Assembly (NCBI GenBank): GCA_002162755.1 | Contig: MAAS01000005.1 | Location: forward strand, 1-64,000 | Reading direction: 5' to 3' | DNA: 64,000 nucleotides | Source: Gammaproteobacteria bacterium 50_400_T64 | GTDB lineage: Bacteria > Pseudomonadota > Gammaproteobacteria > Pseudomonadales > Porticoccaceae | Shown here: positions 1 to 64,000 of the stretch, in pieces | Layout of the letters: every line of letters starts with the position of its first letter | Numbering within the stretch: position 1 is the first letter of the stretch | The notes under the pieces: generated by a model | What the model saw: the letters and a program-made list of their open reading frames with translations, nothing else | What the model was told of the DNA's origin: nothing | The model's database searches: none | Position numbers and translations under genes: made by a program

Positions 1-73
1 GGGCGTGCTCACTCAAAAAGCCCTGGGCGGATTCTTTGAGCATGTTTTGCTCTTCATTCAGTACTAATGCCAT
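1..73 (-). CDS. acyl-CoA dehydrogenase, N-terminal fragment (cut by window edge)
   Basis: The reverse strand reads ATG followed by MALVLNEEQNMLKESAQGFL and runs off the window. This is the usual N-terminal helix of acyl-CoA dehydrogenases. The start is supported by an AGGGGTAAGGA element just upstream of the ATG. The gene follows the longer dehydrogenase at 94-1284 on the same strand with a 20-base gap. Adjacent, non-identical ACAD genes often encode the two subunits of heterotetrameric enzymes in steroid or side-chain degradation; that pairing is an inference here. Only 24 residues are visible. Confidence 0.75.
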   Translation of the reverse strand, partial: MALVLNEEQNMLKESAQGFLSEHA

Positions 74-93
74 TTGTCCTTACCCCTTTTGAC

Positions 94-1284
94 CTAAACT
101 TTTTGACCTAAACCCAGAATACGTTTACTGATGATATTGAGCTGAATTTCCGAAGTACCGCCCTCTATCGTATTACCCTTGGTACGCAGCCACTGGCTGG
201 CGAGCAAACCGTTATCAAAGGCCTCGCCTTCCCAGGCCAAACCTGCCTGACCGTGGATGTCGGTGAGTAATTCGTAGCGCTGTTTATTCAATTCCGTACC
301 GGCATATTTGAGCATTGACGAGGTTGCACCCGTGCCGGTGCCGGCCTTGGTTTCATCGTCGATACGCTCCTGGGTTAATTCAAAGGCGAGGATATCGATT
401 TCCCACTGGGCAATTTCAGTACGCAAGGCTGTGTCAGCCAGCTGGCCGTTTTCTAAACCACCGGCCACGTCAATGGCGCGCTGGTGCAGGCTTTTTTCAC
501 TGGCAGCGGTATGGCCCATGTTGCCGATCATCGCCCGCTCGTGAGTGAGCAGGTAGGAGGCTAACTCCCAACCCTGATTTATATTGCCCACCAGCTGATC
601 TTTTTCAACGCGTACATTGTCGAGAAAGGTTTCGCAAAATGGCGAGTTACCTGAAATTAGTTTAATGGGGCTAGTGCTAACGCCCGGCGTGGTCATATCA
701 AACAAAACCAAACTGATACCCGCATGTTTTACCGCATCGGGATCGGTACGCACCAGGCAGAACATCCAGTCGGCGCGCTCGGCGTAAGACGTCCACACCT
801 TTTGGCCGTTAACCAGAAAATGGTCATCCTTGTCTTCGCAACGAGTCTGCAGCCCCGCCAGGTCGGAGCCGAAGTTAGGCTCGCTATAACCCTGACACCA
901 CCAGATTTTGCCCTTCACAATATTGGGAATATGCTGGCGTTTCAGCTCTTCTGAGCCGTACTGTAAAAGCGCCGGGCCGATCATCGACAAACCCATGCTG
1001 AACAAGGGAACCCGTGCGTCAATGCGGTACATTTCTTCGCGGAGAATTTTGGTCTCTTCTTTACTGAGGCCACCGCCACCGTATTCCGCTGGCCAGTCGG
1101 GTGCCGTCCAGCCCCGCTCGGCCATCACTTCTAACCAGCGTTTCTGGTCTTCGTTAACAAACTTCCATTTCGTGCCACCCCAACAGCGATCGTCAAACTC
1201 CATCACTGGCAGACGCTGAGACGCAGGGCAATTGGCATCGAGCCACACCCGAGTTTTCGCCCTGAATTGTTCAAGATCAGACAT
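94..1284 (-). CDS. acyl-CoA dehydrogenase
   Basis: A flavoenzyme that oxidises an acyl-CoA to the trans-2-enoyl-CoA in the cytoplasm. The 396-residue protein has the N-terminal helical domain, the FAD/substrate signature WCQGYSEPNFGSDLAGLQTR, and the C-terminal helical bundle ending in IEGGTSEIQLNIISKRILGL, which is typical of the family. I start at MSDLEQF rather than at the longer ORF start, because the 18 extra residues (MSKGFLHRRLFKKNKR...) are basic and unlike the family. A second ACAD follows at once, so the two may form one enzyme. The substrate cannot be read from the sequence. Confidence 0.9.
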   Translation of the reverse strand: MSDLEQFRAKTRVWLDANCPASQRLPVMEFDDRCWGGTKWKFVNEDQKRWLEVMAERGWTAPDWPAEYGGGGLSKEETKILREEMYRIDARVPLFSMGLSMIGPALLQYGSEELKRQHIPNIVKGKIWWCQGYSEPNFGSDLAGLQTRCEDKDDHFLVNGQKVWTSYAERADWMFCLVRTDPDAVKHAGISLVLFDMTTPGVSTSPIKLISGNSPFCETFLDNVRVEKDQLVGNINQGWELASYLLTHERAMIGNMGHTAASEKSLHQRAIDVAGGLENGQLADTALRTEIAQWEIDILAFELTQERIDDETKAGTGTGATSSMLKYAGTELNKQRYELLTDIHGQAGLAWEGEAFDNGLLASQWLRTKGNTIEGGTSEIQLNIISKRILGLGQKV

Positions 1285-1963
1285 GTTTAACCTCTTATTT
1301 TTTTTGAATAATCGTCTGTGTAGAAACCCTTTGGACACTCACAAGAGCGCGGATCTTCCTAACAGGGGCCTGCCTCTATAATTGGAAAAATGAACACCAG
1401 CCTCAGCGGCACTACAAAGTTCACGATCCTCCGTACTCGCTTTATTTTATATACGGTAAAAACGAGGCAAGCTATAACAACGAGTTACTATAGAGTAAGG
1501 GGCATAGGCGGTAAACAATGGTCGTTGACCAACAGGTATTACTCTAGTGCGCGCAGGGGCACGAAGGATTATTACGCGAATCATTGATGCCTGGGCAGTA
1601 AGCCACTGAGCTGGCGAGGCTCTCAATCAAAGTGTAGAGAATGTTCTTTGGTAGTCCATTCGCTTTTAGTGCCAGTCGCTCAATAAACAACCCTGCACTT
1701 TTCACCCACTTCCTGCCCTTACAAGACTTTAGATGCCGGTAACTTCCAGCTTCTTCCGACGCGTGCTCAGTACCGTTACGGATACAAAGACACAGCCGCT
1801 TTGACCCACCGACTCCCGCCAATATTCAATTTCCACATTAGCGGTGTCATTACTTACAGCCAGGTTTCCGAAATTAAGTAGAACGAGAGCGACTCACTTA
1901 ATTCATTGCCATGGGGAAATATGCTTGTCAGGCAAGGCTCAAGACGCAATCGTCCGAACCCGA
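1285..1963. other. non-coding stretch, no recognisable gene
   Basis: About 680 bases separate the acyl-CoA dehydrogenase from the 3' end of cti. Two ORFs in the track (65 and 92 codons) have no recognisable domain and unnatural composition (many Cys, Ser and Arg). A loose inverted repeat is present around 1486-1552: ACTATAGAGTAA against TTACTCTAGT, enclosing TGGTCGTTGACCA. It could be a structured RNA or a decayed gene. I see no terminator with a T-tract. Confidence 0.4.
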
Positions 1964-4312
1964 CTAGCGATTTTCCAAACGGTTAAAGTCGAGTATTCCC
2001 GATGTTAACGGGTAGCGCTCACGATAGGCTCGGTGGAAAGTATCGCTGGTATTCCAAAAGTCACTATCTGTTCGTCTCACACCGTAAATATCAAGTAAGC
2101 GTCGATAATCATTTTGCGACTCAAGACTGCCGATTGCGCCAACAAAATCAGCCACCTCACTGGCACTAACCTCGAAAAAAACATTCGGATAAGCACCGAT
2201 AAACCCAGGAATAACCGACAAGGTATCGCCTTCAGGCAGCCGGTTTTCCTGCTCTTTAAACATTGACGTCATACTTGAATAAGCGCGGTTAACGACAAGG
2301 GTCACGTATTCTTCACCTGTCGCATTACTGATTTTCACAAAGGCAGTTTCGGGCATAAGGCTGGCCGTTTTACCTTTAAGTAAATGCAGGCGCTCTAAGG
2401 CCTCTCGCAAAGAAGCCGGTCGGATGGCTGTCATTTTATGTTCTGTCGGCAAGACCTTTTTCAGCCGTTGGGCCAGTAGGTCGAACAGCTCCTGCTTTTC
2501 ATCATCACTTTGATAATCAATCGCCGGCGTTGATTTTTTCTCGAAAATAGGCAGCGTCAGGTAATCACGGACTTCCTCAGCACCCACCCCCTGATACCAA
2601 AGTTCCCGCTCCCTGACTCGGGCAGCTTTGGGTAACAATTGTAAAAAGTTCGTTTCCGCCTCCATACGCATAAAATCCATATACAGCCGTGTCAGCAACT
2701 GGTGCCCTGCATTGCCAAAAACATCGTAACCCGCTACCAACAAGTAGTGAATGCGCTCAAGTAAACCGTAACCAATAAGCCATGCCGTTTTGGGTGTCTG
2801 GCCAACCAAACCCTTTTCAACGGTCGCACTGTCAAAATGCCTCAAAACTGTCAGGGCAGCATTATCATTAATACCACCGCCATCCCAAATAAGATTTAGG
2901 CTAATGGCATCCGCTGGTATATGCGCCGCGAGGTAGGCATCTTGGTCCTCCATGAATTTCTGCTGCTGTTTTTTATAGGTTTTCCAATGATTAAACGGCC
3001 AATAAATATCAACTTGACTCGCGGGAAGCTCCAGACGTCCTTCCCGTTGAGCCATAAAATCGTCAACAATTTCCAGGCGCGCTGGATTGGAGTTCATGAA
3101 AAACACCCAAAAATTATCCTGGATAACATTCAGCGCCACCTGCCCACGACACACGGTACCCTTAATAAAAGCCATGATGGTAAATTGAGCTTCATCAAGC
3201 AAAAACTGATAACGCGAATGAACGGGCATTTCATCAAAGGTAATAAAAGGATTAGACGCAGACTCAGCCCCATAAGATGGCAAACTTGTCACTTCATAGG
3301 GCGCATCAACAAACAAGGTTTGCCAGCGCTGCATGCGCTGCTCATCAAGACGGTAGGGCATATGTGTTTTTGTGACAATGCTATGAAGCACCGGCTGAAT
3401 ACGATAGTACACACGCTCAACCTCGGGGTCATCGTAAGGTCGGCGCGTAGCGATAAGTTGTATCGGTTCACCGGGTGGCGTTGCAGAACGCACCAGGGAA
3501 AAATACTTTCGATTATCCAATTCTGGAAAATATAAATGGGCAAAATACAGATGTTCAAAAATATAACGGCTGGTCAATTGTACCTTTAGCGAGTCGCCAT
3601 TTAAAAAACCTTCCCAACGCTTAATTTGCGCAATGTATTGCGGTAATAAGGCTGGGCGAAGGGTATAAATCGCGCCCTGTTCAAGCCATTGCTTTAACAC
3701 CCTCTGCTCATTTTCAGGCAAACCTGGCAGTGCATAGGGCATACCCCACAACGGATGCTTGCGGGCAAACGTGGAGAAGGTTTCGTCTCTAGCGCAGGAT
3801 TGCTTAGGCGACAGTGACAAATCGAAACTACCCGGTAATTGCTTCCCTTCGGGCAAGGGGTTTTTTTCTTTTAAGGCCAGCATGCGATACATAACCCCAG
3901 CCTCTCGGTTGGCCTCGACGCTATCGGCTCGTTCATTAAGTACCGAATAAAAACCTTTCTCTCGCCATTCAGCTGTCGAGTGAGCATCCTCGAAAATACG
4001 TGTCGGCGCTGCTGCTTTAAAACGCGTTGCGTAAACCCTATCGCTGGTAGCTCCTCGATCAAGGCCTTCAATAGAGCTTATTTTTAACTGGCAAGACGCG
4101 TCGTAACAGCCGTGGCAAACAACGCAGCGTTTATCAAGAACCGGCTTCACCTCGGACCAATAATCGATGGCACCCGGCGGTAATACCTCGACGGCACGCT
4201 CTTTGACTTGATTTTTACCGTAATGTTTTTCAAATTGCATGGTGCCAATGGCCGTACAGCCACTGAGTAAAACAACGATAAGTAACCAGTATTTTTTATT
4301 ACTCACACCCAC
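1964..4312 (-). CDS. cti: fatty acid cis/trans isomerase (lipoprotein, heme c)
   Basis: Cti converts cis-unsaturated acyl chains of membrane phospholipids to trans in the periplasm, a fast membrane-rigidifying response to solvents, heat or osmotic stress known from Pseudomonas and Vibrio. The 782-residue length is typical. Visible features are a lipoprotein signal with lipobox LLSGC (Cys19) and a cytochrome-c heme motif CVVCH at residues 63-67, in the Cti context RCVVCHGCYDASC. The rest matches the family throughout, for example LIWDGGGINDNAALTVLRHFDSATV. The gene is monocistronic and divergent from the decayed phospholipase D gene. A Cys-anchored rather than freely periplasmic enzyme is predicted. 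Confidence 0.93.
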   Translation of the reverse strand: MGVSNKKYWLLIVVLLSGCTAIGTMQFEKHYGKNQVKERAVEVLPPGAIDYWSEVKPVLDKRCVVCHGCYDASCQLKISSIEGLDRGATSDRVYATRFKAAAPTRIFEDAHSTAEWREKGFYSVLNERADSVEANREAGVMYRMLALKEKNPLPEGKQLPGSFDLSLSPKQSCARDETFSTFARKHPLWGMPYALPGLPENEQRVLKQWLEQGAIYTLRPALLPQYIAQIKRWEGFLNGDSLKVQLTSRYIFEHLYFAHLYFPELDNRKYFSLVRSATPPGEPIQLIATRRPYDDPEVERVYYRIQPVLHSIVTKTHMPYRLDEQRMQRWQTLFVDAPYEVTSLPSYGAESASNPFITFDEMPVHSRYQFLLDEAQFTIMAFIKGTVCRGQVALNVIQDNFWVFFMNSNPARLEIVDDFMAQREGRLELPASQVDIYWPFNHWKTYKKQQQKFMEDQDAYLAAHIPADAISLNLIWDGGGINDNAALTVLRHFDSATVEKGLVGQTPKTAWLIGYGLLERIHYLLVAGYDVFGNAGHQLLTRLYMDFMRMEAETNFLQLLPKAARVRERELWYQGVGAEEVRDYLTLPIFEKKSTPAIDYQSDDEKQELFDLLAQRLKKVLPTEHKMTAIRPASLREALERLHLLKGKTASLMPETAFVKISNATGEEYVTLVVNRAYSSMTSMFKEQENRLPEGDTLSVIPGFIGAYPNVFFEVSASEVADFVGAIGSLESQNDYRRLLDIYGVRRTDSDFWNTSDTFHRAYRERYPLTSGILDFNRLENR

Positions 4313-4439
4313 CTGTCCGTCTCCAAGTTACCTGTTAACAAATAGCACCGCGAGTATAAATGTTTGCTGGCTAAAACACCCATCGGCAAACGCATCATAG
4401 CGACTTGAATATACCGCCCACCCTACTTATGATTAGCCC

Positions 4440-5178
4440 ATGAGCCGCTCAAAAAGCCTCTTCCTTATTCTTGCGATCGCGCTGCTTTCTTCCTGTGCAA
4501 GCAGGCTAGAGCCCATTCAACTATCTGCCGAGCATGCCAGCCATGGTCAACCAGGCACCCATCCAGCTCGGCAGTGAAATCATTGCGCTCATAGAAAATG
4601 CTAAAAGCGATATCTGGATTATCTCAGCCTATTTAATACCGACATCCCCGTTTGAGCGCGCTATTGAGGAGGCGGAAAATCGCGGTGTTGAGGTACATAT
4701 TTTAACGAACTCTATTCGTTCCAATAATCATATTAATTCACATAGTGCTTATCGAAAACATATTCACAGACTGTTGACGCACGGGGCTGATTTACACGAA
4801 GTTCGTATTGATGCCAAAGATAGAGGCCGCTATATGCAAAAACCTCTGGATACTAAAACCCTATCCTTACACACTAAAGTCATAATTGTTGATCAAAATA
4901 TAATTTTTATTGGCAGCGCTAATTTCGACCCCCGCTCACTGAGAATTAATACAGAAATGGGTTTAGTCATTAATAGTGAAGCGCTTAACCAAAAACGAAG
5001 GGACGCTATTGCGCAGGACTTTCTACCGCGCAATGCCTGGCATCTCCGACTTATAAATAAAGGTCAGGTAGAGTGGGTTTCCGACAAGCACACACTAAAG
5101 CACCAGCCTGCCCAGGGTTTTATGCAAAATATTGAAGACTGGTTTTTTGCTCATCTACCCATCGAAAATGAAATGTAA
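4440..5178 (+). pseudogene. phospholipase D family lipoprotein, internally deleted and frameshifted
   Basis: The remnant starts with an intact lipoprotein leader at ATG 4440 (MSRSKSLFLILAIALLSSC, then ASRLEPIQLS) but that frame stops after about 42 codons. From 4534 the next frame encodes the second half of a PLD/cardiolipin-synthase-like protein, with one HKD motif: H113, K115 and D120 of the 214-residue ORF (HTKVIIVDQ...GSANFDPRS). Full-length members have two HKD motifs, about 450-500 residues, and act on membrane phospholipids. The first HKD domain is missing here and the join is out of frame. I call it a pseudogene. The C-terminal ORF could still be translated from ATG 4534, but a single HKD half without its partner would have to dimerise to work. 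Confidence 0.75.
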
Positions 5179-5230
5179 CGCTGTAAAACACACCTTAACT
5201 AAAATAATTCGACCCTAAAGGTAAACGACC

Positions 5231-6205
5231 GTGACAAGTCATCAAGTAAAGAGCTGGTTTGCATCAGCAATATTCGTCGTGCTTACCAACTACGCACCGG
5301 CATCGAAATCACAGCCCATAACCGCAAATAACAACCCAGACACGACGCCTGCTCTCATACATAAATCAACTGCACCCACGCTAGAAAATATCGGCAACGG
5401 GACTTTCTTTAACATTTACCCGCAGCCAATCACACTGAATAAAGGGTACTGGGAAGGCGAGCCTTATCTTGCCGGTGGCGCTTCTCGGCCATCAGCCGGG
5501 CTAGTGAACAATGCTTACCTGAGTGGCGACCTCGACAAAGACGGCATAGAAGAGGCCGTCGTGCTGCTCTGGCAAAGCACAGGTGGTTCTGGAAACTTTA
5601 TCTATCTCACCGTATTCACAGAACTTGATGGAGAGGCCAGCAATACATCGGTTGCGGCCATTGGCGATCGCGTACAAATACGCTCCGCACGCATTGATGA
5701 CCAGCAGATAATTCTCGATGTCGTACAACAGGGCCCGAACGATGCAGCCTGCTGCCCATCAGAAAAAGCCAGCCGCAACTGGTCGTTGATCGACGGTGAA
5801 TTACAGGAAGGAAGTCCAGAGATTGAGGGTCTATTGAGCCTTACCGATATCGCCAACAGGTCGTGGCAACTTGTGCAGTTCAATCGCAACGAGCCCCTGC
5901 CTGAATCAGTGCAGGTCACCCTGCTAATAGAGGGCAATCGTATAGCAGGAAAAGGGCCGTGCAATCGATACTTTGCCGGGGTCGAAGCGGGCGATAGCGC
6001 TGGCGAACTATCGGTTGGGCAAGCAGGTGCCACAAGGATGGCGTGTCCCGCGCCCTTAATGCCCCTTGAGCAAAAATACCTCAGATTACTTTCAGGTGTT
6101 ACACGTTACAGCTTTATGATGGGCAACCTGGCTCTCGCATGGCAGTCTGAAAACGAATACGGCACCATGATTTTTAAATTAGCGCCCAGGAAATCAGGCG
6201 ACTGA
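5231..6205 (+). CDS. exported META-domain (HslJ-like) protein
   Basis: A 324-residue protein with an N-terminal hydrophobic signal ([20 protein letters not shown]). Residues about 50-200 contain an Asp-rich stretch, [19 protein letters not shown], like FG-GAP/calcium-binding repeat segments. Residues about 206-320 form a META domain ([10 protein letters not shown]..., GPCNRYFAG..., [20 protein letters not shown]). META domains occur in HslJ-type heat-inducible envelope proteins; the activity is unknown. The start is GTG at 5231, preceded by CTAAAGGTAAACGACC. The 3' end overlaps the convergent parC by 12 bases. Confidence 0.8.
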
Positions 6206-8446
6206 AACCTCAACCCGATCCACCTTTTGAAAGCCCCGTGGCAACTTATTACCCCGCCGGCCGCGCTCACCAATGTAGTGCTGTAAATCCGCAAGCTTCA
6301 GATTGTGATGACGTTTACCCGAGTAAATAACCAGGCTCTGACCCTCAGCCACCACAGCAATGGTGAGCATAAACTCCTCTCGCGCCTGCAATCGTGATGT
6401 CGGGATATTAATAATGCGATTACCCTTGCCTCTCGCTAACTCAGGCAATTCTGAAAGTGGGAACGCGAGCATTCTGCCCTCATTACTGATGGCAACCACC
6501 AACGCCGCTTCGACGTTAACATTGGCAATGGGCGGTAATATTTGCCCGCCTTTGGGAATGCTAATCAGCGCTTTTCCCGAGCGGTTTTTGGTGTAGAGGT
6601 CAGCCATTTTGGCGACAAAACCGTAGCCCGCATCGGTGGCCAATAAGACTTTCTGCTCATCGTCACCCATCAACAGACCACAAAATGTCGCTCCGGACGG
6701 TGCATTTAAACGGCCAGTAGCCGGCTCGCCCTGCCCCCGTGCCGATGGCAGTGTGTGTGCGGCCAGGGCATAACTACGCCCGGTAGAATCGAGCAGTATC
6801 GCCTGTTGGTTACTGCGGCCCTGCACGGCGGCAAAGAAAGCATCACCCGCTTTGTAATTGAGGCTCGCGCCATCGACTTCGTGGCCTTTGGCAGCACGAA
6901 TCCAGCCTTTTTCGGAGAGCACGACAGTGATCGGGTCAGCACTGAGCAGATCCATTTCATTGTAGGCCTGAGCTTCGCTGCGCTGTACCAGCAGTGAACG
7001 GCGCTCATCACCAAACTCTTCCGCAATCGCTTCAAGCTCTTTGCGCACTAAGGTTTTTAATCGCCGGTCTGAACCGAGAATCAATTCCAGGGCCTTGCGC
7101 TCGGTACTCAGCTCATCCTGCTCGGCGCGGATTTTAAATTCTTCTAGCTTCGCCAGTTGCCGCAGGCGTAAATTGAGAATCGCTTCGGCCTGAATGTCCG
7201 TTAAGTCATAACGCACCATCAGCTCATGTTTCGGGTCATCCTCATGGCGAATAATGGCGATGACTTCATCAATATTCAGGAAGGCCGCGAGCAGGCCATC
7301 GAGAATATGCAGGCGAGCCAGTACGCGCTCAAGGCGATATTCGAGACGGCGGCGCACGGTGGCAAATCGAAACGTCAACCACTCACCAAGAATGACATTC
7401 AACGGCTTAACACTGGGCAGGCCGTTCATGCCGATCATATTCAAATTGACCCGGTAATTGCGCTGCAAGTCGGTGGTGGCAAACAGGTGATTCATCAAGG
7501 CCTCGAGATCGACCCGATTGGAGCGCGGCACAATGACCAGCCGCGTAGGGCATTCGTAGTCAGACTCATCCCGTAAGTCAGCCACCATCGGCAATTTTTT
7601 CGCCATCATTTGCGCGGCAATTTGTTCAAGTATTTTTGCTGGCGAGGCCTGATGAGGTAGCGCCGTGATAACAATATCACCGTCTTCTTTCTGCCAGACA
7701 CCGCGCATACGCACCGAACCGCGACCTGTTTTATAAACGCCCAACAACTCTTGTGGGGTCGAAATAATTTCCGCCTCGGTAGGGTAGTCGGGGCCGGGTA
7801 TAAACGCGAATAAGTCTTCGACTGTCGCTTTGGGGTGTTCGAGTAAATGTACCGTGGCGCTAATAATTTCGCGTAAATTGTGGGGCGGAATATCGGTAGC
7901 CATGCCGACGGCGATGCCGGTGGTGCCGTTCAACAGTACGTGGGGCACCTGGGCGGGTAGCACCTGGGGTTCATCCAGCGAGCCATCAAAATTGGGCTGC
8001 CATTCGACCGTACCCTGACCCAATTCACCCAACAGCAAATCGGAAAACTGCGCGAGGCGGGATTCGGTGTAACGCATCGCCGCAAACGATTTGGGATCGT
8101 CCGGCGAGCCCCAGTTGCCCTGCCCATCAACCAGTGGGTAACGATAAGAAAAAGGCTGAGCCATCAGCACCATGGCTTCATACGAGGCGCTATCACCGTG
8201 GGGGTGGAATTTACCAATGACATCGCCCACCGTACGCGCTGACTTTTTATGCTTGGCGGTGGAACGCAAACCTAGCTCGCTCATGGCGTAAATAATGCGT
8301 CGCTGCACCGGCTTGAGACCATCGCTGATATGGGGCAGCGCGCGGTCGAGGATCACGTACATGGAGTAATCGAGATAGGCTTTTTCGGCGTACTCGCTGA
8401 CTGGGCGGCTTTCCGCCGAGTCGATATCAATTACTGTATCTGTCAT
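6194..8446 (-). CDS. parC: DNA topoisomerase IV subunit A
   Basis: The cutting and rejoining subunit of topoisomerase IV, which with ParE decatenates daughter chromosomes. The 750-residue length is typical of gammaproteobacterial ParC. The catalytic tyrosine is Y126 in [10 protein letters not shown]. The quinolone-resistance region reads [12 protein letters not shown], with Ser86 and Glu90 at the positions equivalent to E. coli S80 and E84, so this copy carries the quinolone-sensitive residues. The C-terminal beta-pinwheel is present from about residue 500. It lies 48 bases downstream of parE on the same strand. Confidence 0.97.
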
Positions 8447-8494
8447 AAAAAACGTCTTTATCGAATTTGTTTAAGTGAAGTTAACGGCAGGGGA

Positions 8495-10381
8495 TCAAGC
8501 CGTTTCAGCAAGGTCGCCCTTTTCTTCCAGCCAGGCTTTACGATCCGCCGCGCGCTTTTTAGCCAGTAGCATGTCGAACAGCTCGCTGGTGTTATCACCT
8601 TCGTCAATCGTCAAACGTACGAGACGGCGAGTGTCCGGGTCCATCGTCGTTTCACGCAGCTGTATAGGGTTCATTTCACCCAGGCCCTTAAAGCGTGTCA
8701 CCTGTATTTTACCGCTCAGTTTTTCCGCTTCAATACGGTCGAGCACGCTCTGCTTTTCCTGCTCGTCGAGGGCGTAAAACACGGCTTTGCCGACATCGAT
8801 GCGGAACAGCGGGGGCATTGCCACATAGACATGACCGGCTGCGACGAGGGGGCGAAAGTGTCGGACAAACAAGGCACAAATTAAGGTGGCGATGTGAGCA
8901 CCGTCGGAGTCAGCATCGGCGAGGATACAGACCTTGTGATAACGCAGGGCACTGAGGTCATTGCTGTCGGGGTCGAGGCCGATGGCCACGGAGATATCGT
9001 GTACTTCTTGCGAGGCGAGAATTTGCTGGCTATCGACTTCCCAGGTATTCAGGATTTTACCGCGCAGAGGCATGATGGCCTGAAACTCACGACTACGCGC
9101 CTGCTTGGCTGAACCGCCCGCGGAGTCGCCCTCCACCAAAAATAGTTCGGAACGTTCTGGCTCAGCACTGGAGCAATCCGCCAGCTTGCCCGGTAATGCG
9201 GGGCCGGAGGTGACCTTTTTACGCGCCACTTTTTTACTCAAGCGCATGCGCCGCTGAGCATTAGCAATGCATAACTCGGCCAGCTTCTCGGCTTCTTCGG
9301 TGTGCTGGTTAAGCCATAGACTAAAGGCGTCTTTCACCACCCCTGAAATAAACGCAGCGGCTTCTCGGGACGACAGGCGCTCTTTGGTCTGCCCAGAGAA
9401 CTGGGGGTCACGCAGTTTCGACGAGAGTACAAAACAGCACTTATCCCAGATGTCATCGGGGGCCAGTTTTACACCGCGTGGCAAGAGATTGCGGAATTCA
9501 CAAAACTCCCGCGTTGCTTCTAACAAGCCGGTGCGAAAGCCGTTGACGTGGGTGCCGCCCTGGGCGGTGGGGATTAAATTGACGTAACTTTCCTGGGTGA
9601 TTTCACCGCCCTCGGGCAACCACTGCACGGCCCAATCGACTGCTGCGGCAGCTGCGCTGAGACTGCCGGTAAAGGGTTCGGCGGGTAGCACCTCCCAACC
9701 TTTGGTCGCCGTCAGCAGGTAGTCCGATAAACCTTCTTCGTAGAGCCAGGTTTCGCTTTCACCCGAGGCTTCGTCTTTAAACTGTACTTCAAGCCCGGCG
9801 CACAAAACGGCCTTGGCGCGCAGCACGTGTTTCAGCCGGGGCAGGGAGTATTTAATGCTGTCGAAGTATTTGCCATCGGCTTTGAATTTTATCTCGGTGC
9901 CGGTATTACGCTTACCGCAGGTGTCGATAACGTCAAGCTCGGAGGCTTTTTCACCATTGACAAACGTCATGCGGTGAATCTTGGCATCGCGGCGAATTGT
10001 GACCTGCAATTCTAACGACAGGGCGTTCACCACCGATACGCCCACGCCGTGTAGCCCGCCGGAAAATTCATAGCTGTCGCCGGAGAATTTACCCCCGGCG
10101 TGCAGAGTGGAGAGAATCACTTCAACCCCCGGCAAGCCCTGCTCAGGATGAATATCAACCGGCATACCCCTGCCGTCATCGCCCACGGTAATGGCACCGT
10201 CTTTGTGCAAAATAACGTAAATTTTACGGGCGAAACCCGCCAGCGCTTCATCGACACTATTGTCGATCACTTCCTGGGCGAGGTGGTTGGGCCGCGTGGT
10301 ATCGGTGTACATGCCCGGGCGCTTGCGTACGGGGTCGAGGCCGGTCAGTACCTCAATCGAATCTGCGTTGTAATCACTCAT
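8495..10381 (-). CDS. parE: DNA topoisomerase IV subunit B
   Basis: The ATPase subunit of topoisomerase IV, partner of ParC. The 628 residues contain the GHKL ATPase (EVIDNSVDEALAG, VGDDGRGMPVDIH, GGLHGVGVSVVNAL) and the TOPRIM domain with EGDSAGGSA and the metal-binding DADSDGAHI. The C-terminus is standard. It is the fifth gene of the nudF-yqiB-cpdA-yqiA-parE-parC string, an order conserved in many gammaproteobacteria including E. coli. Confidence 0.97.
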   Translation of the reverse strand: MSDYNADSIEVLTGLDPVRKRPGMYTDTTRPNHLAQEVIDNSVDEALAGFARKIYVILHKDGAITVGDDGRGMPVDIHPEQGLPGVEVILSTLHAGGKFSGDSYEFSGGLHGVGVSVVNALSLELQVTIRRDAKIHRMTFVNGEKASELDVIDTCGKRNTGTEIKFKADGKYFDSIKYSLPRLKHVLRAKAVLCAGLEVQFKDEASGESETWLYEEGLSDYLLTATKGWEVLPAEPFTGSLSAAAAAVDWAVQWLPEGGEITQESYVNLIPTAQGGTHVNGFRTGLLEATREFCEFRNLLPRGVKLAPDDIWDKCCFVLSSKLRDPQFSGQTKERLSSREAAAFISGVVKDAFSLWLNQHTEEAEKLAELCIANAQRRMRLSKKVARKKVTSGPALPGKLADCSSAEPERSELFLVEGDSAGGSAKQARSREFQAIMPLRGKILNTWEVDSQQILASQEVHDISVAIGLDPDSNDLSALRYHKVCILADADSDGAHIATLICALFVRHFRPLVAAGHVYVAMPPLFRIDVGKAVFYALDEQEKQSVLDRIEAEKLSGKIQVTRFKGLGEMNPIQLRETTMDPDTRRLVRLTIDEGDNTSELFDMLLAKKRAADRKAWLEEKGDLAETA

Positions 10382-10423
10382 AGTTGGATATCGGACCTTT
10401 TAACGGCTAGTCGCATGTTGAAT

Positions 10424-11002
10424 TTATGCGGCTTCATGGGTAAGAAATTGAACAATGGCAGGCAGGTGGTTTTCAAAACCAACAAAGCCATGATCGCCAC
10501 CGGATTCGATGACAAGCTGGCAATCGGCATATTTCTCTTCTGCCAGTCGATAGTCGAGCACTTCGTCGTCGGTTTGTAGTAGTACCAATAAATTGGCAGG
10601 TTCTGTCACAGGGTCGACATCAAAGCTCTGCAATTGGTCGAGATGCTCTTGCTCGATACGATGGACTTCGCCCGTGTGATAGTTGGCCTGATCGCCGAGT
10701 AAATACTCACGGCCCAACCAGGGCCGTACCGCCGGATTAATCAACACCGCACGAGAATGATATTTGGCCGCCAGACAGGTCGCGTAAAAACCACCCATGG
10801 AGCTACCGGCAAAATAGAGCGTGCCGGACAGGTCGGCAATCACCGCTTCCAGCTGCGCCATGGCAACAGCGGGAAAGGGGCTCAAGAAGGGACAAATAAA
10901 GTCGATGTCGGGATGATTTTCCGCTAACCAGGCACTCGTTTGCCGAGCTTTGTCGGAATCTGGCGAACTATTGAAACCATGGATATATACGAGAGAGGCC
11001 AC
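10424..11002 (-). CDS. yqiA: YqiA family esterase
   Basis: A small cytoplasmic alpha/beta hydrolase (UPF0227) with esterase activity shown for the E. coli homologue; the physiological substrate is unknown. The 192 residues include the oxyanion strand LVYIHGFNSSPDSDKA, the nucleophile elbow AGSSMGGFYA, the acid SFDVDPVTEPANLLVLLQTDDEVLD and the catalytic histidine in GGDHGFVGFE. It sits between cpdA and parE in the conserved order. A 165-base gap separates it from cpdA, so it may have its own promoter. Confidence 0.92.
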   Translation of the reverse strand: MASLVYIHGFNSSPDSDKARQTSAWLAENHPDIDFICPFLSPFPAVAMAQLEAVIADLSGTLYFAGSSMGGFYATCLAAKYHSRAVLINPAVRPWLGREYLLGDQANYHTGEVHRIEQEHLDQLQSFDVDPVTEPANLLVLLQTDDEVLDYRLAEEKYADCQLVIESGGDHGFVGFENHLPAIVQFLTHEAA

Positions 11003-11167
11003 AATCTTGCTTCGCCTAGAAGAAAGGCGTGATTATAGCGTTTGCCCGGCAACAATAAAGAGAGTGCTGATAATAGAAGTTCTGGTGCAGTCAGGGGAGT
11101 TGAAAGAAAGACGCCCTTTTAAAACAAACAATAAACCAGCGCCATGCTCTATCACTACGAACTATAG

Positions 11168-11962
11168 TTAATAGCCAGCAAGCCCGTGGTCCACTTTGTG
11201 CTCAATATCAGAGAGGTAGCGCACCCCCGTTAAGAGCTGACCATCGGGGTGCAGGTCGATCCAGCGATAACCCGGCATGCCGTCACTCATAGCAAAATCA
11301 TCACTACTGGCCGCAAACTGGAAGCAGGTCGACGGCGTTGTATAAACATCACACCCCGCCCATTGAATCGATAGCTCCTGATGCACATGTCCAGTAAATA
11401 ATGCTTTAACATTACCCGCCGCCCGAACAATGCCCTCAAAGTCATCCGCATTGGCAATGCGCTGTTTATCGAGCCATTCACAGCCAACTGGCATTGGCGG
11501 GTGATGCATAAAAATCACAAAGGGGGATTCTGGCTCGGCACGCAAGCTTTGCTCAAGAAACATCAGTTCTTCATCAACCAGCCGACCGCCAACCTGCCCT
11601 GGTATTGCCGTATTCAAGGACAGTACTCGCCAGGCACCCAATTCCAGCAGTGGCCAATAGGGCGAGGAAATAAAGCCGCTCTGCATCACCGCAAAATCGT
11701 CGTGATTACCCGGCAACCAAGCATAGGGAATTTCAAAGAACTGGGCTTGTTCAGAAAACAAGCGATACGCACTGTGCTTACCCTCTGCCGCCACATCGCC
11801 AGTCACCATCATCATGTCGGCAAAATCACGGCGTGCGGTAATATCAGCAAGCACTTTACTGAAGCTGTCGTAAGTACAGATACCCGCTAAACGATGGTCG
11901 CGTGTTTCGCCGATATGTAAATCGGTAATCTGTACCAGATGGCGCACACCCCGTGAAATCAT
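11168..11962 (-). CDS. cpdA: 3',5'-cyclic-AMP phosphodiesterase
   Basis: A class III metallophosphodiesterase that hydrolyses cAMP to AMP and so lowers CRP activity. The 264 residues carry all the metal-binding blocks in order: TDLHIGE, TGDVAAEG, LPGNHDD, MHHPPMP and FTGHVHQE. It follows yqiB with a 111-base gap on the same strand, as in E. coli. The start at 11962 gives the family's usual N-terminus, just ahead of the first metal motif. Confidence 0.93.
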   Translation of the reverse strand: MISRGVRHLVQITDLHIGETRDHRLAGICTYDSFSKVLADITARRDFADMMMVTGDVAAEGKHSAYRLFSEQAQFFEIPYAWLPGNHDDFAVMQSGFISSPYWPLLELGAWRVLSLNTAIPGQVGGRLVDEELMFLEQSLRAEPESPFVIFMHHPPMPVGCEWLDKQRIANADDFEGIVRAAGNVKALFTGHVHQELSIQWAGCDVYTTPSTCFQFAASSDDFAMSDGMPGYRWIDLHPDGQLLTGVRYLSDIEHKVDHGLAGY

Positions 11963-12073
11963 CGGCTCGCCTCTTCTCTATAAGTGTCGGCGGGATACGT
12001 GTTGGTGGGATAAATGCGGGCGGGGACACGTTGAACAGGGGGGAACTGGCTTGCAAAATACGCGTTTAAATCA

Positions 12074-12574
12074 TCACTCGCAGGTCGCATCAAGTATTGG
12101 CACTGTCTCACCCACGGCATAGCCATGTTGACGGCAGAGTACCAGCAATTCTTCGAGAAAATCATTCCACTGACGCTTTTCATCAGGCTGAAACATGTGT
12201 TGATTTGGATAAGCATTTTTAGGTCGCACACCACGATTACTACCATTGGTAATTACTTCAGCTATTTGCGCGTCATGATACAAGCGCACTGTCAGCATTG
12301 GCGGCTTGAACCAGCGAACTGTGACTGATTTATCAGTCCTTTCCGACCGAGTGTCACGAGTCTCTCTAGTACTACCCTGCTTCTGACTAATAGACAACAG
12401 AGTGGTATAGGAAGTTCGCTCCAGAACCCCTAATACAACTTCAACATCATCACCCGGTGACAAACCAATACGCCGCTCATCTTCGCTATGCAGGTCGGGA
12501 AACAAACCCAGCAGGCGAAAATAATTGGCCTCACAGCAAGCCATAAATCCTTTTAAATCAACTCGATAACGCAA
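12074..12574 (-). CDS. yqiB: DUF1249 protein YqiB
   Basis: A conserved cytoplasmic protein of unknown function (DUF1249), found almost always between nudF and cpdA. The 166 residues begin RYRVDLKGFMACCEANYFRLLGLFP, the family signature, and contain YHDAQIAEV and the C-terminal LCRQHGYA. The start is a TTG at 12574 preceded by GAGGTCAAGC, a good ribosome site. The next ATG would remove ten conserved residues. Confidence 0.9.
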   Translation of the reverse strand: MRYRVDLKGFMACCEANYFRLLGLFPDLHSEDERRIGLSPGDDVEVVLGVLERTSYTTLLSISQKQGSTRETRDTRSERTDKSVTVRWFKPPMLTVRLYHDAQIAEVITNGSNRGVRPKNAYPNQHMFQPDEKRQWNDFLEELLVLCRQHGYAVGETVPILDATCE

Positions 12575-12642
12575 GCTTGACCTCTATTAAAATTCAACAC
12601 CAATGCACGTAATTACTGACCGGGAAAACATCCCGCACCGCT

Positions 12643-13260
12643 TTAACTGTATTCTGTCAGCAAGTTGTCGCGGTTAAGTTGCAACCACTGTAAACAAATA
12701 ATACTCGCCGCATTATTACATTGCCCTGCAGCCAGGGCATCCATTGCTTCTTGCTCGCTCATCACGTGCAGCAGGATATCTTCATTTTCACTCGCCAGAC
12801 CAAAGTGACCGCCCTTGTCACGCAAATCAACCAAACCACAGAATAGCTCCACACACTCATTCGTGCCGCCAGGGCTAACCAAATACTCACAAATAGGTAG
12901 CAGTTTGACCCGGTCAATACCCGCCTCTTCTATCAGCTCCCGGTTCGCCACATCTGTAGAGGTTTCCCCCGGCTCAACAATACCGGCAACCACTTCAAGC
13001 TGCCACGGCCCCTCTGGCAGACCGATGGCCCCAACCCGAAACTGCTCAATCATGCCAACCAGCTTTCGTTCGGGGTCATAAAGCAGAACACCCACCGCCC
13101 GTCCACGGACAAAAAGCTCACGGGTAAACTCCCGGCTCCAGCCGCCCTCAAACAAACGGTGACGCAAATGCAGCTTTTCCATCGAAAAAAAGCCTTTGTA
13201 AACGACTTCACGAGAAAGCAGCTCGACATCTTCAGCGTCCAACGATTTGAGATCCACCAT
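12643..13260 (-). CDS. nudF: ADP-ribose pyrophosphatase
   Basis: A Nudix hydrolase that splits ADP-ribose into AMP and ribose 5-phosphate, removing a reactive NAD breakdown product. The 205 residues contain a complete Nudix box, GIVEPGETSTDVANRELIEE followed by AGI, matching Gx5Ex7REUxEExGU. The preceding EGPWQLEVVAG is typical of the NudF subgroup. It is the first gene of the string leading to parC and is divergent from tolC, sharing a 167-base intergenic region, as in E. coli. Confidence 0.94.
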   Translation of the reverse strand: MVDLKSLDAEDVELLSREVVYKGFFSMEKLHLRHRLFEGGWSREFTRELFVRGRAVGVLLYDPERKLVGMIEQFRVGAIGLPEGPWQLEVVAGIVEPGETSTDVANRELIEEAGIDRVKLLPICEYLVSPGGTNECVELFCGLVDLRDKGGHFGLASENEDILLHVMSEQEAMDALAAGQCNNAASIICLQWLQLNRDNLLTEYS

Positions 13261-13427
13261 CCTTCTATCAGCTCCTTTAATACGGCAGGTAATTTAGCAA
13301 CCATTATAGGCAAGCATACTGTATCAACAAAATTGTATGTATTGAGGGTACGCAGTCGTTTCTATCTGCTAGACTAGTGCGCTATCAATTAACGACTTAA
13401 TAATATCCATAGAAATAGGACAAGTTC

Positions 13428-14849
13428 ATGTCAAAGCTGATATCAAAAACACTGGGCGGCCTACTGCTAACGGCAAGCTGTGTAGCCCCGCTACAGGCAG
13501 AAACACTGGCTGAAATCTATCAACTGGCACTGAACAACGATGCGCAGTTACGCGCCGCCCACGCAGCTTTTAAAGCAGGCAAACAGTCCATCCCCCTTGC
13601 TCGCGCTGGATTACTACCCACCATTACCGGCAGCATAGAGCTGACTGATGGTGATGGCGACTCTAGCTCCTTCCGTACCCTCAACTTCCCTGGCCAGACT
13701 TTTGACGCAGGCGCGGCAGGTAATCGAGATAACGAAACTGAATTCTACTCACTCACTCTGACTCAGCCACTGTTTGACATGCCAGCCTGGTTCACCTTTA
13801 AACAGGGCTTTGACCTCGACCAACAAGCCAATGCAGATCTCGCGGCAGAGCAGCAAGCGTTAATTGTACGCGTTGCCGTTGCTTACACTGAGGTGTTGCG
13901 TACCAGTGAAAACTTAATCACCGCCAAAGCTGAGCAGCGCGCCATCGGCCGTCAGCTCGAACAAACCAAAGAGCGCTTTGACGTCGGCCTGCTGCCGATC
14001 ACCGATGTCCACGAAGCCCAAGCTGCTTACGATGCCGCCCGCGTTAATACGCTGGAATCTGAAGGCGCACTGGATATCGCCTTTGAAGCGCTGGAAGTAA
14101 TGACGGGGCAGCCCCACTCCGTACTGGCCGGGCTCGCCGCAGAGTTCCCCATACAACCAACCGAGCCGGTTGACCGGGAAGCCTGGGTGAAATTTGCCCA
14201 GGACAACAACTTCGCTCTGGCTGCTGCTCGCCTGGGTGTGCAGGCTGCCGAAAAGAACGCCAAAGCCAAACGCGCAGAGCATCTGCCTCGGGTATCGGCA
14301 AAGCTCAGTTACTCTAATTATCACGAGGACGGTTCTTTTAATGTTGATGGCGTTGGCAACCAGCCCTTTTCTCAGGATGATGAACCGCTGGTCTTTTCGG
14401 TACGTATGGATGCACCGCTCTACTCCGGCGGGTTTGTCAGCGCCGAGCGTAAAATAGCGCAGCAAGAGTTTATTCAGGCTCAGGAAAACCTCCTGTATAC
14501 CAAGCGCAGTACCACTCAGCAGGCCCGCTCACAGCACTTAAAAGTACACACCAACGGTGCTCGTGTTGAAGCCAGAAGCCTGGGTATTGTTTCCGCCAAA
14601 AGCGCCCTTGAGGCCACGCAGGCCGGTTACGATGTAGGCACACGTAACATCGTTGACCTGCTGATTTCACAGCGTCTCCTGTACCGGGCCCAGCGTGACT
14701 ACGCTAATGCCCGCTACGACTATATTTTGAGCATGCTCAACCTTAAAGAAGTTGCTGGCCTACTTAGCCCCGACGACATCAACAAGCTCAACGCCTGGAT
14801 GAAACCTGAGCTGGTGGTGGGCAAATCTGACTCTCGAACAAAGCTATAA
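13428..14849 (+). CDS. tolC: outer membrane channel protein TolC
   Basis: The outer-membrane exit duct used by tripartite efflux pumps and type I secretion. The 473-residue precursor has a cleavable signal (MSKLISKTLGGLLLTASCVA, cut after PLQA) and two OEP repeats, at about 27-215 and 235-445, with the first beginning TLAEIYQLALNNDAQLRAA. The second repeat contains the extra acidic/Gly insert HEDGSFNVDGVGNQPFSQDD. The 3' end overlaps the convergent waaA by 62 bases, so the last 20 residues of each protein are encoded antisense to one another. Confidence 0.94.
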   Translation: MSKLISKTLGGLLLTASCVAPLQAETLAEIYQLALNNDAQLRAAHAAFKAGKQSIPLARAGLLPTITGSIELTDGDGDSSSFRTLNFPGQTFDAGAAGNRDNETEFYSLTLTQPLFDMPAWFTFKQGFDLDQQANADLAAEQQALIVRVAVAYTEVLRTSENLITAKAEQRAIGRQLEQTKERFDVGLLPITDVHEAQAAYDAARVNTLESEGALDIAFEALEVMTGQPHSVLAGLAAEFPIQPTEPVDREAWVKFAQDNNFALAAARLGVQAAEKNAKAKRAEHLPRVSAKLSYSNYHEDGSFNVDGVGNQPFSQDDEPLVFSVRMDAPLYSGGFVSAERKIAQQEFIQAQENLLYTKRSTTQQARSQHLKVHTNGARVEARSLGIVSAKSALEATQAGYDVGTRNIVDLLISQRLLYRAQRDYANARYDYILSMLNLKEVAGLLSPDDINKLNAWMKPELVVGKSDSRTKL

Positions 14850-16107
14850 GCCTGTTCAATGCACCGCGGTTGGCTTCGGTCACCGCGAGTGCAGCACTGG
14901 ACATCCGCTGATACCGCTCGGGATCAGCCAACAAAGTCACTACCTGCTCAGCCAATTCTGTAGCACTTGCACAAATCGCTAGCCCTCCCGCCTCACTCAG
15001 CAAGCGACTCACCTCGGTAAAATTAAACACATGCGGGCCGCTTAACACCGGTACACCCCAGGCCGCAGGCTCGATCAAGTTGTGCCCACCCACATCAACG
15101 AGACTACCGCCGACAAAGGTGATGTCACTAGCCCCACAGAAACTCAGCAGCTCACCCATCGTGTCGCCCAATACGACCTGAATCTTGCTTTCTAACGCAC
15201 TCATTCCCTGCGCCAGACCCTCACTGCGCCGCCGCATGCAATAGCCCGCGTCACTGCACAGAGCAGCGACCTCATCAAAACGCTCAGGATGGCGCGGCAC
15301 CAATACCAGCAGAACATCGGGGCGATGCGCTAGCACCTGACGAAAGGCATCGAGAATGATTTCGTCTTCACCCCGATGCGTACTCGCCGCCAGCCACACG
15401 GGCCGGTTATCAGCGCCCTGCCACTGCCGCTTTATCGTCGCCGCTTTTTGCCGAAGCGTGTCGTCGAGCTGCAAATCGAATTTAATATTACCGGTGACCT
15501 CAAGTGCGTCATCATCAACACCCAACTGTAAAAACCGTTCACCATCATCCTTTGTTTGCGCCGCAACGACGGCCAACTCACCCAGCATCAGGCCTGCCAG
15601 AGCACTCACCTTTGCATATCCGGCTGCCGATTTTGCTGACAGGCGAGCATTGGCCAGCACCACCGGAATAGCGCGACGGTGGCAGGCGTGAATCAAGTTG
15701 GGCCACAACTCCGTTTCCATAATTACCAACAGGACTGGATGGGTACGGCCCAGAAATCGTGCGATAGCATCCGGCAAATCATAGGGGGCGTAACAGTGTT
15801 CAACGCTATCGCCAAAGATCTTTTTCACCTGTTCAGACCCGGTCGGCGTCATTGTCGTCACCAGCAAAGTCGACTCTGGGTATTGTTGCTGTAAACGACG
15901 AATCATTGGTGCAGCGGCGATGGTTTCACCCACCGAAACAGCATGCACCCAAATCACTTGCCGGGCCTCCGCGAGTCTAGCGACAAAACCAAAGCGCTCT
16001 GCCCAGCGCTGACGATAGGCCGGCGCACGACTACCGCGCCAAAGCAGGCGCAACAAAATCAGGGGTAAACAGAAATAAATAAGCAGGGTGTACAGTAATC
16101 GTGCCAA
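14788..16107 (-). CDS. waaA: 3-deoxy-D-manno-octulosonic acid transferase
   Basis: WaaA adds Kdo to lipid IVA from CMP-Kdo, the first step of LPS core assembly, at the inner face of the inner membrane. The protein has an N-terminal membrane anchor (ARLLYTLLIYFCLPLILLRL), the acceptor half with WVHAVSVGET, and the donor half with FVGGSLVDVGGHNLIEPAAW. I start at TTG 16107: CTGGAGG lies 6 bases upstream, and it gives the family N-terminus. The ORF-track start at 16194 adds 29 unlike residues and almost reaches the divergent gene at 16212. The product is 439 residues. Confidence 0.95.
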   Translation of the reverse strand: MARLLYTLLIYFCLPLILLRLLWRGSRAPAYRQRWAERFGFVARLAEARQVIWVHAVSVGETIAAAPMIRRLQQQYPESTLLVTTMTPTGSEQVKKIFGDSVEHCYAPYDLPDAIARFLGRTHPVLLVIMETELWPNLIHACHRRAIPVVLANARLSAKSAAGYAKVSALAGLMLGELAVVAAQTKDDGERFLQLGVDDDALEVTGNIKFDLQLDDTLRQKAATIKRQWQGADNRPVWLAASTHRGEDEIILDAFRQVLAHRPDVLLVLVPRHPERFDEVAALCSDAGYCMRRRSEGLAQGMSALESKIQVVLGDTMGELLSFCGASDITFVGGSLVDVGGHNLIEPAAWGVPVLSGPHVFNFTEVSRLLSEAGGLAICASATELAEQVVTLLADPERYQRMSSAALAVTEANRGALNRLIALFESQICPPPAQVSSRR

Positions 16108-16211
16108 GTGGTGCCTCCAGATTGAGGCAGCATACCGAGGCCGGTGGATAGCCGCAAAAGGTTTCGCGCAAAGCGCTATAATCCCCGAAAGCACAAACCC
16201 TCAGGAAACGA

Positions 16212-17447
16212 ATGCCAGCAAGTTCTGACACAACTAACACCCGCGATAAGGTTCAAACAGACATCACCATTATCGGCGGCGGCATTGCCGGGCTTTGGCT
16301 GCTCCACCGCCTCTGCAATGCGGGTTATAACGCCATATTGCTGGAAAGCAAGGCGCTCGGTAGCGACCAGAGTGTCGCCAGTCAGGGCATGATTCATGGC
16401 GGCATTAAATACACCCTCAGCGGGCTGCTGACCGGCGCCTCAGAGGCCATTGCCGATATGCCGGGCTACTGGCGCAAATGCCTGCAGGGCGAAGGCGAAA
16501 TTGATCTGCGCGGCTGCAAACTCCTCAGCGATCATTTCTATTTATGGTCTAGCGCCAAAACCACTTCGCGTTTAAGTACTTTTTTTGCCAGTAAAGCCAC
16601 CCGCGGTCGCGCCGATAAAGTCAGCGGCAAACAGCTTCCCCCGCTTTTACAGTCTCCCGAATTTAGCGGTTCGGTGTACAAGCTAGTGGACATGGTGCTG
16701 GACGTGCCCTCCCTCGTACGCCAGCTTGCCGAGCCGCTACAGTCACGTATCTTCCAGGTCGACTGGCAAACAGCAGAATTCCAACGCCAGCCCGATGGTT
16801 GCCACGCCATAGAGATCGTCAGCGGTGAGAAAAGTCTACTACTCAACAGCTCGGCCATAGTGCTCACTGCCGGGCGGGGCAATGGCGATCTACTTAAGCA
16901 ACTCGGTGCCTCCAGCCCGACAATGCAAACCCGCCCCCTGCAGCAGGTGCTGGTTAAACACCGCCATCCCCAGCGTTTTTTTGGCCATTGCCTCGGTGCT
17001 GAAACAACCCCTCGAGTCACCATTTCAAGTCATTCCTGTGACGACGGCAGCCAGGTGTGGTACCTCGGTGGCAGCCTCGCAGAAAAAGGGGCTAGCCAAA
17101 GCAGCGATGAATTAATCCGCTGCGCCCAGCATGAACTTGCTGAATTACTGCCCTGGGTCGACCTCAGCGAGGCCCAGTGGGCAACACTACCCGTCGAGCG
17201 GGCCGAGCCTCTGCAGCGCAATTTTGCCCGCCCCGACCAGGCCTACGCTGACTGGGCTGGCAACTGCAAAAACGTTATCGCCGCCTGGCCCACCAAGCTC
17301 ACGCTAGCACCCAACTTAAGCACACAAATCGTCGATCTGCTGACCCAAAAAGGTATCAAGCCCCTCTATTCTGCGCTGCCAAACCTACCGCTAAAAACAC
17401 CGGACATAGCGCCGCCGCCTTGGCAAACCCTCTTTGGAGGTGAGTAA
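16212..17447 (+). CDS. FAD-dependent oxidoreductase (DAO / glycerol-3-phosphate dehydrogenase-like)
   Basis: A 411-residue flavoprotein of the DAO superfamily. The dinucleotide-binding motif is IIGGGIAGLWLLHRL near residue 20, followed by the family's SVASQGMIHGGIKY. The C-terminal part (EAQWATLPVERAEPLQ, ADWAGNCKNVIAAWPTKLTLA) places it in a group that in Pseudomonas lies near waaA with an aldo/keto reductase (from memory). The substrate is unknown. Its stop codon overlaps the start of the aldo/keto reductase (TAATG), which indicates translational coupling and a joint role. Confidence 0.8.
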   Translation: MPASSDTTNTRDKVQTDITIIGGGIAGLWLLHRLCNAGYNAILLESKALGSDQSVASQGMIHGGIKYTLSGLLTGASEAIADMPGYWRKCLQGEGEIDLRGCKLLSDHFYLWSSAKTTSRLSTFFASKATRGRADKVSGKQLPPLLQSPEFSGSVYKLVDMVLDVPSLVRQLAEPLQSRIFQVDWQTAEFQRQPDGCHAIEIVSGEKSLLLNSSAIVLTAGRGNGDLLKQLGASSPTMQTRPLQQVLVKHRHPQRFFGHCLGAETTPRVTISSHSCDDGSQVWYLGGSLAEKGASQSSDELIRCAQHELAELLPWVDLSEAQWATLPVERAEPLQRNFARPDQAYADWAGNCKNVIAAWPTKLTLAPNLSTQIVDLLTQKGIKPLYSALPNLPLKTPDIAPPPWQTLFGGE

Positions 17448-18238
17448 TGCTGCCCAAACGCCCCCTTGGCCAAACAGGAATGGAAGTCAGCCTTCTCGGT
17501 TTGGGCACGGTCAAACTCGGTAGAAATCAGGGCGTTAAATATCCACAAAGTTTCAAAATCCCCGACGATAAAGAAGCTGCCACACTGATTGCTCTGGCGA
17601 AAGACAACGGCATTAACCTGATCGACACCGCACCCGCCTACGGCAACAGCGAACAGCGCCTTGGCAAACTACTGGCAGGGCAGCGACAAAACTGGTTGAT
17701 TTGCACCAAGGTGGGCGAGGAGTTTAACAATGGAGAATCCCGCTACGACTTCTCCACCGAGCACACCCGCAGCAGTGTCGAACGTAGCCTGCAACGCCTC
17801 AATACTGATTTTCTCGACATTGTCCTCATTCATTCCGACGGCAACGACGAGGAAATACTACACAGGCACGGCACCCTCGACACCCTTGCCGCACTTAAAA
17901 AAGAAGGGAAAATTCGTGCGATAGGCATGTCGACAAAAACGGTCAAAGGCGGTCTACTCGCCGCCGAACAAAGCGATGTGGTGATGATCACCTGGAATCT
18001 CCAATACGATGCCGAAATCCCAGTGGCCGATTACTGCCATCAACACGGCAAAGGTGTGCTGATAAAAAAAGCCCTCGCCAGTGGCCATGCCGCAAAAAGT
18101 CAGGGGGCAAATGTTAACGCGCTCGGCGACCCCATCAAACAGTGCTTCCAAATGATTTTTGCCCACCCCGGTGTCAGCAGCGCCATTGTAGGCACAATTA
18201 ACCCAAACCACCTTCGTACTAATATTAGTGCGATATAA
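17447..18238 (+). CDS. aldo/keto reductase
   Basis: A cytoplasmic NAD(P)H-dependent aldehyde/ketone reductase fold of 263 residues. The catalytic tetrad can be placed: Asp and Tyr in NLIDTAPAYGNSEQRLGKLL, Lys in LICTKVGEEF and His in DIVLIHSDG. The cofactor end carries SSAIVGTINPNHL. It starts on the last base of the preceding FAD oxidoreductase stop codon. The substrate is unknown. At 263 residues it is shorter than many AKRs (about 300), but all the core motifs are present. Confidence 0.88.
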   Translation: MLPKRPLGQTGMEVSLLGLGTVKLGRNQGVKYPQSFKIPDDKEAATLIALAKDNGINLIDTAPAYGNSEQRLGKLLAGQRQNWLICTKVGEEFNNGESRYDFSTEHTRSSVERSLQRLNTDFLDIVLIHSDGNDEEILHRHGTLDTLAALKKEGKIRAIGMSTKTVKGGLLAAEQSDVVMITWNLQYDAEIPVADYCHQHGKGVLIKKALASGHAAKSQGANVNALGDPIKQCFQMIFAHPGVSSAIVGTINPNHLRTNISAI

Positions 18239-18311
18239 CGCACAATTTCCGTTACGTAGACTGGGCTATAATCCACCCTCAAGGCAACCCGAGTAAGCGG
18301 ACGAATAACAC

Positions 18312-19271
18312 ATGATAGAAAATAATGATCAAGCACTACTCAAACAACTAGAGTTTGAAAATGAACAACTCAAGCTGGGCCTGGTCAACGTTCAAACCAA
18401 CTTGGCTGAATCAACAGAAATCAACGATAAGTCACTCGCTGATTTCGATGAGATCAGAGATGATTTTACGGGCTTGTTAAGCGACTCCCGCTCTTTGACT
18501 GAACAAATGTCAGCGTTGACGCAACTACTTGCCAATTCAAAGGCTCGCACTCAGGTCATGGCAGAGCAGATCGAGAACATTAACTCGCTGCTGCAAAAGA
18601 TTGTTGGCATCTCTTATCAAACCAACCTTCTCGGTCTCAATGCCACCATTGAGGCGGCCCGAGCAGGGGAAGCAGGCAAAGGCTTTGCCGTCGTCGCCGA
18701 CGAAGTGAAAGCGCTAGCACGAGAAAGTAAAAAGGCGGCTGACACCATCACCGTCGCCATAGAGCAAATCAATGAAGAATCGTTGATCTTTTCCAGCAGC
18801 ATGGAAGAGTCGAGTGAGGGTTGCGAGAAAATCAAAACCGTTATTGATCAATTTGATCTACGTCTGCATGAAACGAGTCAGGCGAACGATCGCTCGATGC
18901 GTCGCATGGAGGGTACGAATGATCGAACATTCACCTCCCTTGCCAAGCTGGATCATATTATATGGAAGGTAAATACTTACCTCTCTGTCATCAAGCATGA
19001 AAAACAAATGGATTTTGTCGGTCACAAAGACTGCCGCCTCGGCAAGTGGTACACCCAGGGCGAAGGCAAGAAGAGCTTTTCAAGATTACGATCCTACCCC
19101 CACCTCGATCACCCTCATTCAGCTGTACACAGTGGCACCAAGCGCATATTCGATCTTATCGACAAAGATGAGGGCTATACACAAGAGCTTGAACTCGCCC
19201 TTAAAGAAATGGAACGGGGCAGTGATGGTGTTTTCGAAGTACTCGACAAAATGCTAGCGGAAAAGGGTTAA
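18312..19271 (+). CDS. soluble methyl-accepting chemoreceptor with C-terminal CZB zinc-binding domain
   Basis: A 319-residue cytoplasmic chemoreceptor with no membrane segment. Residues about 5-60 form a coiled coil, and about 60-215 the MCP signalling hairpin, with tip [20 protein letters not shown] and [23 protein letters not shown]. Residues about 225-300 are a chemoreceptor zinc-binding domain: [15 protein letters not shown] and [12 protein letters not shown] supply the zinc His/Cys set. CZB proteins such as Helicobacter TlpD sense zinc or oxidants (hypochlorite). No che genes are nearby, so it must couple to an array encoded elsewhere. A terminator follows at 19322. Confidence 0.9.
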
Positions 19272-19321
19272 ATCAAGCCCCCACTAGCCCATAAATAAAC
19301 ACTAATCGGTAAATAGAGAAC

Positions 19322-19345
19322 GGAGGCCACCGGGCGGCCTCCTTT
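19322..19345. terminator. bidirectional-looking terminator between chemoreceptor and hldE
   Basis: A perfect 7-bp stem, GGAGGCC/GGCCTCC, with a 7-base loop followed by TTT on the plus strand. It sits in the 114-base gap between the convergent chemoreceptor and hldE genes. The T-tract is short. Confidence 0.6.
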
Positions 19346-19385
19346 GCAACACGCCATCAAATCAGCCCGTATTGTCTAACACCGC

Positions 19386-20810
19386 TTACTCGCCCTGTAT
19401 CTTTTCCACTATTGCTGTCGTTGAACAGTCATCGAGAAAATCGAGCGCTTGTACTCCCCCCCCGTAAGACTCAACAATTTCCCAACCCACGACCTGTTCT
19501 TTTTTGTAGTCCCCGCCCTTAACCAAAATATCGGGACGAATCAGCTCGAGTAGTCTTTCCGGTGTGTCATCGGTAAACACTAGCACCCAGTCGACGGATT
19601 CAAGACCCGCCAACACAGCCATGCGCCGATCTTCAGAATTAATTGGCCGACCCTCACCTTTAAGGCGACGCACCGATTCATCGGCATTCACCGCGACAAT
19701 TAATCGCTGACCCAGGCCACGCGCCTGCTCGAGATAACCGACATGCCCGGCATGCAAAATATCGAAACAACCATTGGTAAAAACGATGTTCTCACCGTGA
19801 GCGCGAGCATCCGCCAGATCAACCAACAGCTGCTCTTCATTAACAACACCGCGCCCGTGGCCTTGCTCAAACTGCAGAGCACGGCGTAACTCGGGCGCAC
19901 TAATAGTGGCTGTACCCAGTTTTCCGACCACGATACTCGCCGCTAAATTGGCCAGCACGACCGCAGACGTCAACTCTTCACCCGCACCCAGAGCGGCGGC
20001 TAATACGGAGATCACCGTATCGCCCGCGCCAGTAACATCAAAGACCTCACGCGCTCGCGCTGGCAGATGAAATTCTGGCATGCCCTGACGCAGCAGAGTC
20101 ATGCCATGTTCGCCACGGGTGACCAATAAAGCTGTCAAATTCAGCTTTTCAAGCAGGGCCAGGCCCTTTTCAACAAGCTCTCCCTCACTGGCACAAGGGC
20201 CGACGACCGCTTCAAATTCACCCATATTCGGGGTGATCAAAGTGGCGCCTTGATAGCGGCTAAAATCACTACCTTTGGGGTCAACCAGAACCGGGATGCT
20301 AAGTTTGCTGGCCGCTTGAATCAATTCGACGGGGTTTTGCAGCGCGCCCTTGCCATAATCCGAGAGCACCAGAGCACTGACACCTTCTAGCAAGACCTCT
20401 ACTTTGCTGGGAATCTGGTCAGTATCGGCCGCTGTAAATGCCTCCTCAAAATCGAGGCGTAATAATTGTTGATGGCGGCTAATCACACGTAACTTGGTAA
20501 TCGTCGGTTTATCCGTAGAAACCTGGAAATCTGTGCGAATACCCGCCGAGTTAAAACGAGTCTCGAGAGAGTACGCCGCTTCATCCGCGCCGACGACACC
20601 GACAAGAGAAGCCCCTGCGCCCAGCGCCGCGATATTGAGAGCAACATTGCCAGCACCACCGACTCGGTCTTCCAGCTGCTCCACCTTCACTACGGGTACA
20701 GGCGCTTCCGGTGAAATTCTCGAGGTCGGCCCCTGCCAGTAGCGGTCGAGCATGACATCGCCAACCACTAATATTTGCGCGCCGTCAAAGCGTGGCATCT
20801 TTACCTTCAA
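19386..20810 (-). CDS. hldE: bifunctional heptose-7-phosphate kinase / heptose-1-phosphate adenylyltransferase
   Basis: HldE makes ADP-D-glycero-D-manno-heptose for the LPS inner core: the N-terminal domain phosphorylates heptose 7-phosphate at C1 and the C-terminal domain adenylylates it. The 474 residues contain a PfkB kinase domain (about 8-320: VGDVMLDRYW, VGGAGNVALN, DVTGAGDTVISVLAAAL) and a nucleotidyltransferase domain (about 340-470: FTNGCFDILHAGHVGYLEQA with the HxGH motif). The length is standard for the fused form. It is immediately upstream of other core genes and follows waaC on the same strand. Confidence 0.96.
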   Translation of the reverse strand: MKVKMPRFDGAQILVVGDVMLDRYWQGPTSRISPEAPVPVVKVEQLEDRVGGAGNVALNIAALGAGASLVGVVGADEAAYSLETRFNSAGIRTDFQVSTDKPTITKLRVISRHQQLLRLDFEEAFTAADTDQIPSKVEVLLEGVSALVLSDYGKGALQNPVELIQAASKLSIPVLVDPKGSDFSRYQGATLITPNMGEFEAVVGPCASEGELVEKGLALLEKLNLTALLVTRGEHGMTLLRQGMPEFHLPARAREVFDVTGAGDTVISVLAAALGAGEELTSAVVLANLAASIVVGKLGTATISAPELRRALQFEQGHGRGVVNEEQLLVDLADARAHGENIVFTNGCFDILHAGHVGYLEQARGLGQRLIVAVNADESVRRLKGEGRPINSEDRRMAVLAGLESVDWVLVFTDDTPERLLELIRPDILVKGGDYKKEQVVGWEIVESYGGGVQALDFLDDCSTTAIVEKIQGE

Positions 20811-20882
20811 GTTGACTCTCCGTTTACTCTGTTTATCTTTAAGCCGAAAAAAACACTGCCTGCAGCAACCCTTACCGAGGCA

Positions 20883-21950
20883 CTAGCCCTGCGTGGCATC
20901 ACTGGCAATGACAGGCGCATTACTCTGCAATTGTACAAGAGCCTGCCACACGTCATGGGCACCAATCGTTTTCATGCACTGGGCCTGCTCGCCCTTATAG
21001 CCCGCTGTTTCACAATGCTGTTTATAGCAAGGGCTGCAATCGAAACCGACGGTTTGTACATGGCAGACCCTCTCTCCCGTCGCGCCGATCAAATGAGGGT
21101 CTGTGGCTCCATACAATGTCACCGTGGGCACGTCGAGGGCGGCGGCCACGTGGGCAAGACCGGTATCAACACAAACGGCACCTGCACTTGTCACTAGCAC
21201 ACCGGCAAGCTCACCTAGGCTAAGCCGTGGCAACACCTGGCAATGGGGGAAAGAGCTCGCGATACTCTCCGCCTGAGCCTTTTCGTCGGGGGAGCCCCAG
21301 GGTAACAGCACCTCATAACCTTGCTCACCCGCGCGTTCAATAAGTTCGCACCAGTGGTCATCCGCCCAGCGCTTGTTCGACCAGCTGGCATTTTGTACAA
21401 ACACGAGAAAAGGCGATGCGGGCAGTTCAAATGGCGCTTGTGGCCACTGCCGGGATGAAAGCCCAAAATCTGGCGGCGTGGTCGGCAGGGGATAATCTAA
21501 GGCCTGAGAAAAAAGCTGACGCCAGCGATCGACCGCTAATTGGTCTCTCGAAACCCCGTGCCGATGTCGGTAGGCAAGGTGTGCGACCCATTCGCTGACA
21601 GAATGGCTATCTGGGCCGTGTTTAATACCACGCGCCAGGCGCGTGACCAGTGCACTTTTCCAGTTTGTTTGCCCGTCGATGACGACATCGTAGTGAGTGC
21701 TGCGCAAGTCTTTGAAAAAGCGCCCCAGCTCACCGCTCTTCCAGACCTGACGGAGCGTCGCACGCCAACGGCGATGGGCAGTCGTTAGCGTGCGCTGCAC
21801 CGCCGCATGCCAGTGGGGGATTTCGGCAAAAGACTCGTCCACCGCCCAGTCAAAACTGATATCAGGATACGCTTTCTGCGCATCGCTAAGGGCAGGTAGC
21901 GCTTGCACGAGATCGCCCATCGATGTCAGCTTAACCAGTAAAACCTTCAT
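20883..21950 (-). CDS. waaC: LPS heptosyltransferase I
   Basis: Transfers the first heptose from ADP-heptose to Kdo2-lipid A at the inner membrane (GT9 family). The 355 residues begin MKVLLVKLTSMGDLVQALPA, the family N-terminus, with the conserved SMGDLV loop. The donor-binding region is VTSAGAVCVDTGLAHVAAAL followed by PTVTLYGATDP. DIVIDGQTNWKSALV-type residues support HepI over HepII. It is upstream of hldE, 72 bases away, and both are probably cotranscribed. Confidence 0.92.
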   Translation of the reverse strand: MKVLLVKLTSMGDLVQALPALSDAQKAYPDISFDWAVDESFAEIPHWHAAVQRTLTTAHRRWRATLRQVWKSGELGRFFKDLRSTHYDVVIDGQTNWKSALVTRLARGIKHGPDSHSVSEWVAHLAYRHRHGVSRDQLAVDRWRQLFSQALDYPLPTTPPDFGLSSRQWPQAPFELPASPFLVFVQNASWSNKRWADDHWCELIERAGEQGYEVLLPWGSPDEKAQAESIASSFPHCQVLPRLSLGELAGVLVTSAGAVCVDTGLAHVAAALDVPTVTLYGATDPHLIGATGERVCHVQTVGFDCSPCYKQHCETAGYKGEQAQCMKTIGAHDVWQALVQLQSNAPVIASDATQG

Positions 21951-22030
21951 GGGCGCGAACTTGTAGAGACAATAAGCAAGGCTAAGGGGCTTAATTCAAA
22001 CATCGAGCGGAGTATTCCCTGAATGACGAT

Positions 22031-22672
22031 TCAAGCCGGAGCGTTAGAAGCCCCAGCAAATAACTTTTTAAGCTTTGCACTAATGCGATGAAAAAACTGA
22101 TGCTTGCCTTTCGCGGCCTCACCAACGAGATAGTTCATTTGTATCGACAGGCGCTTGCCAACGACTGGCTTGTGACCATGCCAGCAGTTATCGGTCACTT
22201 TAAACGCGATAAGAGTACCGGCACTGGGCGGTACTTCTTCGACAAAATTTTCAATATCTTCACCGTCGCGCAGTACGCGCAAATTGCCACCTTCAGCCTC
22301 CCAGCTGTCATTTAAATACAACAGCACGGTCACTACTTTGGTCTTCGAGTCCGTATGAATACGCCCATCTTTTTCACGCATCACGCCACGTACCGTGGTC
22401 ATTATCGGAAAGCCATCAAGACTAAAGCCAAATTTGTTGGCTACCACACGGCGAAACGCATCACTTTGCATTTCCGTGAGTAAAGACTCATAAGCCTCGC
22501 CCCCCGACACTTCAGAAATGGGAATACTGCCCGGATGCTGGATTTCAGGGAAGTCTTGCAGAACCGCCGAAAGCGCTTCGCCCTGTACAAAGCCAGGCAC
22601 GACTATGTAGGGGTAAGGGTCTGTTCTAAGGCGTTCATTACTGAACGCATCTAACTCAAGCATGAGGGGCAA
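22031..22672 (-). CDS. 2OG-Fe(II) oxygenase family protein
   Basis: A 213-residue cytoplasmic dioxygenase fold. The iron facial triad can be placed as His and Asp in GRIHTDSKTKVVTVLLYLND and the distal His in VTDNCWHGHKP, followed by Arg in GKRLSIQMNYL for 2-oxoglutarate. Similar proteins occur inside polysaccharide and LPS loci, where a sugar- or core-modifying hydroxylation is possible; no substrate can be assigned. It lies 80 bases downstream of waaC's start in the minus-strand direction, so it precedes waaC and may share its transcript. Confidence 0.85.
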   Translation of the reverse strand: MPLMLELDAFSNERLRTDPYPYIVVPGFVQGEALSAVLQDFPEIQHPGSIPISEVSGGEAYESLLTEMQSDAFRRVVANKFGFSLDGFPIMTTVRGVMREKDGRIHTDSKTKVVTVLLYLNDSWEAEGGNLRVLRDGEDIENFVEEVPPSAGTLIAFKVTDNCWHGHKPVVGKRLSIQMNYLVGEAAKGKHQFFHRISAKLKKLFAGASNAPA

Positions 22673-22698
22673 CTCCGAGCAACTGAAAGCCTGCGTAT

Positions 22699-22719
22699 GC
22701 TACCACAGCACACGGTAGC
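22699..22719. promoter_or_regulatory. hairpin / inverted repeat in the divergent region upstream of the 2OG oxygenase
   Basis: A perfect 6-bp inverted repeat, GCTACC/GGTAGC, with a 9-base spacer lies 27 bases upstream of the oxygenase ATG and within the gap to the divergent membrane protein. It could be an operator or a leader hairpin. Confidence 0.3.
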
Positions 22720-22855
22720 GCCCCATACCCTGCTGTTCTGAATAGCAGCTTCCCCACTAAAATACTGCTTGCGACCAAGGCTTTGGGTATACTTATTTTT
22801 AGCTTGTAAACCACTCTTTCGCAGCCTCACTATCAGGCTCCTAAAAACTTATTCC

Positions 22856-24457
22856 ATGACAAATATTTTAAACGTAAAACATTTGATAAAACCTGATCAA
22901 GACATCATGCGCGGCAAGATGGCTGTTTATGGTTTTACCTGCTTATTTAGCCTCGTGCTTTTTTTCACCTATACCGCGACTAGCGATCTTCTCAACGATG
23001 ACGGCATGAACTATATCTACGCCGCACAAGCTCTGGGCGATGGGCTGCCCGAGCTGGCCAGAAGTTACCGCGAAGAAGTGCTCTTCTATAATCAGATTAC
23101 ATTCCTGTCCTCACTCACCCGCCTAGACCTATACCCCAGCGCTCAACTCCTTAGCGTGTTCTGGCAAGTCATACTCGCGATGGGCTTTATTGCAGTCACC
23201 CGCTCCTTCGATAAGTCACCACTCGGGCAAATCATTGCCCTGGCCGTCTTTTTTAGCATGATGAGTCTCAATCATTTGCGACCGGATATTATTCGGGGCT
23301 TTGGTTTTTGGGCCCTACAGCTCTGGTCAGTTTGGGCCGCACTACGTTTTTCCAAATACAAAGGTTTTGCCAAATACAAAGCCTGGCGCTTTGCCCTGCT
23401 TTGGTTAGTATTGTGCTGCGCCTCAATTATCTATCGTACCGAGGGTATCGCCTACCTTGTATTAATTCCTGTTTTTTATAGTCTAAGCACACCATTTGCC
23501 AGTAAACACTGGATAAAGATCACCAGCGCAATCATTATTCTCGCCGGAATTATAGGGTTTAGCGCATCACATGAGCCCACAAACTCACGGAAAATTATTA
23601 GCGAGCTTACACAACCGACAAACATTTCCAGCGTTAACAAATGGCAACGGGAATTGAACAGACTCGAACTAGCGAATAGCAATTTCAAACAATTAAAAAA
23701 AGATATTGGCGAAGTCATGCCAAATAAGTGGGCGCAGCGCAGCGTTAATGATGTGCTGATTGGCGGCTTCATCTTCCATGTATTAATTACCCTTATAAAA
23801 ACACTGAACACACCGTTACTCGCGCTATCGTTCTATCGAGGAAATATACAACACGCTTTTCTGAGAAACCCTCAACACAAGCTGCTAACAATTTATATCG
23901 CCACCGGCATTCTCGTTGGCCTGGCCAGCGTGTACAGCAGATACTTTGTCAGCACGCGTTATATTATGCTGCCAGCCATTCTTGCCGGCATCCCCATCAG
24001 CTTAGTATTAAGCCAAACTTATCAGTCGTTGATGGGTTCACAACAAACCCGCTCCCGCGTATGGCGATATAGCTTAATAGCGTTGCCGGTGCTCGCTTGT
24101 GCCTATCCTATCAGTCAGCAGAACAATGACAAACGCTATATCCAAGATGCGGGCCAATGGGTTGGAAGTCACCTGAAAGGTGAAAAAGGTATTTATTTTA
24201 ACGAGCAAAAAGTCGCTTTTTACGCCAGCGATTACACGAACAACAGTTTCAAAATAGAATACCAGGGCATGCAAAGCCTGATACAGAAGGGTTATCGGTA
24301 TGCGGTGTTGTACGAAAGTGGAACCGATAGCACCCCGCCGTTTCCTCAGTCAGGCCTGACGGAATACCGACTGAAGACTTTCCAGAACAAACGTGGTCGC
24401 TCAGTGACCCTATACAAGCTACCTACACCGGACACTAGTTCATCAACACGCAACTGA
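22856..24457 (+). CDS. polytopic membrane protein, GT-C-like glycosyltransferase or polymerase candidate
   Basis: A 533-residue inner-membrane protein. I start at ATG 22856 (MTNILNVKHLIKPDQD); the ORF track begins 29 codons earlier. Around ten hydrophobic segments are visible, the first after MRGKMAVYGF. The first periplasmic loop carries LLNDDGMNYIYAAQALGDG, an acidic motif like the catalytic Asp of GT-C enzymes (ArnT, Pmt, Wzy-like). The C-terminal 100 residues are soluble, ending RGRSVTLYKLP. It lies in the LPS locus upstream of two kinases, so a core or O-antigen sugar transfer using a lipid-linked donor is plausible. No family name is assigned with certainty. Confidence 0.65.
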   Translation: MTNILNVKHLIKPDQDIMRGKMAVYGFTCLFSLVLFFTYTATSDLLNDDGMNYIYAAQALGDGLPELARSYREEVLFYNQITFLSSLTRLDLYPSAQLLSVFWQVILAMGFIAVTRSFDKSPLGQIIALAVFFSMMSLNHLRPDIIRGFGFWALQLWSVWAALRFSKYKGFAKYKAWRFALLWLVLCCASIIYRTEGIAYLVLIPVFYSLSTPFASKHWIKITSAIIILAGIIGFSASHEPTNSRKIISELTQPTNISSVNKWQRELNRLELANSNFKQLKKDIGEVMPNKWAQRSVNDVLIGGFIFHVLITLIKTLNTPLLALSFYRGNIQHAFLRNPQHKLLTIYIATGILVGLASVYSRYFVSTRYIMLPAILAGIPISLVLSQTYQSLMGSQQTRSRVWRYSLIALPVLACAYPISQQNNDKRYIQDAGQWVGSHLKGEKGIYFNEQKVAFYASDYTNNSFKIEYQGMQSLIQKGYRYAVLYESGTDSTPPFPQSGLTEYRLKTFQNKRGRSVTLYKLPTPDTSSSTRN

Positions 24458-24482
24458 ATGGCAAGCAGCCCCGACACTCACA

Positions 24483-25346
24483 ATGGGACCGTCGATAATG
24501 CCCAAGTCATACCCCGGATTTACATTAGAACGTGATGGGCCTTGGGTTTATTATCGAAATAAAACCGTGGAGCCATTCGAGAGCCCAACCTCGATAACCC
24601 TTGAATTACCCATGGCCCACCTCATCTCTGCGCAAGAAGAGATCGCATCCTCCTGCTTCTCCCATGTCTGCAAAGCAGTATTTGATAACAAAGGTAGTGA
24701 CCTTACTACCTACCTCAAAGGCATGGATTTTAAATCCCCCCGTGATGCTATCAAGCAGCAGTTGAGCAAAAGTCGCGCTATCAAAGCCTTTGAGGCAGAG
24801 CTGCTTCTGCAGTCTCTAGGCTTCGACACACCGACCACACTACTCACCGGATGGCGGCAAAGACTGTTCTTCAAGGATAGTTTTTTCACCCTCAGTGCGG
24901 CGCTCATCGGCTATGAGGATCTATACACAGTCGTGGCACAACTCGGCAAACAATCAACCCAGCAAAAGAGAATCTTCATCAAGCAGTTTTCCAGCACAAT
25001 TGCCCGCATGCATAGGGACAATATCGGCCACGGAGACCTTCGTGCGGGCAATGTAATGTGTCAATACAGCCATCACTGGAAGTTCTCATTTCTCGATAAT
25101 GAGCGCACCCGGCAGTATGCAAAACTACCGGAAAACATCCGTATTAAAAACCTCGTCCAGCTAAACCTCCTGCTCAGCCCGGTTATTTCAAAAACCGACC
25201 GACAGCGTTTTTTCAATCATTACTCTGCACTTTGCTATGGGAGAACCAATAAAGATCTACTCAACAAAGTTATGAGTAAGACCCGTAAACGGCTTCAAAT
25301 AATGCTCGGTAAAAAGAAGATAGGGACTACTGATTTATGGCTATAG
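24483..25346 (+). CDS. lipopolysaccharide kinase-like protein (Kdo/WaaP family), first of a pair
   Basis: A 287-residue protein kinase-like fold used to phosphorylate LPS core sugars. The catalytic loop is NIGHGDLRAGNVM (HGDxxxxN) and the metal-binding aspartate is in FSFLDNERTRQY. It follows the GT-C-like gene by 25 bases and overlaps the next kinase by 10 bases (ATGGCTATAG), so the two are translationally coupled. Its composition is more AT-rich than waaG or waaF by eye. The substrate (Kdo or heptose) cannot be read from the sequence. Confidence 0.75.
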   Translation: MGPSIMPKSYPGFTLERDGPWVYYRNKTVEPFESPTSITLELPMAHLISAQEEIASSCFSHVCKAVFDNKGSDLTTYLKGMDFKSPRDAIKQQLSKSRAIKAFEAELLLQSLGFDTPTTLLTGWRQRLFFKDSFFTLSAALIGYEDLYTVVAQLGKQSTQQKRIFIKQFSSTIARMHRDNIGHGDLRAGNVMCQYSHHWKFSFLDNERTRQYAKLPENIRIKNLVQLNLLLSPVISKTDRQRFFNHYSALCYGRTNKDLLNKVMSKTRKRLQIMLGKKKIGTTDLWL

Positions 25347-26110
25347 CAGACGATCATAAAAAATATCGCGCCATCGTAAAAAACATGCTTGCTGACGGCG
25401 GACTATTTGAAAACATTAACTCGGCAGAGATCCATCCCCCCTATCGTATCAAGGGTATGATGCGCCGAGATTTTTTCGGAAACACTGCTGCAAACATTAT
25501 TAGCGGCATTGACCCGCTACTTAAAAACGGCACCATTATTAAAACAGACAGGGCAACCACTGTTTCAAAAGCAAGCATCGCGGGCCAGAATGTCATCATT
25601 AAACGCTACAATAATCAGGGTTTTTTAAATTCATTAAAATACACTCTGGCAGGATCCCGGGCCAAACGGGTATGGCGTGAAACCTACCTACTACAGCAGC
25701 TGGGTATTACCACACCGATAGCACTGGGCTATTTTGACGTCCTGCACAACGGCAGAGTTATACGATCCTATCTTCTTAATGCGTTTTGCTCTGGGCCGAG
25801 CCTGCATGACCTTCTTCTAAATTCAATCATAACGCTTGATGAATGGCCTGCCATAAACGACCAGGTCAACAACCTGCTCAACATTCTTCATTCAAAAGGC
25901 ATCACTCACGGTGACATTAAGCACACCAACATCCTTTATGAGAAAGGTGGCCTAGTGCTTATCGACCTAGACTCACTGGCCATTCATCGCTCAGAAAAAA
26001 AATTAAAGCGCAGCATTGAAAAAGACCGAAAAGCCTATACAAAGAAAATAAATTTAGATCCGAATGAATATATAAAAAGAAAGAAAATTGAATTAAATAT
26101 TAGCCACTAG
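25337..26110 (+). CDS. lipopolysaccharide kinase-like protein (Kdo/WaaP family), second of a pair
   Basis: A 257-residue kinase with ATP-site residues around AGQNVIIKRYNNQG, a conserved WRETYLLQQLGITTPIALGY helix, the catalytic loop GITHGDIKHTNILYE and the metal Asp in LVLIDLDSLAIHRS. The C-terminus is Lys-rich (KRKKIELNISH), as expected for a protein at the inner face of the membrane. It is coupled to the preceding kinase by an overlap. The two are only distantly alike, so they probably act on different core positions. The 3' half is very AT-rich. Confidence 0.75.
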   Translation: MAIADDHKKYRAIVKNMLADGGLFENINSAEIHPPYRIKGMMRRDFFGNTAANIISGIDPLLKNGTIIKTDRATTVSKASIAGQNVIIKRYNNQGFLNSLKYTLAGSRAKRVWRETYLLQQLGITTPIALGYFDVLHNGRVIRSYLLNAFCSGPSLHDLLLNSIITLDEWPAINDQVNNLLNILHSKGITHGDIKHTNILYEKGGLVLIDLDSLAIHRSEKKLKRSIEKDRKAYTKKINLDPNEYIKRKKIELNISH

Positions 26111-26127
26111 CTTATGAATTCGACCAC

Positions 26128-26556
26128 TTATATAAGCGGCTTCATATAGGGCTCAAAGCGCGAGGCATACATCGTATTCGCCGGCACATCTTTTAGTACA
26201 ACCGCTCCTGCTGCAATTACCGCACCATCGCCAACAACAACGTCACCCAACACCATTGCACCGGCACCAACTTCCACATTATTACCAATGACCGGATACT
26301 TGTCTTTCACCTGCCCCAGCGTGACATTTTGCCGAATAATGCAATGTTCGCCAATTTTTACCTTTCCACCAATCACAATACCTACCGGGTGCCAAAACTC
26401 CGTGCTTTTTGGCAAGCGATAAATTTTCATATCACAGGATGTTAACAAGCGAAGATCCCAGCCACGGACAATAACGACCAACAAATCTCTAATAAAATTT
26501 CTAAAACGTTTTATTTTGTGCAGTAAAGGCCGTATCACATTTTTATAAATAGACAT
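26128..26556 (-). CDS. serine-acetyltransferase-like left-handed beta-helix acyltransferase
   Basis: A 142-residue protein. The N-terminal 45 residues are a basic amphipathic/hydrophobic anchor (LHKIKRFRNFIRDLLVVIVR). Residues 50-142 form hexapeptide repeats (GIVIGGKVKIGEHCIIRQNV, VIGNNVEVGAGAMVLGDVVV, GDGAVIAAGAVVLKDVPANT), the fold of CysE/NodB-type O-acetyltransferases. It is much shorter than CysE and has no CysE N-terminal domain. Its place in the LPS locus suggests O-acetylation of a surface sugar. It is 28 bases downstream of waaP and probably in the same transcript. Confidence 0.78.
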   Translation of the reverse strand: MSIYKNVIRPLLHKIKRFRNFIRDLLVVIVRGWDLRLLTSCDMKIYRLPKSTEFWHPVGIVIGGKVKIGEHCIIRQNVTLGQVKDKYPVIGNNVEVGAGAMVLGDVVVGDGAVIAAGAVVLKDVPANTMYASRFEPYMKPLI

Positions 26557-26584
26557 TTTTCAACCCTCAATCTTCAAATACTTA

Positions 26585-27409
26585 TTACTTAAACGGCAAT
26601 ACTGGCAGGCGCTTAAAATCTCTACGGTAGAGCTGTACTGCACGCTTTGTCACACTACCGAGAAATTCTTCCTGACGACTAAAAACCTCATGTAGTGGCA
26701 TATCAAAATAGACCTTCAAAAAAAGATAGACATCTTTTTTTGTCAGCCCAATATCCAGCGATGAAAAATAAATGCTGGCGATATCTTTCACTAACCAGCG
26801 ACGCGGCACAGCTGTTCGCATCTGCGCACGATGCAAGTCGACAAGAAAAAGTCGCGGGTCATTCTTTGCATTATTATCCCGCGATGACAAATCGAGCAAG
26901 AAGTGACAAATATATAAATCTCGGTGATTAATGCCGTCATCGTGAATCGTCCGCGCTATCGTCGCCACCTTGCGAATTAAGGCGCGTCGCTCACTGGGTG
27001 CTGGCGGTTTATTTGGCCACTGCTCAGCATACTGGGCCAAACTTAAAGTATTACTTAATTCTTCGGTAACCAGAAAGGAGAGTTTTTTAGCCGGATTATG
27101 GCCTTTACAACCATAGGCCAGTGCATTCAGTGAATCGAGACCCAGCTCGTGAACGCGGTTAATTGCCAGCCATTCATTCGCAGCGCCCGTTACTGGCATC
27201 TTCAATTGTAGAAAGTTTTTGAAGATTTCTCGCCAACCGATACCGGTATGCATTTTTCGATAATAGGTTTTCCCGTCCAGCTCAAACTTCATTGTCTGGC
27301 GGCCCTCTTTATCGCGAACCACTTCGCCATCCAGCGCCTGCAATAAAGCAAAGACATCTTTATCACGCCACAGCGCCTGCAACTCACCCCGAAGTATTAA
27401 TTCAGTCAC
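26585..27409 (-). CDS. waaP: LPS core heptose I kinase
   Basis: Phosphorylates heptose I of the inner core, which lets divalent cations bridge LPS molecules and is needed for outer-membrane integrity. The 274 residues contain the WaaP hallmarks MKFELDGKTYYRKMHTGIGW, INHRDLYICHFLLDL (catalytic Asp) and LFLVDLHRAQMR (metal Asp). The start is a GTG that overlaps the waaG stop by 4 bases (GTGA), indicating translational coupling with waaG. Confidence 0.93.
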   Translation of the reverse strand: MTELILRGELQALWRDKDVFALLQALDGEVVRDKEGRQTMKFELDGKTYYRKMHTGIGWREIFKNFLQLKMPVTGAANEWLAINRVHELGLDSLNALAYGCKGHNPAKKLSFLVTEELSNTLSLAQYAEQWPNKPPAPSERRALIRKVATIARTIHDDGINHRDLYICHFLLDLSSRDNNAKNDPRLFLVDLHRAQMRTAVPRRWLVKDIASIYFSSLDIGLTKKDVYLFLKVYFDMPLHEVFSRQEEFLGSVTKRAVQLYRRDFKRLPVLPFK

Positions 27410-28557
27410 TGACCCGCACTCTTTTCATCGGCAAGCTTTTCCATAATATCGACCGCCACTTGAGGGCGACTATAAACATCACTATTTTTCGCAAAGTGTT
27501 CACCCTTAAGATGCCACTGTTCGCCCGGTACAGCGAGAGCCTGATTAATCGCGACCACAAAATCGTCACTATTAAACGGGCTGGCAATCACTGCGCCCAT
27601 CTGCGCATCTCGCACATAGTGCGCATAGCCGCAGACATCACTTGTCACCACCGGCAAACCGGCAATCATCGCTTCGAGTAAGGCATTACCGGTATTTTCT
27701 TTATAGGCGGGATGCAGCAGCACATCGGCCGCCTGCAATAAATCGGGCACATCATCGCGACCACCGAGAAAACGTACCCTCTCATTTAAGCCGAGTTTTT
27801 CCGCCTGACGCACAAATTGTTCACGCTTGTCTTCACCGACCACGAGCAGTACACCATCCACCCCCTGCTCACACAGCGCATGTAAAGCAGCAATACTGCG
27901 ATCCAGCCCTTTGGTTTTATAACCAGAGCCCAGGGCCAGAAAACATTTTTTCTCATCGCTTAAGCCCAACTGCTCGCGCATTTCACGGCGAATCTCACGC
28001 CAGTTATCCGGGGCTACGCGATTAGTGGCAATCCCCGGCGGCAAGGTATGAAATCGATTTTCTGCCGTGCCGTAACACTGTAAAAATCGTTCACGTTCGG
28101 GGCGGGAAACTTCGAGAATTTGTGTTTTCGAGTCAGCACTAAAGACCGCGTCTTCAAGTTTTAAATAGGCTTTTGTTCTCGGCGCCAAGCGATAAAAGAA
28201 ACCCCTTTCAACATTTGCTTTATAGGCAAAACAGGAATCGGCCGCATAGTACAAATCCAGCCCCGGCCATTTATTAAAGCCTACCAGCAAATCATAGGCT
28301 TTTAATTGCGGGCGTAAATCAGCGGCAAAGTTTTGCATGCGCGCCGCATTGTCCCAGCCTCGCGAAGGAATCAGTTGCAGATCAATTTCCGGCGGACAGT
28401 CGCCCTGCCAGTCACTGCAATAAATAGTGACGGCATGACCCCGGGCGATAGCTTCCAACGCCATTGCCAGCATATTGCGCTGTAAGCCGCCGAAGGGAAA
28501 ATACTTATAGAGTGCGAAGGCAAGCTTCAAGGATGGCAGCTCATTGGTTCCGACCAT
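27406..28557 (-). CDS. waaG: LPS core glycosyltransferase WaaG (GT4)
   Basis: Adds the first outer-core hexose to heptose II at the cytoplasmic face. The 383 residues have the WaaG N-terminus LKLAFALYKYFPFGGLQRNM, the acceptor region VGFNKWPGLDLYYAADSCFA, and the GT4 donor motif HPAYKENTGNALLEAMIAGL. It begins 3 bases after the waaF stop and overlaps waaP, so waaF-waaG-waaP is one tight operon, as in Pseudomonas. Confidence 0.93.
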   Translation of the reverse strand: MVGTNELPSLKLAFALYKYFPFGGLQRNMLAMALEAIARGHAVTIYCSDWQGDCPPEIDLQLIPSRGWDNAARMQNFAADLRPQLKAYDLLVGFNKWPGLDLYYAADSCFAYKANVERGFFYRLAPRTKAYLKLEDAVFSADSKTQILEVSRPERERFLQCYGTAENRFHTLPPGIATNRVAPDNWREIRREMREQLGLSDEKKCFLALGSGYKTKGLDRSIAALHALCEQGVDGVLLVVGEDKREQFVRQAEKLGLNERVRFLGGRDDVPDLLQAADVLLHPAYKENTGNALLEAMIAGLPVVTSDVCGYAHYVRDAQMGAVIASPFNSDDFVVAINQALAVPGEQWHLKGEHFAKNSDVYSRPQVAVDIMEKLADEKSAGQ

Positions 28558-28560
28558 GAG

Positions 28561-29622
28561 TCAGACTTGTTCGAACGTAGCGGAACCAACCAGCCTGCCC
28601 AGCGCTGTAATGACCCGCTGCGGCTCAAGCTCGACCAGGCACTTTACGTCGCCTCGCGGACATTCCCGCTGAAAACAGGGGCCGCAATCGACTGGCACTG
28701 ACAACACCTCAACACACTCACCTAGCGGCGGCGTGAAGCCGGGGGATGTCGAGCCGTAAACCACGACTAGCGGCCGACCCAGTGCGGCGGCAATGTGCAT
28801 TAAACCCGAGTCATTACTGACGACAGCTGAAGCCATGGAAAGTAAATCAATGGCTTCAGCTAGCTCAGTTTCTCCGGCAAGGTTGCGGATAAACGCACTA
28901 TTTTCACCCTCGATAGATTCTGCAATATGCTCACCAACCTCGGCATCACTTGCAGACCCCATTAACCAAACCTGCCAACCACGGCCAAGCATCTCTTCAG
29001 CAACGGCTTGATAGTGCTCCTCGGGCCAACGCTTAGCGGGGCCAAATTCAGCACCCGGACACAAGGCCAAAACGGGGCGCTGAAGATTGAGACCAAGCTT
29101 GTCACGCAAGTTCTGCAGGCCCGATTCGTCAACCTTCAGATGTGGCCGAGGTAGCTCAGCAGGTAGGGCTTTACCCTCCGCGTAAGCCAGGGCGATAAAG
29201 CGCTCTATCATCAAGGGATAGCGCTCTTTATCGAGCAGACGAATATCATTGAGCAAGCCGAAACGCATTTCACCGCGCCAACCCACACGCAGTGGAATAC
29301 CGGCAAAGGCGGGGATTAAGGCGGACTTTAAAGAATTGGGCAGCACATAAGCTGCGTCGTAAGCCTGCTTGCGCAACTGCTGCGCCAGAGCCCAACGTTT
29401 GGACAGCGCCAGTTCACCATGGCCTATCGGCATAGCGATAGCGGCATTGACTTCCGGCATACGTTCAATAATTGGCCGACTCCAGGCTGGTGCCAACACG
29501 TCGATGCTGCAATCGGGATCAAGCTGTTTAAGGCTGGTAAATAGCGTTTGTGCCATCACCATATCGCCGACCCAGGAAGGGCCGACGATGAGGATTTTGT
29601 TACTGTTAACGGGGGTGTTAAT
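28561..29622 (-). CDS. waaF: LPS heptosyltransferase II, apparent ATT start codon
   Basis: Adds heptose II to heptose I (GT9). The ORF track starts at ATG 29562, inside the conserved N-terminal motif. The same frame extends upstream through KILIVGPSWVGDMVMAQ, which is the start of WaaF in all relatives, but an in-frame TAA lies about 39 bases further up and there is no ATG, GTG, TTG or CTG between. The best start is ATT at 29622, giving MNTPVNSNKILIVGPSW, with AAGGGA 7 bases upstream. The product is 353 residues. Donor-site residues VVSNDSGLMHIAAALGRPLV are intact. It follows ilvE by 24 bases. Confidence 0.9.
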   Translation of the reverse strand: MNTPVNSNKILIVGPSWVGDMVMAQTLFTSLKQLDPDCSIDVLAPAWSRPIIERMPEVNAAIAMPIGHGELALSKRWALAQQLRKQAYDAAYVLPNSLKSALIPAFAGIPLRVGWRGEMRFGLLNDIRLLDKERYPLMIERFIALAYAEGKALPAELPRPHLKVDESGLQNLRDKLGLNLQRPVLALCPGAEFGPAKRWPEEHYQAVAEEMLGRGWQVWLMGSASDAEVGEHIAESIEGENSAFIRNLAGETELAEAIDLLSMASAVVSNDSGLMHIAAALGRPLVVVYGSTSPGFTPPLGECVEVLSVPVDCGPCFQRECPRGDVKCLVELEPQRVITALGRLVGSATFEQV

Positions 29623-29636
29623 GGGAGTGTCCCTTA
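29620..29636 (-). promoter_or_regulatory. ribosome-binding site and ATT initiation codon of waaF
   Basis: On the minus strand the sequence reads AAGGGACACTCCCATT: a Shine-Dalgarno-like AAGGGA, 7 bases, then ATT. This is the only well-placed initiation site upstream of the conserved WaaF N-terminus. ATT is used naturally by infC and a few other genes. The alternative is that this base is a sequencing error or a mutation of ATG. Confidence 0.55.
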
Positions 29637-29646
29637 TGAAAGGTAC

Positions 29647-30576
29647 TTAACCGTTAATCGGCGACAGCCACTCAGGGTGCTCGTCGTTGCGACCGCGCAC
29701 TGCGTCAAAATAAGCCGTTTGCAGCTCTGCAGTAATTGGCCCACGCGAGCCACAACCGATCTCGCGATTATCCAACTCACGAATCGGCAATACTTCAGCC
29801 GCGGTACCGGTGAAGAAGGCTTCGTCGGCGATATACACTTCGTCACGAGTAATACGTTTTTCACGCACTTCGTAACCGCGCTCCTGTGCCATTTGAATGA
29901 CACTGCCACGGGTGATCCCGTCGAGACAAGAGGTCAGCTCGGGCGTGTAGAGCACGCCATCGCGCACGATGAAAATATTCTCGCCACTGCCTTCGGCGAC
30001 GTAGCCCTCGACATCAAGTAGTAAGGCCTCGTCGTAGCCATTCTTCAGTGCTTCACGCAGCGCCATCATCGAATTCATGTAATTGCCATTCGCCTTGGCT
30101 TTACACATGGTGATGTTGACGTGGTGACGCGTATAAGAAGAGGTGTGAATGCGAATACCCTTCTCGAGAGATTCGGGGCTCATATACGAGGGCCATTCCC
30201 ATGAAGCGACAATGACGTGGGTCGACAAACCGTCGGCACGCAGGCCCATAGCCTCTGAACCGAGAAAAGCCATAGGACGCAAATAAGCCTCTTCAAGATT
30301 GTTGGCTTTCACCACATCGAGCTGAGCCTGATTTAGTGTGTCTTCATCGAAAGGCATGTCCATGCCAACAATTTTGGCCGAGTTATGCAGGCGTTTAGTG
30401 TGTTCTTTCAAACGAAAAATCGCCGTGCCTTTGTTCTCGGTATTGTAAGCGCGCACGCCTTCAAACACGCCCATGCCGTAGTGCAGAGTATGAGTAAGCA
30501 CATGCACTTTGGCATCACGCCAGGGCACCATCTCTCCATCAAACCAAATATAACCGTCACGATCTGCAAACGACAT
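29647..30576 (-). CDS. ilvE: branched-chain amino acid aminotransferase
   Basis: A PLP enzyme of fold type IV that carries out the last step of Ile, Leu and Val synthesis. The 309 residues begin SFADRDGYIWFDGEMVPW, with LHYGMGVFEGVRAYNT and the PLP-lysine region ITMCKAKANGNYMNSMMAL. The end, DNREIGCGSRGPITAELQ, is the usual one. The start is set by GAGGAG in GTAGAGGAGTAGTTCAATG. It lies 12 bases after glnE and just before waaF, so amino acid and LPS genes may share a transcript. Confidence 0.96.
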   Translation of the reverse strand: MSFADRDGYIWFDGEMVPWRDAKVHVLTHTLHYGMGVFEGVRAYNTENKGTAIFRLKEHTKRLHNSAKIVGMDMPFDEDTLNQAQLDVVKANNLEEAYLRPMAFLGSEAMGLRADGLSTHVIVASWEWPSYMSPESLEKGIRIHTSSYTRHHVNITMCKAKANGNYMNSMMALREALKNGYDEALLLDVEGYVAEGSGENIFIVRDGVLYTPELTSCLDGITRGSVIQMAQERGYEVREKRITRDEVYIADEAFFTGTAAEVLPIRELDNREIGCGSRGPITAELQTAYFDAVRGRNDEHPEWLSPING

Positions 30577-30588
30577 TGAACTACTCCT

Positions 30589-33465
30589 CTACGCTAACTC
30601 TTTACTGTCAAATAACCGCGCCCAAATGGTGGCAACGGCCTGACGATGAGTATCAAATTCCCCAGTCTTCACCACGCCCGGCAACTGCTGCAGCTGTAAA
30701 CGATGACCTGCTGAACGATAGGCAATATAGGCCTGCGTCAGTTGCTCGCCTTCCTCTATCGAGAAAAAGCCAGCGCTCACCAAATCACCCAATATGCGGA
30801 TGTTATCTTGCCAATGAGCCACGGCGGGTACGGAATTGGACTGGGCTAAAACCGCGAATTGAACCATAAATTCAATGTCGACGATACCACCCCTATCCTG
30901 TTTAAGATTGAACTCGCCCTCGGCTTGCGCGCCAACACCGGAGCCAAGGTGGTCAAACATTTTCGTGCGCATGCCGCCGACCTCTTCACGCAGCGTGTCG
31001 ATGTCACGGCCCTGCTCCAGCAACTGCCTGCGCAGAGCCTCAAACTGTTCGGTTAATGACTGATCACCCGCGATAGATCTGGCCCGCACCAGCGCCTGCT
31101 GCTCCCAGGTCCAGGCATTTTCACGCTGATACTTTTCGAAAGCGGCCAAGGAGCAAACCAACAAACCCGAATTACCCGATGGCCGCAGGCGCATATCGGT
31201 TTCGTAGAGCACACCGGAAGCCATGCGCGTACCGAGAATATGTAATATGCGCTGTCCCAGGCGGGCAAAAAAGGTTTCGTTATCGACACTGCGCTCACCA
31301 TCGGTATTTAAACCCTGGGTAGCATTGTGAATAAACACCATATCCAGATCGGAACCGTGACCCAGCTCAATGCCGCCCAACTTGCCGTAACCGACGATTA
31401 GCAGGCCAGGCGTTTGTCCGTCGGCATTGCACGGCAGACCGTAGCGACTGGTCATGTCGTGCCAGGCGATGGCCAGCACCTGCTCCAGCATCACCTCAGC
31501 CAACCAGGTTAAATAATCGCTGACGCGCATTAAAGGCAGCATACCCATCACTTCACAGGCGGCGACGCGCAAGCCATGGGCGAGGCGGAAATAGCGTAGG
31601 GTTTCCATCTGCGCTTCGAGATCTTCATCGGGAATACGCAATAATAGTTGCCGCAGCTCGTCGGCCAGTTGCTCGCGGTCGGGGGGCGTATACAGCGTTC
31701 TGGCGTCGAGTAGCTCATCGAGCAGAGCCGGGTTACGTGCCAGGCTTTCGGCGATCCACGGACTGGCGGCACAGAGTTTGACCAGCTGCTCCAGCGCTGA
31801 GGGGCTTTCTATTAACAGCACCAAATAAGCACTGCGCCGAGCGACTGCTTCAATGAGGAGCAATACGCGCTGCAGAGTCTGGGTACTATTTGCCAGTGGC
31901 GCGCAACCGGCAATCAATAGCGGCAACAAACAATCGAGGCGAACGCGAGTCTCCGTTTGCATGGCTTGCACAGCGCTACTTTCTAGCAACTGCTGCAAGG
32001 TTTGCGCGGCCAGCTCGGTATCGTCATAGTCGAGATCACTTAGGCGTTTAAGTGTTTGCTCAGGCTCATCAAACAGCCAGACTTCTGCATCCTCTTCACC
32101 ACCACTGTCATCCGTATCTTCGTCAAAACCACTAAAAACACTGCGCACAAAGTCGCGATGCCTGTCCAGCTCGCGCATAAAGCTGGCCCAGTCAACAAAG
32201 CCCATCATTGTCGCCATGCGCAGGTGCTCCAGCTCGCCCTCGGGCAAGAGCTGAGTTTGCTGGTCTCGCCAGCCCTGAATAACGTGCTCCACATCGCGCA
32301 GGAAACAGTAGCTTTGCCACAGTTTGTCGCCACTGCCATCGGGCAGCAGCTTTTCTTCGTCAATCAAACGCAAGACCTGGCGCAGGCTCTGGGTTTGGAA
32401 ATGCAGGTCGCGACCACCGCGTATTAACTGAAAAGCCTGGGCGGTAAATTCAATTTCGCGAATGCCACCGGGGCCAAGTTTAATATCGCTGCCCAGTCCC
32501 CGGCGCAGTACTTCACGGGTGATCATTGCCTTCATATCGCGCAGTGCTTGAATGGCCCCGAAGTCGATATAACGGCGATAGGTGAAGGGCCGCAGTATGC
32601 TCATTATCTCAGCTTGCGCAGCGTCATTGCCGGTGATGGCCCGGCATTTGATCATCGCGTAGCGCTCCCAGTCCCGCCCCTGAGCCTGGTAATAATCTTC
32701 CATCGCCGCGAAATTCAGCACCAACGTGCCGCTTTCACCGTAGGGCCGTAAACGCATATCGACACGAAACACAAAGCCATCGATAGTTTTATTATCCAGC
32801 GCCTGTATCAGCTTCTGGCCAAGACGGATGAAAAATTCCTGGTTAGTGCACTGGCTGCGCCCGCCCTCGGTGTCGCCGGCTTCGGGATAGGTGAAAATCA
32901 GATCAATGTCGGACGACACATTCAGCTCGCCAGCGCCCATCTTGCCCATCCCCAGCACCACTAGCTCCTGGCGCTGGCCACTTTCGGCACCCATCGGCGT
33001 ACCCCAGCGCTCGGCAAGCATGGCGTAAAGGAAGTCCATTGCCGACGTGATTGTCACATCGGCCAGCCAGGTCATGTCCCCGGTAGTTTCCAGGGTGCCT
33101 GCCTGTCGTGTGAGATCACGCCAGATAATGCGCAGCATGTGGCGGCGGCGGAATTTCCGCAGGCCGCTCTGTAATTCGGCCTCACTTTTAAACGCGAGCA
33201 ATTCAGCGGGCACCCCGTCATCACTACGCGAAGTCAGCAGCTCGCCACTCGCCACCAGATCACGCAGTAAATCGGGAAACTGAATGCAATTGAGCGCGAC
33301 AAACTCGCTGCCCGCCCACACCCAGTGCAACTGCCTGGCAAAGGTTTCATCTTCAAGTTGCCGGTTCAGCCAGAGCTTATCCTCTGCCGAGGCGCTCTCG
33401 TTAAAGCGCTCAAGGTAAGTGTCGACACTTGCCTGTAGTGCATCGGGTAACTGTAAACTTTTCAT
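30589..33465 (-). CDS. glnE: bifunctional glutamine synthetase adenylyltransferase / deadenylase
   Basis: Adds or removes AMP on glutamine synthetase according to PII and glutamine. Two nucleotidyltransferase domains are visible: the N-terminal deadenylase with NVSSDIDLIFTYPEAG and the C-terminal adenylylase with ELGHGSDLDMVFIHN, joined by the regulatory region. I start at the second Met (MKSLQLPDALQAS, 33465; 958 residues); the ORF track adds MGRS. The order glnE-ilvE-waaF is also seen in Pseudomonas. Confidence 0.95.
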   Translation of the reverse strand: MKSLQLPDALQASVDTYLERFNESASAEDKLWLNRQLEDETFARQLHWVWAGSEFVALNCIQFPDLLRDLVASGELLTSRSDDGVPAELLAFKSEAELQSGLRKFRRRHMLRIIWRDLTRQAGTLETTGDMTWLADVTITSAMDFLYAMLAERWGTPMGAESGQRQELVVLGMGKMGAGELNVSSDIDLIFTYPEAGDTEGGRSQCTNQEFFIRLGQKLIQALDNKTIDGFVFRVDMRLRPYGESGTLVLNFAAMEDYYQAQGRDWERYAMIKCRAITGNDAAQAEIMSILRPFTYRRYIDFGAIQALRDMKAMITREVLRRGLGSDIKLGPGGIREIEFTAQAFQLIRGGRDLHFQTQSLRQVLRLIDEEKLLPDGSGDKLWQSYCFLRDVEHVIQGWRDQQTQLLPEGELEHLRMATMMGFVDWASFMRELDRHRDFVRSVFSGFDEDTDDSGGEEDAEVWLFDEPEQTLKRLSDLDYDDTELAAQTLQQLLESSAVQAMQTETRVRLDCLLPLLIAGCAPLANSTQTLQRVLLLIEAVARRSAYLVLLIESPSALEQLVKLCAASPWIAESLARNPALLDELLDARTLYTPPDREQLADELRQLLLRIPDEDLEAQMETLRYFRLAHGLRVAACEVMGMLPLMRVSDYLTWLAEVMLEQVLAIAWHDMTSRYGLPCNADGQTPGLLIVGYGKLGGIELGHGSDLDMVFIHNATQGLNTDGERSVDNETFFARLGQRILHILGTRMASGVLYETDMRLRPSGNSGLLVCSLAAFEKYQRENAWTWEQQALVRARSIAGDQSLTEQFEALRRQLLEQGRDIDTLREEVGGMRTKMFDHLGSGVGAQAEGEFNLKQDRGGIVDIEFMVQFAVLAQSNSVPAVAHWQDNIRILGDLVSAGFFSIEEGEQLTQAYIAYRSAGHRLQLQQLPGVVKTGEFDTHRQAVATIWARLFDSKELA

Positions 33466-33695
33466 CGATCGCCCCATTCAACTATTCAACTATTCCACCA
33501 ACAAACCAAACAAAGACAGAAAGCCCCTGGCATTATCGCCCAGCCTTCACGCCCCCCACCTTACAATCATGCAAGAGCTCACAAACGACACATTGCGCCG
33601 AGGCAAGCAGATTGCATTTTTAGCGTGCGGGCTTACACTTATTGAAACACTCAATTGTTAATTATAATTCCGTATTTGAGGTCGTTCAGCAAGCC

Positions 33696-34823
33696 ATGAA
33701 TTTTCTCCCCATGCTACAGGCACTAATTGCCAGCAACTCCATTAGCAGCGTCAACGCCGATGTCGACCAGGGCAACCGCGAAGTGATCGACATTCTCGCC
33801 ACCTGGCTCGACGATCTCGGCTTTGCCACCGAGGTTATGCCTCTTGACGACCCGCGAAAAGCCAACCTTATTGCCACACTCGGCACCGGCCCCGGCGGAC
33901 TGGTACTGGCCGGGCATACCGACACCGTGCCCTGCGATGAAGGCCTTTGGCAGCAATCGCCTTTTAAACTGACGGAACGGGACAACCGCTTTTACGGTCT
34001 CGGTGTTTGCGATATGAAAGGCTTTTTCCCCCTGGCAATAGAGGCCGCGAAAAGCTTTCTCGACAAGCCCCTGCAACAACCGCTCATTATTCTCGCCACC
34101 GCCGATGAAGAATCCTCCATGGCTGGCGCACGGGCACTGGCAGCCGCTGGCAAACCCAAGGCCCGCGCCGCCTTAATCGGCGAGCCCACCGGTATGAAGC
34201 CCATCGCCATGCACAAGGGCATTATGATTGAAAAGCTGCTGATACAAGGTAAATCCGGCCACTCCAGTAACCCCGCCCTGGGCAACAACGCCCTGCACAC
34301 CATGCACGATGCCATCGGCGTATTGCGTGCTCTGCAAAGCGAATTAAAAGCGAACTACCACAATCCCCTCTTTGCCATCGACTACCCCACGCTCAACCTC
34401 GGCTGTATTCACGGCGGCGATAATCCCAACCGTATTTGCGGCCATAGCGAGCTTGGTTTTGAAATACGCCCGCTGCCGGGCATGGACATTAGCGAGCTGC
34501 AGGGCTTGCTCGAACAACGCCTGCTCCGCCTTGGCGCAGCGGAAGGCACACAAGTCAGCATGCAACACTTTGGCGTGCCCGCCTTTGCCGCCGACGAAGA
34601 CTCCGAACTGGTCGCCCTCTGCGAAAAACTCACCGGCCACCGCAGCGAAAGCGTCGCCTTCGCCACCGAGGCACCCTATTTACACCAGCTGGGGATGGAC
34701 GCCATGGTGCTCGGCCCCGGCGATATCAACCAGGCCCACCAGCCCGATGAATATCTTGCCACCGAGCGGATTAAACCGATGATCAAATTACTTGAAGAGC
34801 TTATTGCTTATTATTGTTTATAA
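33696..34823 (+). CDS. argE: acetylornithine deacetylase
   Basis: Hydrolyses N-acetylornithine to ornithine in the linear arginine pathway. An M20 zinc peptidase fold of 375 residues if started at ATG 33696 (MNFLPMLQALIASNSISS, the family N-terminus); the track's TTG start adds 18 residues. Metal and catalytic residues are visible in LAGHTDTVPCDEG, GVCDMKGFFPL, TADEESSMAGA and LIGEPTGMKPI. The C-terminal LGPGDINQAHQPDEYLA is typical. It lies upstream of argA, but two unrelated genes separate them. Confidence 0.93.
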   Translation: MNFLPMLQALIASNSISSVNADVDQGNREVIDILATWLDDLGFATEVMPLDDPRKANLIATLGTGPGGLVLAGHTDTVPCDEGLWQQSPFKLTERDNRFYGLGVCDMKGFFPLAIEAAKSFLDKPLQQPLIILATADEESSMAGARALAAAGKPKARAALIGEPTGMKPIAMHKGIMIEKLLIQGKSGHSSNPALGNNALHTMHDAIGVLRALQSELKANYHNPLFAIDYPTLNLGCIHGGDNPNRICGHSELGFEIRPLPGMDISELQGLLEQRLLRLGAAEGTQVSMQHFGVPAFAADEDSELVALCEKLTGHRSESVAFATEAPYLHQLGMDAMVLGPGDINQAHQPDEYLATERIKPMIKLLEELIAYYCL

Positions 34824-34861
34824 GTCGACGCCCCAACATGTGCATAACAGGAGGCTAGGTC

Positions 34862-36334
34862 TTGCCAAAATCAGACTTTTCAATGCGAGACCAAAAGTGT
34901 CGTTTCATCGCCCTGCTTTCCGCTCTGTTAATATCCAGCTTTTTATTTATCAGCTTGGTCAGTTATTTTTCTGCGCATAAATCTATTGCCGCCCAGGTTG
35001 AAAAAACCACACTACCCCTTACAAGCGATAATATTTATTCAGAAATACAACGCGACTTATTAAAACCAATTTTCATATCCTCCATGATGGCAACAGATAC
35101 TTTTGTTCGAGACTGGGTTATAAATGGCGAAAATAAACACGAAGAAATTATTCATTATTTAAAAGAGATTAAAGAAAGTCATGGCGCTTTAACCAGCTTC
35201 TTTATATCTGAAAAAACGAAGACATATTACCACCCAAATGGCGTCTTAAGAAAAGTCAAGAAATCAAACAAAAACGACGCCTGGTATTTCCGCGTTAACG
35301 ACTTGGCTGCTGATTACGAGGTCAATGTTGACGCAGACATGGCTTACAAAGCAAAACTCACCATTTTTATCAACCACAAAATATTTGATTACAGCGGAGG
35401 GTATATTGGCGTTATTGGTGTTGGACTACCTGTAGATTCCGTTCAAACACTCATTGAAAGCTATAAAGAACGCTATGGTAGAGAGGTGTTTTTTATAGAC
35501 AAAGAAGGATTAGTTAAGCTGCACGGGGCTTCCTACAACGAGCCAAAAGACATACGAAAAATAGAGGGTCTCTCGGCAATAGCAAGCCAGATATCAAGCT
35601 CACAAAACAGCGCTATATCTTATAAAAACAATGGGAAAACCATCTATTTAAACAGCCGATTCATACCAGAATTCAACTGGTATCTTATTGTTGCACAGCA
35701 AAAAAGCGAAGACGAAACAAGAATACAAAACATATTAATAACAAACTTATTAGTTAGCCTGGCAGCATCGATTATAATTATATTTCTAGTCAGCATTATT
35801 ATTTCTGGTTACCAAAAGAGACTAGAAGCCATGGCAACAACGGACAAATTAACAGGCACAGCAAATCGTCAAATATTCAACGCTCTCTTCAAACAAGCCT
35901 CCACCCACTCCAAACGTAATAAACTACCACTTTCTGTAATAATGCTTGATATAGATTATTTTAAAAAAATCAACGACGAACATGGCCACCCAGCAGGAGA
36001 CCAAGTATTAAAAGAATTTTCAGAAACCATAAAAAGAATCATTAGAGAATCAGACAGTATATTTCGATGGGGAGGCGAAGAATTCCTTATCCTGCTACCC
36101 GACAGCAATATAAAAGCAGCCCACAAACTTGCCGATAAGATTCGTCTAACGGTGGAAAACATGACTGCAACATTCTCAGGGAAGCCCATAACAACAACCA
36201 TCAGCGCGGGAGTAGCGGGCATTACTGACACAGATACTGCTGATGATTTAATCTTACGTGCAGACAAAGCGCTTTATACCGCAAAAGAAAACGGCCGCAA
36301 TCGAGTAGAAAGCGCCGTTAGTAGCGAAACATGA
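34862..36334 (+). CDS. Cache-GGDEF diguanylate cyclase
   Basis: A 490-residue inner-membrane sensor that makes c-di-GMP. TM1 is at about 15-36, a periplasmic double-Cache-like ligand domain follows at about 40-285 (YHPNGVLRKV, YIGVIGVGLPVDSV), TM2 at about 297-318, and the GGDEF domain at about 325-485. The active site is WGGEEF and an inhibitory I-site RESD lies five residues before it, so it should be active and feedback-inhibited. The start is TTG 34862 after AGGAGG. The gene is clearly more AT-rich than argE and argA and looks like an insertion between them. Confidence 0.9.
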   Translation: MPKSDFSMRDQKCRFIALLSALLISSFLFISLVSYFSAHKSIAAQVEKTTLPLTSDNIYSEIQRDLLKPIFISSMMATDTFVRDWVINGENKHEEIIHYLKEIKESHGALTSFFISEKTKTYYHPNGVLRKVKKSNKNDAWYFRVNDLAADYEVNVDADMAYKAKLTIFINHKIFDYSGGYIGVIGVGLPVDSVQTLIESYKERYGREVFFIDKEGLVKLHGASYNEPKDIRKIEGLSAIASQISSSQNSAISYKNNGKTIYLNSRFIPEFNWYLIVAQQKSEDETRIQNILITNLLVSLAASIIIIFLVSIIISGYQKRLEAMATTDKLTGTANRQIFNALFKQASTHSKRNKLPLSVIMLDIDYFKKINDEHGHPAGDQVLKEFSETIKRIIRESDSIFRWGGEEFLILLPDSNIKAAHKLADKIRLTVENMTATFSGKPITTTISAGVAGITDTDTADDLILRADKALYTAKENGRNRVESAVSSET

Positions 36335-36431
36335 GAACCACTATTTGACGCAGGGCAAGGCTCATCGACAGCATTACACGAAGGCGGTAAGCCACAAGAT
36401 CCCATCACTATCCATTTTTCTATCAGCCCGC

Positions 36432-36827
36432 TTATTCAAAGGCGTAACCCGCCTTCCCCCAAGCATGGGCACCACCTTCAAGATTACTTATATTGCTAAA
36501 ACCCAGGTCATAAAGCGTTCTTGCCGCAGCATTACCCATTGGCCCACCGGCACAGTACAAGTAAATAGCCGCATCTTTGTCTTTAGGCAGCTTGTCGATA
36601 TGTTGTTCCACCTTGTTATAGGGAATGAACAAGTCCGTGCCTTTTATAGGCCGCTGTCTAGGCGTGTGGACATCCACCAGAAAAATATCTTCTGCTTGCA
36701 TGAGTGCATTTAATTCGGCCGGGCTTATCATTGTCAGGTAGTCCGGCTTTTGAAAGGAGCAGCCGCTAATAATAAGGGCAAAAACAGCTACAAATACTGC
36801 TGGGTGAAAATGAATTGTTTTAAACAT
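36432..36827 (-). CDS. rhodanese-like lipoprotein
   Basis: A 131-residue single rhodanese domain on a lipoprotein. I start at ATG 36827 (MFKTIHFHP), which has GGAG 9 bases upstream; the track's TTG start adds 5 residues. The lipobox is LIISGC, and the rhodanese domain has IFLVDVHTPRQRP and the active-site loop YLYCAGGPMGNAA with the catalytic Cys. Periplasmic rhodaneses handle sulfane sulfur or cyanide; the substrate is not known. It is convergent with the GGDEF gene and divergent from argA. Confidence 0.85.
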   Translation of the reverse strand: MFKTIHFHPAVFVAVFALIISGCSFQKPDYLTMISPAELNALMQAEDIFLVDVHTPRQRPIKGTDLFIPYNKVEQHIDKLPKDKDAAIYLYCAGGPMGNAAARTLYDLGFSNISNLEGGAHAWGKAGYAFE

Positions 36828-37064
36828 AGAGAATATCTCCAAAATTAATTTACTTGCGCACTACTTCAACCCTATGCATAAACGGCCGGAGCGAAGCAGT
36901 TTCACGTATTTTATGGATATAAAGTTTAACCCTCGCCTCATTTTATAGAAAGGAAACAAGGCAAGCCCTTAAGTATGAATTGAACAAACACAGCCACTAA
37001 TGCCCGTGTCGCAGAGTATGTATGAGGTACCGACATGGACTCTAGCATCTCGTGTAGCACTTGC

Positions 37065-37070
37065 TATACT
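37065..37070 (+). promoter_or_regulatory. possible -10 element for argA
   Basis: TATACT lies 42 bases upstream of the argA ATG. No convincing -35 box or ARG-box pair is visible at the right spacing, so this is tentative. Confidence 0.25.
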
Positions 37071-37112
37071 CGAGCGAAACTTACTACCCCTAGCGCATAT
37101 AAAGCCAAGGCC

Positions 37113-38420
37113 ATGACTGACTACGTGAAATTTTTCCGCGAAACCTCGCCCTACATCAACCGGCATAGGGGCAAGACCTTTGTTATCGCCCTGCCTGGCG
37201 AGGCTATTTGCCATGCTAATTTTACCCACATTATTCACGATATTGCCCTGCTTAATTCGCTGGGTATACGTATTGTTTTAGTCCACGGTGCCCGTCCGCA
37301 GCTTGAACAGCGTCTGGAGCAATGCCAGCTAACACTCAATTATGTTGACCACACCCCTATCACTGACAGTCAGGCGATGGAGTGCGTAAAAGATGCCGTA
37401 GGTAGTGCGCGTATTAGTATTGAGTCACTGCTGTCGATGGGCTTGTCCAATTCGCCCATGCACGGCGCACGCATTCGTGTGGTGAGCGGCAACTTCATTA
37501 TTGCCAGACCCCTCGGTATTCACGAGGGACTCGACTTTCAACACAGTGGCGAAGTACGCAAAATCGACCGCGCCGGGATACAAAGCCAGCTCGACGATAA
37601 TGCCATTGTGCTGCTCTCTTGCGTTGGTTATTCGCCGACTGGCGAAACCTTCAATCTCAGCTTTGAAGATGTTGCCACCCAGGCGGCTATTAATCTGGGC
37701 GCTGAAAAACTTATTTTTCTCGGTGCCGATTCGGGCCTGCTCGATGCCAACAGCGCATTGATAAGAAGTATTGATTTAAAGCAGGCGCAACAACGACTCG
37801 AACAACAGAAACCTTTCGGCCCCATGCAGGCTCTGCAGGGGGCTTACCAGGCCTGCCTTAGTGGCGTGCCACGCTGTCATTTAATTAGCTACTGCGCAGA
37901 CGGCGCCCTGCTTGGCGAGCTATTTACGCGTGATGGCACGGGCACACTGGTGTTACAGCACAGCAAGGAAGTCATCCGCCAGGCGAATATCGATGACATT
38001 ACTGGCATTCTCGAGCTAATTAGCCCACTTGAAGAACAGGGCGTGCTGGTCAAGCGTTCACGTGAACTACTTGAAACAGAAATATCCCGCTTCTGCGTCA
38101 TCACTCACCCCGAAGGTATGCTTATTGCCTGCGCCGCCCTCTATCCCTTTTCTGATGGTAAAGCCGCAGAACTCGCCTGCGTGGTCACTCACCCCGACTT
38201 CCACAATCGCGGGCTGGCCACACGACTACTCGAGCATTTGGAAAACAAGGCAAAAAACGAACTGTCACTACACGCATTATTTGTACTCACCACACAGGCG
38301 GCCCACTGGTTTCAGGAAAACGGCTTTACGACCACCAGCCTCGAACAATTACCACTAGAGAAAGCCACGCTCTACAACTACCAACGCAATTCAAAGATTT
38401 TCCATAAGCGCCTGGTTTAG
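37113..38420 (+). CDS. argA: amino-acid N-acetyltransferase (N-acetylglutamate synthase)
   Basis: First step of arginine synthesis: acetylates glutamate from acetyl-CoA. The 435-residue protein has an N-terminal amino-acid-kinase-like regulatory domain (FVIALPGEAI, IVLVHGARPQLEQRL), which binds arginine for feedback inhibition, and a C-terminal GNAT domain (ELACVVTHPDFHNRGLATRL, LFVLTTQAAHWFQENGF). I start at MTDYVKFFRE, the family start, not at the upstream ORF Met. It is normally next to argE in relatives. Confidence 0.94.
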   Translation: MTDYVKFFRETSPYINRHRGKTFVIALPGEAICHANFTHIIHDIALLNSLGIRIVLVHGARPQLEQRLEQCQLTLNYVDHTPITDSQAMECVKDAVGSARISIESLLSMGLSNSPMHGARIRVVSGNFIIARPLGIHEGLDFQHSGEVRKIDRAGIQSQLDDNAIVLLSCVGYSPTGETFNLSFEDVATQAAINLGAEKLIFLGADSGLLDANSALIRSIDLKQAQQRLEQQKPFGPMQALQGAYQACLSGVPRCHLISYCADGALLGELFTRDGTGTLVLQHSKEVIRQANIDDITGILELISPLEEQGVLVKRSRELLETEISRFCVITHPEGMLIACAALYPFSDGKAAELACVVTHPDFHNRGLATRLLEHLENKAKNELSLHALFVLTTQAAHWFQENGFTTTSLEQLPLEKATLYNYQRNSKIFHKRLV

Positions 38421-38435
38421 CGTGACAAAACCCCA

Positions 38436-38453
38436 TCACAGAATACTCTGTGA
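38436..38453. promoter_or_regulatory. palindrome downstream of argA
   Basis: TCACAGA-ATAC-TCTGTGA, 7-bp perfect arms, lies just after the argA stop. No T-tract follows, so it is a weak terminator candidate or an operator. It is the first of three palindromes in this gap. Confidence 0.35.
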
Positions 38454-38495
38454 CCTACCCTCCAAAAACAAAGCCAAAGCACCCTTTTGCCTGTA

Positions 38496-38512
38496 AATAA
38501 CACCGTGTTATT
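38496..38512. promoter_or_regulatory. 17-bp palindrome upstream of the cNMP-HDOD gene
   Basis: AATAACAC-C-GTGTTATT is a perfect inverted repeat around one base. It lies 66 bases before the ATG of the HDOD gene, a position suited to an operator. Confidence 0.4.
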
Positions 38513-38528
38513 GCTACAAAGGGGTCTT

Positions 38529-38544
38529 GCCTGATTTATCAGGC
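38529..38544. promoter_or_regulatory. leader hairpin upstream of the cNMP-HDOD gene
   Basis: GCCTGA-TTTA-TCAGGC, 6-bp perfect arms and a 4-base loop, ends 33 bases before the ATG. It would fold in the mRNA leader. Confidence 0.35.
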
Positions 38545-38577
38545 CAAACTCCCATTCTAGCCTGACAGGAAAAACCC

Positions 38578-39993
38578 ATGCTTAAGTTTTTGAGGCGAAA
38601 AAAACAAGCTCCACCCGCTGCCTCAGCTTCCGTCAAACCAAACGTTGCATCTAAACCAGCTCAAACCCTTTCCCCTGAAACTGACACGCCCTTAAAAGAT
38701 CGTTTACAAAGTGTAGGTGCCAACAAGGGCAATGAGCTGGTGACCCTACTCAATATTGGCACCACTAAAAAAATGCTTGCGGGTGAGTATCTCTTTAGAG
38801 AAGGGGAGCCTGCCGACACGGGATATATTGTCCTCGATGGCGCAATAGAAGAACTTGTTATTTCCGACGAAAACGAAACTAGTCTTGGGGTTTATCCTGA
38901 AAAATCGTGGATCAACTTTCTTGATTTAAGTGGTACAGCCCATAGGGTGACAACTGCCCGAGCGAAAGAAACAAGCTCTGTACTCCTACTTGATGAGCGC
39001 CTACTCAACAGTATTGATGACGATGTACTACTTTTCATCTATCGTGAATTACACAAAAGCTCTGTCGAGGAAGCCGTCAGAAAAGAAGCCGAAAAGGCGG
39101 CCTTCGCTGCACAAAGCCAAGGCTTGGTCGATGCTATTTTTGACATACGCACAGCAGCCAAAGATCGCTCAAAAAATTCTGACCTCGCTCAAAATGTTAT
39201 CCAAAAAGTCCCCAAACTACCCATCGCCACAATCGGCCTGTTAAACAAACTCACCGATGACAGCACATCGACCAATGAGGTTGTTGACCTGGTAAAAAGT
39301 GACCCGTCACTCACCAGCGTGTTACTCAAAACCCTCAATTCAGCTGAATACAGCTTCGAAGAAAAAATCGCAGACGTGAATCACGCCGTGTCATTGCTCG
39401 GCTATATTGGCGTCTATCAAATTGTCATGTCTCAAAGCTTACGACAAAGCCTGCCTGACACCCCTGCATTTCGGAAGGTTTATACCCGCTCACTTGAAAT
39501 TTCCCATATCGCCTTTGCCATCTCACAAGCATCTGGCGTTGGCAAACCTGCGGAGATGGCCACTATCGGCCTTGTTCATTCCCTCGGCAATATCATCGTA
39601 GAGCTATTACGCCAACAAAATCCTAAACTCGAAAATTTAATTGAGTGCTTTGATGTCTCAGTCATCGGTGCTCAACTGCTACACACTTGGAATTTGCCTG
39701 AAGGTATATGGAAGGCCGTCGAACATCAGGACTCTCCTGAATTCACACCTGCGAAGAACATTCCTGAAGATATTTTGACCGCAACTGCCGTTTTATATGT
39801 GGCTCAACTCTGCCACCAACGTTTACACAAAGTGTCTGAGGCTCGCCTGCCGATGCTTTTTCTAGACGACTATTTATCGCAGCTCAACTGGAAAGGTTTA
39901 ACACTCGGCAACGTACTCGGCGAAAAGGTAGCTCCAAATTTGCGCAAGAAAGCCAAAGCCCTACCCGCATCATTAGCCTTACTCTTAGGCTAA
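38578..39993 (+). CDS. cyclic-nucleotide-binding + HDOD domain signalling protein
   Basis: A 471-residue cytoplasmic protein. The N-terminal 45 residues are a basic, Pro/Ala-rich linker. A cNMP/Crp-like sensor barrel spans about 57-150 (LAGEYLFREGEPADTGYIVL), then a charged helix, then an HDOD domain at about 190-400 (LPIATIGLLNKLTDDSTSTN, VVDLVKSDPSLTSVLLKTLN, IGLVHSLGNIIVELL). HDOD lacks the metal residues of HD phosphodiesterases and acts as a protein-binding module in chemotaxis, c-di-GMP and stress pathways. No catalytic activity is expected. The ligand of the sensor barrel is unknown. It stands alone behind three palindromes. Confidence 0.85.
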   Translation: MLKFLRRKKQAPPAASASVKPNVASKPAQTLSPETDTPLKDRLQSVGANKGNELVTLLNIGTTKKMLAGEYLFREGEPADTGYIVLDGAIEELVISDENETSLGVYPEKSWINFLDLSGTAHRVTTARAKETSSVLLLDERLLNSIDDDVLLFIYRELHKSSVEEAVRKEAEKAAFAAQSQGLVDAIFDIRTAAKDRSKNSDLAQNVIQKVPKLPIATIGLLNKLTDDSTSTNEVVDLVKSDPSLTSVLLKTLNSAEYSFEEKIADVNHAVSLLGYIGVYQIVMSQSLRQSLPDTPAFRKVYTRSLEISHIAFAISQASGVGKPAEMATIGLVHSLGNIIVELLRQQNPKLENLIECFDVSVIGAQLLHTWNLPEGIWKAVEHQDSPEFTPAKNIPEDILTATAVLYVAQLCHQRLHKVSEARLPMLFLDDYLSQLNWKGLTLGNVLGEKVAPNLRKKAKALPASLALLLG

Positions 39994-40005
39994 ACACCCC
40001 AATTA

Positions 40006-40052
40006 CCGGATAGAGAAAGAGACCGTCACCAAACGTTTCTTTCTCTATCCGG
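40006..40052. terminator. long inverted repeat after the HDOD gene
   Basis: CCGGATAGAGAAAGA and its exact complement TCTTTCTCTATCCGG flank a 17-base centre, and the stem can be extended to 18 pairs with one G-U. It begins 13 bases after the HDOD stop. It lacks a T-tract, so it may be an mRNA-stabilising or processing hairpin rather than an intrinsic terminator. Confidence 0.5.
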
Positions 40053-40181
40053 CTATGCCCTTAACTCTACAGCGTACGACTCTCATTCTGGCGAATCCCT
40101 AATTTAATCTGCAACAATAACCGCCCCCGGCGGAATAATGCCAACAGCACATAGAACCCCACTCTGAATCGATTGTCAGAG

Positions 40182-40200
40182 TATCGCTATAATGGCGATA
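40182..40200 (+). promoter_or_regulatory. -10 box inside an inverted repeat upstream of the VTT-reductase fusion
   Basis: TATCGC-TATAATG-GCGATA: a perfect Pribnow box lies exactly in the centre of a 6-bp inverted repeat, 27 bases before the ATG. A regulator bound here would block the promoter. No clear -35 box is seen. Given the arsM neighbour, an ArsR-type repressor is one possibility. Confidence 0.5.
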
Positions 40201-40226
40201 TCACCGACTAATAGAGATAATAAGGG

Positions 40227-42404
40227 ATGAAGAAAAGCCTGCTGATGTTATGTATCGCGGCTCTAATTGGCGCCTTCTTCGCATTCGATTTACATCAAAC
40301 ACTCACACTCGAAGGCCTTAAAGCAGGGCTCGATCAAGCACAGGCTCGACTGGCCAGCGACCCCCTGCTGGTGGCCGGGGGCTTCTTTATTGTCTACGTC
40401 ATCGTTACCGGCCTGTCTTTGCCCGGTGCGGCTGTCATGTCTCTAGGCGGTGGTGCGCTCTTCGGCCTGTTGTGGGGCACGATTATTGTCTCCTTTGCCA
40501 GCTCCATCGGCGCCACACTCGCCTTCCTGGTGTCTCGCTTTGTGTTACGTGACACGGTGCAAAACCGCTTTGCTGATCGACTACAAACCATTAATGAAGG
40601 CATCGAAAAAAACGGCGCGTTTTATTTATTCACCCTTAGATTAGTGCCGGTCTTCCCCTTTTTCCTTATCAACCTGCTGATGGGTTTAACGCCGATTCGC
40701 ACTGCCACTTTTTATGCCGTGAGCCAAATTGGTATGCTAGCGGCCACCGTCGTATTTATTAATGCGGGTACCCAACTGGCCCAGCTCGATAGTTTGTCAG
40801 ACGTGCTGTCTCCCGGCCTGCTCGCCTCTTTTGTACTGCTCGGCATCTTTCCCCTGTTAGCCAAAAAAGTAGTCGCCATTATTCAGAGCCGACGCGTCTA
40901 CGCGAAGTGGCAACGCCCAGCCAAATTTGATCGCAATCTTATTGTCATTGGTGCCGGTGCTGGCGGGCTGGTCTCCAGCTATATCGCCGCTGCCGTTAAA
41001 GCGAAAGTCACTTTGGTCGAAGCGCATAAAATGGGCGGCGACTGCCTCAACACTGGCTGCGTGCCCAGCAAAGCCTTAATTAAGAGCGCTAAGATCGCGC
41101 AACATATTCGCCAGGGCGGCCGCTACGGGCTAGAGGATTCTGAACCCACCTTTTCTTTTCCAGAGGTGATGGCCCGCGTACAACGCATCATCGAGGCCGT
41201 AGAACCCCACGACAGCATTGAACGCTATAGCGAGCTTGGCGTTGATGTGGTGCAAGGCTATGCTCGCATCGTCGATCCCTGGACGGTTGAAATACGCAAG
41301 CCCGATGGCGCAAGCACTCGACTCACCACCCGCAGTATTATCATCGCTACCGGCGCCCGCCCTAGCGTGCCCGCTATACCCGGCATTGATGCTGTCGACT
41401 ATGTCACCAGCGATACGCTGTGGCGTGAATTCGCCAAACTTGAGTCAGCCCCCAAACGGCTAGTCATTTTAGGTGGCGGGCCGATTGGCTGCGAATTAGC
41501 CCAGAGCTTTGCGCGGCTCGGCTCAGCGGTGACGCAAATTCAGCGCGGGCCACGGCTGATGCCCCGCGAAGATGAAGAGGTCTCCGCACTGGCGCAAAGG
41601 CACCTAGAAGCAGACGGAGTACAGGTACTCACCAGCTGTAAAACACTGCGTTGCGAGTGTGAGGGCGATGATAAATACATTGTTGTTACATCTGCAGGGA
41701 AAGGCTCCACTGAAGGAGGCCGCAATAAAGAACAGCGCATCGCCTTCGATCAGCTGCTCGTTGCCGTCGGGCGTGAGGCGCGGCTTGAAGGCTTTGGCTT
41801 GGAAGAACTTGACATCGACACCCAACGTACTGTGCCAACCAACGACTACTTACAAACCCTCTACCCCAATATCTTTGCCGCCGGTGACGTCGCAGGCCCC
41901 TACCAATTTACCCACACCGCCTCACACCAGGCCTGGTATGCCGCCGTAAACGCCCTGTTCGGCCACCTGAAAAAGTTTAAGGTCGATTACCGAGTGATAC
42001 CCTGGACCACCTTTATCGACCCCGAAGTTGCCCGGGTTGGGCTCAATGAACAGGAGGCCAAAGCTCAGGGCATAAACGTTGAAATCACCCGCTTCGAACT
42101 CAAAGAACTGGATCGCGCCATTACCGAAAGTGCCACCGATGGCTTTGTGAAAGTGCTCACCGTGCCGGGTAAAGACCGCATTCTCGGCGTGACGATAGTG
42201 GGCGAACACGCCGGCGAACTGCTGGCCGAATTCGTGCTGGCCATGAAACACGGCCTGGGGCTGAATAAAATACTCGGCACCATTCACACCTACCCCACCT
42301 GGGCAGAGGCCAATAAATACGCTGCAGGGGAATGGAAACGCGCCCATGCACCAGAGGGTGTATTACGCTGGCTGCAACGCTATCACCAGTGGCGCAGAGG
42401 CTAA
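40227..42404 (+). CDS. fusion of a VTT/TVP38 membrane domain and a mercuric-reductase-like disulfide oxidoreductase
   Basis: A 725-residue two-part protein. Residues 1-215 are a DedA/TVP38-TMEM64 (VTT) membrane domain (LSLPGAAVMSLGGGALFGLL, FYLFTLRLVPVFPFFLINLL). From about 235 a complete class I pyridine nucleotide-disulfide oxidoreductase follows: FAD motif VIGAGAGGLVSSYIA, redox cysteines GGDCLNTGCVPSKAL, NAD motif ILGGGPIGCELAQSFA, FAD motif NIFAAGDVAG, and the C-terminal dimer motif HTYPTWAEANKYAAG with the catalytic His. It lacks the N-terminal HMA and C-terminal Cys pair of true MerA. It is followed by arsM 79 bases on, so a redox and transport role in arsenic metabolism is inferred. 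Confidence 0.88.
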   Translation: MKKSLLMLCIAALIGAFFAFDLHQTLTLEGLKAGLDQAQARLASDPLLVAGGFFIVYVIVTGLSLPGAAVMSLGGGALFGLLWGTIIVSFASSIGATLAFLVSRFVLRDTVQNRFADRLQTINEGIEKNGAFYLFTLRLVPVFPFFLINLLMGLTPIRTATFYAVSQIGMLAATVVFINAGTQLAQLDSLSDVLSPGLLASFVLLGIFPLLAKKVVAIIQSRRVYAKWQRPAKFDRNLIVIGAGAGGLVSSYIAAAVKAKVTLVEAHKMGGDCLNTGCVPSKALIKSAKIAQHIRQGGRYGLEDSEPTFSFPEVMARVQRIIEAVEPHDSIERYSELGVDVVQGYARIVDPWTVEIRKPDGASTRLTTRSIIIATGARPSVPAIPGIDAVDYVTSDTLWREFAKLESAPKRLVILGGGPIGCELAQSFARLGSAVTQIQRGPRLMPREDEEVSALAQRHLEADGVQVLTSCKTLRCECEGDDKYIVVTSAGKGSTEGGRNKEQRIAFDQLLVAVGREARLEGFGLEELDIDTQRTVPTNDYLQTLYPNIFAAGDVAGPYQFTHTASHQAWYAAVNALFGHLKKFKVDYRVIPWTTFIDPEVARVGLNEQEAKAQGINVEITRFELKELDRAITESATDGFVKVLTVPGKDRILGVTIVGEHAGELLAEFVLAMKHGLGLNKILGTIHTYPTWAEANKYAAGEWKRAHAPEGVLRWLQRYHQWRRG

Positions 42405-42483
42405 GCTTACGTTTTACACCTGACCCACCCACCAATGTAAAATAACTATCATAAATCGAAGAAACGACTTACGGGAAAACCCT

Positions 42484-43521
42484 ATGCGCGACATCGTTAA
42501 AGACTACTACGGCAAACAACTACAAAGTACAGACGACCTGAAAACCAGTGCTTGCTGTGATATTTCCGCGCTACCGAGCTGGCTCAAACCACTCATCGAC
42601 AATATTCATCCGGACGTGCTCGCTCGCTATTACGGCTGCGGCCTGGTGTGCCCCAACCTGCTTAAAGGCTGCAAGATTTTAGACTTGGGTAGCGGTTCCG
42701 GGCGCGATGTTTACGCCCTCGCTCAACTCGCCGGCCCCAGCGGTGAAGTGGTTGGCGTCGATATGACCGACGAGCAACTGGCCGTTGCCGAGCAACACCG
42801 AGACTGGCACAGCGAAAAATTCGGCTATAGCAATGTGCGCTTTATGAAAGGTGATATTGAACGCCTGCACGAACTCGATCTTGAAGCGGGTAGCTTTGAT
42901 GTCATTGTGTCCAACTGCGTGATCAACCTCTGCACCGATAAAGACGCTGTGCTCGAAGGCATTCAACAGCTATTAAAGCCCGGCGGCGAATTTTACTTTT
43001 CCGATGTCTACGCCGACCGCCGCGTACCCGAAGCCGTGCGCAATGACTCCGTACTTTATGGCGAATGCCTTGGCGGAGCGCTGTACTGGAATGATTTTTT
43101 GCGCATCGCCACGAAAGCCGGCTTTGCCGACCCCCGACTGGTAGAAGACCGACCCCTTGAAATAACCGACCCCGAGCTTGCCGCCCAAACCGGCGACCTC
43201 AATTTCTTCTCCGCAACTTATCGCCTGTTTAAAAGCGACAAACTAGAAAGTGCCTGTGAAGATTTTGGCCAAAGCGTGGTTTATCGCGGCACCATCCCCA
43301 ACCTGCCCGAGCAGTTTATCCTCGACAAACACCACACTATTGAAACGGGAAAAACCTTTCCCGTGTGCGGAAACACCTGGCGCATGCTGCACGACAGCCG
43401 CTTTGCCGAGCACTTTGAATTTAACGGTGGCTTTAGTCATCACCTCGGTCTGTTTGAAGACTGCGGCTCAAGCATGCCCTTTAATACTAAAGCACAATGC
43501 AATGAGTCCAGTTGCTGCTAG
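42484..43521 (+). CDS. arsM: arsenite S-adenosylmethionine methyltransferase
   Basis: Methylates As(III) to methylated arsenicals in the cytoplasm. The 345 residues match the ArsM pattern from end to end: LKTSACC, YYGCG, the SAM motif ILDLGSGSGRDVYALAQL, VDMTDEQLAVAE, SNCVINL, YFSDVYADRRVPEAV and GECLGGALYW. The three arsenic-binding cysteines are C52, C145 and C195. The usual C-terminal domain is present (VVYRGTIPN, HFEFNGGFSHHLGLF). The protein ends in a further vicinal pair, SSCC. It is probably cotranscribed with the VTT-reductase fusion. Confidence 0.92.
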   Translation: MRDIVKDYYGKQLQSTDDLKTSACCDISALPSWLKPLIDNIHPDVLARYYGCGLVCPNLLKGCKILDLGSGSGRDVYALAQLAGPSGEVVGVDMTDEQLAVAEQHRDWHSEKFGYSNVRFMKGDIERLHELDLEAGSFDVIVSNCVINLCTDKDAVLEGIQQLLKPGGEFYFSDVYADRRVPEAVRNDSVLYGECLGGALYWNDFLRIATKAGFADPRLVEDRPLEITDPELAAQTGDLNFFSATYRLFKSDKLESACEDFGQSVVYRGTIPNLPEQFILDKHHTIETGKTFPVCGNTWRMLHDSRFAEHFEFNGGFSHHLGLFEDCGSSMPFNTKAQCNESSCC

Positions 43522-43551
43522 CAACAGCTAACGACACCCCCGCGGGCAATA

Positions 43552-44808
43552 TCACGCAGCAAAGTGCAGCCCGTAGGTATTCCCTTGTTGCCAGACACAA
43601 GTCGCAAGGGTTTTTGCAAATCTGGCCGAACTAATCGCGATCGTATCGCTTTCTTTCAAACCCTTATCGCAGCTAATTTTGACGCCACCCAAAGGTGAAT
43701 AATCCAGTATTTCACAGGCAATAGCCGCCTCGTCTATTTGCAGGAGACCCTTTAATTGCTCCGTTTTCAGGCGCGTAAAATGGCGGCGCTCATCGGTGCG
43801 TGAAACAGGCAGGGTGTTGATGAAATTAATCGGCTGATAAGTTACCACCTGATCCATACGCTGGATGACGGATTCGTGAATGGAAATATTAATCGGCGGA
43901 TTACCGGGCTCGCCCTGTAACTGGCGAACACCCTGTTTTACGCCCAGCTTTTCCATCGCACCGTAGGCCCAACTGTAAGAGTCGTGCAAATCATCGGCAT
44001 GCATTTCTCCTCTGTAGGAAAGGTATTCATTGGAAAAATCGAGGCCCAGGGCTCTCGATTTACTCACCATCCAGCTCAGCGCCACATTCGATAACGTCGC
44101 CTGCTCATAACCGCCACCCACATCTGAATGCACTCCTGCAAACCAGGTTTGCTCCACTGTTTGATCACTATTAATTTCGCCCGTCCACAGCGCGGGCTGG
44201 AAGACTCCACGTTTTTCATCGATGGCCAAAGCCTGATAGGCGTTTTTAATATCAGGGCTAAGGTGGGTATTAAAAAAGCCCACCAGTGGTTTTGTGAAGC
44301 GGCCTAAAATAGGTGTTGGCGCACCGAGCGCACCCACCGTATCCCAAACGGCCATGAGTTGAATTTTAGGCTTTATATTTTCCGCATAAATCTGGGCATT
44401 TCTCTTCTCAGGAGGTGTGCGGTAATACTTATAAGCGATTGGTAAATTATGCAGATCATCCTTCGATAGCAGGCCGATGCAGCGCAACATACCACCAAGC
44501 GCTCTCGCCGTATAAGCTCCCCGACTAAAACCAAAACAGTAAAGCTCGTCACCTTGTTGATAATTGTGGACAATAAAACGATAAGCATCGAGCACATTTT
44601 GCTCAATCCCTTTGCCAAAAGCACCGCCTATAAATTTATCAACTGAATTGTACGTCCCCACTCCCTGATCATAAAACACCACCTGGTGTTTACCGTCTTT
44701 ACTGTAGGGCTTAATACTACGCAACAGTTTCACCACATTGGTGGGCTCTTCCGGCGTATTCCATGTACCATCACAACAAATCACAAGACGTTTATTCTGC
44801 AAATCCAT
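43552..44808 (-). CDS. DUF2235 alpha/beta hydrolase with C-terminal PilZ domain
   Basis: A 418-residue protein starting at ATG 44808 (MDLQNKRLV), which has GGAGAAGCAAA before it; the track's longer start adds 26 Cys-rich residues. Residues 5-300 are a DUF2235 hydrolase: VICCDGTWNTPEEPTNV, the nucleophile elbow CFGFSRGAYTARAL (Ser95), and WFAGVHSDVGGGY for the His. This fold includes Tle1-type phospholipases. Residues about 341-418 match PilZ: RRHFTR (R342/R346, RxxxR), then LDYSPLGGVKI (D369, S371, G374, DxSxxG), and YGLHFAA at the end. Both c-di-GMP-binding motifs are therefore complete. No T6SS gene or signal peptide is seen, so it is probably a cytoplasmic hydrolase switched by c-di-GMP (inference). 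Confidence 0.85.
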   Translation of the reverse strand: MDLQNKRLVICCDGTWNTPEEPTNVVKLLRSIKPYSKDGKHQVVFYDQGVGTYNSVDKFIGGAFGKGIEQNVLDAYRFIVHNYQQGDELYCFGFSRGAYTARALGGMLRCIGLLSKDDLHNLPIAYKYYRTPPEKRNAQIYAENIKPKIQLMAVWDTVGALGAPTPILGRFTKPLVGFFNTHLSPDIKNAYQALAIDEKRGVFQPALWTGEINSDQTVEQTWFAGVHSDVGGGYEQATLSNVALSWMVSKSRALGLDFSNEYLSYRGEMHADDLHDSYSWAYGAMEKLGVKQGVRQLQGEPGNPPINISIHESVIQRMDQVVTYQPINFINTLPVSRTDERRHFTRLKTEQLKGLLQIDEAAIACEILDYSPLGGVKISCDKGLKESDTIAISSARFAKTLATCVWQQGNTYGLHFAA

Positions 44809-45118
44809 TTTGCTTCTCCGCTCAGTTAGTAAAAAAGTAGCACACACAAAAGAACAGTAGCGCCCATCACACTCACTTAAAGACAAAGTGTAGTTGACCA
44901 GAAGGTAAGCACCCGAGTAGAGGCCATCAAGAAAAAGATTATTAAGTAATATAAATTCGCAAACTTAGATGCGTTTCGAATAAATTTTTAAGGAACCTCT
45001 GATTAAATCAGGACGAAGAAACAGATATATTCTGAGCGCAGAATACAAGTACATGACTTTTTCAGATATCCCCTAAGCTATTGCCACACAACCATCACAC
45101 GTCACAGGCCCACTGACA
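44809..45118. promoter_or_regulatory. divergent intergenic region with two palindromes
   Basis: A 310-base gap between the DUF2235-PilZ gene and the Crp/Fnr gene. It holds two inverted repeats: CTGATT-A-AATCAG at 44999-45011, and TATTCTG-AGCG-CAGAATA at 45028-45045, 74 bases before the Crp/Fnr start. Both are operator-like. The first has a centre resembling a compressed Fnr box but not the standard TTGAT-N4-ATCAA spacing. No ORF is supported here. Confidence 0.4.
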
Positions 45119-45793
45119 ATGCCCATAACTACCCTTCAAACATTATTTCCAACAGCCTCTCGTGACGAGATAAGTGATCTGGAACACTCATTTTTGAATC
45201 ACTCAAAAGTAATTGAAGCCCCAAGCGACACGCTACTTTTCTCTCCTGGAGAGAGCTGTGAAAACTATCTATTCCTTCTGAAAGGGCAGGTAAAGGTTTT
45301 CTCGACAGCCAATAATGGGCGGGAAATTTTGCTGTACAGAATTAGACCGGGAGAAACCTGCATACTCTCAACAAATTGTTTTCTAGGTTCACAGCATTAC
45401 CCCGCCAGTGCAAAAACAGAGACGCATTGCCAAGCGCTTTCCATTCCGACTTCTGCATTGCGAAAGGCTATGAGCAAATCACCACTTGTACAATTACTGC
45501 TTATGGATGATCTATCCAGGCGCATCGGCTGCTTGATAGAGCTCGTCAGCGAGCTCGCTATGGAAAGGCTCGATGTCCGCCTTGCCCGCCATCTTCTTCA
45601 ACTTTGTACAAATAATCAGGTAGTTAATACCACCCATGAAGAATTGGCCAAAGAGGTCGGCACAGCTCGAGAAGTTATTAGCCGCCAACTGCGTAAGTTT
45701 GAAAACGAAGGCTGGATAGAAACAACGCGAGGGAAAATCATCATCCACCAACACACTCCCCTTAAAAACCTGTCCGAAGGGTTTTTTTGCTAA
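45119..45793 (+). CDS. Crp/Fnr family transcriptional regulator
   Basis: A 224-residue regulator. The N-terminal sensor barrel spans about 20-125 (LFSPGESCENYLFLLKGQVK), the dimer helix follows, and the C-terminal winged helix-turn-helix has TTHEELAKEVGTAREVISRQ as the recognition region. The Fnr N-terminal cysteine cluster is absent, and the cAMP-binding residues of CRP (RRSA) are not evident. Cysteines in RPGETCILSTNCFLGS suggest a redox or sulfur ligand, as in other Crp/Fnr proteins paired with DUF2892 membrane proteins (inference). The DUF2892 gene follows 100 bases on. Confidence 0.88.
   Translation: MPITTLQTLFPTASRDEISDLEHSFLNHSKVIEAPSDTLLFSPGESCENYLFLLKGQVKVFSTANNGREILLYRIRPGETCILSTNCFLGSQHYPASAKTETHCQALSIPTSALRKAMSKSPLVQLLLMDDLSRRIGCLIELVSELAMERLDVRLARHLLQLCTNNQVVNTTHEELAKEVGTAREVISRQLRKFENEGWIETTRGKIIIHQHTPLKNLSEGFFC
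45764..45788 (+). terminator. candidate intrinsic terminator overlapping the Crp/Fnr stop
   Basis: AAAAACC, 8-9 bases, then GGGTTTTTTT: an A/T-rich stem with a T-run, lying in the last codons of the gene. It is weak because the stem is mostly A-T pairs. Confidence 0.4.
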
Positions 45794-45808
45794 TTATTTA
45801 CACCCTTA

Positions 45809-45823
45809 AGTGACAATGTCACT
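45809..45823. promoter_or_regulatory. 15-bp palindrome between Crp/Fnr and DUF2892 genes
   Basis: AGTGAC-AAT-GTCACT, perfect 6-bp arms. It precedes the second palindrome at 45853 and may be a second operator. Confidence 0.4.
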
Positions 45824-45852
45824 GAACAACAGATCGCGATACACCACAATGC

Positions 45853-45870
45853 TTACGTGATTTAACGTAA
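45853..45870. promoter_or_regulatory. candidate Crp/Fnr-type operator upstream of DUF2892
   Basis: TTACGT-GATTTA-ACGTAA: perfect 6-bp arms with a 6-base spacer, an 18-bp symmetric site with the overall geometry of Crp-family operators. It lies 23 bases before the DUF2892 ATG and 60 bases after the regulator gene. The half-site differs from those of CRP (TGTGA) and Fnr (TTGAT). Confidence 0.5.
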
Positions 45871-45893
45871 TTCAAGCACTACATGGAGCAAGC

Positions 45894-46085
45894 ATGAAAG
45901 CAAATGAAGGTAATCTCGATCGTACGTTACGAGTCGTTGTAGGGCTCGGTTTGTTGGCAACTGTTTTTATCGGCCCTCAAACCCCCTGGGGTTGGGTAGG
46001 CCTGATCCCGCTGGCAACAGGAATATTCGGACTCTGCCCTATCTATAGCCTACTGGGCATCAACACATGTCCCTTAAAAGATTAA
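45894..46085 (+). CDS. DUF2892 (YgaP-like) small inner membrane protein
   Basis: A 63-residue protein with two membrane helices (VVVGLGLLATVFI and GWVGLIPLATGIFGLCPIY). The pattern ANEGNLDRTLR...G.CP.YSLLGINTCP is the DUF2892 signature, with the two conserved CP cysteines. In YgaP this segment anchors a rhodanese; here it stands alone. GGAG lies 7 bases before the ATG. It is likely controlled by the adjacent Crp/Fnr protein. The function is unknown, possibly sulfur or thiol handling. Confidence 0.85.
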   Translation: MKANEGNLDRTLRVVVGLGLLATVFIGPQTPWGWVGLIPLATGIFGLCPIYSLLGINTCPLKD

Positions 46086-46095
46086 CACTTCGAAT

Positions 46096-46126
46096 AAAAA
46101 GGGTTGGCCATCATCCATCCCTTTTT
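46096..46126 (+). terminator. intrinsic terminator after DUF2892
   Basis: AAAAAGGG-T-TGG, a 7-base loop, CCA-T-CCCTTTTT: a stem of 11 pairs with one T-T mismatch and a T-run, 11 bases after the stop codon. Confidence 0.75.
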
Positions 46127-47282
46127 AAACATTTACTACTGCACCCTAATATAAGCCAGTGTAAACTGATGTCGTAATATCTTATATTTTTTCCACATGT
46201 TCTATATCAAAGTATTAAATAGAAGGTTCCGTTACCACCTACCTCACCAACTAAACCATTACGCCAAGATCGAATCACCATACGAAATGTCTTTATAGGT
46301 TTATCTGATTTCCCATACACAATGGCAACGCCACACCTTATAGTCACCCTGATTTTTACGAGTATAGACCTCAAAAATTTGCGCGCCTGCAATAGATCAA
46401 TGATGCCGAAAATAATTGATTCAATCACAACTTTAATCACTGCCTGAGTAATGCTGAAAATCCCAATTTATAAATAGCACCTATTCTCTTCACATTACCT
46501 ATTGATATGAATAAATTTTATCGCTGCCAATACGGAAGGCCGTGCATCGTCCTTCAGTTTAAAGTGACGACCGGTAAATCTCCCCTCACACTCCCAAGAA
46601 CATTCACTGCTCAGAAAAACACCATTTTAGTTAGCCTGAAAATTGGGGCTGAGATTTCAGCCTATTACAACCCAACAAAGAGCCAGGCATACCCCAATTC
46701 AAATCCATTCTTACTCTTACCTCGATCAGCAGAAACGTACTCACACCGACCTACTTAGCACGGTAGAAACCGTCATTGGGGATATCGAGAGTGGATCACG
46801 TATCAATATAATTGAGGTAATCGTGATCCTAACAGATCACTCTAAACGGCATATCCTGAGAGAAGACTCTAAATATGGGCGTACTGTAAAAGCAAAGGCA
46901 TTGCTGTTTAAGGCCAGTAAATCGCGACTAGACACTGTCATAAACAAGACCTCTACTCAAATAACATATGCAAATAATAGCGATGATAAAACCCCATTCT
47001 GAGAACTATGTCGACAAACACTGCAAGATACAAAGCTACTCTGTTTCACTATGAGAGATGGGGCACAAGCCCTTGGCAAGGCGGAACAAACCACCGTATC
47101 GCACTAGTGTTAAGTGAGGTATTCTCGCCTAATGATGAATGTCCTTACTTACAATCAACGAAGGGGTAATGTGAACGCATCATTTATTAATAGATTGATA
47201 GCTAATCCGTATTTTCAAGAAGGGTCACTTGTTCATCTACAGGCGTTACTGATCAAGAACAACAGTGGTAGTAAAAGCAATC
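46127..47282. other. long AT-rich stretch without an assignable gene
   Basis: About 1150 bases. Three ORFs in the track overlap it: 77 aa on minus at 46207-46440, 83 aa on plus at 46507-46758 and 119 aa on plus at 46643-47002. None has a recognised domain or a good ribosome site. The 119-aa frame contains a plausible protein-like run, TVETVIGDIESGSRINIIEV, so a decayed gene is possible. No IS ends, tRNA or strong hairpin were seen. The last 250 bases probably hold the promoter of the hemerythrin-EAL gene. Confidence 0.35.
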
Positions 47283-48995
47283 ATGAATGAGCACGTTATC
47301 TCTTTCTGGTCCGATGATCTTAGTACGGGCGTAGACGAGATCGATAATGATCATAAATCGCTATTCCAGATTTTTCAGAATGCCTACAGGGCAAGTCAAA
47401 CCCAGACTAACACTTCTGACCTCTATCGCATGATGGCGAATCTACTCAACTACACCGAAGTGCATTTCGCCCGTGAAGAAGCACTTATGGAAGCCACTCC
47501 CTACCCCTACCTGGATAAACATCGCGATATTCACTTCGAATTAATCAAGAATCTAAAAGAACAAATAGTACTCGTACAAAATAACAAACAGAACCCACAA
47601 CAATTCGTCATATTTTTAAAAGATTGGTTCATTGAACACATTAATGGTACTGATAAGCGCGTTGAACCCTATACCCGAATGCACCTTGAGAGCATTCAAC
47701 TGGCGACAGAAAACATAGGACCTTTAACAACGCTACGCTATTCACGTATTTTTTTGGTCGATGATGACAGTGCATTTTCTGAGCTATTACAGGCAATGAC
47801 TGAAGAAGTTGGATTCAGGGCTACAATCTATAACTCTAGTACCGAATTTCTTCATACTACAATTTCAAACCAGGACATTATTGTCCTCGACCTCAACATG
47901 CCCGATAAAGACGGCATTGAGGTAATGCGGGAGTTAGCTAACCAAGGTATAACACCGACTTTCATTCTTGTCAGCGGCTTTGACGACCGGGTTCTACAAT
48001 CTGCTCGACAGTTTGCCGAATCTCGGAAACTTCATGTTGCCGGCACTTTGAGTAAACCCGTATATTTTGAGAGTTTCACACAAGTTATTAAAGAAGCTAT
48101 CAATGAAAAAGCCATAAGCTATATTCAATCTAGCCTGACTGATTTCACACCTACCTCAGACCAAGCCGACCCAGAAAAAAACTCTAATAATATTGACAGA
48201 AAGAATGCCATTACTCTAGCTGAATTGAAACGAGGATTGGAGCAACAAGAATTTATCGTTCATCTGCAACCTCAAATTAAATTTTCAGATGGTTCTCTTT
48301 GCGGAGTAGAGGCTCTTGTTCGCTGGCAACACCCCGTTAGAGGCCTTGTTTTTCCGGATCAAATTATCCCTTTAGTTGAAAAAAACAAGCTCATGGCCGA
48401 GTTGACGCAAACTGTTATTCTTGAATCAATAAAATCCCTTACCAAACTAAAAGCGGCTAACATTGAAGTCTCTATTTCAGTCAACATTTCAGCTCAAAAT
48501 ATTGTTGACTTGAAATTCCCGGAAAGTCTCGATATTTTACTAAAAGCGCACAACCTTGAACCCGAACAATTTACTTTAGAATTAACCGAATCAGAAATAA
48601 TAACGGACACATCTATCGCTTTAGATATTTTCAATCGACTTAGAATGAAGGGTTTCTCACTATCCATCGATGATTTTGGCACTGGTGATTCATCATTAAA
48701 AAAACTCTATCAATCGCCTTTTTCTGAACTGAAAATTGATCAACACTTTGTCAGCCGAATGGCTGATGATCAAGAGGCAAACTCAATCGTGAGGATTTGC
48801 ACAATATTAGCCAATGAATTCAATATGACGACCGTTGCCGAGGGCATTGAAACTCGGGAAGTTTGGAATAAACTTGCCGAAATGGGGTGTGATATTGCCC
48901 AAGGTTACCTAATATCAAAACCATTACCCGTAGATCAATTAATTACCTGGGCAAAAAAACACAATCAATCAAGTGATTATCAATCATGCCCATAA
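47283..48995 (+). CDS. hemerythrin - response receiver - EAL phosphodiesterase
   Basis: A 570-residue cytoplasmic protein with three modules. A bacteriohemerythrin domain spans about 5-135, with di-iron ligands in FWSDDLSTGVDEIDNDHKSL, EVHFAREEALME, YLDKHRDIHFE and FIEHINGTDKR. A receiver domain spans about 155-275 (FLVDDDSAFSELL, phospho-acceptor region IIVLDLNMPDKDG, LSKPVYF). An EAL domain spans about 315-560 (GVEALVRWQHP, LELTESEIITD, SIDDFGTGDSSL, LKIDQHFV, TVAEGIET), with the catalytic motifs present. It should hydrolyse c-di-GMP in response to O2 or redox (through the hemerythrin) and phosphorylation. Start ATG 47283 gives the usual hemerythrin N-terminus. It overlaps the CBS gene by 10 bases. 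Confidence 0.9.
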   Translation: MNEHVISFWSDDLSTGVDEIDNDHKSLFQIFQNAYRASQTQTNTSDLYRMMANLLNYTEVHFAREEALMEATPYPYLDKHRDIHFELIKNLKEQIVLVQNNKQNPQQFVIFLKDWFIEHINGTDKRVEPYTRMHLESIQLATENIGPLTTLRYSRIFLVDDDSAFSELLQAMTEEVGFRATIYNSSTEFLHTTISNQDIIVLDLNMPDKDGIEVMRELANQGITPTFILVSGFDDRVLQSARQFAESRKLHVAGTLSKPVYFESFTQVIKEAINEKAISYIQSSLTDFTPTSDQADPEKNSNNIDRKNAITLAELKRGLEQQEFIVHLQPQIKFSDGSLCGVEALVRWQHPVRGLVFPDQIIPLVEKNKLMAELTQTVILESIKSLTKLKAANIEVSISVNISAQNIVDLKFPESLDILLKAHNLEPEQFTLELTESEIITDTSIALDIFNRLRMKGFSLSIDDFGTGDSSLKKLYQSPFSELKIDQHFVSRMADDQEANSIVRICTILANEFNMTTVAEGIETREVWNKLAEMGCDIAQGYLISKPLPVDQLITWAKKHNQSSDYQSCP

Positions 48996-49393
48996 TAGAT
49001 AGCCTAATGACCTCTACTGTCGTTTCCGTAGAAATGGATGACTCTCTTCAAGTCATTAAGCATATTTTTGAAAACACCAACTTCCATCACCTACTCGTCA
49101 CCAGTGACGATAAACTTATTGGTATAATTTCTGACCGAGATTTGCTTAAAGCAATCAGCCCTCATATCGACACCCCTTCAGAAACTAGTAGGGATTCTGC
49201 AACCATGAATAAACGAGCACATCAAATCATGAGCAGAAACCCTACCACTCTACACCCTGGCGCGACCACTCAAGATGCAATTAACCTATTTAACAATCAC
49301 GCGATTTCATGCATCCCTGTTATCGACGAGTCTCAAAAGCCCGTTGGCATTGTTAGCTGGCGCGATATTTTAAAAGCCATCGAAGAAATATAA
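48986..49393 (+). CDS. paired CBS-domain protein
   Basis: A 135-residue protein consisting of two CBS motifs (about 5-65 and 78-135): MTSTVVSVEMDDSLQVIKHI ... LIGIISDRDLL and IMSRNPTTLHPGATTQDAIN ... PVGIVSWRDILKAI. Free-standing CBS pairs bind adenine nucleotides and regulate partner proteins. It starts within the last codons of the hemerythrin-EAL gene (10-base overlap), so the two are coupled and an adenylate-sensing partner role is likely. Confidence 0.88.
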   Translation: MPIIDSLMTSTVVSVEMDDSLQVIKHIFENTNFHHLLVTSDDKLIGIISDRDLLKAISPHIDTPSETSRDSATMNKRAHQIMSRNPTTLHPGATTQDAINLFNNHAISCIPVIDESQKPVGIVSWRDILKAIEEI

Positions 49394-49485
49394 AGGATCG
49401 AACAAAAAAGGATGGGGGTTTCCCGTCACTTTTAGAAAAAAACTAACGGCTATCAATTATTATTAATCGTCACCTATTCTTTTAT

Positions 49486-49776
49486 CTACGCTTTTTTATC
49501 AAAGTAGCGAATCGAAGGATCAGCCGTTACCCACTCCGCCAACTGGCCGATAACGCCGGTCTCAGTACGCCAGGCGAAATATTTCTCGTAAGCTTCTCGA
49601 CTTTCCCACACTTCAATGGCAACGATACAGCAGGGGTCATCCTGATTCTGATGGGCATAGACTTCAACGCAGCCTTCAAAGGTGCGCGTGCTTGGCAATA
49701 ATTCACCAAGGCCGGCGATGGCGGCATCAACACATTCGAGTTTTACATTTAATTCCAATAAGACGGTACATGTCAT
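49486..49776 (-). CDS. antibiotic biosynthesis monooxygenase (ABM) family protein
   Basis: A 96-residue ferredoxin-like ABM/YgiN-type protein. The pattern includes LLPSTRTFEGCVEVYAHQNQ, IVAIEVWESREAYEKYFAW and the C-terminal LAEWVTADPSIRYFD. Members include quinol monooxygenases and heme- or reactive-species-processing dimers. The substrate is unknown. It is monocistronic and convergent with the CBS gene. Confidence 0.85.
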   Translation of the reverse strand: MTCTVLLELNVKLECVDAAIAGLGELLPSTRTFEGCVEVYAHQNQDDPCCIVAIEVWESREAYEKYFAWRTETGVIGQLAEWVTADPSIRYFDKKA

Positions 49777-49909
49777 GATTCATACTCCTCTCTGTATAAT
49801 TATTGAAGCTGAAAATAATAGGCTATGTCTGTGTAAATTACCATTGACGTAACACCCTCATATTTTCAATCCTGAAGAACATCCATACAAGTCTGTCGAT
49901 GTTTCGAAG

Positions 49910-49938
49910 AATAAAAAAAGAGGCCACAAGGCCTCTTT
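49910..49938 (-). terminator. intrinsic terminator of the PEP-CTERM gene
   Basis: On the minus strand AAAGAGGCC-TTGT-GGCCTCTTT is followed by a run of T: a 9-bp perfect stem with a 4-base loop, 52 bases after the stop of the PEP-CTERM gene. Confidence 0.9.
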
Positions 49939-49989
49939 CAAATGCAGAATACGCATGCGCTATCGAATAGCGCTCACACAATAAATAAC

Positions 49990-50721
49990 TTAAATACGTG
50001 CTTTACGCTGTTTTAAAGAACCAAGACCCAACAGACCCAAAGCCATCAATGCAAGGCTACCGGGCTCGGGTACAGTACCTGTAACTGGGTCTATAACGTC
50101 ACCAGCTCTCAAGCTATAACCAACATCCAGTGAGGCGCCTTGAACATAAAAGTCGGAAGGAAGAGCCAATATATCGTCTGATGCGACCTGAATAAAATCT
50201 AACACGCCATCGGCTAAATCGGCTAAAGCCAGGGGTAATAGATTAAAGTCGTAGCTACCTGTGTCGACTTCAAAAAAGCCCATAGTGCCGCTGAACCCGA
50301 GTAAATCGACAATCGCTTGCTCACCCAGTAGGTCATCTCTACCCGTCGAGCGACAACCTAGAAAAGGTATGCAAACCTCCCCCTCATCATCCATAAACGT
50401 AATATTTAATGTCGCTGAGTCAATTTTATGCAGGCTGCTGTTATAGCCATTGTCTCTAATGTCATGATCCCATGTCATGAAATCATCGATACCAAAGCTA
50501 TTCAGCAACACTCCGTTTGTTGAGCGACGCCCACCTACTGTCTGAAAATCACCCGACAGCCCCCGGCTAGCCGGTGCTACGCCGTTATGAGTGACACTAC
50601 GAAAGTTCAGCGTATCGGTTAATGAAAAGTCACTCGCTATAGGCCCGGCCATAACTGCCGACGCACTACTGAGAGATAATGTAATTGCTGCTGTTTTTAC
50701 AAATGTTGAAAATTTCATCAT
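49990..50721 (-). CDS. PEP-CTERM sorting-domain exported protein
   Basis: A 243-residue secreted protein. The signal peptide is MMKFSTFVKTAAITLSLSSA, cut after VMA. The body is polar and Asp/Gly-rich, with LHKIDSATLNITFMDDEGEV, and resembles exported beta-sandwich proteins of PEP-CTERM systems. The C-terminus is a full sorting signal: VPEPGSLALMALGLLGLGSL then KQRKARI. Such proteins are processed by exosortase and anchored or released with exopolysaccharide. No exosortase gene is in this window. GGAAAG precedes the start. Confidence 0.85.
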   Translation of the reverse strand: MMKFSTFVKTAAITLSLSSASAVMAGPIASDFSLTDTLNFRSVTHNGVAPASRGLSGDFQTVGGRRSTNGVLLNSFGIDDFMTWDHDIRDNGYNSSLHKIDSATLNITFMDDEGEVCIPFLGCRSTGRDDLLGEQAIVDLLGFSGTMGFFEVDTGSYDFNLLPLALADLADGVLDFIQVASDDILALPSDFYVQGASLDVGYSLRAGDVIDPVTGTVPEPGSLALMALGLLGLGSLKQRKARI

Positions 50722-51394
50722 TACTTTCCATCTGTTTTGGGTGGGTTAGTTAGGGCTATTTACCTGCCCCTACAACGCCACTTAGCAAAACTTATGCCAG
50801 AATAATAACTCGTTAACAATCAACTGGTTATAAAATACAAAGAGTGGAAATACCCCATATGTAAAAAACCCTGACAGCTGGCTCAATACTTGCTTACCGC
50901 TCGCGCCGGATTAACGACCACCCGTCGACCCTGTTAATTTAAGAAGCAAAATTACGGTTTCGTGCCAGAATAAGCACGATCAAAAACACCAGAACTAAAT
51001 CGACCGACCACCCACTCCCGTCAGCTTACCGCTCATCACTTGTAGCCAGCGCCAAACGCGGGCCAAACAGAAGACAAACCAAATTATTGGCGATAGCGTT
51101 TCGCAAAAAAATAATGTGTAAAAAAAGCTGACAGTTAGTCTGGCGGGAATCGCTGAAAACCCCGTTATATAAGCCTTTAAAACAATATTAACTGTCTACA
51201 AAGAGCTCAAGACAAGCCCTTAAATGGAAGGGGATAAGAGGCTATTTCAATAAATTCAGTGCGAATAATGCCTTTTTTCACAACAAAGTTGCCGTTAAAC
51301 AGAAACGTCTCTGCTCATGGAGCAAGAGTTGAAAAACAACCCGGCTCACCGCCACGAACAGATAAAGACAGTAAACAAACCTACAAGCGCATTC
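50722..51394. other. intergenic stretch without an assignable gene
   Basis: About 670 bases between the PEP-CTERM gene and a methyltransferase 3' end. The 72-aa plus ORF at 51259-51477 overlaps the methyltransferase and has no domain. Short imperfect repeats (CTTACCGCTC twice, GACCACCC twice) lie at 50890-51030. The end nearest 50721 should hold the PEP-CTERM promoter. Nothing else is recognised. Confidence 0.4.
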
Positions 51395-52015
51395 TTAAGC
51401 GATTTCCGCCACGCCCCAATAATTATAGGCGAACAGTTTTGGCGTTGAGGGTAGATAGCGACTTTCAAGGTCGATGATTTTAAAGCCGCTCTGGGTGATA
51501 AGGTCAGGTATTGGTCGATTCAAATTGCAACCACCGGCTAATCTTTTCCATACTGGGTTAATGCGCTTTTGCCATTTTTCAACGCTGGCATCCGGCGCAT
51601 TACCGTGTTCAGTAAAAATCAGTTTGCCGCCGGGCTTTAGTACACGGCGCATTTGCTCCAACGCTGAGTGCCAATCGGGAATAGTGCATAGGGTGTAGGT
51701 CAGCACGATGCTATCGACACTGTTATCGTCGAGGGGGATTTCCTCACCGGGCAAGTCGATCAATTTTACCTCCAAACCAGACTTTTCGATATTGGGCAGA
51801 GCTTTTGCGCGCATGTCTTCAGAAGGCTCCAGCCCCCAGATAAACTCGACTTTGTCACGATCGTAATAGGGCAAATTCAAGGCCGAGCCCATGCCCACCT
51901 CAAGCACTCGCCCTTCGGCCAGTGGTACCACTTTTTTGCGTTGGTAGGTAATAGGCTTAGTGCCACAGGCGCAGTTGATAAAAGGCGCAAGAACATATTT
52001 ATCGTATAGGCCCAT
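51395..52015 (-). CDS. class I SAM-dependent methyltransferase
   Basis: A 206-residue methyltransferase started at ATG 52015 (MGLYDKYVLAPFINCACG), which has GGAG 7 bases upstream; the ORF track adds 14 residues. Motif I is VLEVGMGSALNLPYY, the acidic loop WGLEPSEDM, and the later strands VDSIVLTYTLCTIPDW and RVLKPGGKLIFTEHGNAP. This matches the Methyltransf_11/METTL7-like group; some relatives methylate small thiols. The substrate is unknown. It stands alone upstream of ilvD in the opposite direction. Confidence 0.85.
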   Translation of the reverse strand: MGLYDKYVLAPFINCACGTKPITYQRKKVVPLAEGRVLEVGMGSALNLPYYDRDKVEFIWGLEPSEDMRAKALPNIEKSGLEVKLIDLPGEEIPLDDNSVDSIVLTYTLCTIPDWHSALEQMRRVLKPGGKLIFTEHGNAPDASVEKWQKRINPVWKRLAGGCNLNRPIPDLITQSGFKIIDLESRYLPSTPKLFAYNYWGVAEIA

Positions 52016-52159
52016 GCGGGTCTCCGTATATTTATAATGAATTATATGTGCGGACATCCTACAGTAAAAACAAGATATTCAACAAAAGTGGCTGCACTTA
52101 CCCTACAAACCCCACCCTAATAATGAAGGCACATCATTTTAGCAAACACCCCATAGCCA

Positions 52160-52177
52160 CTACGGCATCAGCCGTAG
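52160..52177. promoter_or_regulatory. perfect hairpin upstream of ilvD
   Basis: CTACGGC-ATCA-GCCGTAG, 7-bp arms and a 4-base loop, 86 bases before the ilvD start, followed about 20 bases later by CTCTCTTTTTT. It could be an attenuator-like leader structure or an operator. No leader peptide rich in Ile, Val or Leu is evident. Confidence 0.4.
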
Positions 52178-52262
52178 GTCTGGTATTCTACCCCTCTCTT
52201 TTTTCACGCTCTAGATAGACACCGCAAGTAGACAATACAAACAGACAACAAGGGTTAGAGAC

Positions 52263-54095
52263 ATGCCGACTTATCGCTCACACACCACCACCAAAGGCCG
52301 CAATATGGCGGGCGCCCGTTCACTGTGGCGCGCCACTGGCATGAAAGATGACGACTTCGACAAGCCCATTATCGCCGTCGCCAATTCCTTTACCCAGTTT
52401 GTTCCGGGTCACGTTCATCTAAAAGATATGGGCCAGCTGGTCATTGGTGAAATTGAAAAATCCGGCGGTGTCGGTAAAGAATTCAACACCATCGCGGTGG
52501 ATGACGGCATCGCCATGGGCCACGACGGGATGCTCTATTCCCTGCCCTCGCGCGACATAATTGCCGACTCGGTCGAATACATGGTTAACGCCCACTGCGC
52601 CGATGCTCTGGTGTGCATATCGAACTGCGACAAGATCACCCCCGGCATGTTGATGGCCGCTCTGCGCCTTAACATCCCCACCGTCTTTGTCTCCGGCGGG
52701 CCGATGGAAGCTGGTAAAACCAAGCTCTCCGATGCCAAGCTCGACCTAGTCGATGCGATGATTATCGCCGTCGACGAAACCGCCTCTGACGCTAAAGTGG
52801 AAGAGTACGAGCGCTCGGCCTGCCCTACCTGCGGCTCCTGCTCGGGCATGTTTACCGCTAACTCTATGAACTGCCTAACCGAAGCACTGGGCCTGTCGCT
52901 GCCTGGCAATGGCTCCATGCTGGCCACCCACGCCGACCGCGAGCAACTATTTTTGCGCGCCGGGCAAATGATCGTAGGCATCGCCAAACAACATTACGAA
53001 GAAGACGACTACAGCGTACTGCCCCGCTCGGTGGCCTGTTTTGAAGCCTTCGAAAATGCCATGAGCCTCGACATCGCCATGGGCGGTTCAACCAATACTA
53101 TTCTGCACTTGCTAGCGGCGGCACTGGAGGCCGAGCTCGACTTCACCATGGCCGATATCGACCGCCTGTCCCACAAAGTACCCCAGCTCAGCAAGGTCGC
53201 CCCCAGCACGCCCCTCTACCATATGGAAGATGTGCATCGCGCCGGTGGCGTATTCGGCCTACTCGGTGAACTCGACCGCGCCGGACTGCTGCACGCCGAC
53301 ATCCCCACTATTCATAGTCCCAGTATGCGCGCGGCACTGGATGAGTGGGATATCAAACGCAATCCCTCTGCCGAGGTGCTGAAGTTCTTCCAGGCGGGCC
53401 CGGCGGGTATTCCCACCCAAACCGCCTTTAGTCAGGACACCCGCTGGCCCAGTGTCGATGACGACCGCGCCAACGGCTGTATTCGCAGCCTCGACAACGC
53501 CTACAGTACAGACGGCGGCCTGGCCGTGCTCTACGGCAACATCGCCCTCGATGGCTGCGTGGTGAAAACCGCCGGCGTCGATGAATCGGCACTGGTGTTT
53601 GAAGGCCCCGCCCACGTTTGCGAAAGTCAGGACACGGCGGTCGCCGACATCCTAGCCGACAAAGTGAAGCCCGGTGACGTGGTGGTGATTCGCTACGAAG
53701 GCCCCAAAGGCGGCCCCGGCATGCAAGAAATGCTCTACCCCACCAGCTACCTGAAATCTCGAGGCCTCGGTAAAGCCTGCGCACTGATTACTGACGGACG
53801 CTTCTCCGGTGGCACCTCTGGCCTGTCCATCGGCCACTGTTCGCCGGAAGCCGCAGCGGGCGGCACCATCGGTCTGGTGAAAGATGGCGACCTGATTCAG
53901 ATCGACATCCCCCAACGCACCATCAACGTTAAACTCAGCACCGAAGAACTCGCCCACCGCCGCGCCGCCCAGGACGCTGCAGGCTGGCTACCCGTTGAAG
54001 ACCGCCCCCGCAAGGTGACGGCGGCACTGAAGGCCTATGCTTTGCTCGCCACCAGCGCCGATAAAGGCGCGGTACGGGATTTATCAAAGCTGTAA
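52263..54095 (+). CDS. ilvD: dihydroxy-acid dehydratase
   Basis: Dehydrates 2,3-dihydroxy-isovalerate and -methylvalerate in Ile/Val synthesis, using an Fe-S cluster and Mg2+. The 610 residues match IlvD along their length. Cluster cysteines are in [12 protein letters not shown] and [15 protein letters not shown]; other blocks are [34 protein letters not shown] and [17 protein letters not shown]. The start follows CAAGGGTTAGAGAC. An orphan exbD follows 28 bases downstream. Confidence 0.97.
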
Positions 54096-54123
54096 TTCGC
54101 TGCAACAATAGAGAAGTTAGCCA

Positions 54124-54540
54124 ATGAGTCTCGGCAAAAGCAGACTGGAAGAAGACACGCAAATAGACCTCACACCCATGCTCGACGTGGTGTTTATTTT
54201 GCTGATCTTCTTCGTCGTCACCGCTGCTTTTGTCGACGAGACCGCCATCGACCTGCAACACCAGCCCCCCTCCAACAATGCCGCCATTGAAAAAAGCGAC
54301 GATATTATTTTTCAGGTCAACGCCAACAACGATATTTCACTCGACGGTCGCCGGGTGGATATCCGCTCAGTGCGTGCCAACGTGGAAAGACTGCGTGCCA
54401 GTAATCGTGATGCAAAAGTAATTATTAGTACGGATTCTCGCGCGCAAACCAGGACGTATATTCGCATTGCGGATCAGGCGCGGGCAGCGGGGGTTGAGGA
54501 TGTGATATTGGTACCCACCGCCTCAGCATCCAACCCTTAA
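54124..54540 (+). CDS. exbD: ExbD/TolR biopolymer transporter (orphan copy)
   Basis: A 138-residue inner-membrane protein with one helix (DLTPMLDVVFILLIFFVVTA, carrying the proton-path Asp) and a periplasmic domain. ExbD works with ExbB to energise TonB or a TolQR-like motor. It follows ilvD by 28 bases with no exbB or tonB beside it; the full TonB operon is 5 kb away on the other strand and has its own, quite different ExbD. The two ExbDs may work with the same ExbB proteins (inference). A 3' copy of this gene lies at 56487-56795. Confidence 0.9.
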   Translation: MSLGKSRLEEDTQIDLTPMLDVVFILLIFFVVTAAFVDETAIDLQHQPPSNNAAIEKSDDIIFQVNANNDISLDGRRVDIRSVRANVERLRASNRDAKVIISTDSRAQTRTYIRIADQARAAGVEDVILVPTASASNP

Positions 54541-54616
54541 ATTGGCCGCACTCTAATTTTGGTAACGTTCATCTCAAAACAGTTAACTTCCAGGCTATAA
54601 AAAAACACAGACCTAT

Positions 54617-55912
54617 ATGCATAAATCAAAAAAACCCATTGGATTCTGGTCTGCCGTTTCAATGGGCATAGGCGCAATGGTTGGCGCAGGCATTTTTGCG
54701 CTACTTGGGGAAGCAAGCGCCATATCTGGAAGTGCCGTTTATATTTCATTTATTATCGGCGGAATTATTGCCCTGTTTAGCGGCTATTCATTAGGTAAAT
54801 TAGGCGCTCGCTACCCCTCCTCTGGGGGGATAATAGAGTACTTATCTCAATCCTATGGCGTTGGATTTTTTACCGGCACTATGGGTGTAATCCTGTACTT
54901 TGCAGCCATCATTTCCCTCTCTTTAATCGCCAAAGCCTTTGGCAATTATGCTGTCACTTTTTTACCTGCAACTGAAAATCTAAAAATATGGCAAATATTA
55001 TTCTCAAGTGGAATTATTATTCTGCTTGTATTGCTCAATCTTGAAGGAGCAAAAGATGTTGCCCTTTTGGAAAGAATCACCGTTGGTATAAAGTTCGCGA
55101 TATTAACGAGCTTATCCATAGCAGGAATAATTTTTCTAAATCCAAAATTATTGTCCCCCAGCTATTACCCACCAGGTAATGACATATTTTTCAGCCTGGC
55201 AATCACATTTTTTGCTTTTGAAGGCTTTAGGGTTATCACCAATACGGCTGAGGATATGCCTAATCCTTCTGAAACACTCCCGAAAGCGATGATGACTGCT
55301 ATCGTGTTAGTCATGTTGCTTTATGTTGCAATTGCGTTTGCTGTTTTTGGTAATTTACCTGTTGAACAAGTTATCGCGGCCAAAGATTTTGCCCTGGCAG
55401 AAGCCGCACTACCTATATTTGGTCAGATTGGTTTTAGTGTCGTAGCGATCACAGCATTGATTGCCACCGCCTCCTCTATTAACGCCAATTTGTATGCTGT
55501 AACAAATGTCACGTATCAATTAGCAAAAGATGGGGAATTGCCTTCAGTATTTGGAAAGCCTATAGCACACAGCCGAGAAGGCCTACTCGTCAGCGGCGTA
55601 CTCATTATAATTTTATCTTTATTATTCGATTTATCTGAAATAGCCGCTATTGGCTCAATATCAATTTTGTTTGTTCACACTGTTACTCACGTTGGGCATC
55701 TAAAAATTATTTCAGAAACAGGTGGTTCCAGGTTCCTGGTTTTTATCGCTGCCATTTTAAGTTTTATCGCCATGATTCTTGCTATTGTTTATGTCAGCAT
55801 GGTATTAAATCATGTTGTGTATATTCTTGCAGGGGTTGTCTTAGTGGCTTTAATTACTGAAACCTCATTACGGAAATTTGTAAAAAGAGAAATCAAGCCA
55901 AGAGTAATATAG
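54617..55912 (+). CDS. APC family amino acid permease
   Basis: A 431-residue inner-membrane transporter with about 12 hydrophobic segments. The APC consensus is SMGIGAMVGAGIFALLGEAS in TM1, with LGARYPSSGGIIEYL and FFAFEGFRVITNTAEDMPNP following. It should import an amino acid or amine by proton symport; the substrate is unknown. It is visibly more AT-rich than ilvD and exbD, which suggests horizontal gain. It lies in the first of two intervals created by the exbD/TPR duplication. Confidence 0.88.
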   Translation: MHKSKKPIGFWSAVSMGIGAMVGAGIFALLGEASAISGSAVYISFIIGGIIALFSGYSLGKLGARYPSSGGIIEYLSQSYGVGFFTGTMGVILYFAAIISLSLIAKAFGNYAVTFLPATENLKIWQILFSSGIIILLVLLNLEGAKDVALLERITVGIKFAILTSLSIAGIIFLNPKLLSPSYYPPGNDIFFSLAITFFAFEGFRVITNTAEDMPNPSETLPKAMMTAIVLVMLLYVAIAFAVFGNLPVEQVIAAKDFALAEAALPIFGQIGFSVVAITALIATASSINANLYAVTNVTYQLAKDGELPSVFGKPIAHSREGLLVSGVLIIILSLLFDLSEIAAIGSISILFVHTVTHVGHLKIISETGGSRFLVFIAAILSFIAMILAIVYVSMVLNHVVYILAGVVLVALITETSLRKFVKREIKPRVI

Positions 55913-55950
55913 TGTGAGCCCGCGAGGCACGGTTGATGCTCTGTAGCAAA

Positions 55951-56489
55951 CTAAGCCTCACACCCCTCCAACTCTGCCCCCGCTTCACGCAACTCCTTAA
56001 CCCGCTCACCTTCTGCACGGGCATAGTCCAGCCACTGCTTTGCATTAATTTTAGAGATCTTGTATTTACCCCCCCTGCTCAAAAGTGCCTACTGCTTTGT
56101 CGTAACAATGCAAATTCAACTGAGCATTACCCAGCACCAGCTACACGGCACCAGGGCGTTTGAGTTTGCCCTTATTCAAAGCATTTTCTGCTGCCCTTAC
56201 CGCTTTGTCATTTTCACCAATACCGAGATAAACAGCGGCCAATTGGGCGTAGATTTTGCCCTGCCCAGAAAGCGCTGCTGCCTTCGCCCGCCTGCTGCCA
56301 GGCCTGGCCTGGCCTGGCCTGGCCGAGTAATTCCAGATGTTTAGCATTCGCTTTAACCTGCTTTTATTGATGGCCGTTTCGAGAGTGACAGCTGCTTGAT
56401 AGGGAATATATACACCGAGATAAAGGCACGTAAGAGAATGTAGTCCGCGTTCTTTATTTATGGCACCGGCCAGATAAACGGTTTCTGTC
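55951..56489 (-). pseudogene. 3' fragment of the TPR gene (duplicate of part of 59106-60479)
   Basis: On the minus strand this stretch aligns with the 3' part of the TPR gene from its stop codon (CTA at 55951-55953, in the same relative place as at 59106) up to GATAAACGGTTTCTGTC. It is diverged, carries indels, and has lost about 29 bases between two CCTTC repeats. One GGCCT unit has expanded to four. It ends abruptly at about 56487-56489, where exbD sequence begins. Confidence 0.9.
56301..56324. repeat. GGCCT pentamer tandem repeat
   Basis: Four GGCCT units plus GGCC. The intact TPR gene has a single GGCCTGGCC at the same place (about 59484), so this is a local slippage expansion in the pseudogene. 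Confidence 0.85.
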
Positions 56490-56795
56490 GTCACCGCCGC
56501 TTTTGTCGACGAGACCGCCATCGACCTGCAACACCACCACCCCTCCAGCAATGCCGCCATTGAAAAATGCGACGATATTATTTTTCAGGTCAGCGCCAAC
56601 AACGATATTTCACTCGACGGCCGCCGGGTGGATATTCGCTCGGTTCCCGCCAATGTAGAAAGACTGCGTACCAGCAATCGTGGTGCGAAGGTAATTATTA
56701 GCACGGATTCCCGTGCGCAGGCTAAAACGTATATTCGTATTGCCGATCAAGCGTGGGCGGCGGGGGTTGATGATATTGTGTTAACGACGCGTTAG
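56487..56795 (+). pseudogene. 3' fragment of exbD (duplicate of 54222-54540)
   Basis: This begins GTCGTCACCGCCGCTTTTG and follows the periplasmic domain of the orphan exbD closely through to its own stop. The reading frame is intact (AAFVDETAIDLQHHHPSSNA ... AAGVDDIVLTTR) and most differences are at third positions, but the start codon and membrane helix are absent, and a TAA lies in frame just upstream. It is joined directly to the TPR fragment, with GTC shared at the junction. Confidence 0.9.
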
Positions 56796-56889
56796 AAGCA
56801 GCCTTATTAACTTTTAGCGCTTACCAGCCATTGGCAATCTTTGCCAAACCATGCCAATCTGACCAATCATCAATTTGTGGGATTGAACA

Positions 56890-57174
56890 ATGGCTACGAT
56901 GAATATTTCCTTACCCGACCCCATGCGCGACGGGGTAGAGGCGCAAATCAAAACGGGGCACTACGCCAACAATAGCGATTACCTCCGCGACCTCATTCGT
57001 AAAGACCAACGCAACAGTGAAAAAACACAGGCCATGCAAGATGCCATAACACTGGGGTTCGCCAGCGGCAAAGCAGAAAAAACCGATCTTCAGGCCATTA
57101 AGCAAAGAGCAAAAAACAGGCGGGCCTTATTCCTTAAGAAGGGATTAAAGAAGGCATCTATCAAGCCATCCTGA
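56890..57174 (+). CDS. ParD family antitoxin
   Basis: A 94-residue protein. The N-terminal ribbon-helix-helix domain is ATMNISLPDPMRDGVEAQIK then GHYANNSDYLRDLIRKDQ, the ParD pattern, which binds its own promoter. The C-terminal part should wrap the toxin. The last residues (LFLKKGLKKASIKPS) look like read-through into the former toxin start region: ASIKPS corresponds to what would be the toxin's N-terminus. It lies 94 bases after the exbD fragment and was probably brought in with its toxin. Confidence 0.85.
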   Translation: MATMNISLPDPMRDGVEAQIKTGHYANNSDYLRDLIRKDQRNSEKTQAMQDAITLGFASGKAEKTDLQAIKQRAKNRRALFLKKGLKKASIKPS

Positions 57175-57446
57175 GGCCCTTAGAACAATACCTGAATAAT
57201 ATCTGGCTTTATTCTTTCCAGAACCGGGGTGAAATACAAGCTGACCGCTACTTTGATCAACTCAGCAAGGCTATTGAGCTACTTGGAAAAACGCCGCTAA
57301 TATGTAGAGAGCGGCAGGAATTTACACCGCCTGTTCGCATTCATCATCACGCCAGTCATTTGATTATTTATGTGGCAGATGAAGGTGGTATAGACGCGGT
57401 TAGAGTGCTCCATGAAAGTATGGATATAGAAACATTAGCAGAATAA
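57138..57446 (+). pseudogene. ParE family toxin, N-terminus broken
   Basis: The frame ending at TAA 57444-57446 encodes a clear ParE toxin body: NNIWLYSFQNRGEIQADRYF, RIHHHASHLIIYVADEGGID and AVRVLHESMD. No ATG, GTG or TTG is available upstream before an in-frame TAA. The expected N-terminus (something like SIK-SPEALE) can be seen only if small frameshifts around 57158-57185 are undone. The toxin is therefore probably inactive, leaving an orphan antitoxin. An ATT at 57144 is the only near-start in frame and has no convincing support. Confidence 0.75.
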
Positions 57447-57531
57447 CGTTTTTCGATTAATGCTAACATCTAGCTTTCTAGAACATCAAACCACCTAGCT
57501 TATACCGACCCTTCGATTTATTTAAAATAAC

Positions 57532-57921
57532 ATGAACATACTTAATAGTTTTTTAAAAAACAGAATAATTAAAAAATACATCTATGAAATGGCCCCAGTC
57601 TTAACTAAGCGCTATGGCGTTTCCGACCAATACACTGTCCCACAACTCGAGAAAGCCGCACAAGAATGTGGAATATCAATGCAGTACATACCCTATGCAA
57701 TTGCCCTTTACCGCATCAAAGAGTCCAACCGAACAGTTAAGCTATACAACATTAATCAGGATTTTTTAGATATTTTGAGAAACGAAATATCTAATGGTTT
57801 TTTTGACAGCCACCCCTACAAAACAAAAGATGTTATTAAACTTGCCAAACCACGTGCATGGCGTGGCGGCCGCAATACAGATGCCATCTCAAATCGTCTT
57901 GGCATGAACAGTGAATATTAA
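57532..57921 (+). CDS. small conserved-looking protein, possibly DUF6559
   Basis: A 129-residue basic, soluble protein with no signal or membrane helix. The pattern FLKNRIIKKYIYEMAPVLTK, RYGVSDQYTVPQLEKAAQEC and YIPYAIALYRIKES resembles the uncharacterised DUF6559 group as I recall it. The C-terminus PRAWRGGRNTDAISNRLGMN is Gly/Arg-rich. The function is unknown. It is AT-rich and lies in the variable interval, next to the broken toxin-antitoxin pair. Confidence 0.6.
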   Translation: MNILNSFLKNRIIKKYIYEMAPVLTKRYGVSDQYTVPQLEKAAQECGISMQYIPYAIALYRIKESNRTVKLYNINQDFLDILRNEISNGFFDSHPYKTKDVIKLAKPRAWRGGRNTDAISNRLGMNSEY

Positions 57922-58128
57922 TTTCGCCCATGGAAGGTCACACTTTTATCGTGAGCTAAGCTAGATACCGTAATATTGGGCTTGGCCAGCGATAGACCGA
58001 AATAATTGACATGCGTCCATTTTAGCTAATCGCCAAAAAAACGAGCAGGTATTACCCCGTAAGAAAGCACATCAAACAGCCTGAATCAAGAAGAGGCATA
58101 AACGGAATTAGAGGTAATTATTAACCCT

Positions 58129-59019
58129 ATGGATATCTTCTCCACATTCTTTCTCATTACTTTGCTAGCAGCCCTTGCTCTATATAAGCTACCTAATTTC
58201 GACATTGTCATTAGCATTGCAATCGCATTTATGGGCACACTCCTCATATACCCCAAACTATTACATTTTCATATGGACTTGAAGCCTATAATTCATAAGT
58301 TCAAAAACAGGGAGATAATAAAACAACAAAAAGAAGCCCTCGACGACCTTTTAGCAATTGCCCATAAAGCTGGCGACAAAGACTTAATACGCGAGCACGA
58401 ACAACTATCCAAAGATCTTATAAAAGATCTGGAATCTCCAAAAAAAACACCCTCTCAGAAAAAGAAAACAGCACCTCAGGACAAATTTTTATGGATTGTA
58501 TTGCCCGGGATTATTTATGCTGTCTATACTTCAGATTTTGTTATAGATACCAAGTCTGCAAGAAACCTGGCTTATATAGCCTTATTCATCACCCTATATA
58601 TCACTATTAAGTTATTTATTGGCAAAGAAAGAGTTGTTCCATTAGAAATTAATGGAAAGAAAGCGTCGAAATTAAAACAGGCCTATAGATCCCTTTTACT
58701 AGTTGTTTTACTTTTCTGTTCAATCTTTACAAACATCGCCATTTCGGTACCTCGATTATTCACGGACATACTTGGAACGGATGCCAAAGAAACCACCCTT
58801 TTTAAAAAAGCTCGTGGCGGCGGTAGATCTTTAGGCTGCAAATATCGATTAGAACCAACAACAACAGCCGAATTTTTCATTGCCTTCATAGTGCATCATT
58901 GCATAACAAAGAATCAGTATGAGACGCTTACAGACCAAAAATTCAAGGCGAACATGAGCCGAAGGAAATCTGTTTTTGGGTACATCATCACAGATATTCA
59001 GCTACCTGATAAGCCCTAA
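58129..59019 (+). CDS. unrecognised multi-pass membrane protein
   Basis: A 296-residue protein I do not recognise. Hydrophobic helices are at about 5-18, 25-45, 122-140, 148-165 and 187-208. A charged, Lys-rich loop lies between helices 2 and 3 (KFKNREIIKQQKEALDDLL ... KKTPSQKKKT), probably a cytoplasmic coiled coil. The C-terminal 85 residues are soluble, with GGGRSLGCKYRLEPTTTAEF. It is AT-rich and isolated, in the variable interval, convergent with the TPR gene. It could be accessory, defence-related or a stray cargo gene; nothing in the sequence decides this. Confidence 0.65.
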   Translation: MDIFSTFFLITLLAALALYKLPNFDIVISIAIAFMGTLLIYPKLLHFHMDLKPIIHKFKNREIIKQQKEALDDLLAIAHKAGDKDLIREHEQLSKDLIKDLESPKKTPSQKKKTAPQDKFLWIVLPGIIYAVYTSDFVIDTKSARNLAYIALFITLYITIKLFIGKERVVPLEINGKKASKLKQAYRSLLLVVLLFCSIFTNIAISVPRLFTDILGTDAKETTLFKKARGGGRSLGCKYRLEPTTTAEFFIAFIVHHCITKNQYETLTDQKFKANMSRRKSVFGYIITDIQLPDKP

Positions 59020-59105
59020 AATCAATCACCTAAAGACAGACTACCGAGATAGCGATCACTCTTAATAATAGGCATCACGCAAACGATCACAAGCCCGTCA
59101 TGCGT

Positions 59106-60479
59106 CTAAACCCCACACCCCACCAACTCTGCCCCTGCTTCACGCAATTCCTTAACCCGCTCACTCTCTGCCCGGGCATAGTCCAGCCACTGCTTTGCAT
59201 TAACTTGAGAGGTCTTGTACTTCCCCGCCTTCTCAAATGCTTCCACCGCTTTGTCATAACAATGCAGATTTAACTGCGCATTACCCAGCACCAGCTGCAC
59301 GGCGCCGGGGCGTTTTAGTTTGCCTTTATTCAAAGCATTTTCTGCCGCCCTTACCGCTTTGGCATTATCGCCAATATCGAGATAAACACCGGCCAGTTGG
59401 GCGTAAATTTTGCCTTGCCCTGAAAGCGCCGCTGCCTTCTCAAGCACCGGGCGAGCCTTTTTACCTTCGCCGGCCTGCTGCCAGGCCTGGCCGAGTAATT
59501 CCAAATGTTTAGCGTTCGCTTTAACCTGCTTTTTATTGATTGCCGTTTCGAGGGTAACTGCTGCTCGATATGGAATATTGGCACCGAGATAAAGGTAAGT
59601 AAGAGAAAGCAACTCCCGTTCTTTATTTAAAGAACCGGCCAGATAAACGGTTTCTGTCACCACCAGGCGTTCGATGTTTTTATTCAACTGGCCGTACAAG
59701 CCACCGAGTTGATGCCAGTAGCGATAGCGGGGGTAGTGCTTAATTAGCTGCTTCAGAACTGGCAGGGCCTGTCGATATTGCTCCTGTTCAAAATACAGCA
59801 GGCTTTGCAGTGACCACCAAGCTTCGGGGGGCAATTTCTTTCGGGATTGATAATCGCCTATCGCTTGTTTAATCGTGGCAAGGGCTTCTTTTTTTCGATC
59901 CAGTTGATAATAGGCCTGGGCAAGTAAAGCCCGTGTTTGCGAATCCGCTGTTTGAGCATCGGCCTTGTGCACACCGCTCTGCGGCTCAGCAGCATCGGAG
60001 GCTTTTAATACACGCTGCAGAAACTGCGCAGCACTGGCGTAATCTTCAAGCTGAAAGTACAACTGGGCGACGGTGCTGTAAGTGCTCACTTTCATTCTGT
60101 TTTCGACAGCGGGTTCGTCGAGCAGCCTTAAATAGGCTTCCACCGCACGTCGATAGTGTTGCTGAGAAAACTGCACATAGCCTTGATAATTCCAAACCTG
60201 GGATTTTTCAAAGCTACTGGTGCAGTATTTTTTGCCCGCTAGAGTGAGTACTTGCTCCGCCTGTGACCACTCTTCTGCATTGATCGCCCTTTGTGCGGCC
60301 TCCAACTTTTTCGCACAACGCTGGCCAACGGCCTGCCGTCGCCGGGTGGGTGCATTAGCGTACTTACTTTGCTTCGCATCCTTCTTGTCATGGGTCGCTT
60401 GTGCAGGCATGACCGAGCCCAGCAAAAATAACGCCAGCAGAAAGGTAGGGAAATAGCGCGTAAAACGACCGGACATCAC
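59106..60479 (-). CDS. exported TPR protein of the TonB operon
   Basis: A 457-residue periplasmic protein with a signal peptide (MMSGRFTRYFPTFLLALFLL, cut after MPAQA) and TPR-like helical repeats throughout, for example SKVWNYQGYVQFSQQHYRRA-type units (here SQVWNYQGYVQF), AYLRLLDEPA and VLGNAQLNLHCYDKAVEAFE. A TPR protein at this place is usual in TtpC-type TonB operons, where it probably organises the periplasmic part of the complex. It starts 3 bases after the tonB stop. Its 3' part exists as a decayed copy at 55951-56489. Confidence 0.88.
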   Translation of the reverse strand: MMSGRFTRYFPTFLLALFLLGSVMPAQATHDKKDAKQSKYANAPTRRRQAVGQRCAKKLEAAQRAINAEEWSQAEQVLTLAGKKYCTSSFEKSQVWNYQGYVQFSQQHYRRAVEAYLRLLDEPAVENRMKVSTYSTVAQLYFQLEDYASAAQFLQRVLKASDAAEPQSGVHKADAQTADSQTRALLAQAYYQLDRKKEALATIKQAIGDYQSRKKLPPEAWWSLQSLLYFEQEQYRQALPVLKQLIKHYPRYRYWHQLGGLYGQLNKNIERLVVTETVYLAGSLNKERELLSLTYLYLGANIPYRAAVTLETAINKKQVKANAKHLELLGQAWQQAGEGKKARPVLEKAAALSGQGKIYAQLAGVYLDIGDNAKAVRAAENALNKGKLKRPGAVQLVLGNAQLNLHCYDKAVEAFEKAGKYKTSQVNAKQWLDYARAESERVKELREAGAELVGCGV

Positions 60480-60482
60480 ACC

Positions 60483-61130
60483 TTACTCCAGCCGGAAACT
60501 AAATTTATACATCACCCCCGGCACCTCGACCGCTCGCCCATCAATCACTCGGGGTTTGTATTTAAGCTTTATCGCGGCCTTTAAAGCGGCACTGCCAAAG
60601 CCATAATTCGCGGGCGACTCTTCAACCAGCTTCACGCCGCGCACCCCGCCCGATGTGGTGATAATGACCTCCACCACGGCGTAGCCCTGGCGGCCTCGGG
60701 AAAGCGCCCGGCGCGGGTATAAAGGCTGGGGAACATAGACCGGAATAAAGTCAGTATCGCGGGCGAAATCACCGCCCAGACCGAGCGGCAATCCCATACT
60801 GGGCCGCGGCGCCGCTTGTAGCTTGATTCTCGCCGTAGGCATATCGACACGCATTGCTTGCGTGGGCATGCTCGGCTGTATTAAGGCCATTTCGGGTGGG
60901 CGCTTCAGTTTTGGTGGTTTTACAAATTCGCTCAAACTACGCTCAGGCTGCCAAATATCGGCTATTTTATAACTGCCTTTGCTATCGGGTGCCTGCTCTC
61001 GGTTGACCACCATTAGCACCATCAATATCAACAGCACACTGGTGACCAGAGCGGCGCCCAGCAGCGCACCGGCAAAGCGAGCAACAATGCTGCCACCCGA
61101 CTCATTTCCGCCTTGCAGGAATCTAGTCAT
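60483..61130 (-). CDS. tonB: energy transducer TonB
   Basis: A 215-residue protein with one N-terminal membrane helix (FAGALLGAALVTSVLLILMV), a short proline-containing periplasmic linker, and a TonB C-terminal domain at about 130-215 (PQPLYPRRALSRGRQGYAVV, LKYKPRVIDGRAVEVPGVMY, KFSFRLE). It passes energy from ExbB/ExbD to outer-membrane TonB-dependent receptors. The linker is short compared with classical TonB, as in TonB2-type systems, which use TtpC. It lies 5 bases after exbD and 3 before the TPR gene. Confidence 0.93.
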   Translation of the reverse strand: MTRFLQGGNESGGSIVARFAGALLGAALVTSVLLILMVLMVVNREQAPDSKGSYKIADIWQPERSLSEFVKPPKLKRPPEMALIQPSMPTQAMRVDMPTARIKLQAAPRPSMGLPLGLGGDFARDTDFIPVYVPQPLYPRRALSRGRQGYAVVEVIITTSGGVRGVKLVEESPANYGFGSAALKAAIKLKYKPRVIDGRAVEVPGVMYKFSFRLE

Positions 61131-61135
61131 TACGT

Positions 61136-61561
61136 CTAATCATTAAGCGTCGACACCGAAATATTGCTAATACCCAACTGTCCGGCTGCATCTGACACCA
61201 GAGCGAGACGGCCAATACTGGCGCGATTATCAACCTGTATCACCAAACTACCTCGGGGGTTTTCAGCCTGTAAACGAGCCAGGGCGAATTTAACGCGACT
61301 GTCGGCTAACGGTGATTTATCCATCCAGATAACGTCGTGCTGATCAATTGCCACCAGCATAGCGGGCTTTCGCGCCTCGGCACTCAACGCCTGCGTAAGC
61401 TCAACATCTGGCCCTGGTAATTTGACAAATGACGCGGTGACGATGAAGAAAATCAGCAGAATAAACACCACATCGAGCATCGGTGTTAAATCGACGGCCT
61501 GTACCGACGGGTCGTCATCAGCTCCCGTGCGAGTCGCGGCGCTGATAATGCGTCGACTCAT
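61136..61561 (-). CDS. exbD: biopolymer transporter ExbD
   Basis: A 141-residue protein with a longer N-terminal cytoplasmic arm (MSRRIISAATRTGADDDPSV), the membrane helix DLTPMLDVVFILLIFFIVTA with the conserved Asp, and a periplasmic domain ending LGISNISVSTLND. It overlaps exbB by 4 bases. Outside the helix it has little in common with the orphan ExbD at 54124, so the two are old paralogues. Confidence 0.93.
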   Translation of the reverse strand: MSRRIISAATRTGADDDPSVQAVDLTPMLDVVFILLIFFIVTASFVKLPGPDVELTQALSAEARKPAMLVAIDQHDVIWMDKSPLADSRVKFALARLQAENPRGSLVIQVDNRASIGRLALVSDAAGQLGISNISVSTLND

Positions 61562-62124
61562 CGTTGTTCACCCAAAATGGCGGGATTGGTTGCAAGCTCA
61601 TCATCCATTAACAGGCTATTTTCAAGTCGCGCTTTTGCACTGCGCCCCAAACGGTCGATGCCTGCCAGGCCGATAAGCCCCGACAGCGCAGCCACCATAC
61701 CCGCCATCGTCGGAATCGTCGCTCGAGACACGCCACTCGACATCGCCCGTGCGCCGCTGCCTTCAGCGAAGCCCATGGCTTCAAAAACGCCAATCATGCC
61801 GGTCACGGTACCGAGTAAACCAAACAGAGGGGCAATGGCGACCAGGGTTTTAATCATCGGCAAAAAGCGGTCGATGCGTTCATCCACCTCTGCCAGTAAT
61901 GCCGCCCGCACTTGCCGGGCGCGCCGTGAATGCCGGTCGACGCGATGCTGCCAGACGTCGAGGCACTGAGCCATATCGCGGCGCAAGGTCGTGCGGTAGT
62001 AAATGAGGCGCTCCATCAACAACAGCCAGAGCAGTAAAATCAAGGCAATGATGAATAACAGCACGGGGCCACCCATATCAGCCAGTTGCTGCAGGTGGCT
62101 GAGCATGTCGAGTACGGTATTCAT
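61558..62124 (-). CDS. exbB: MotA/TolQ/ExbB proton channel family protein
   Basis: A 188-residue inner-membrane protein with three helices: GGPVLLFIIALILLLWLLLM, then PMIKTLVAIAPLFGLLGTVT and TIPTMAGMVAALSGLIGLAG. The pattern LFGLLGTVTGMIGVFEAM is the ExbB/TolQ core. It forms the proton channel with ExbD. It overlaps exbD by 4 bases and follows the larger ExbB by 33 bases. Confidence 0.93.
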   Translation of the reverse strand: MNTVLDMLSHLQQLADMGGPVLLFIIALILLLWLLLMERLIYYRTTLRRDMAQCLDVWQHRVDRHSRRARQVRAALLAEVDERIDRFLPMIKTLVAIAPLFGLLGTVTGMIGVFEAMGFAEGSGARAMSSGVSRATIPTMAGMVAALSGLIGLAGIDRLGRSAKARLENSLLMDDELATNPAILGEQR

Positions 62125-62157
62125 GGGTTTGTTGGCTCAGTCATTGTGTTGCTGAAC

Positions 62158-63612
62158 TCAAGCCGGAGCGCTATTTTTAGAGCTTGCCACTTCAGGCAAT
62201 CGAGCCTCCGCCTTTAGCGCAACAATGCCGGCACTTTGCTCTTCAAGTACATGCAGAATACGGCGTGCATAACCGTTCACCCAGGTATGCAGCAGCAGCG
62301 TCGGTATCGCGACCAGCAAACCCAGGACGGTGGTCACCAGTGCCTGGGAAATACCCCCGGCCATTAGCTTTGGGTCGCCTGCACCGAAAATAGTGATCTG
62401 CTGAAATACCACAATCATGCCGGTAACGGTGCCGAGCAGGCCCATTAGCGGGGCGATCATGGCGATAATTTTTAGCAGGTTCAGCGCGACTTCAATGCTC
62501 GGACGCTCTTTGAGTATCGCTTCGTGCAGCTTTAACTCCATCGACTCCGGGTCAAGCCCCGCATGGGCATCGGCCACGCTGAGCACGCGGCCTAAAGGGT
62601 TGTCGAGGGAATACTCAGCACCTTGCTTAAGTTGTCGTCGCACACCGGCGAACACACCGCGCAAAACAACGGCGCGCCACAGAGCCAACACCAGCGCAAT
62701 CGCGCCGAGACCGGTAATAACGTAGCCCACCAAGCCACCCTGCTGCCATTTTTCATCAAGCCCCGGCTTATCGGCCAGCGCCCGCAATAAACCACCGCCC
62801 ACCGGCCCGCTGGGGTCAACCGCCACTGGCGTAAAACCGCTTGTGGCCGCCTGTAATGCACTCGCCCCTCTGCTCAAGCCCCGTGGCTGACGCGCCAGTT
62901 CGGCCAATATGTCGTTGTCGGGGTTATAGCTGAGATAGCGCCCATTCGACATCAAGTTGAACGTACCGATGCGAATAATTTCCTGTTCACTTTGCGCACC
63001 ATCAGCACTGAGCACTGGCTTGCGAAAACGGCTGATACGGCCCGACTCGACCATTTCCCGGCTCATTTCATAGGCCAGGTTTTCGATGTCTTCGAGGGAG
63101 GGCAAACGACTATTGCTGCTCATTTTTTCGATCAGCTCATTGAGTGCGACCGTGCGACCGGGGTATTGAGCGCTGACCAGCGACTTATCCAGCCGCGTGA
63201 CCGTATCACCCGCCGTAGCGGTGATGTGTCCAAATAACTCTTTTAGCGTGCCGAGGCGACTTTCCATTTGCTCTTGCAGAGCTTCAAGCTCGCGCTCGTT
63301 ATCGGCGAAAGTGCTTTCAAGCCTTGTACTGCGGACCTCTTCCTCGTCCTTTTTCTGCTGCGCCTGTTGCAGTAATTGCGCCTGACGCTGCTTATCCGCT
63401 TTAAAGGCACGTTCGCGCTGACGGTGTTCTTTTGACTCCCGCACTTTGGCTGTTTTGATGAGCTGTAGTAGCTCGTCGAGTGACTTAACATCGCGGCTAG
63501 CCGACTGGTCAGGTTTAGCTTGCTCGTCGGCCGCGGCCGGTAACACGCTAAAGCCACTTATCAGCAATAAGGCTGTTAGACCTGCGCAGCACGCTCTGCT
63601 CAAGGCATTCAT
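62158..63612 (-). CDS. TtpC-like ExbB protein with long periplasmic coiled-coil extension
   Basis: A 484-residue protein. It has a signal peptide (MNALSRACCAGLTALLLISG ... AAADEQ), a charged periplasmic coiled coil at about 45-125 (ESKEHRQRERAFKADKQRQA), a periplasmic domain to about 270, then three membrane helices of the ExbB fold (LVGYVITGLGAIALVLALWR; LLKIIAMIAPLMGLLGTVTG; LVTTVLGLLVAIPTLLLHTW). This is the layout of TtpC, which is needed for TonB2-type transport in Vibrio and others. It overlaps the DUF3450 gene by 4 bases (ATGA). Confidence 0.9.
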   Translation of the reverse strand: MNALSRACCAGLTALLLISGFSVLPAAADEQAKPDQSASRDVKSLDELLQLIKTAKVRESKEHRQRERAFKADKQRQAQLLQQAQQKKDEEEVRSTRLESTFADNERELEALQEQMESRLGTLKELFGHITATAGDTVTRLDKSLVSAQYPGRTVALNELIEKMSSNSRLPSLEDIENLAYEMSREMVESGRISRFRKPVLSADGAQSEQEIIRIGTFNLMSNGRYLSYNPDNDILAELARQPRGLSRGASALQAATSGFTPVAVDPSGPVGGGLLRALADKPGLDEKWQQGGLVGYVITGLGAIALVLALWRAVVLRGVFAGVRRQLKQGAEYSLDNPLGRVLSVADAHAGLDPESMELKLHEAILKERPSIEVALNLLKIIAMIAPLMGLLGTVTGMIVVFQQITIFGAGDPKLMAGGISQALVTTVLGLLVAIPTLLLHTWVNGYARRILHVLEEQSAGIVALKAEARLPEVASSKNSAPA

Positions 63613-64000
63613 GAGGCCGCTCCCGCTGTTGTCTCGCTGTCTGTCGAACGAGAACTCGACGTACTATCGACAGGTGCCCCAACAGGTGCAGCGATGGGCA
63701 GCTTGATCATATCCAGCGGTGCCTGCTTTTTGGCCATGCGAATGGCACCGGCTACTGCGCGGCGATAATCCCCAGCGGCTACGGTCTGCCACTGCCTCTC
63801 GGTTTTATTCCAGACCTCGGTCAAACTTTGGTCGGACGTTTGAAACAACAGGGCAATACGCCCAACACGCAAGAACGCACCCTGACGGGCTTGCCCATCA
63901 ATCGTCAGCACGCCGTCGAACTGCTCAAGTGTCGTGCTGTATTCACTTTCAATGGCGTACAGCTCCAGCACCTGACGGGACTTTTCTGCCGCGCTGAAGC
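63609..64000 (-). CDS. DUF3450 family protein, C-terminal part (cut by window edge)
   Basis: The frame is open to the window end (FSAAEKSRQVLELYAIESEY...), so the gene continues beyond 64000 and the track's start at 63971 is internal. The visible about 130 residues have EQFDGVLTIDGQARQGAFLR and VGRIALLFQTSDQSLTEVWN, typical of the DUF3450 C-terminal half, and a Ser/Thr-rich tail. DUF3450 proteins are periplasmic coiled-coil proteins encoded first in TtpC-type TonB operons. The stop overlaps the TtpC start. Confidence 0.85.
   Translation of the reverse strand, partial: FSAAEKSRQVLELYAIESEYSTTLEQFDGVLTIDGQARQGAFLRVGRIALLFQTSDQSLTEVWNKTERQWQTVAAGDYRRAVAGAIRMAKKQAPLDMIKLPIAAPVGAPVDSTSSSRSTDSETTAGAAS

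Follow-up and report, generated by a model that had tools for sequence, protein, structure and literature searches.

Non-canonical start codons in bacteria

Apart from the gene considered here, the AUU start codon is to our knowledge known mainly from infC, and from few other bacterial genes. The infC gene of E. coli starts with ATT, and IF3 destabilises initiation at non-canonical codons (PMC5472188). A second E. coli gene with an AUU start is pcnB (Binns and Masters, 2002, as cited in PMC9410913 and PMC13009471). In S. aureus reporters with non-canonical starts, AUU or AUA and among them the AUU of cvfC1, reached about 10% of the output from AUG when the medium was poor (PMC13009471).

The waaF gene described below resembles infC, both that of E. 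coli and that of its own genus, in having a putative AUU start with a purine-rich Shine-Dalgarno (SD) sequence 6-7 nt upstream, and in the genus the two starts are conserved in the same genomes. The infC product, however, discriminates against its own start codon in an autoregulatory loop, whereas waaF would be a target only. E. coli pcnB shows that limitation by an AUU is not confined to infC (cited in PMC9410913 and PMC13009471), but it is another gene in another lineage. The S. aureus genes cvfC1 (AUU) and ccpN (AUA) are examples of conserved non-canonical starts outside infC (PMC13009471); they have extended, strong SD sequences, whereas that of waaF is weak to moderate. Streptomyces sigR is a further gene besides infC whose non-canonical start is genus-wide (PMC5472188), although the codon is GTC and not ATT, and the effect of IF3 was measured for sigR while we infer it for waaF.

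In the genus studied here infC starts with ATT in 6/6 genomes with a match, and its SD is UGGAGA or CGGAGA, 6 nt upstream, with a pairing energy of -6.4 to -6.6 kcal/mol. The ATT of infC makes it very likely that AUU initiation is in use by these ribosomes. The pcnB gene was considered as a second positive control and set aside, as it has a conserved ATG start in this genus. It should be noted that an ORF caller limited to ATG/GTG/TTG begins inside the infC gene of this genus.

The waaF locus

The window is the whole stretch of DNA analysed, 64,000 nucleotides of a 3.05 Mb draft genome; the genus comprises uncultured gammaproteobacteria. The features which concern the start of waaF are the following.

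27406-28557, minus strand: waaG-like glycosyltransferase gene, downstream, beginning 3 nt after the waaF stop
28561-29622, minus strand: waaF, ADP-heptose:LPS heptosyltransferase II, 353 codons from the ATT, plus stop
29560-29562, minus strand: first in-frame ATG, rejected as start, 12 codons within the conserved region
29602-29625, minus strand: 12-nt imperfect tandem duplication, CCCATTAACACC / CCCGTTAACAGT, seen in comparison with five relatives
29620-29622, minus strand: putative ATT start codon, in 6/6 genus genomes having waaF, none with a usable canonical start
29630-29635, minus strand: AAGGGA, SD-like, 7 nt before the ATT, predicted anti-SD duplex -5.3 kcal/mol
29647-30576, minus strand: ilvE, the gene upstream of waaF, its stop ending 24 nt before the ATT

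The waaF product matches the TIGR02195 profile with 499.8 bits (cut-off 134.6) over profile positions 1-337 of 339, starting from residue 9, and E. coli WaaF (PDB 1PSW) with E=3.1e-113. With 422.4 bits it stays below the cut-off of 569 of the enterobacterial RfaF model NF008162; the fitting family model for this WaaF is TIGR02195, not NF008162. A first-pass annotation of the window had placed the gene at 28561-29636. This was slightly off: the gene occupies 28561-29622, and 29623-29636 belongs to the leader.

In the frame of waaF, which is on the minus strand, the upstream part reads taa(29649) gta cct ttc ata agg gac act ccc ATT(29622). After the ATT come aac acc ccc gtt aac agt aac aaa(29598), and from there on atc ctc atc gtc ggc cct tcc tgg gtc ggc gat ATG(29562). 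The first-pass annotation had stated that no ATG, GTG, TTG or CTG lies between the in-frame TAA and the N-terminal motif. Re-reading of the window sequence bears this out: there is none in frame between the stop at 29649-29647 and the conserved WaaF N-terminus motif, and from the ilvE stop to ATG 29562 all frames are free of ATG, GTG and TTG.

The N-terminal codons ahead of ATG 29562

ATG 29562 is the earliest canonical codon in the frame and would be picked by an automatic gene caller; a protein started there would be made without its first 20 residues. The codons ahead of this ATG specify the first strand of the enzyme together with its GPSWVGD loop, where, going by the related enzyme WaaC, a catalytic Asp is located. 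The TIGR02195 match begins at profile position 1, but from ATG 29562 it would begin at position 13, so that positions 1-12 are lost; the first-pass annotation had predicted a deletion of the first beta strand and the acceptor loop. In the 12 codons that begin with the conserved Lys and end next to the ATG, the pairwise differences among the six genomes number 28 synonymous and 0 nonsynonymous; the remainder of waaF has a pN/pS of 0.15 in the same genomes. Purifying selection therefore acts on the N-terminal part that precedes this ATG. Together with the 1PSW alignment, which begins at residue 2 of that protein, these differences indicate that the N-terminus is translated, and we consider a start at ATG 29562 very unlikely. 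The 5' end of waaF also has a low synonymous divergence, but this was discarded as a special signal, as ilvE shows the same.

Comparison within and outside the genus

The genus sample consists of seven genomes, of which six have waaF (the window genome and G002-G006). In the seventh, G001, which is 94% complete, ilvE and waaF are both absent from the assembly. ATT is found at the equivalent position in all five of the other genomes with waaF, while the flanking bases differ; after the ATT the five relatives have AAM/AAT, MGY, AAN, AAA, ATM, CTN, ATY, GTC and GGC. A canonical start a few codons away in relatives, named in the first-pass annotation as evidence against the ATT, was looked for in these five genomes and not found, and their conserved ATT upholds the start at 29622 which it had proposed.

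A usable canonical start is absent in 6/6 waaF loci of the genus against 0/121 loci outside it; all 121 have an ATG, GTG or TTG. The outside loci come from a search of 112 genomes belonging to other genera of the family, from the order and from named genomes, mostly Pseudomonas, and include a few that are counted twice because one genome occurs in two collections. Five of the six genus loci have zero canonical in-frame starts past the last stop. The sixth, in G002, has an ATG 32 codons upstream, which was rejected as start: it is inside ilvE, out of the ilvE frame and not conserved. Canonical starts in other frames do not offer candidates either; the window and G006 have none, and the others have out-of-frame TTG or GTG only.

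The Shine-Dalgarno sequence and the choice of start codon

The first-pass annotation was right that AAGGGA is at a good distance from the ATT, the spacing being 7 nt. In the relatives the SD is AAGGG, GAGG or GAG with a spacing of 6-7 nt. The energies predicted for pairing with the anti-SD are -5.3 kcal/mol for the window and for G006, -5.8 for G002 and -2.7 to -2.9 for G003-G005, with an anti-SD assumed to have the usual sequence, as the 3' end of 16S was not found in this draft genome. Random windows give a mean of -2.5 kcal/mol, and by this measure the SD is moderate in three genomes and weak (GAG only) in three. The tandem duplication at 29602-29625, which occurs in the window genome only, adds four codons after the ATT and leaves the spacing between ATT and SD unchanged.

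Initiation could also be imagined at other near-cognate codons, one base off AUG, such as AUC 29595 (which is AUA in G003) and, upstream of the ATT, AUA 29637. The upstream AUA is present in the window and G006 only. The AUC (or AUA) after the Lys lies five codons past the ATT in the relatives and nine in the window, about 21-34 nt from the SD, and a start there would lose the conserved Lys. Only the ATT is both near-cognate and at SD distance in each of the six genomes, and we consider initiation at the other codons very unlikely. With high confidence we propose that waaF of this genus starts at AUU (29622 in the window).

In the window ilvE shares its frame with waaF, a single stop standing between them, and waaF could in principle be made by readthrough of the ilvE stop or by a frameshift from ilvE. 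The distances from the ilvE stop to the ATT in the six genomes are, however, 24, 24, 28, 39, 27 and 41 nt; the frame relation of the two genes is not conserved, which excludes readthrough as a shared mechanism. G003 even has a second in-frame stop, a TGA three codons ahead of the ATT, and between it and the motif there is nothing but GAC ACA CTA ATT AAT AGT AAA AAA ATA. We regard synthesis by way of ilvE as extremely improbable. That the true codon is an ATG hidden by a sequencing or assembly error, which draft assemblies might suggest, has practically no probability left, as the identical ATT in six separate genomes with differing flanks rules it out.

With the AUU as start, waaF has in common with the class of infC and pcnB that there is no canonical start, that an ATT stands at SD distance and that it is conserved among relatives. 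On this sequence comparison waaF is an addition to the small known class of AUU-started genes. No earlier report of an AUU-started waaF was found in the open-access papers searched for waaF together with start codon.

Proposed initiation at the AUU and predicted expression of waaF

The AUU at 29622 would probably be read by fMet-tRNA, the purine-rich SD 6-7 nt upstream positioning the ribosome on it. Ribosomes which have just finished ilvE, 24-41 nt upstream, could possibly help, i.e. termination-reinitiation from ilvE may contribute to waaF expression. An SD is reported to promote reinitiation and an excess of IF3 to lower it (PMC2268962).

It is known biology that IF3 disfavours the AUU-CAU pairing, and the waaF level would for this reason lie below that obtained from AUG and respond to free IF3 as infC does. 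Low expression of waaF is likely by analogy with the known AUU and AUA starts, and repression by IF3 is a reasonable expectation from the codon; the AUU probably limits the amount of WaaF enzyme. The first-pass annotation had the sign reversed when it made AUU translation in infC dependent on IF3, since IF3 represses AUU starts. What benefit the cell would have from such regulation is speculation, and the AUU may also be a weak start that is tolerated. A conserved case in an envelope enzyme offers a testable example of a translation-level limit on LPS core synthesis.

The conservation of the third base itself says little about selection for AUU. ATT is found in all six genomes at 13/37 conserved Ile codons of waaF, waaG and ilvE. 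Among 68 fourfold sites with majority T in the same genes, 8 have T in all six genomes and 17 have G in at least one. By these counts a T kept at the third base is mildly unusual at best, and that G does not occur there is to be expected; the T, and not G, in six genomes is a weak sign of selection for AUU itself.

A hairpin inside the coding sequence

29566-29586, minus strand: predicted 8-bp perfect RNA hairpin, GUCGGCCC-UUCCU-GGGUCGGC, in the VGPSWVG codons of waaF

The predicted energy of this hairpin is -15.1 kcal/mol in all six genomes of the genus, and the sole change is in the loop. In the 121 other loci the region gives -13.8 to -2.1 kcal/mol, all less stable than in the genus, and -15 kcal/mol is reached by 0.25% of codon-usage-weighted random synonyms. 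Sister genera with ATG starts have the hairpin at -13.1 kcal/mol, so it is not specific to AUU and was ruled out as an AUU-specific partner. A tentative and rather doubtful model is that the genus-wide AUU links LPS core synthesis to the IF3 level, and hence to ribosome and growth status, possibly aided by the hairpin.

AUU starts and gene callers

AUU starts are invisible to gene callers, and the proteins are consequently truncated; comparison within a genus can reveal such starts. By comparison with G006 and G004, the window was surveyed for other genes in which a long conserved stretch precedes the first canonical start. The hldE gene at 19389 was checked as a further case and has an ordinary start, and the other marks were antisense frames or else near-identical DNA aligned over a short length. 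The sole clear functional gene in this survey was waaF.

What the first reader, a model, noticed from the sequence alone, without database searches (positions are those of the whole stretch)
43552..44808. DUF2235 hydrolase fused to a complete PilZ domain: candidate c-di-GMP-switched lipase
The protein joins a Tle1-like alpha/beta hydrolase (nucleophile GFSRG, Ser95) to a C-terminal about 78-residue domain with both c-di-GMP-binding motifs of PilZ: RxxxR at R342-R346 and DxSxxG at D369-G374. DUF2235 proteins are known mostly as T6SS phospholipase effectors or orphans. No secretion gene or signal is present here. A cytoplasmic hydrolase under direct second-messenger control would be a new arrangement to my knowledge, and the window also encodes c-di-GMP synthesis and breakdown.
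Basis: partly seen in the sequence, partly recalled or inferred. Interest (0 to 1): 0.72.

Follow-up and report, generated by a model that had tools for sequence, protein, structure and literature searches.

The report
Lipase-like enzyme with c-di-GMP sensor domain
A marine-type bacterium encodes a lipase-like enzyme joined to a domain that normally binds the bacterial signal molecule c-di-GMP, and dozens of other species keep the same pairing, which suggests that a second messenger directly controls an enzyme that probably acts on lipids; this has not been tested in the laboratory.

Summary
Window 43552-44808, minus strand, encodes a 418-residue protein: a DUF2235/Tle1-like hydrolase (PF09994, E=6e-83) followed by a PilZ domain. 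The window sequence alone scores no Pfam PilZ hit, but 27 of 36 full-length homologues do (best 2.6e-9). A profile of the tail finds the c-di-GMP-binding PilZ domains of BcsA and VCA0042, and the AlphaFold model gives a six-stranded barrel (pLDDT about 90 or more) whose best PDB matches are PilZ proteins, mostly solved with c-di-GMP bound. Ser95/Asp156/His227 and Arg342/Arg346 are invariant in 36 of 36. One correction: the second motif is really DxSxxxG. Here and in most of this clade the turn is one residue longer than canonical, and the invariant Gly is 375, not 374. The fusion is rare (about 1% of 960 sampled genomes) but old: at least 37 GTDB species, largely one clade. The window's genome has no T6SS sheath or VgrG gene. 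Most other carriers have a T6SS, but unlinked to this gene. Most likely a cytoplasmic serine (phospho)lipase or esterase gated by c-di-GMP. Ligand binding, substrate and direction of control are inferred. PilZ-enzyme fusions are known (BcsA, PrsW-PilZ); I found no DUF2235-PilZ report.

The parts
43552..44808 (-). Complete gene: DUF2235/Tle1-like hydrolase fused to a C-terminal PilZ domain, 418 aa plus stop; no signal peptide or transmembrane segment evident
   Evidence: hydropathy maximum 1.13 over 19 residues
44062..44793 (-). Hydrolase domain, residues 6-249 (PF09994), continuing to about residue 330 as in stand-alone DUF2235 proteins
   Evidence: 6.1e-83; G000:C30:44062-44793; Foldseek to Tle1 4o5p, 6sjl and TleB 9j3f
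44524..44526 (-). Predicted catalytic nucleophile Ser95 (GFSRG)
   Evidence: invariant 36/36
44341..44343 (-). Predicted catalytic acid Asp156 (VWDTVG)
   Evidence: invariant 36/36; assignment by analogy with Tle1 family members
44128..44130 (-). Predicted catalytic His227 (GVHSDVGGG)
   Evidence: invariant 36/36; aligned to 4o5p and 9j3f His
43555..43800 (-). PilZ domain, residues 337-418, six-stranded barrel
43771..43785 (-). RxxxR motif, R342-R346
   Evidence: both Arg invariant 36/36
43684..43704 (-). DxSxx(x)G motif D369-G375, one residue longer than canonical
   Evidence: D/N 36/36, S 33/36, G375 36/36
34862..36334 (+). dCache-GGDEF diguanylate cyclase, context only
   Evidence: GGDEF 3.4e-46
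47265..48995 (+). Hemerythrin-REC-EAL protein, probable c-di-GMP phosphodiesterase, context only
   Evidence: EAL 2e-67

Best explanation
The gene makes a cytoplasmic serine hydrolase of the DUF2235/Tle1-like family, most likely an esterase or phospholipase with a Ser95-Asp156-His227 triad. A C-terminal PilZ domain is joined to the end of an otherwise complete DUF2235 domain. c-di-GMP binds the PilZ domain through R342, R346, D369 and S371, as in BcsA and YcgR, and shifts the flexible linker (about residues 331-345) to switch catalysis, access to substrate or membrane contact. Shown here by computation: the two domains, the intact catalytic and ligand motifs, their conservation, and the old, largely single-clade fusion. 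Inferred: c-di-GMP binding, activity on lipids, and the coupling between the two.
For: PF09994 at 6.1e-83. PilZ in 27 of 36 homologues and 29 of 35 tails. Tail profile hits BcsA and VCA0042. AlphaFold model with mean pLDDT 84.9, about 90 or more over the barrel, and a less certain linker (58 at residues 331-340). Isolated tail folds to the same barrel and matches MapZ, VCA0042 and PA0012 structures with c-di-GMP at query TM about 0.70. Catalytic and RxxxR residues invariant. The fused proteins fall largely in one clade, with 6 label changes against 33 in shuffles. No TssC or VgrG gene in this genome. 23 GGDEF domains in this genome. A diguanylate cyclase gene directly upstream of the fused gene in G880 and divergently adjacent in Hahella.
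Against: The turn of the second motif is one residue longer than canonical here. No c-di-GMP-bound PilZ with that spacing was identified here. No conserved neighbour names a pathway. DUF2235 is best known from secreted effectors. No biochemical data exist.
Confidence: 0.6

Rival explanations
1. The PilZ domain binds c-di-GMP but serves to place the enzyme (at the membrane, a pole or a partner) rather than to switch its catalysis.
For: YcgR and MapZ act by partner binding (established knowledge; MapZ-CheR1 is among the structure matches). The linker is modelled with low confidence.
Against: Here the sensor is fused in cis to an enzyme, as in BcsA, where control is direct. No partner gene is conserved next to it.
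Confidence: 0.16
2. The PilZ domain no longer binds c-di-GMP and is a structural or protein-binding module; the longer DxSxxxG turn marks the loss.
For: 26 of 36 members have the longer turn and one has a turn of five. Ser is replaced in 3 of 36. Some PilZ domains are known not to bind (PMC10333796).
Against: R342, R346 and G375 are invariant and position 369 is always D or N, across members with 35-82% identity to the query; a lost ligand site should drift.
Confidence: 0.15
3. It is a T6SS effector or other secreted phospholipase, with PilZ as a delivery or regulatory tag.
For: Tle1 and TleB are T6SS effectors. 16 of 20 other carriers have a TssC gene, against 61 of 195 genomes of the order.
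Against: This genome and carriers G046, G880, G917 and G922 have no TssC match. No full-length VgrG gene lies near the fused gene in the T6SS-bearing carriers whose coordinates could be compared. No shared immunity-like neighbour. In the order sample 5 of the 7 T6SS-positive carriers are one family. c-di-GMP is a cytoplasmic signal.
Confidence: 0.07

Closest known systems
DUF2235 / T6SS Tle1-like phospholipases (PF09994; P. aeruginosa Tle1 4o5p, E. coli Tle1 6sjl, TleB 9j3f)
   Same: Same hydrolase fold, GxSxG nucleophile, GxHxDxGGG histidine motif; best structure matches
   Different: Compact orphan type without the large membrane-binding insert or extra domains; carries a PilZ domain; no T6SS in this genome
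BcsA cellulose synthase (catalytic domain plus C-terminal PilZ)
   Same: Enzyme with C-terminal PilZ bearing RxxxR and DxSxxG; closest PilZ by sequence
   Different: Membrane glycosyltransferase, not a soluble hydrolase; canonical motif spacing
PrsW-PilZ proteins (PMC3482391; Leptospira LIC_20173, PMC12943098)
   Same: A hydrolytic enzyme fused to PilZ
   Different: Membrane metalloprotease, unrelated catalytic fold
PA0012, MapZ, YcgR, VCA0042 c-di-GMP-bound PilZ proteins
   Same: Same barrel and ligand motifs
   Different: No enzyme in the same chain

Membership tests
PF09994 / DUF2235 Tle1-like hydrolase | Significant match to the family model | tested here: met
   278.9 bits, cut-off 27, E 6.1e-83
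PF09994 / DUF2235 Tle1-like hydrolase | Intact Ser-Asp-His residues | tested here: met
   S95, D156, H227 invariant in 36/36
PF09994 / DUF2235 Tle1-like hydrolase | Lipase or phospholipase activity | not testable with these tools
   needs enzyme assay
T6SS effector (Tle1 type) | T6SS in the same genome | tested here: not met
   no TssC and no VgrG in a 95%-complete genome; but TssC in 16 of 20 other carriers
T6SS effector (Tle1 type) | Linkage to vgrG/hcp/immunity gene | tested here: not met
   no full-length VgrG gene near the fused gene; no recurrent neighbour; hcp not searched
PilZ domain (PF07238) | Match to the family model | tested here: met
   Not for this sequence alone; 27/36 homologues, best 2.6e-9
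PilZ domain (PF07238) | Six-stranded PilZ barrel | tested here: met
   models and Foldseek
c-di-GMP-binding (canonical) PilZ | RxxxR | tested here: met
   R342, R346 invariant 36/36
c-di-GMP-binding (canonical) PilZ | [DN]xSxxG at canonical spacing | tested here: inconclusive
   String present, but the homologous Gly is one residue further (DxSxxxG) in this protein and 25 others; canonical in 9 members
c-di-GMP-binding (canonical) PilZ | Binds c-di-GMP | not testable with these tools
   needs binding assay

The most novel reading that the evidence does not exclude
An old, widely scattered class of cytoplasmic lipid hydrolases is gated directly by c-di-GMP, so that the switch between motile and attached life also changes membrane or storage lipid turnover at the enzyme level. 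The class uses a variant PilZ site with a one-residue-longer DxSxxxG turn.
Probability: 0.4. Interest if true: 0.7.

Novelty: new variant of a known kind. Interest (0 to 1): 0.52.

Why it matters
c-di-GMP is known to control polysaccharide synthesis, flagella, pili and transcription. Direct control of a lipase-like enzyme in one polypeptide would link the signal to lipid metabolism. It would also give a cellular, non-weapon role to part of the DUF2235 family, whose orphan members have no assigned function that I could find. The soluble, compact, single-chain form makes the question easy to test.

Tried and rejected
Chance motif: rejected, because homologues down to 35% identity keep the motif and hit the PilZ model. 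Frame error or false fusion: rejected, because the same fusion occurs in at least 37 GTDB species records and in complete chromosomes such as Rheinheimera sp. D18. Operon or pathway clue: no neighbour family recurs beyond two lineages; the neighbours of the window gene are shared only with its three close relatives. Anti-phage system: no PADLOC match. NCBIfam: no match. Promoter scan: no sigma-70-like site, uninformative. Literature: the two open-access papers with both terms do not describe the fusion; Galperin and Chou 2020 on PilZ architectures is not held, so a mention there cannot be excluded. L062 was scored as fused by my motif pattern, but it is only 338 residues long and is probably a false label. 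L061 was scored as not fused there, but its tail resembles a degenerate PilZ.

Full report
WHAT IS THERE. The gene lies on the minus strand, 44808 to 43552, 418 codons and a stop. Residues 6-249 match PF09994 (DUF2235, now 'T6SS phospholipase effector Tle1-like, catalytic domain') at 6.1e-83. Residues 1 to about 330 cover the length of stand-alone DUF2235 proteins: the family ends IHxSV...YxPxN, and many unfused relatives stop there. The remaining 80 or so residues are an added domain.

THE ADDED DOMAIN IS PilZ. Homologues settle it. Of 36 full-length relatives, 27 hit PF07238 (best 2.6e-9), and of 35 isolated tails, 29 do (best 1.2e-10). A profile of the tails finds BcsA (1.8e-5) and VCA0042 (0.004) in the PDB. 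The AlphaFold model of the whole protein (mean pLDDT 84.9) has a six-stranded barrel at pLDDT about 90 or more, and the tail alone folds the same way. Foldseek of the full model returns Tle1/TleB for one half and PilZ proteins for the other. For the tail alone, the best matches are PilZ proteins: BcsA, VCA0042, MapZ, Alg44, PA0012 and YcgR, most of them solved with c-di-GMP.

CONSERVATION. In 36 aligned fused proteins (35-82% identical to the window protein) Ser95, Asp156, His227, Arg342, Arg346, Cys365, Gly375, Trp406 and Gly413 are invariant. Position 369 is D in 28 and N in 8; position 371 is S in 33. Both halves therefore look maintained by selection.

A CORRECTION TO THE MOTIF. The Gly that opens the following strand (canonical motif Gly) is G375, not G374. 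In 26 of 36 members, including this one, three residues separate Ser from that Gly (DYSPLGGV, DFSQGSGA, NYSPGMGA), one more than canonical. Nine members (Hahella, Thiohalomonas and others) have the canonical two, and one has five. Three canonical PilZ proteins of the same genome (L113, L117, L118) have two. The loop contacts the ligand in known PilZ structures (established knowledge), so c-di-GMP binding is likely but not certain.

DISTRIBUTION. 37 of the 80 loci kept from the scan of 85,462 GTDB species carry the fusion: Rheinheimera, Marinobacter, Hahella, Thalassomonas, Aliikangiella, Alkalimonas, Oleiphilaceae, and MAGs assigned to Desulfuromonadaceae, Nitrospirales and Gemmatimonadales. 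In sampled genomes it is rare: 9 of 195 in the order, 2 of 369 in the class and 2 of 399 in the phylum, the window's genome included each time, while 156 of the 399 have some match, mostly to the hydrolase part. On a tree of the hydrolase part, 39 of 41 labelled fused proteins lie in one group with a few unfused ones inside: 6 label changes against about 33 in shuffles. This suggests one old fusion with some losses. One outlier (L110) is on a long branch and one (L062) is probably mislabelled.

CONTEXT. The gene is flanked by genes on the other strand: an arsenite-methyltransferase-like gene (42484-43521) and a CRP/FNR-like regulator (45119-45793). Upstream context is shared only with three close relatives, and no Pfam family recurs among immediate neighbours beyond two cases. 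c-di-GMP genes lie in the window (GGDEF 34862-36334, EAL 47265-48995), and the genome has 23 GGDEF domains and six other PilZ matches, so proximity in the window is weak evidence. Stronger hints: in G880 a membrane diguanylate cyclase gene ends just upstream of the fused gene on the same strand, and in Hahella a diguanylate cyclase gene is its divergent neighbour.

SECRETION. No signal peptide or transmembrane segment is evident. The genome has no TssC or VgrG gene. Unexpectedly, 16 of 20 other carriers have TssC, against 61 of 195 in the order. In the order sample that is 7 of 9 carriers against 54 of 186 others, but five of the seven are one family. In the T6SS-bearing carriers with G-handle coordinates (G028, G154, G072, G035, G101, G129, G191, G487) no full-length VgrG gene lies near the fused gene; the nearest is a weak, partial match about 30 kb away in G072. 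T6SS use is therefore unlikely for this gene but not excluded for the family.

MECHANISM. Most likely a cytoplasmic serine esterase or phospholipase gated by c-di-GMP through the linker between the domains, in the manner of BcsA. Shown by computation: domains, motifs, conservation, fusion history. Inferred: binding, substrate, direction of control. Alternatives are placement by c-di-GMP, loss of binding, or secretion.

NOVELTY. PilZ fused to enzymes is a known design (BcsA, in PMC10333796; PrsW, in PMC3482391, and PMC12943098). DUF2235 is known as a lipid-acting toxin or effector domain (PMC3482391 and the T6SS papers). No paper in the searched open-access library was found that describes DUF2235-PilZ. 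The key PilZ architecture review was not available. I rate it a new variant of a known kind.

Noticed in passing
window 43684-43704 and 26 of 36 homologues: PilZ second motif with a one-residue-longer turn (DxSxxxG) in most fused members, canonical in nine; a natural series for testing how the turn affects c-di-GMP binding
   Followed up: partly
G000:C29:62345-63364: A second DUF2235 protein (383-residue frame) in the same genome without a PilZ domain, very divergent from the window protein
   Followed up: partly
carriers G028, G154, G072, G035, G101, G129, G191, G487, G918-G921, G923-G926: Carriers of the fused gene have a T6SS sheath gene more often than the order at large (16 of 20 vs 61 of 195) although no linkage was seen; may be phylogeny or genome size
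   Followed up: partly
L139:1498-4100: Membrane diguanylate cyclase gene directly upstream of a DUF2235-PilZ gene on the same strand
   Followed up: partly
window 40227-42404: VTT (DedA-like) membrane domain fused to a mercuric-reductase-like pyridine nucleotide disulphide oxidoreductase
   Followed up: no
window 38578-39993: Cyclic-nucleotide-binding domain fused to HDOD
   Followed up: no
window 47265-49393: Hemerythrin-REC-EAL protein followed by an overlapping CBS-pair protein; a possible oxygen- or iron-sensing c-di-GMP phosphodiesterase
   Followed up: no
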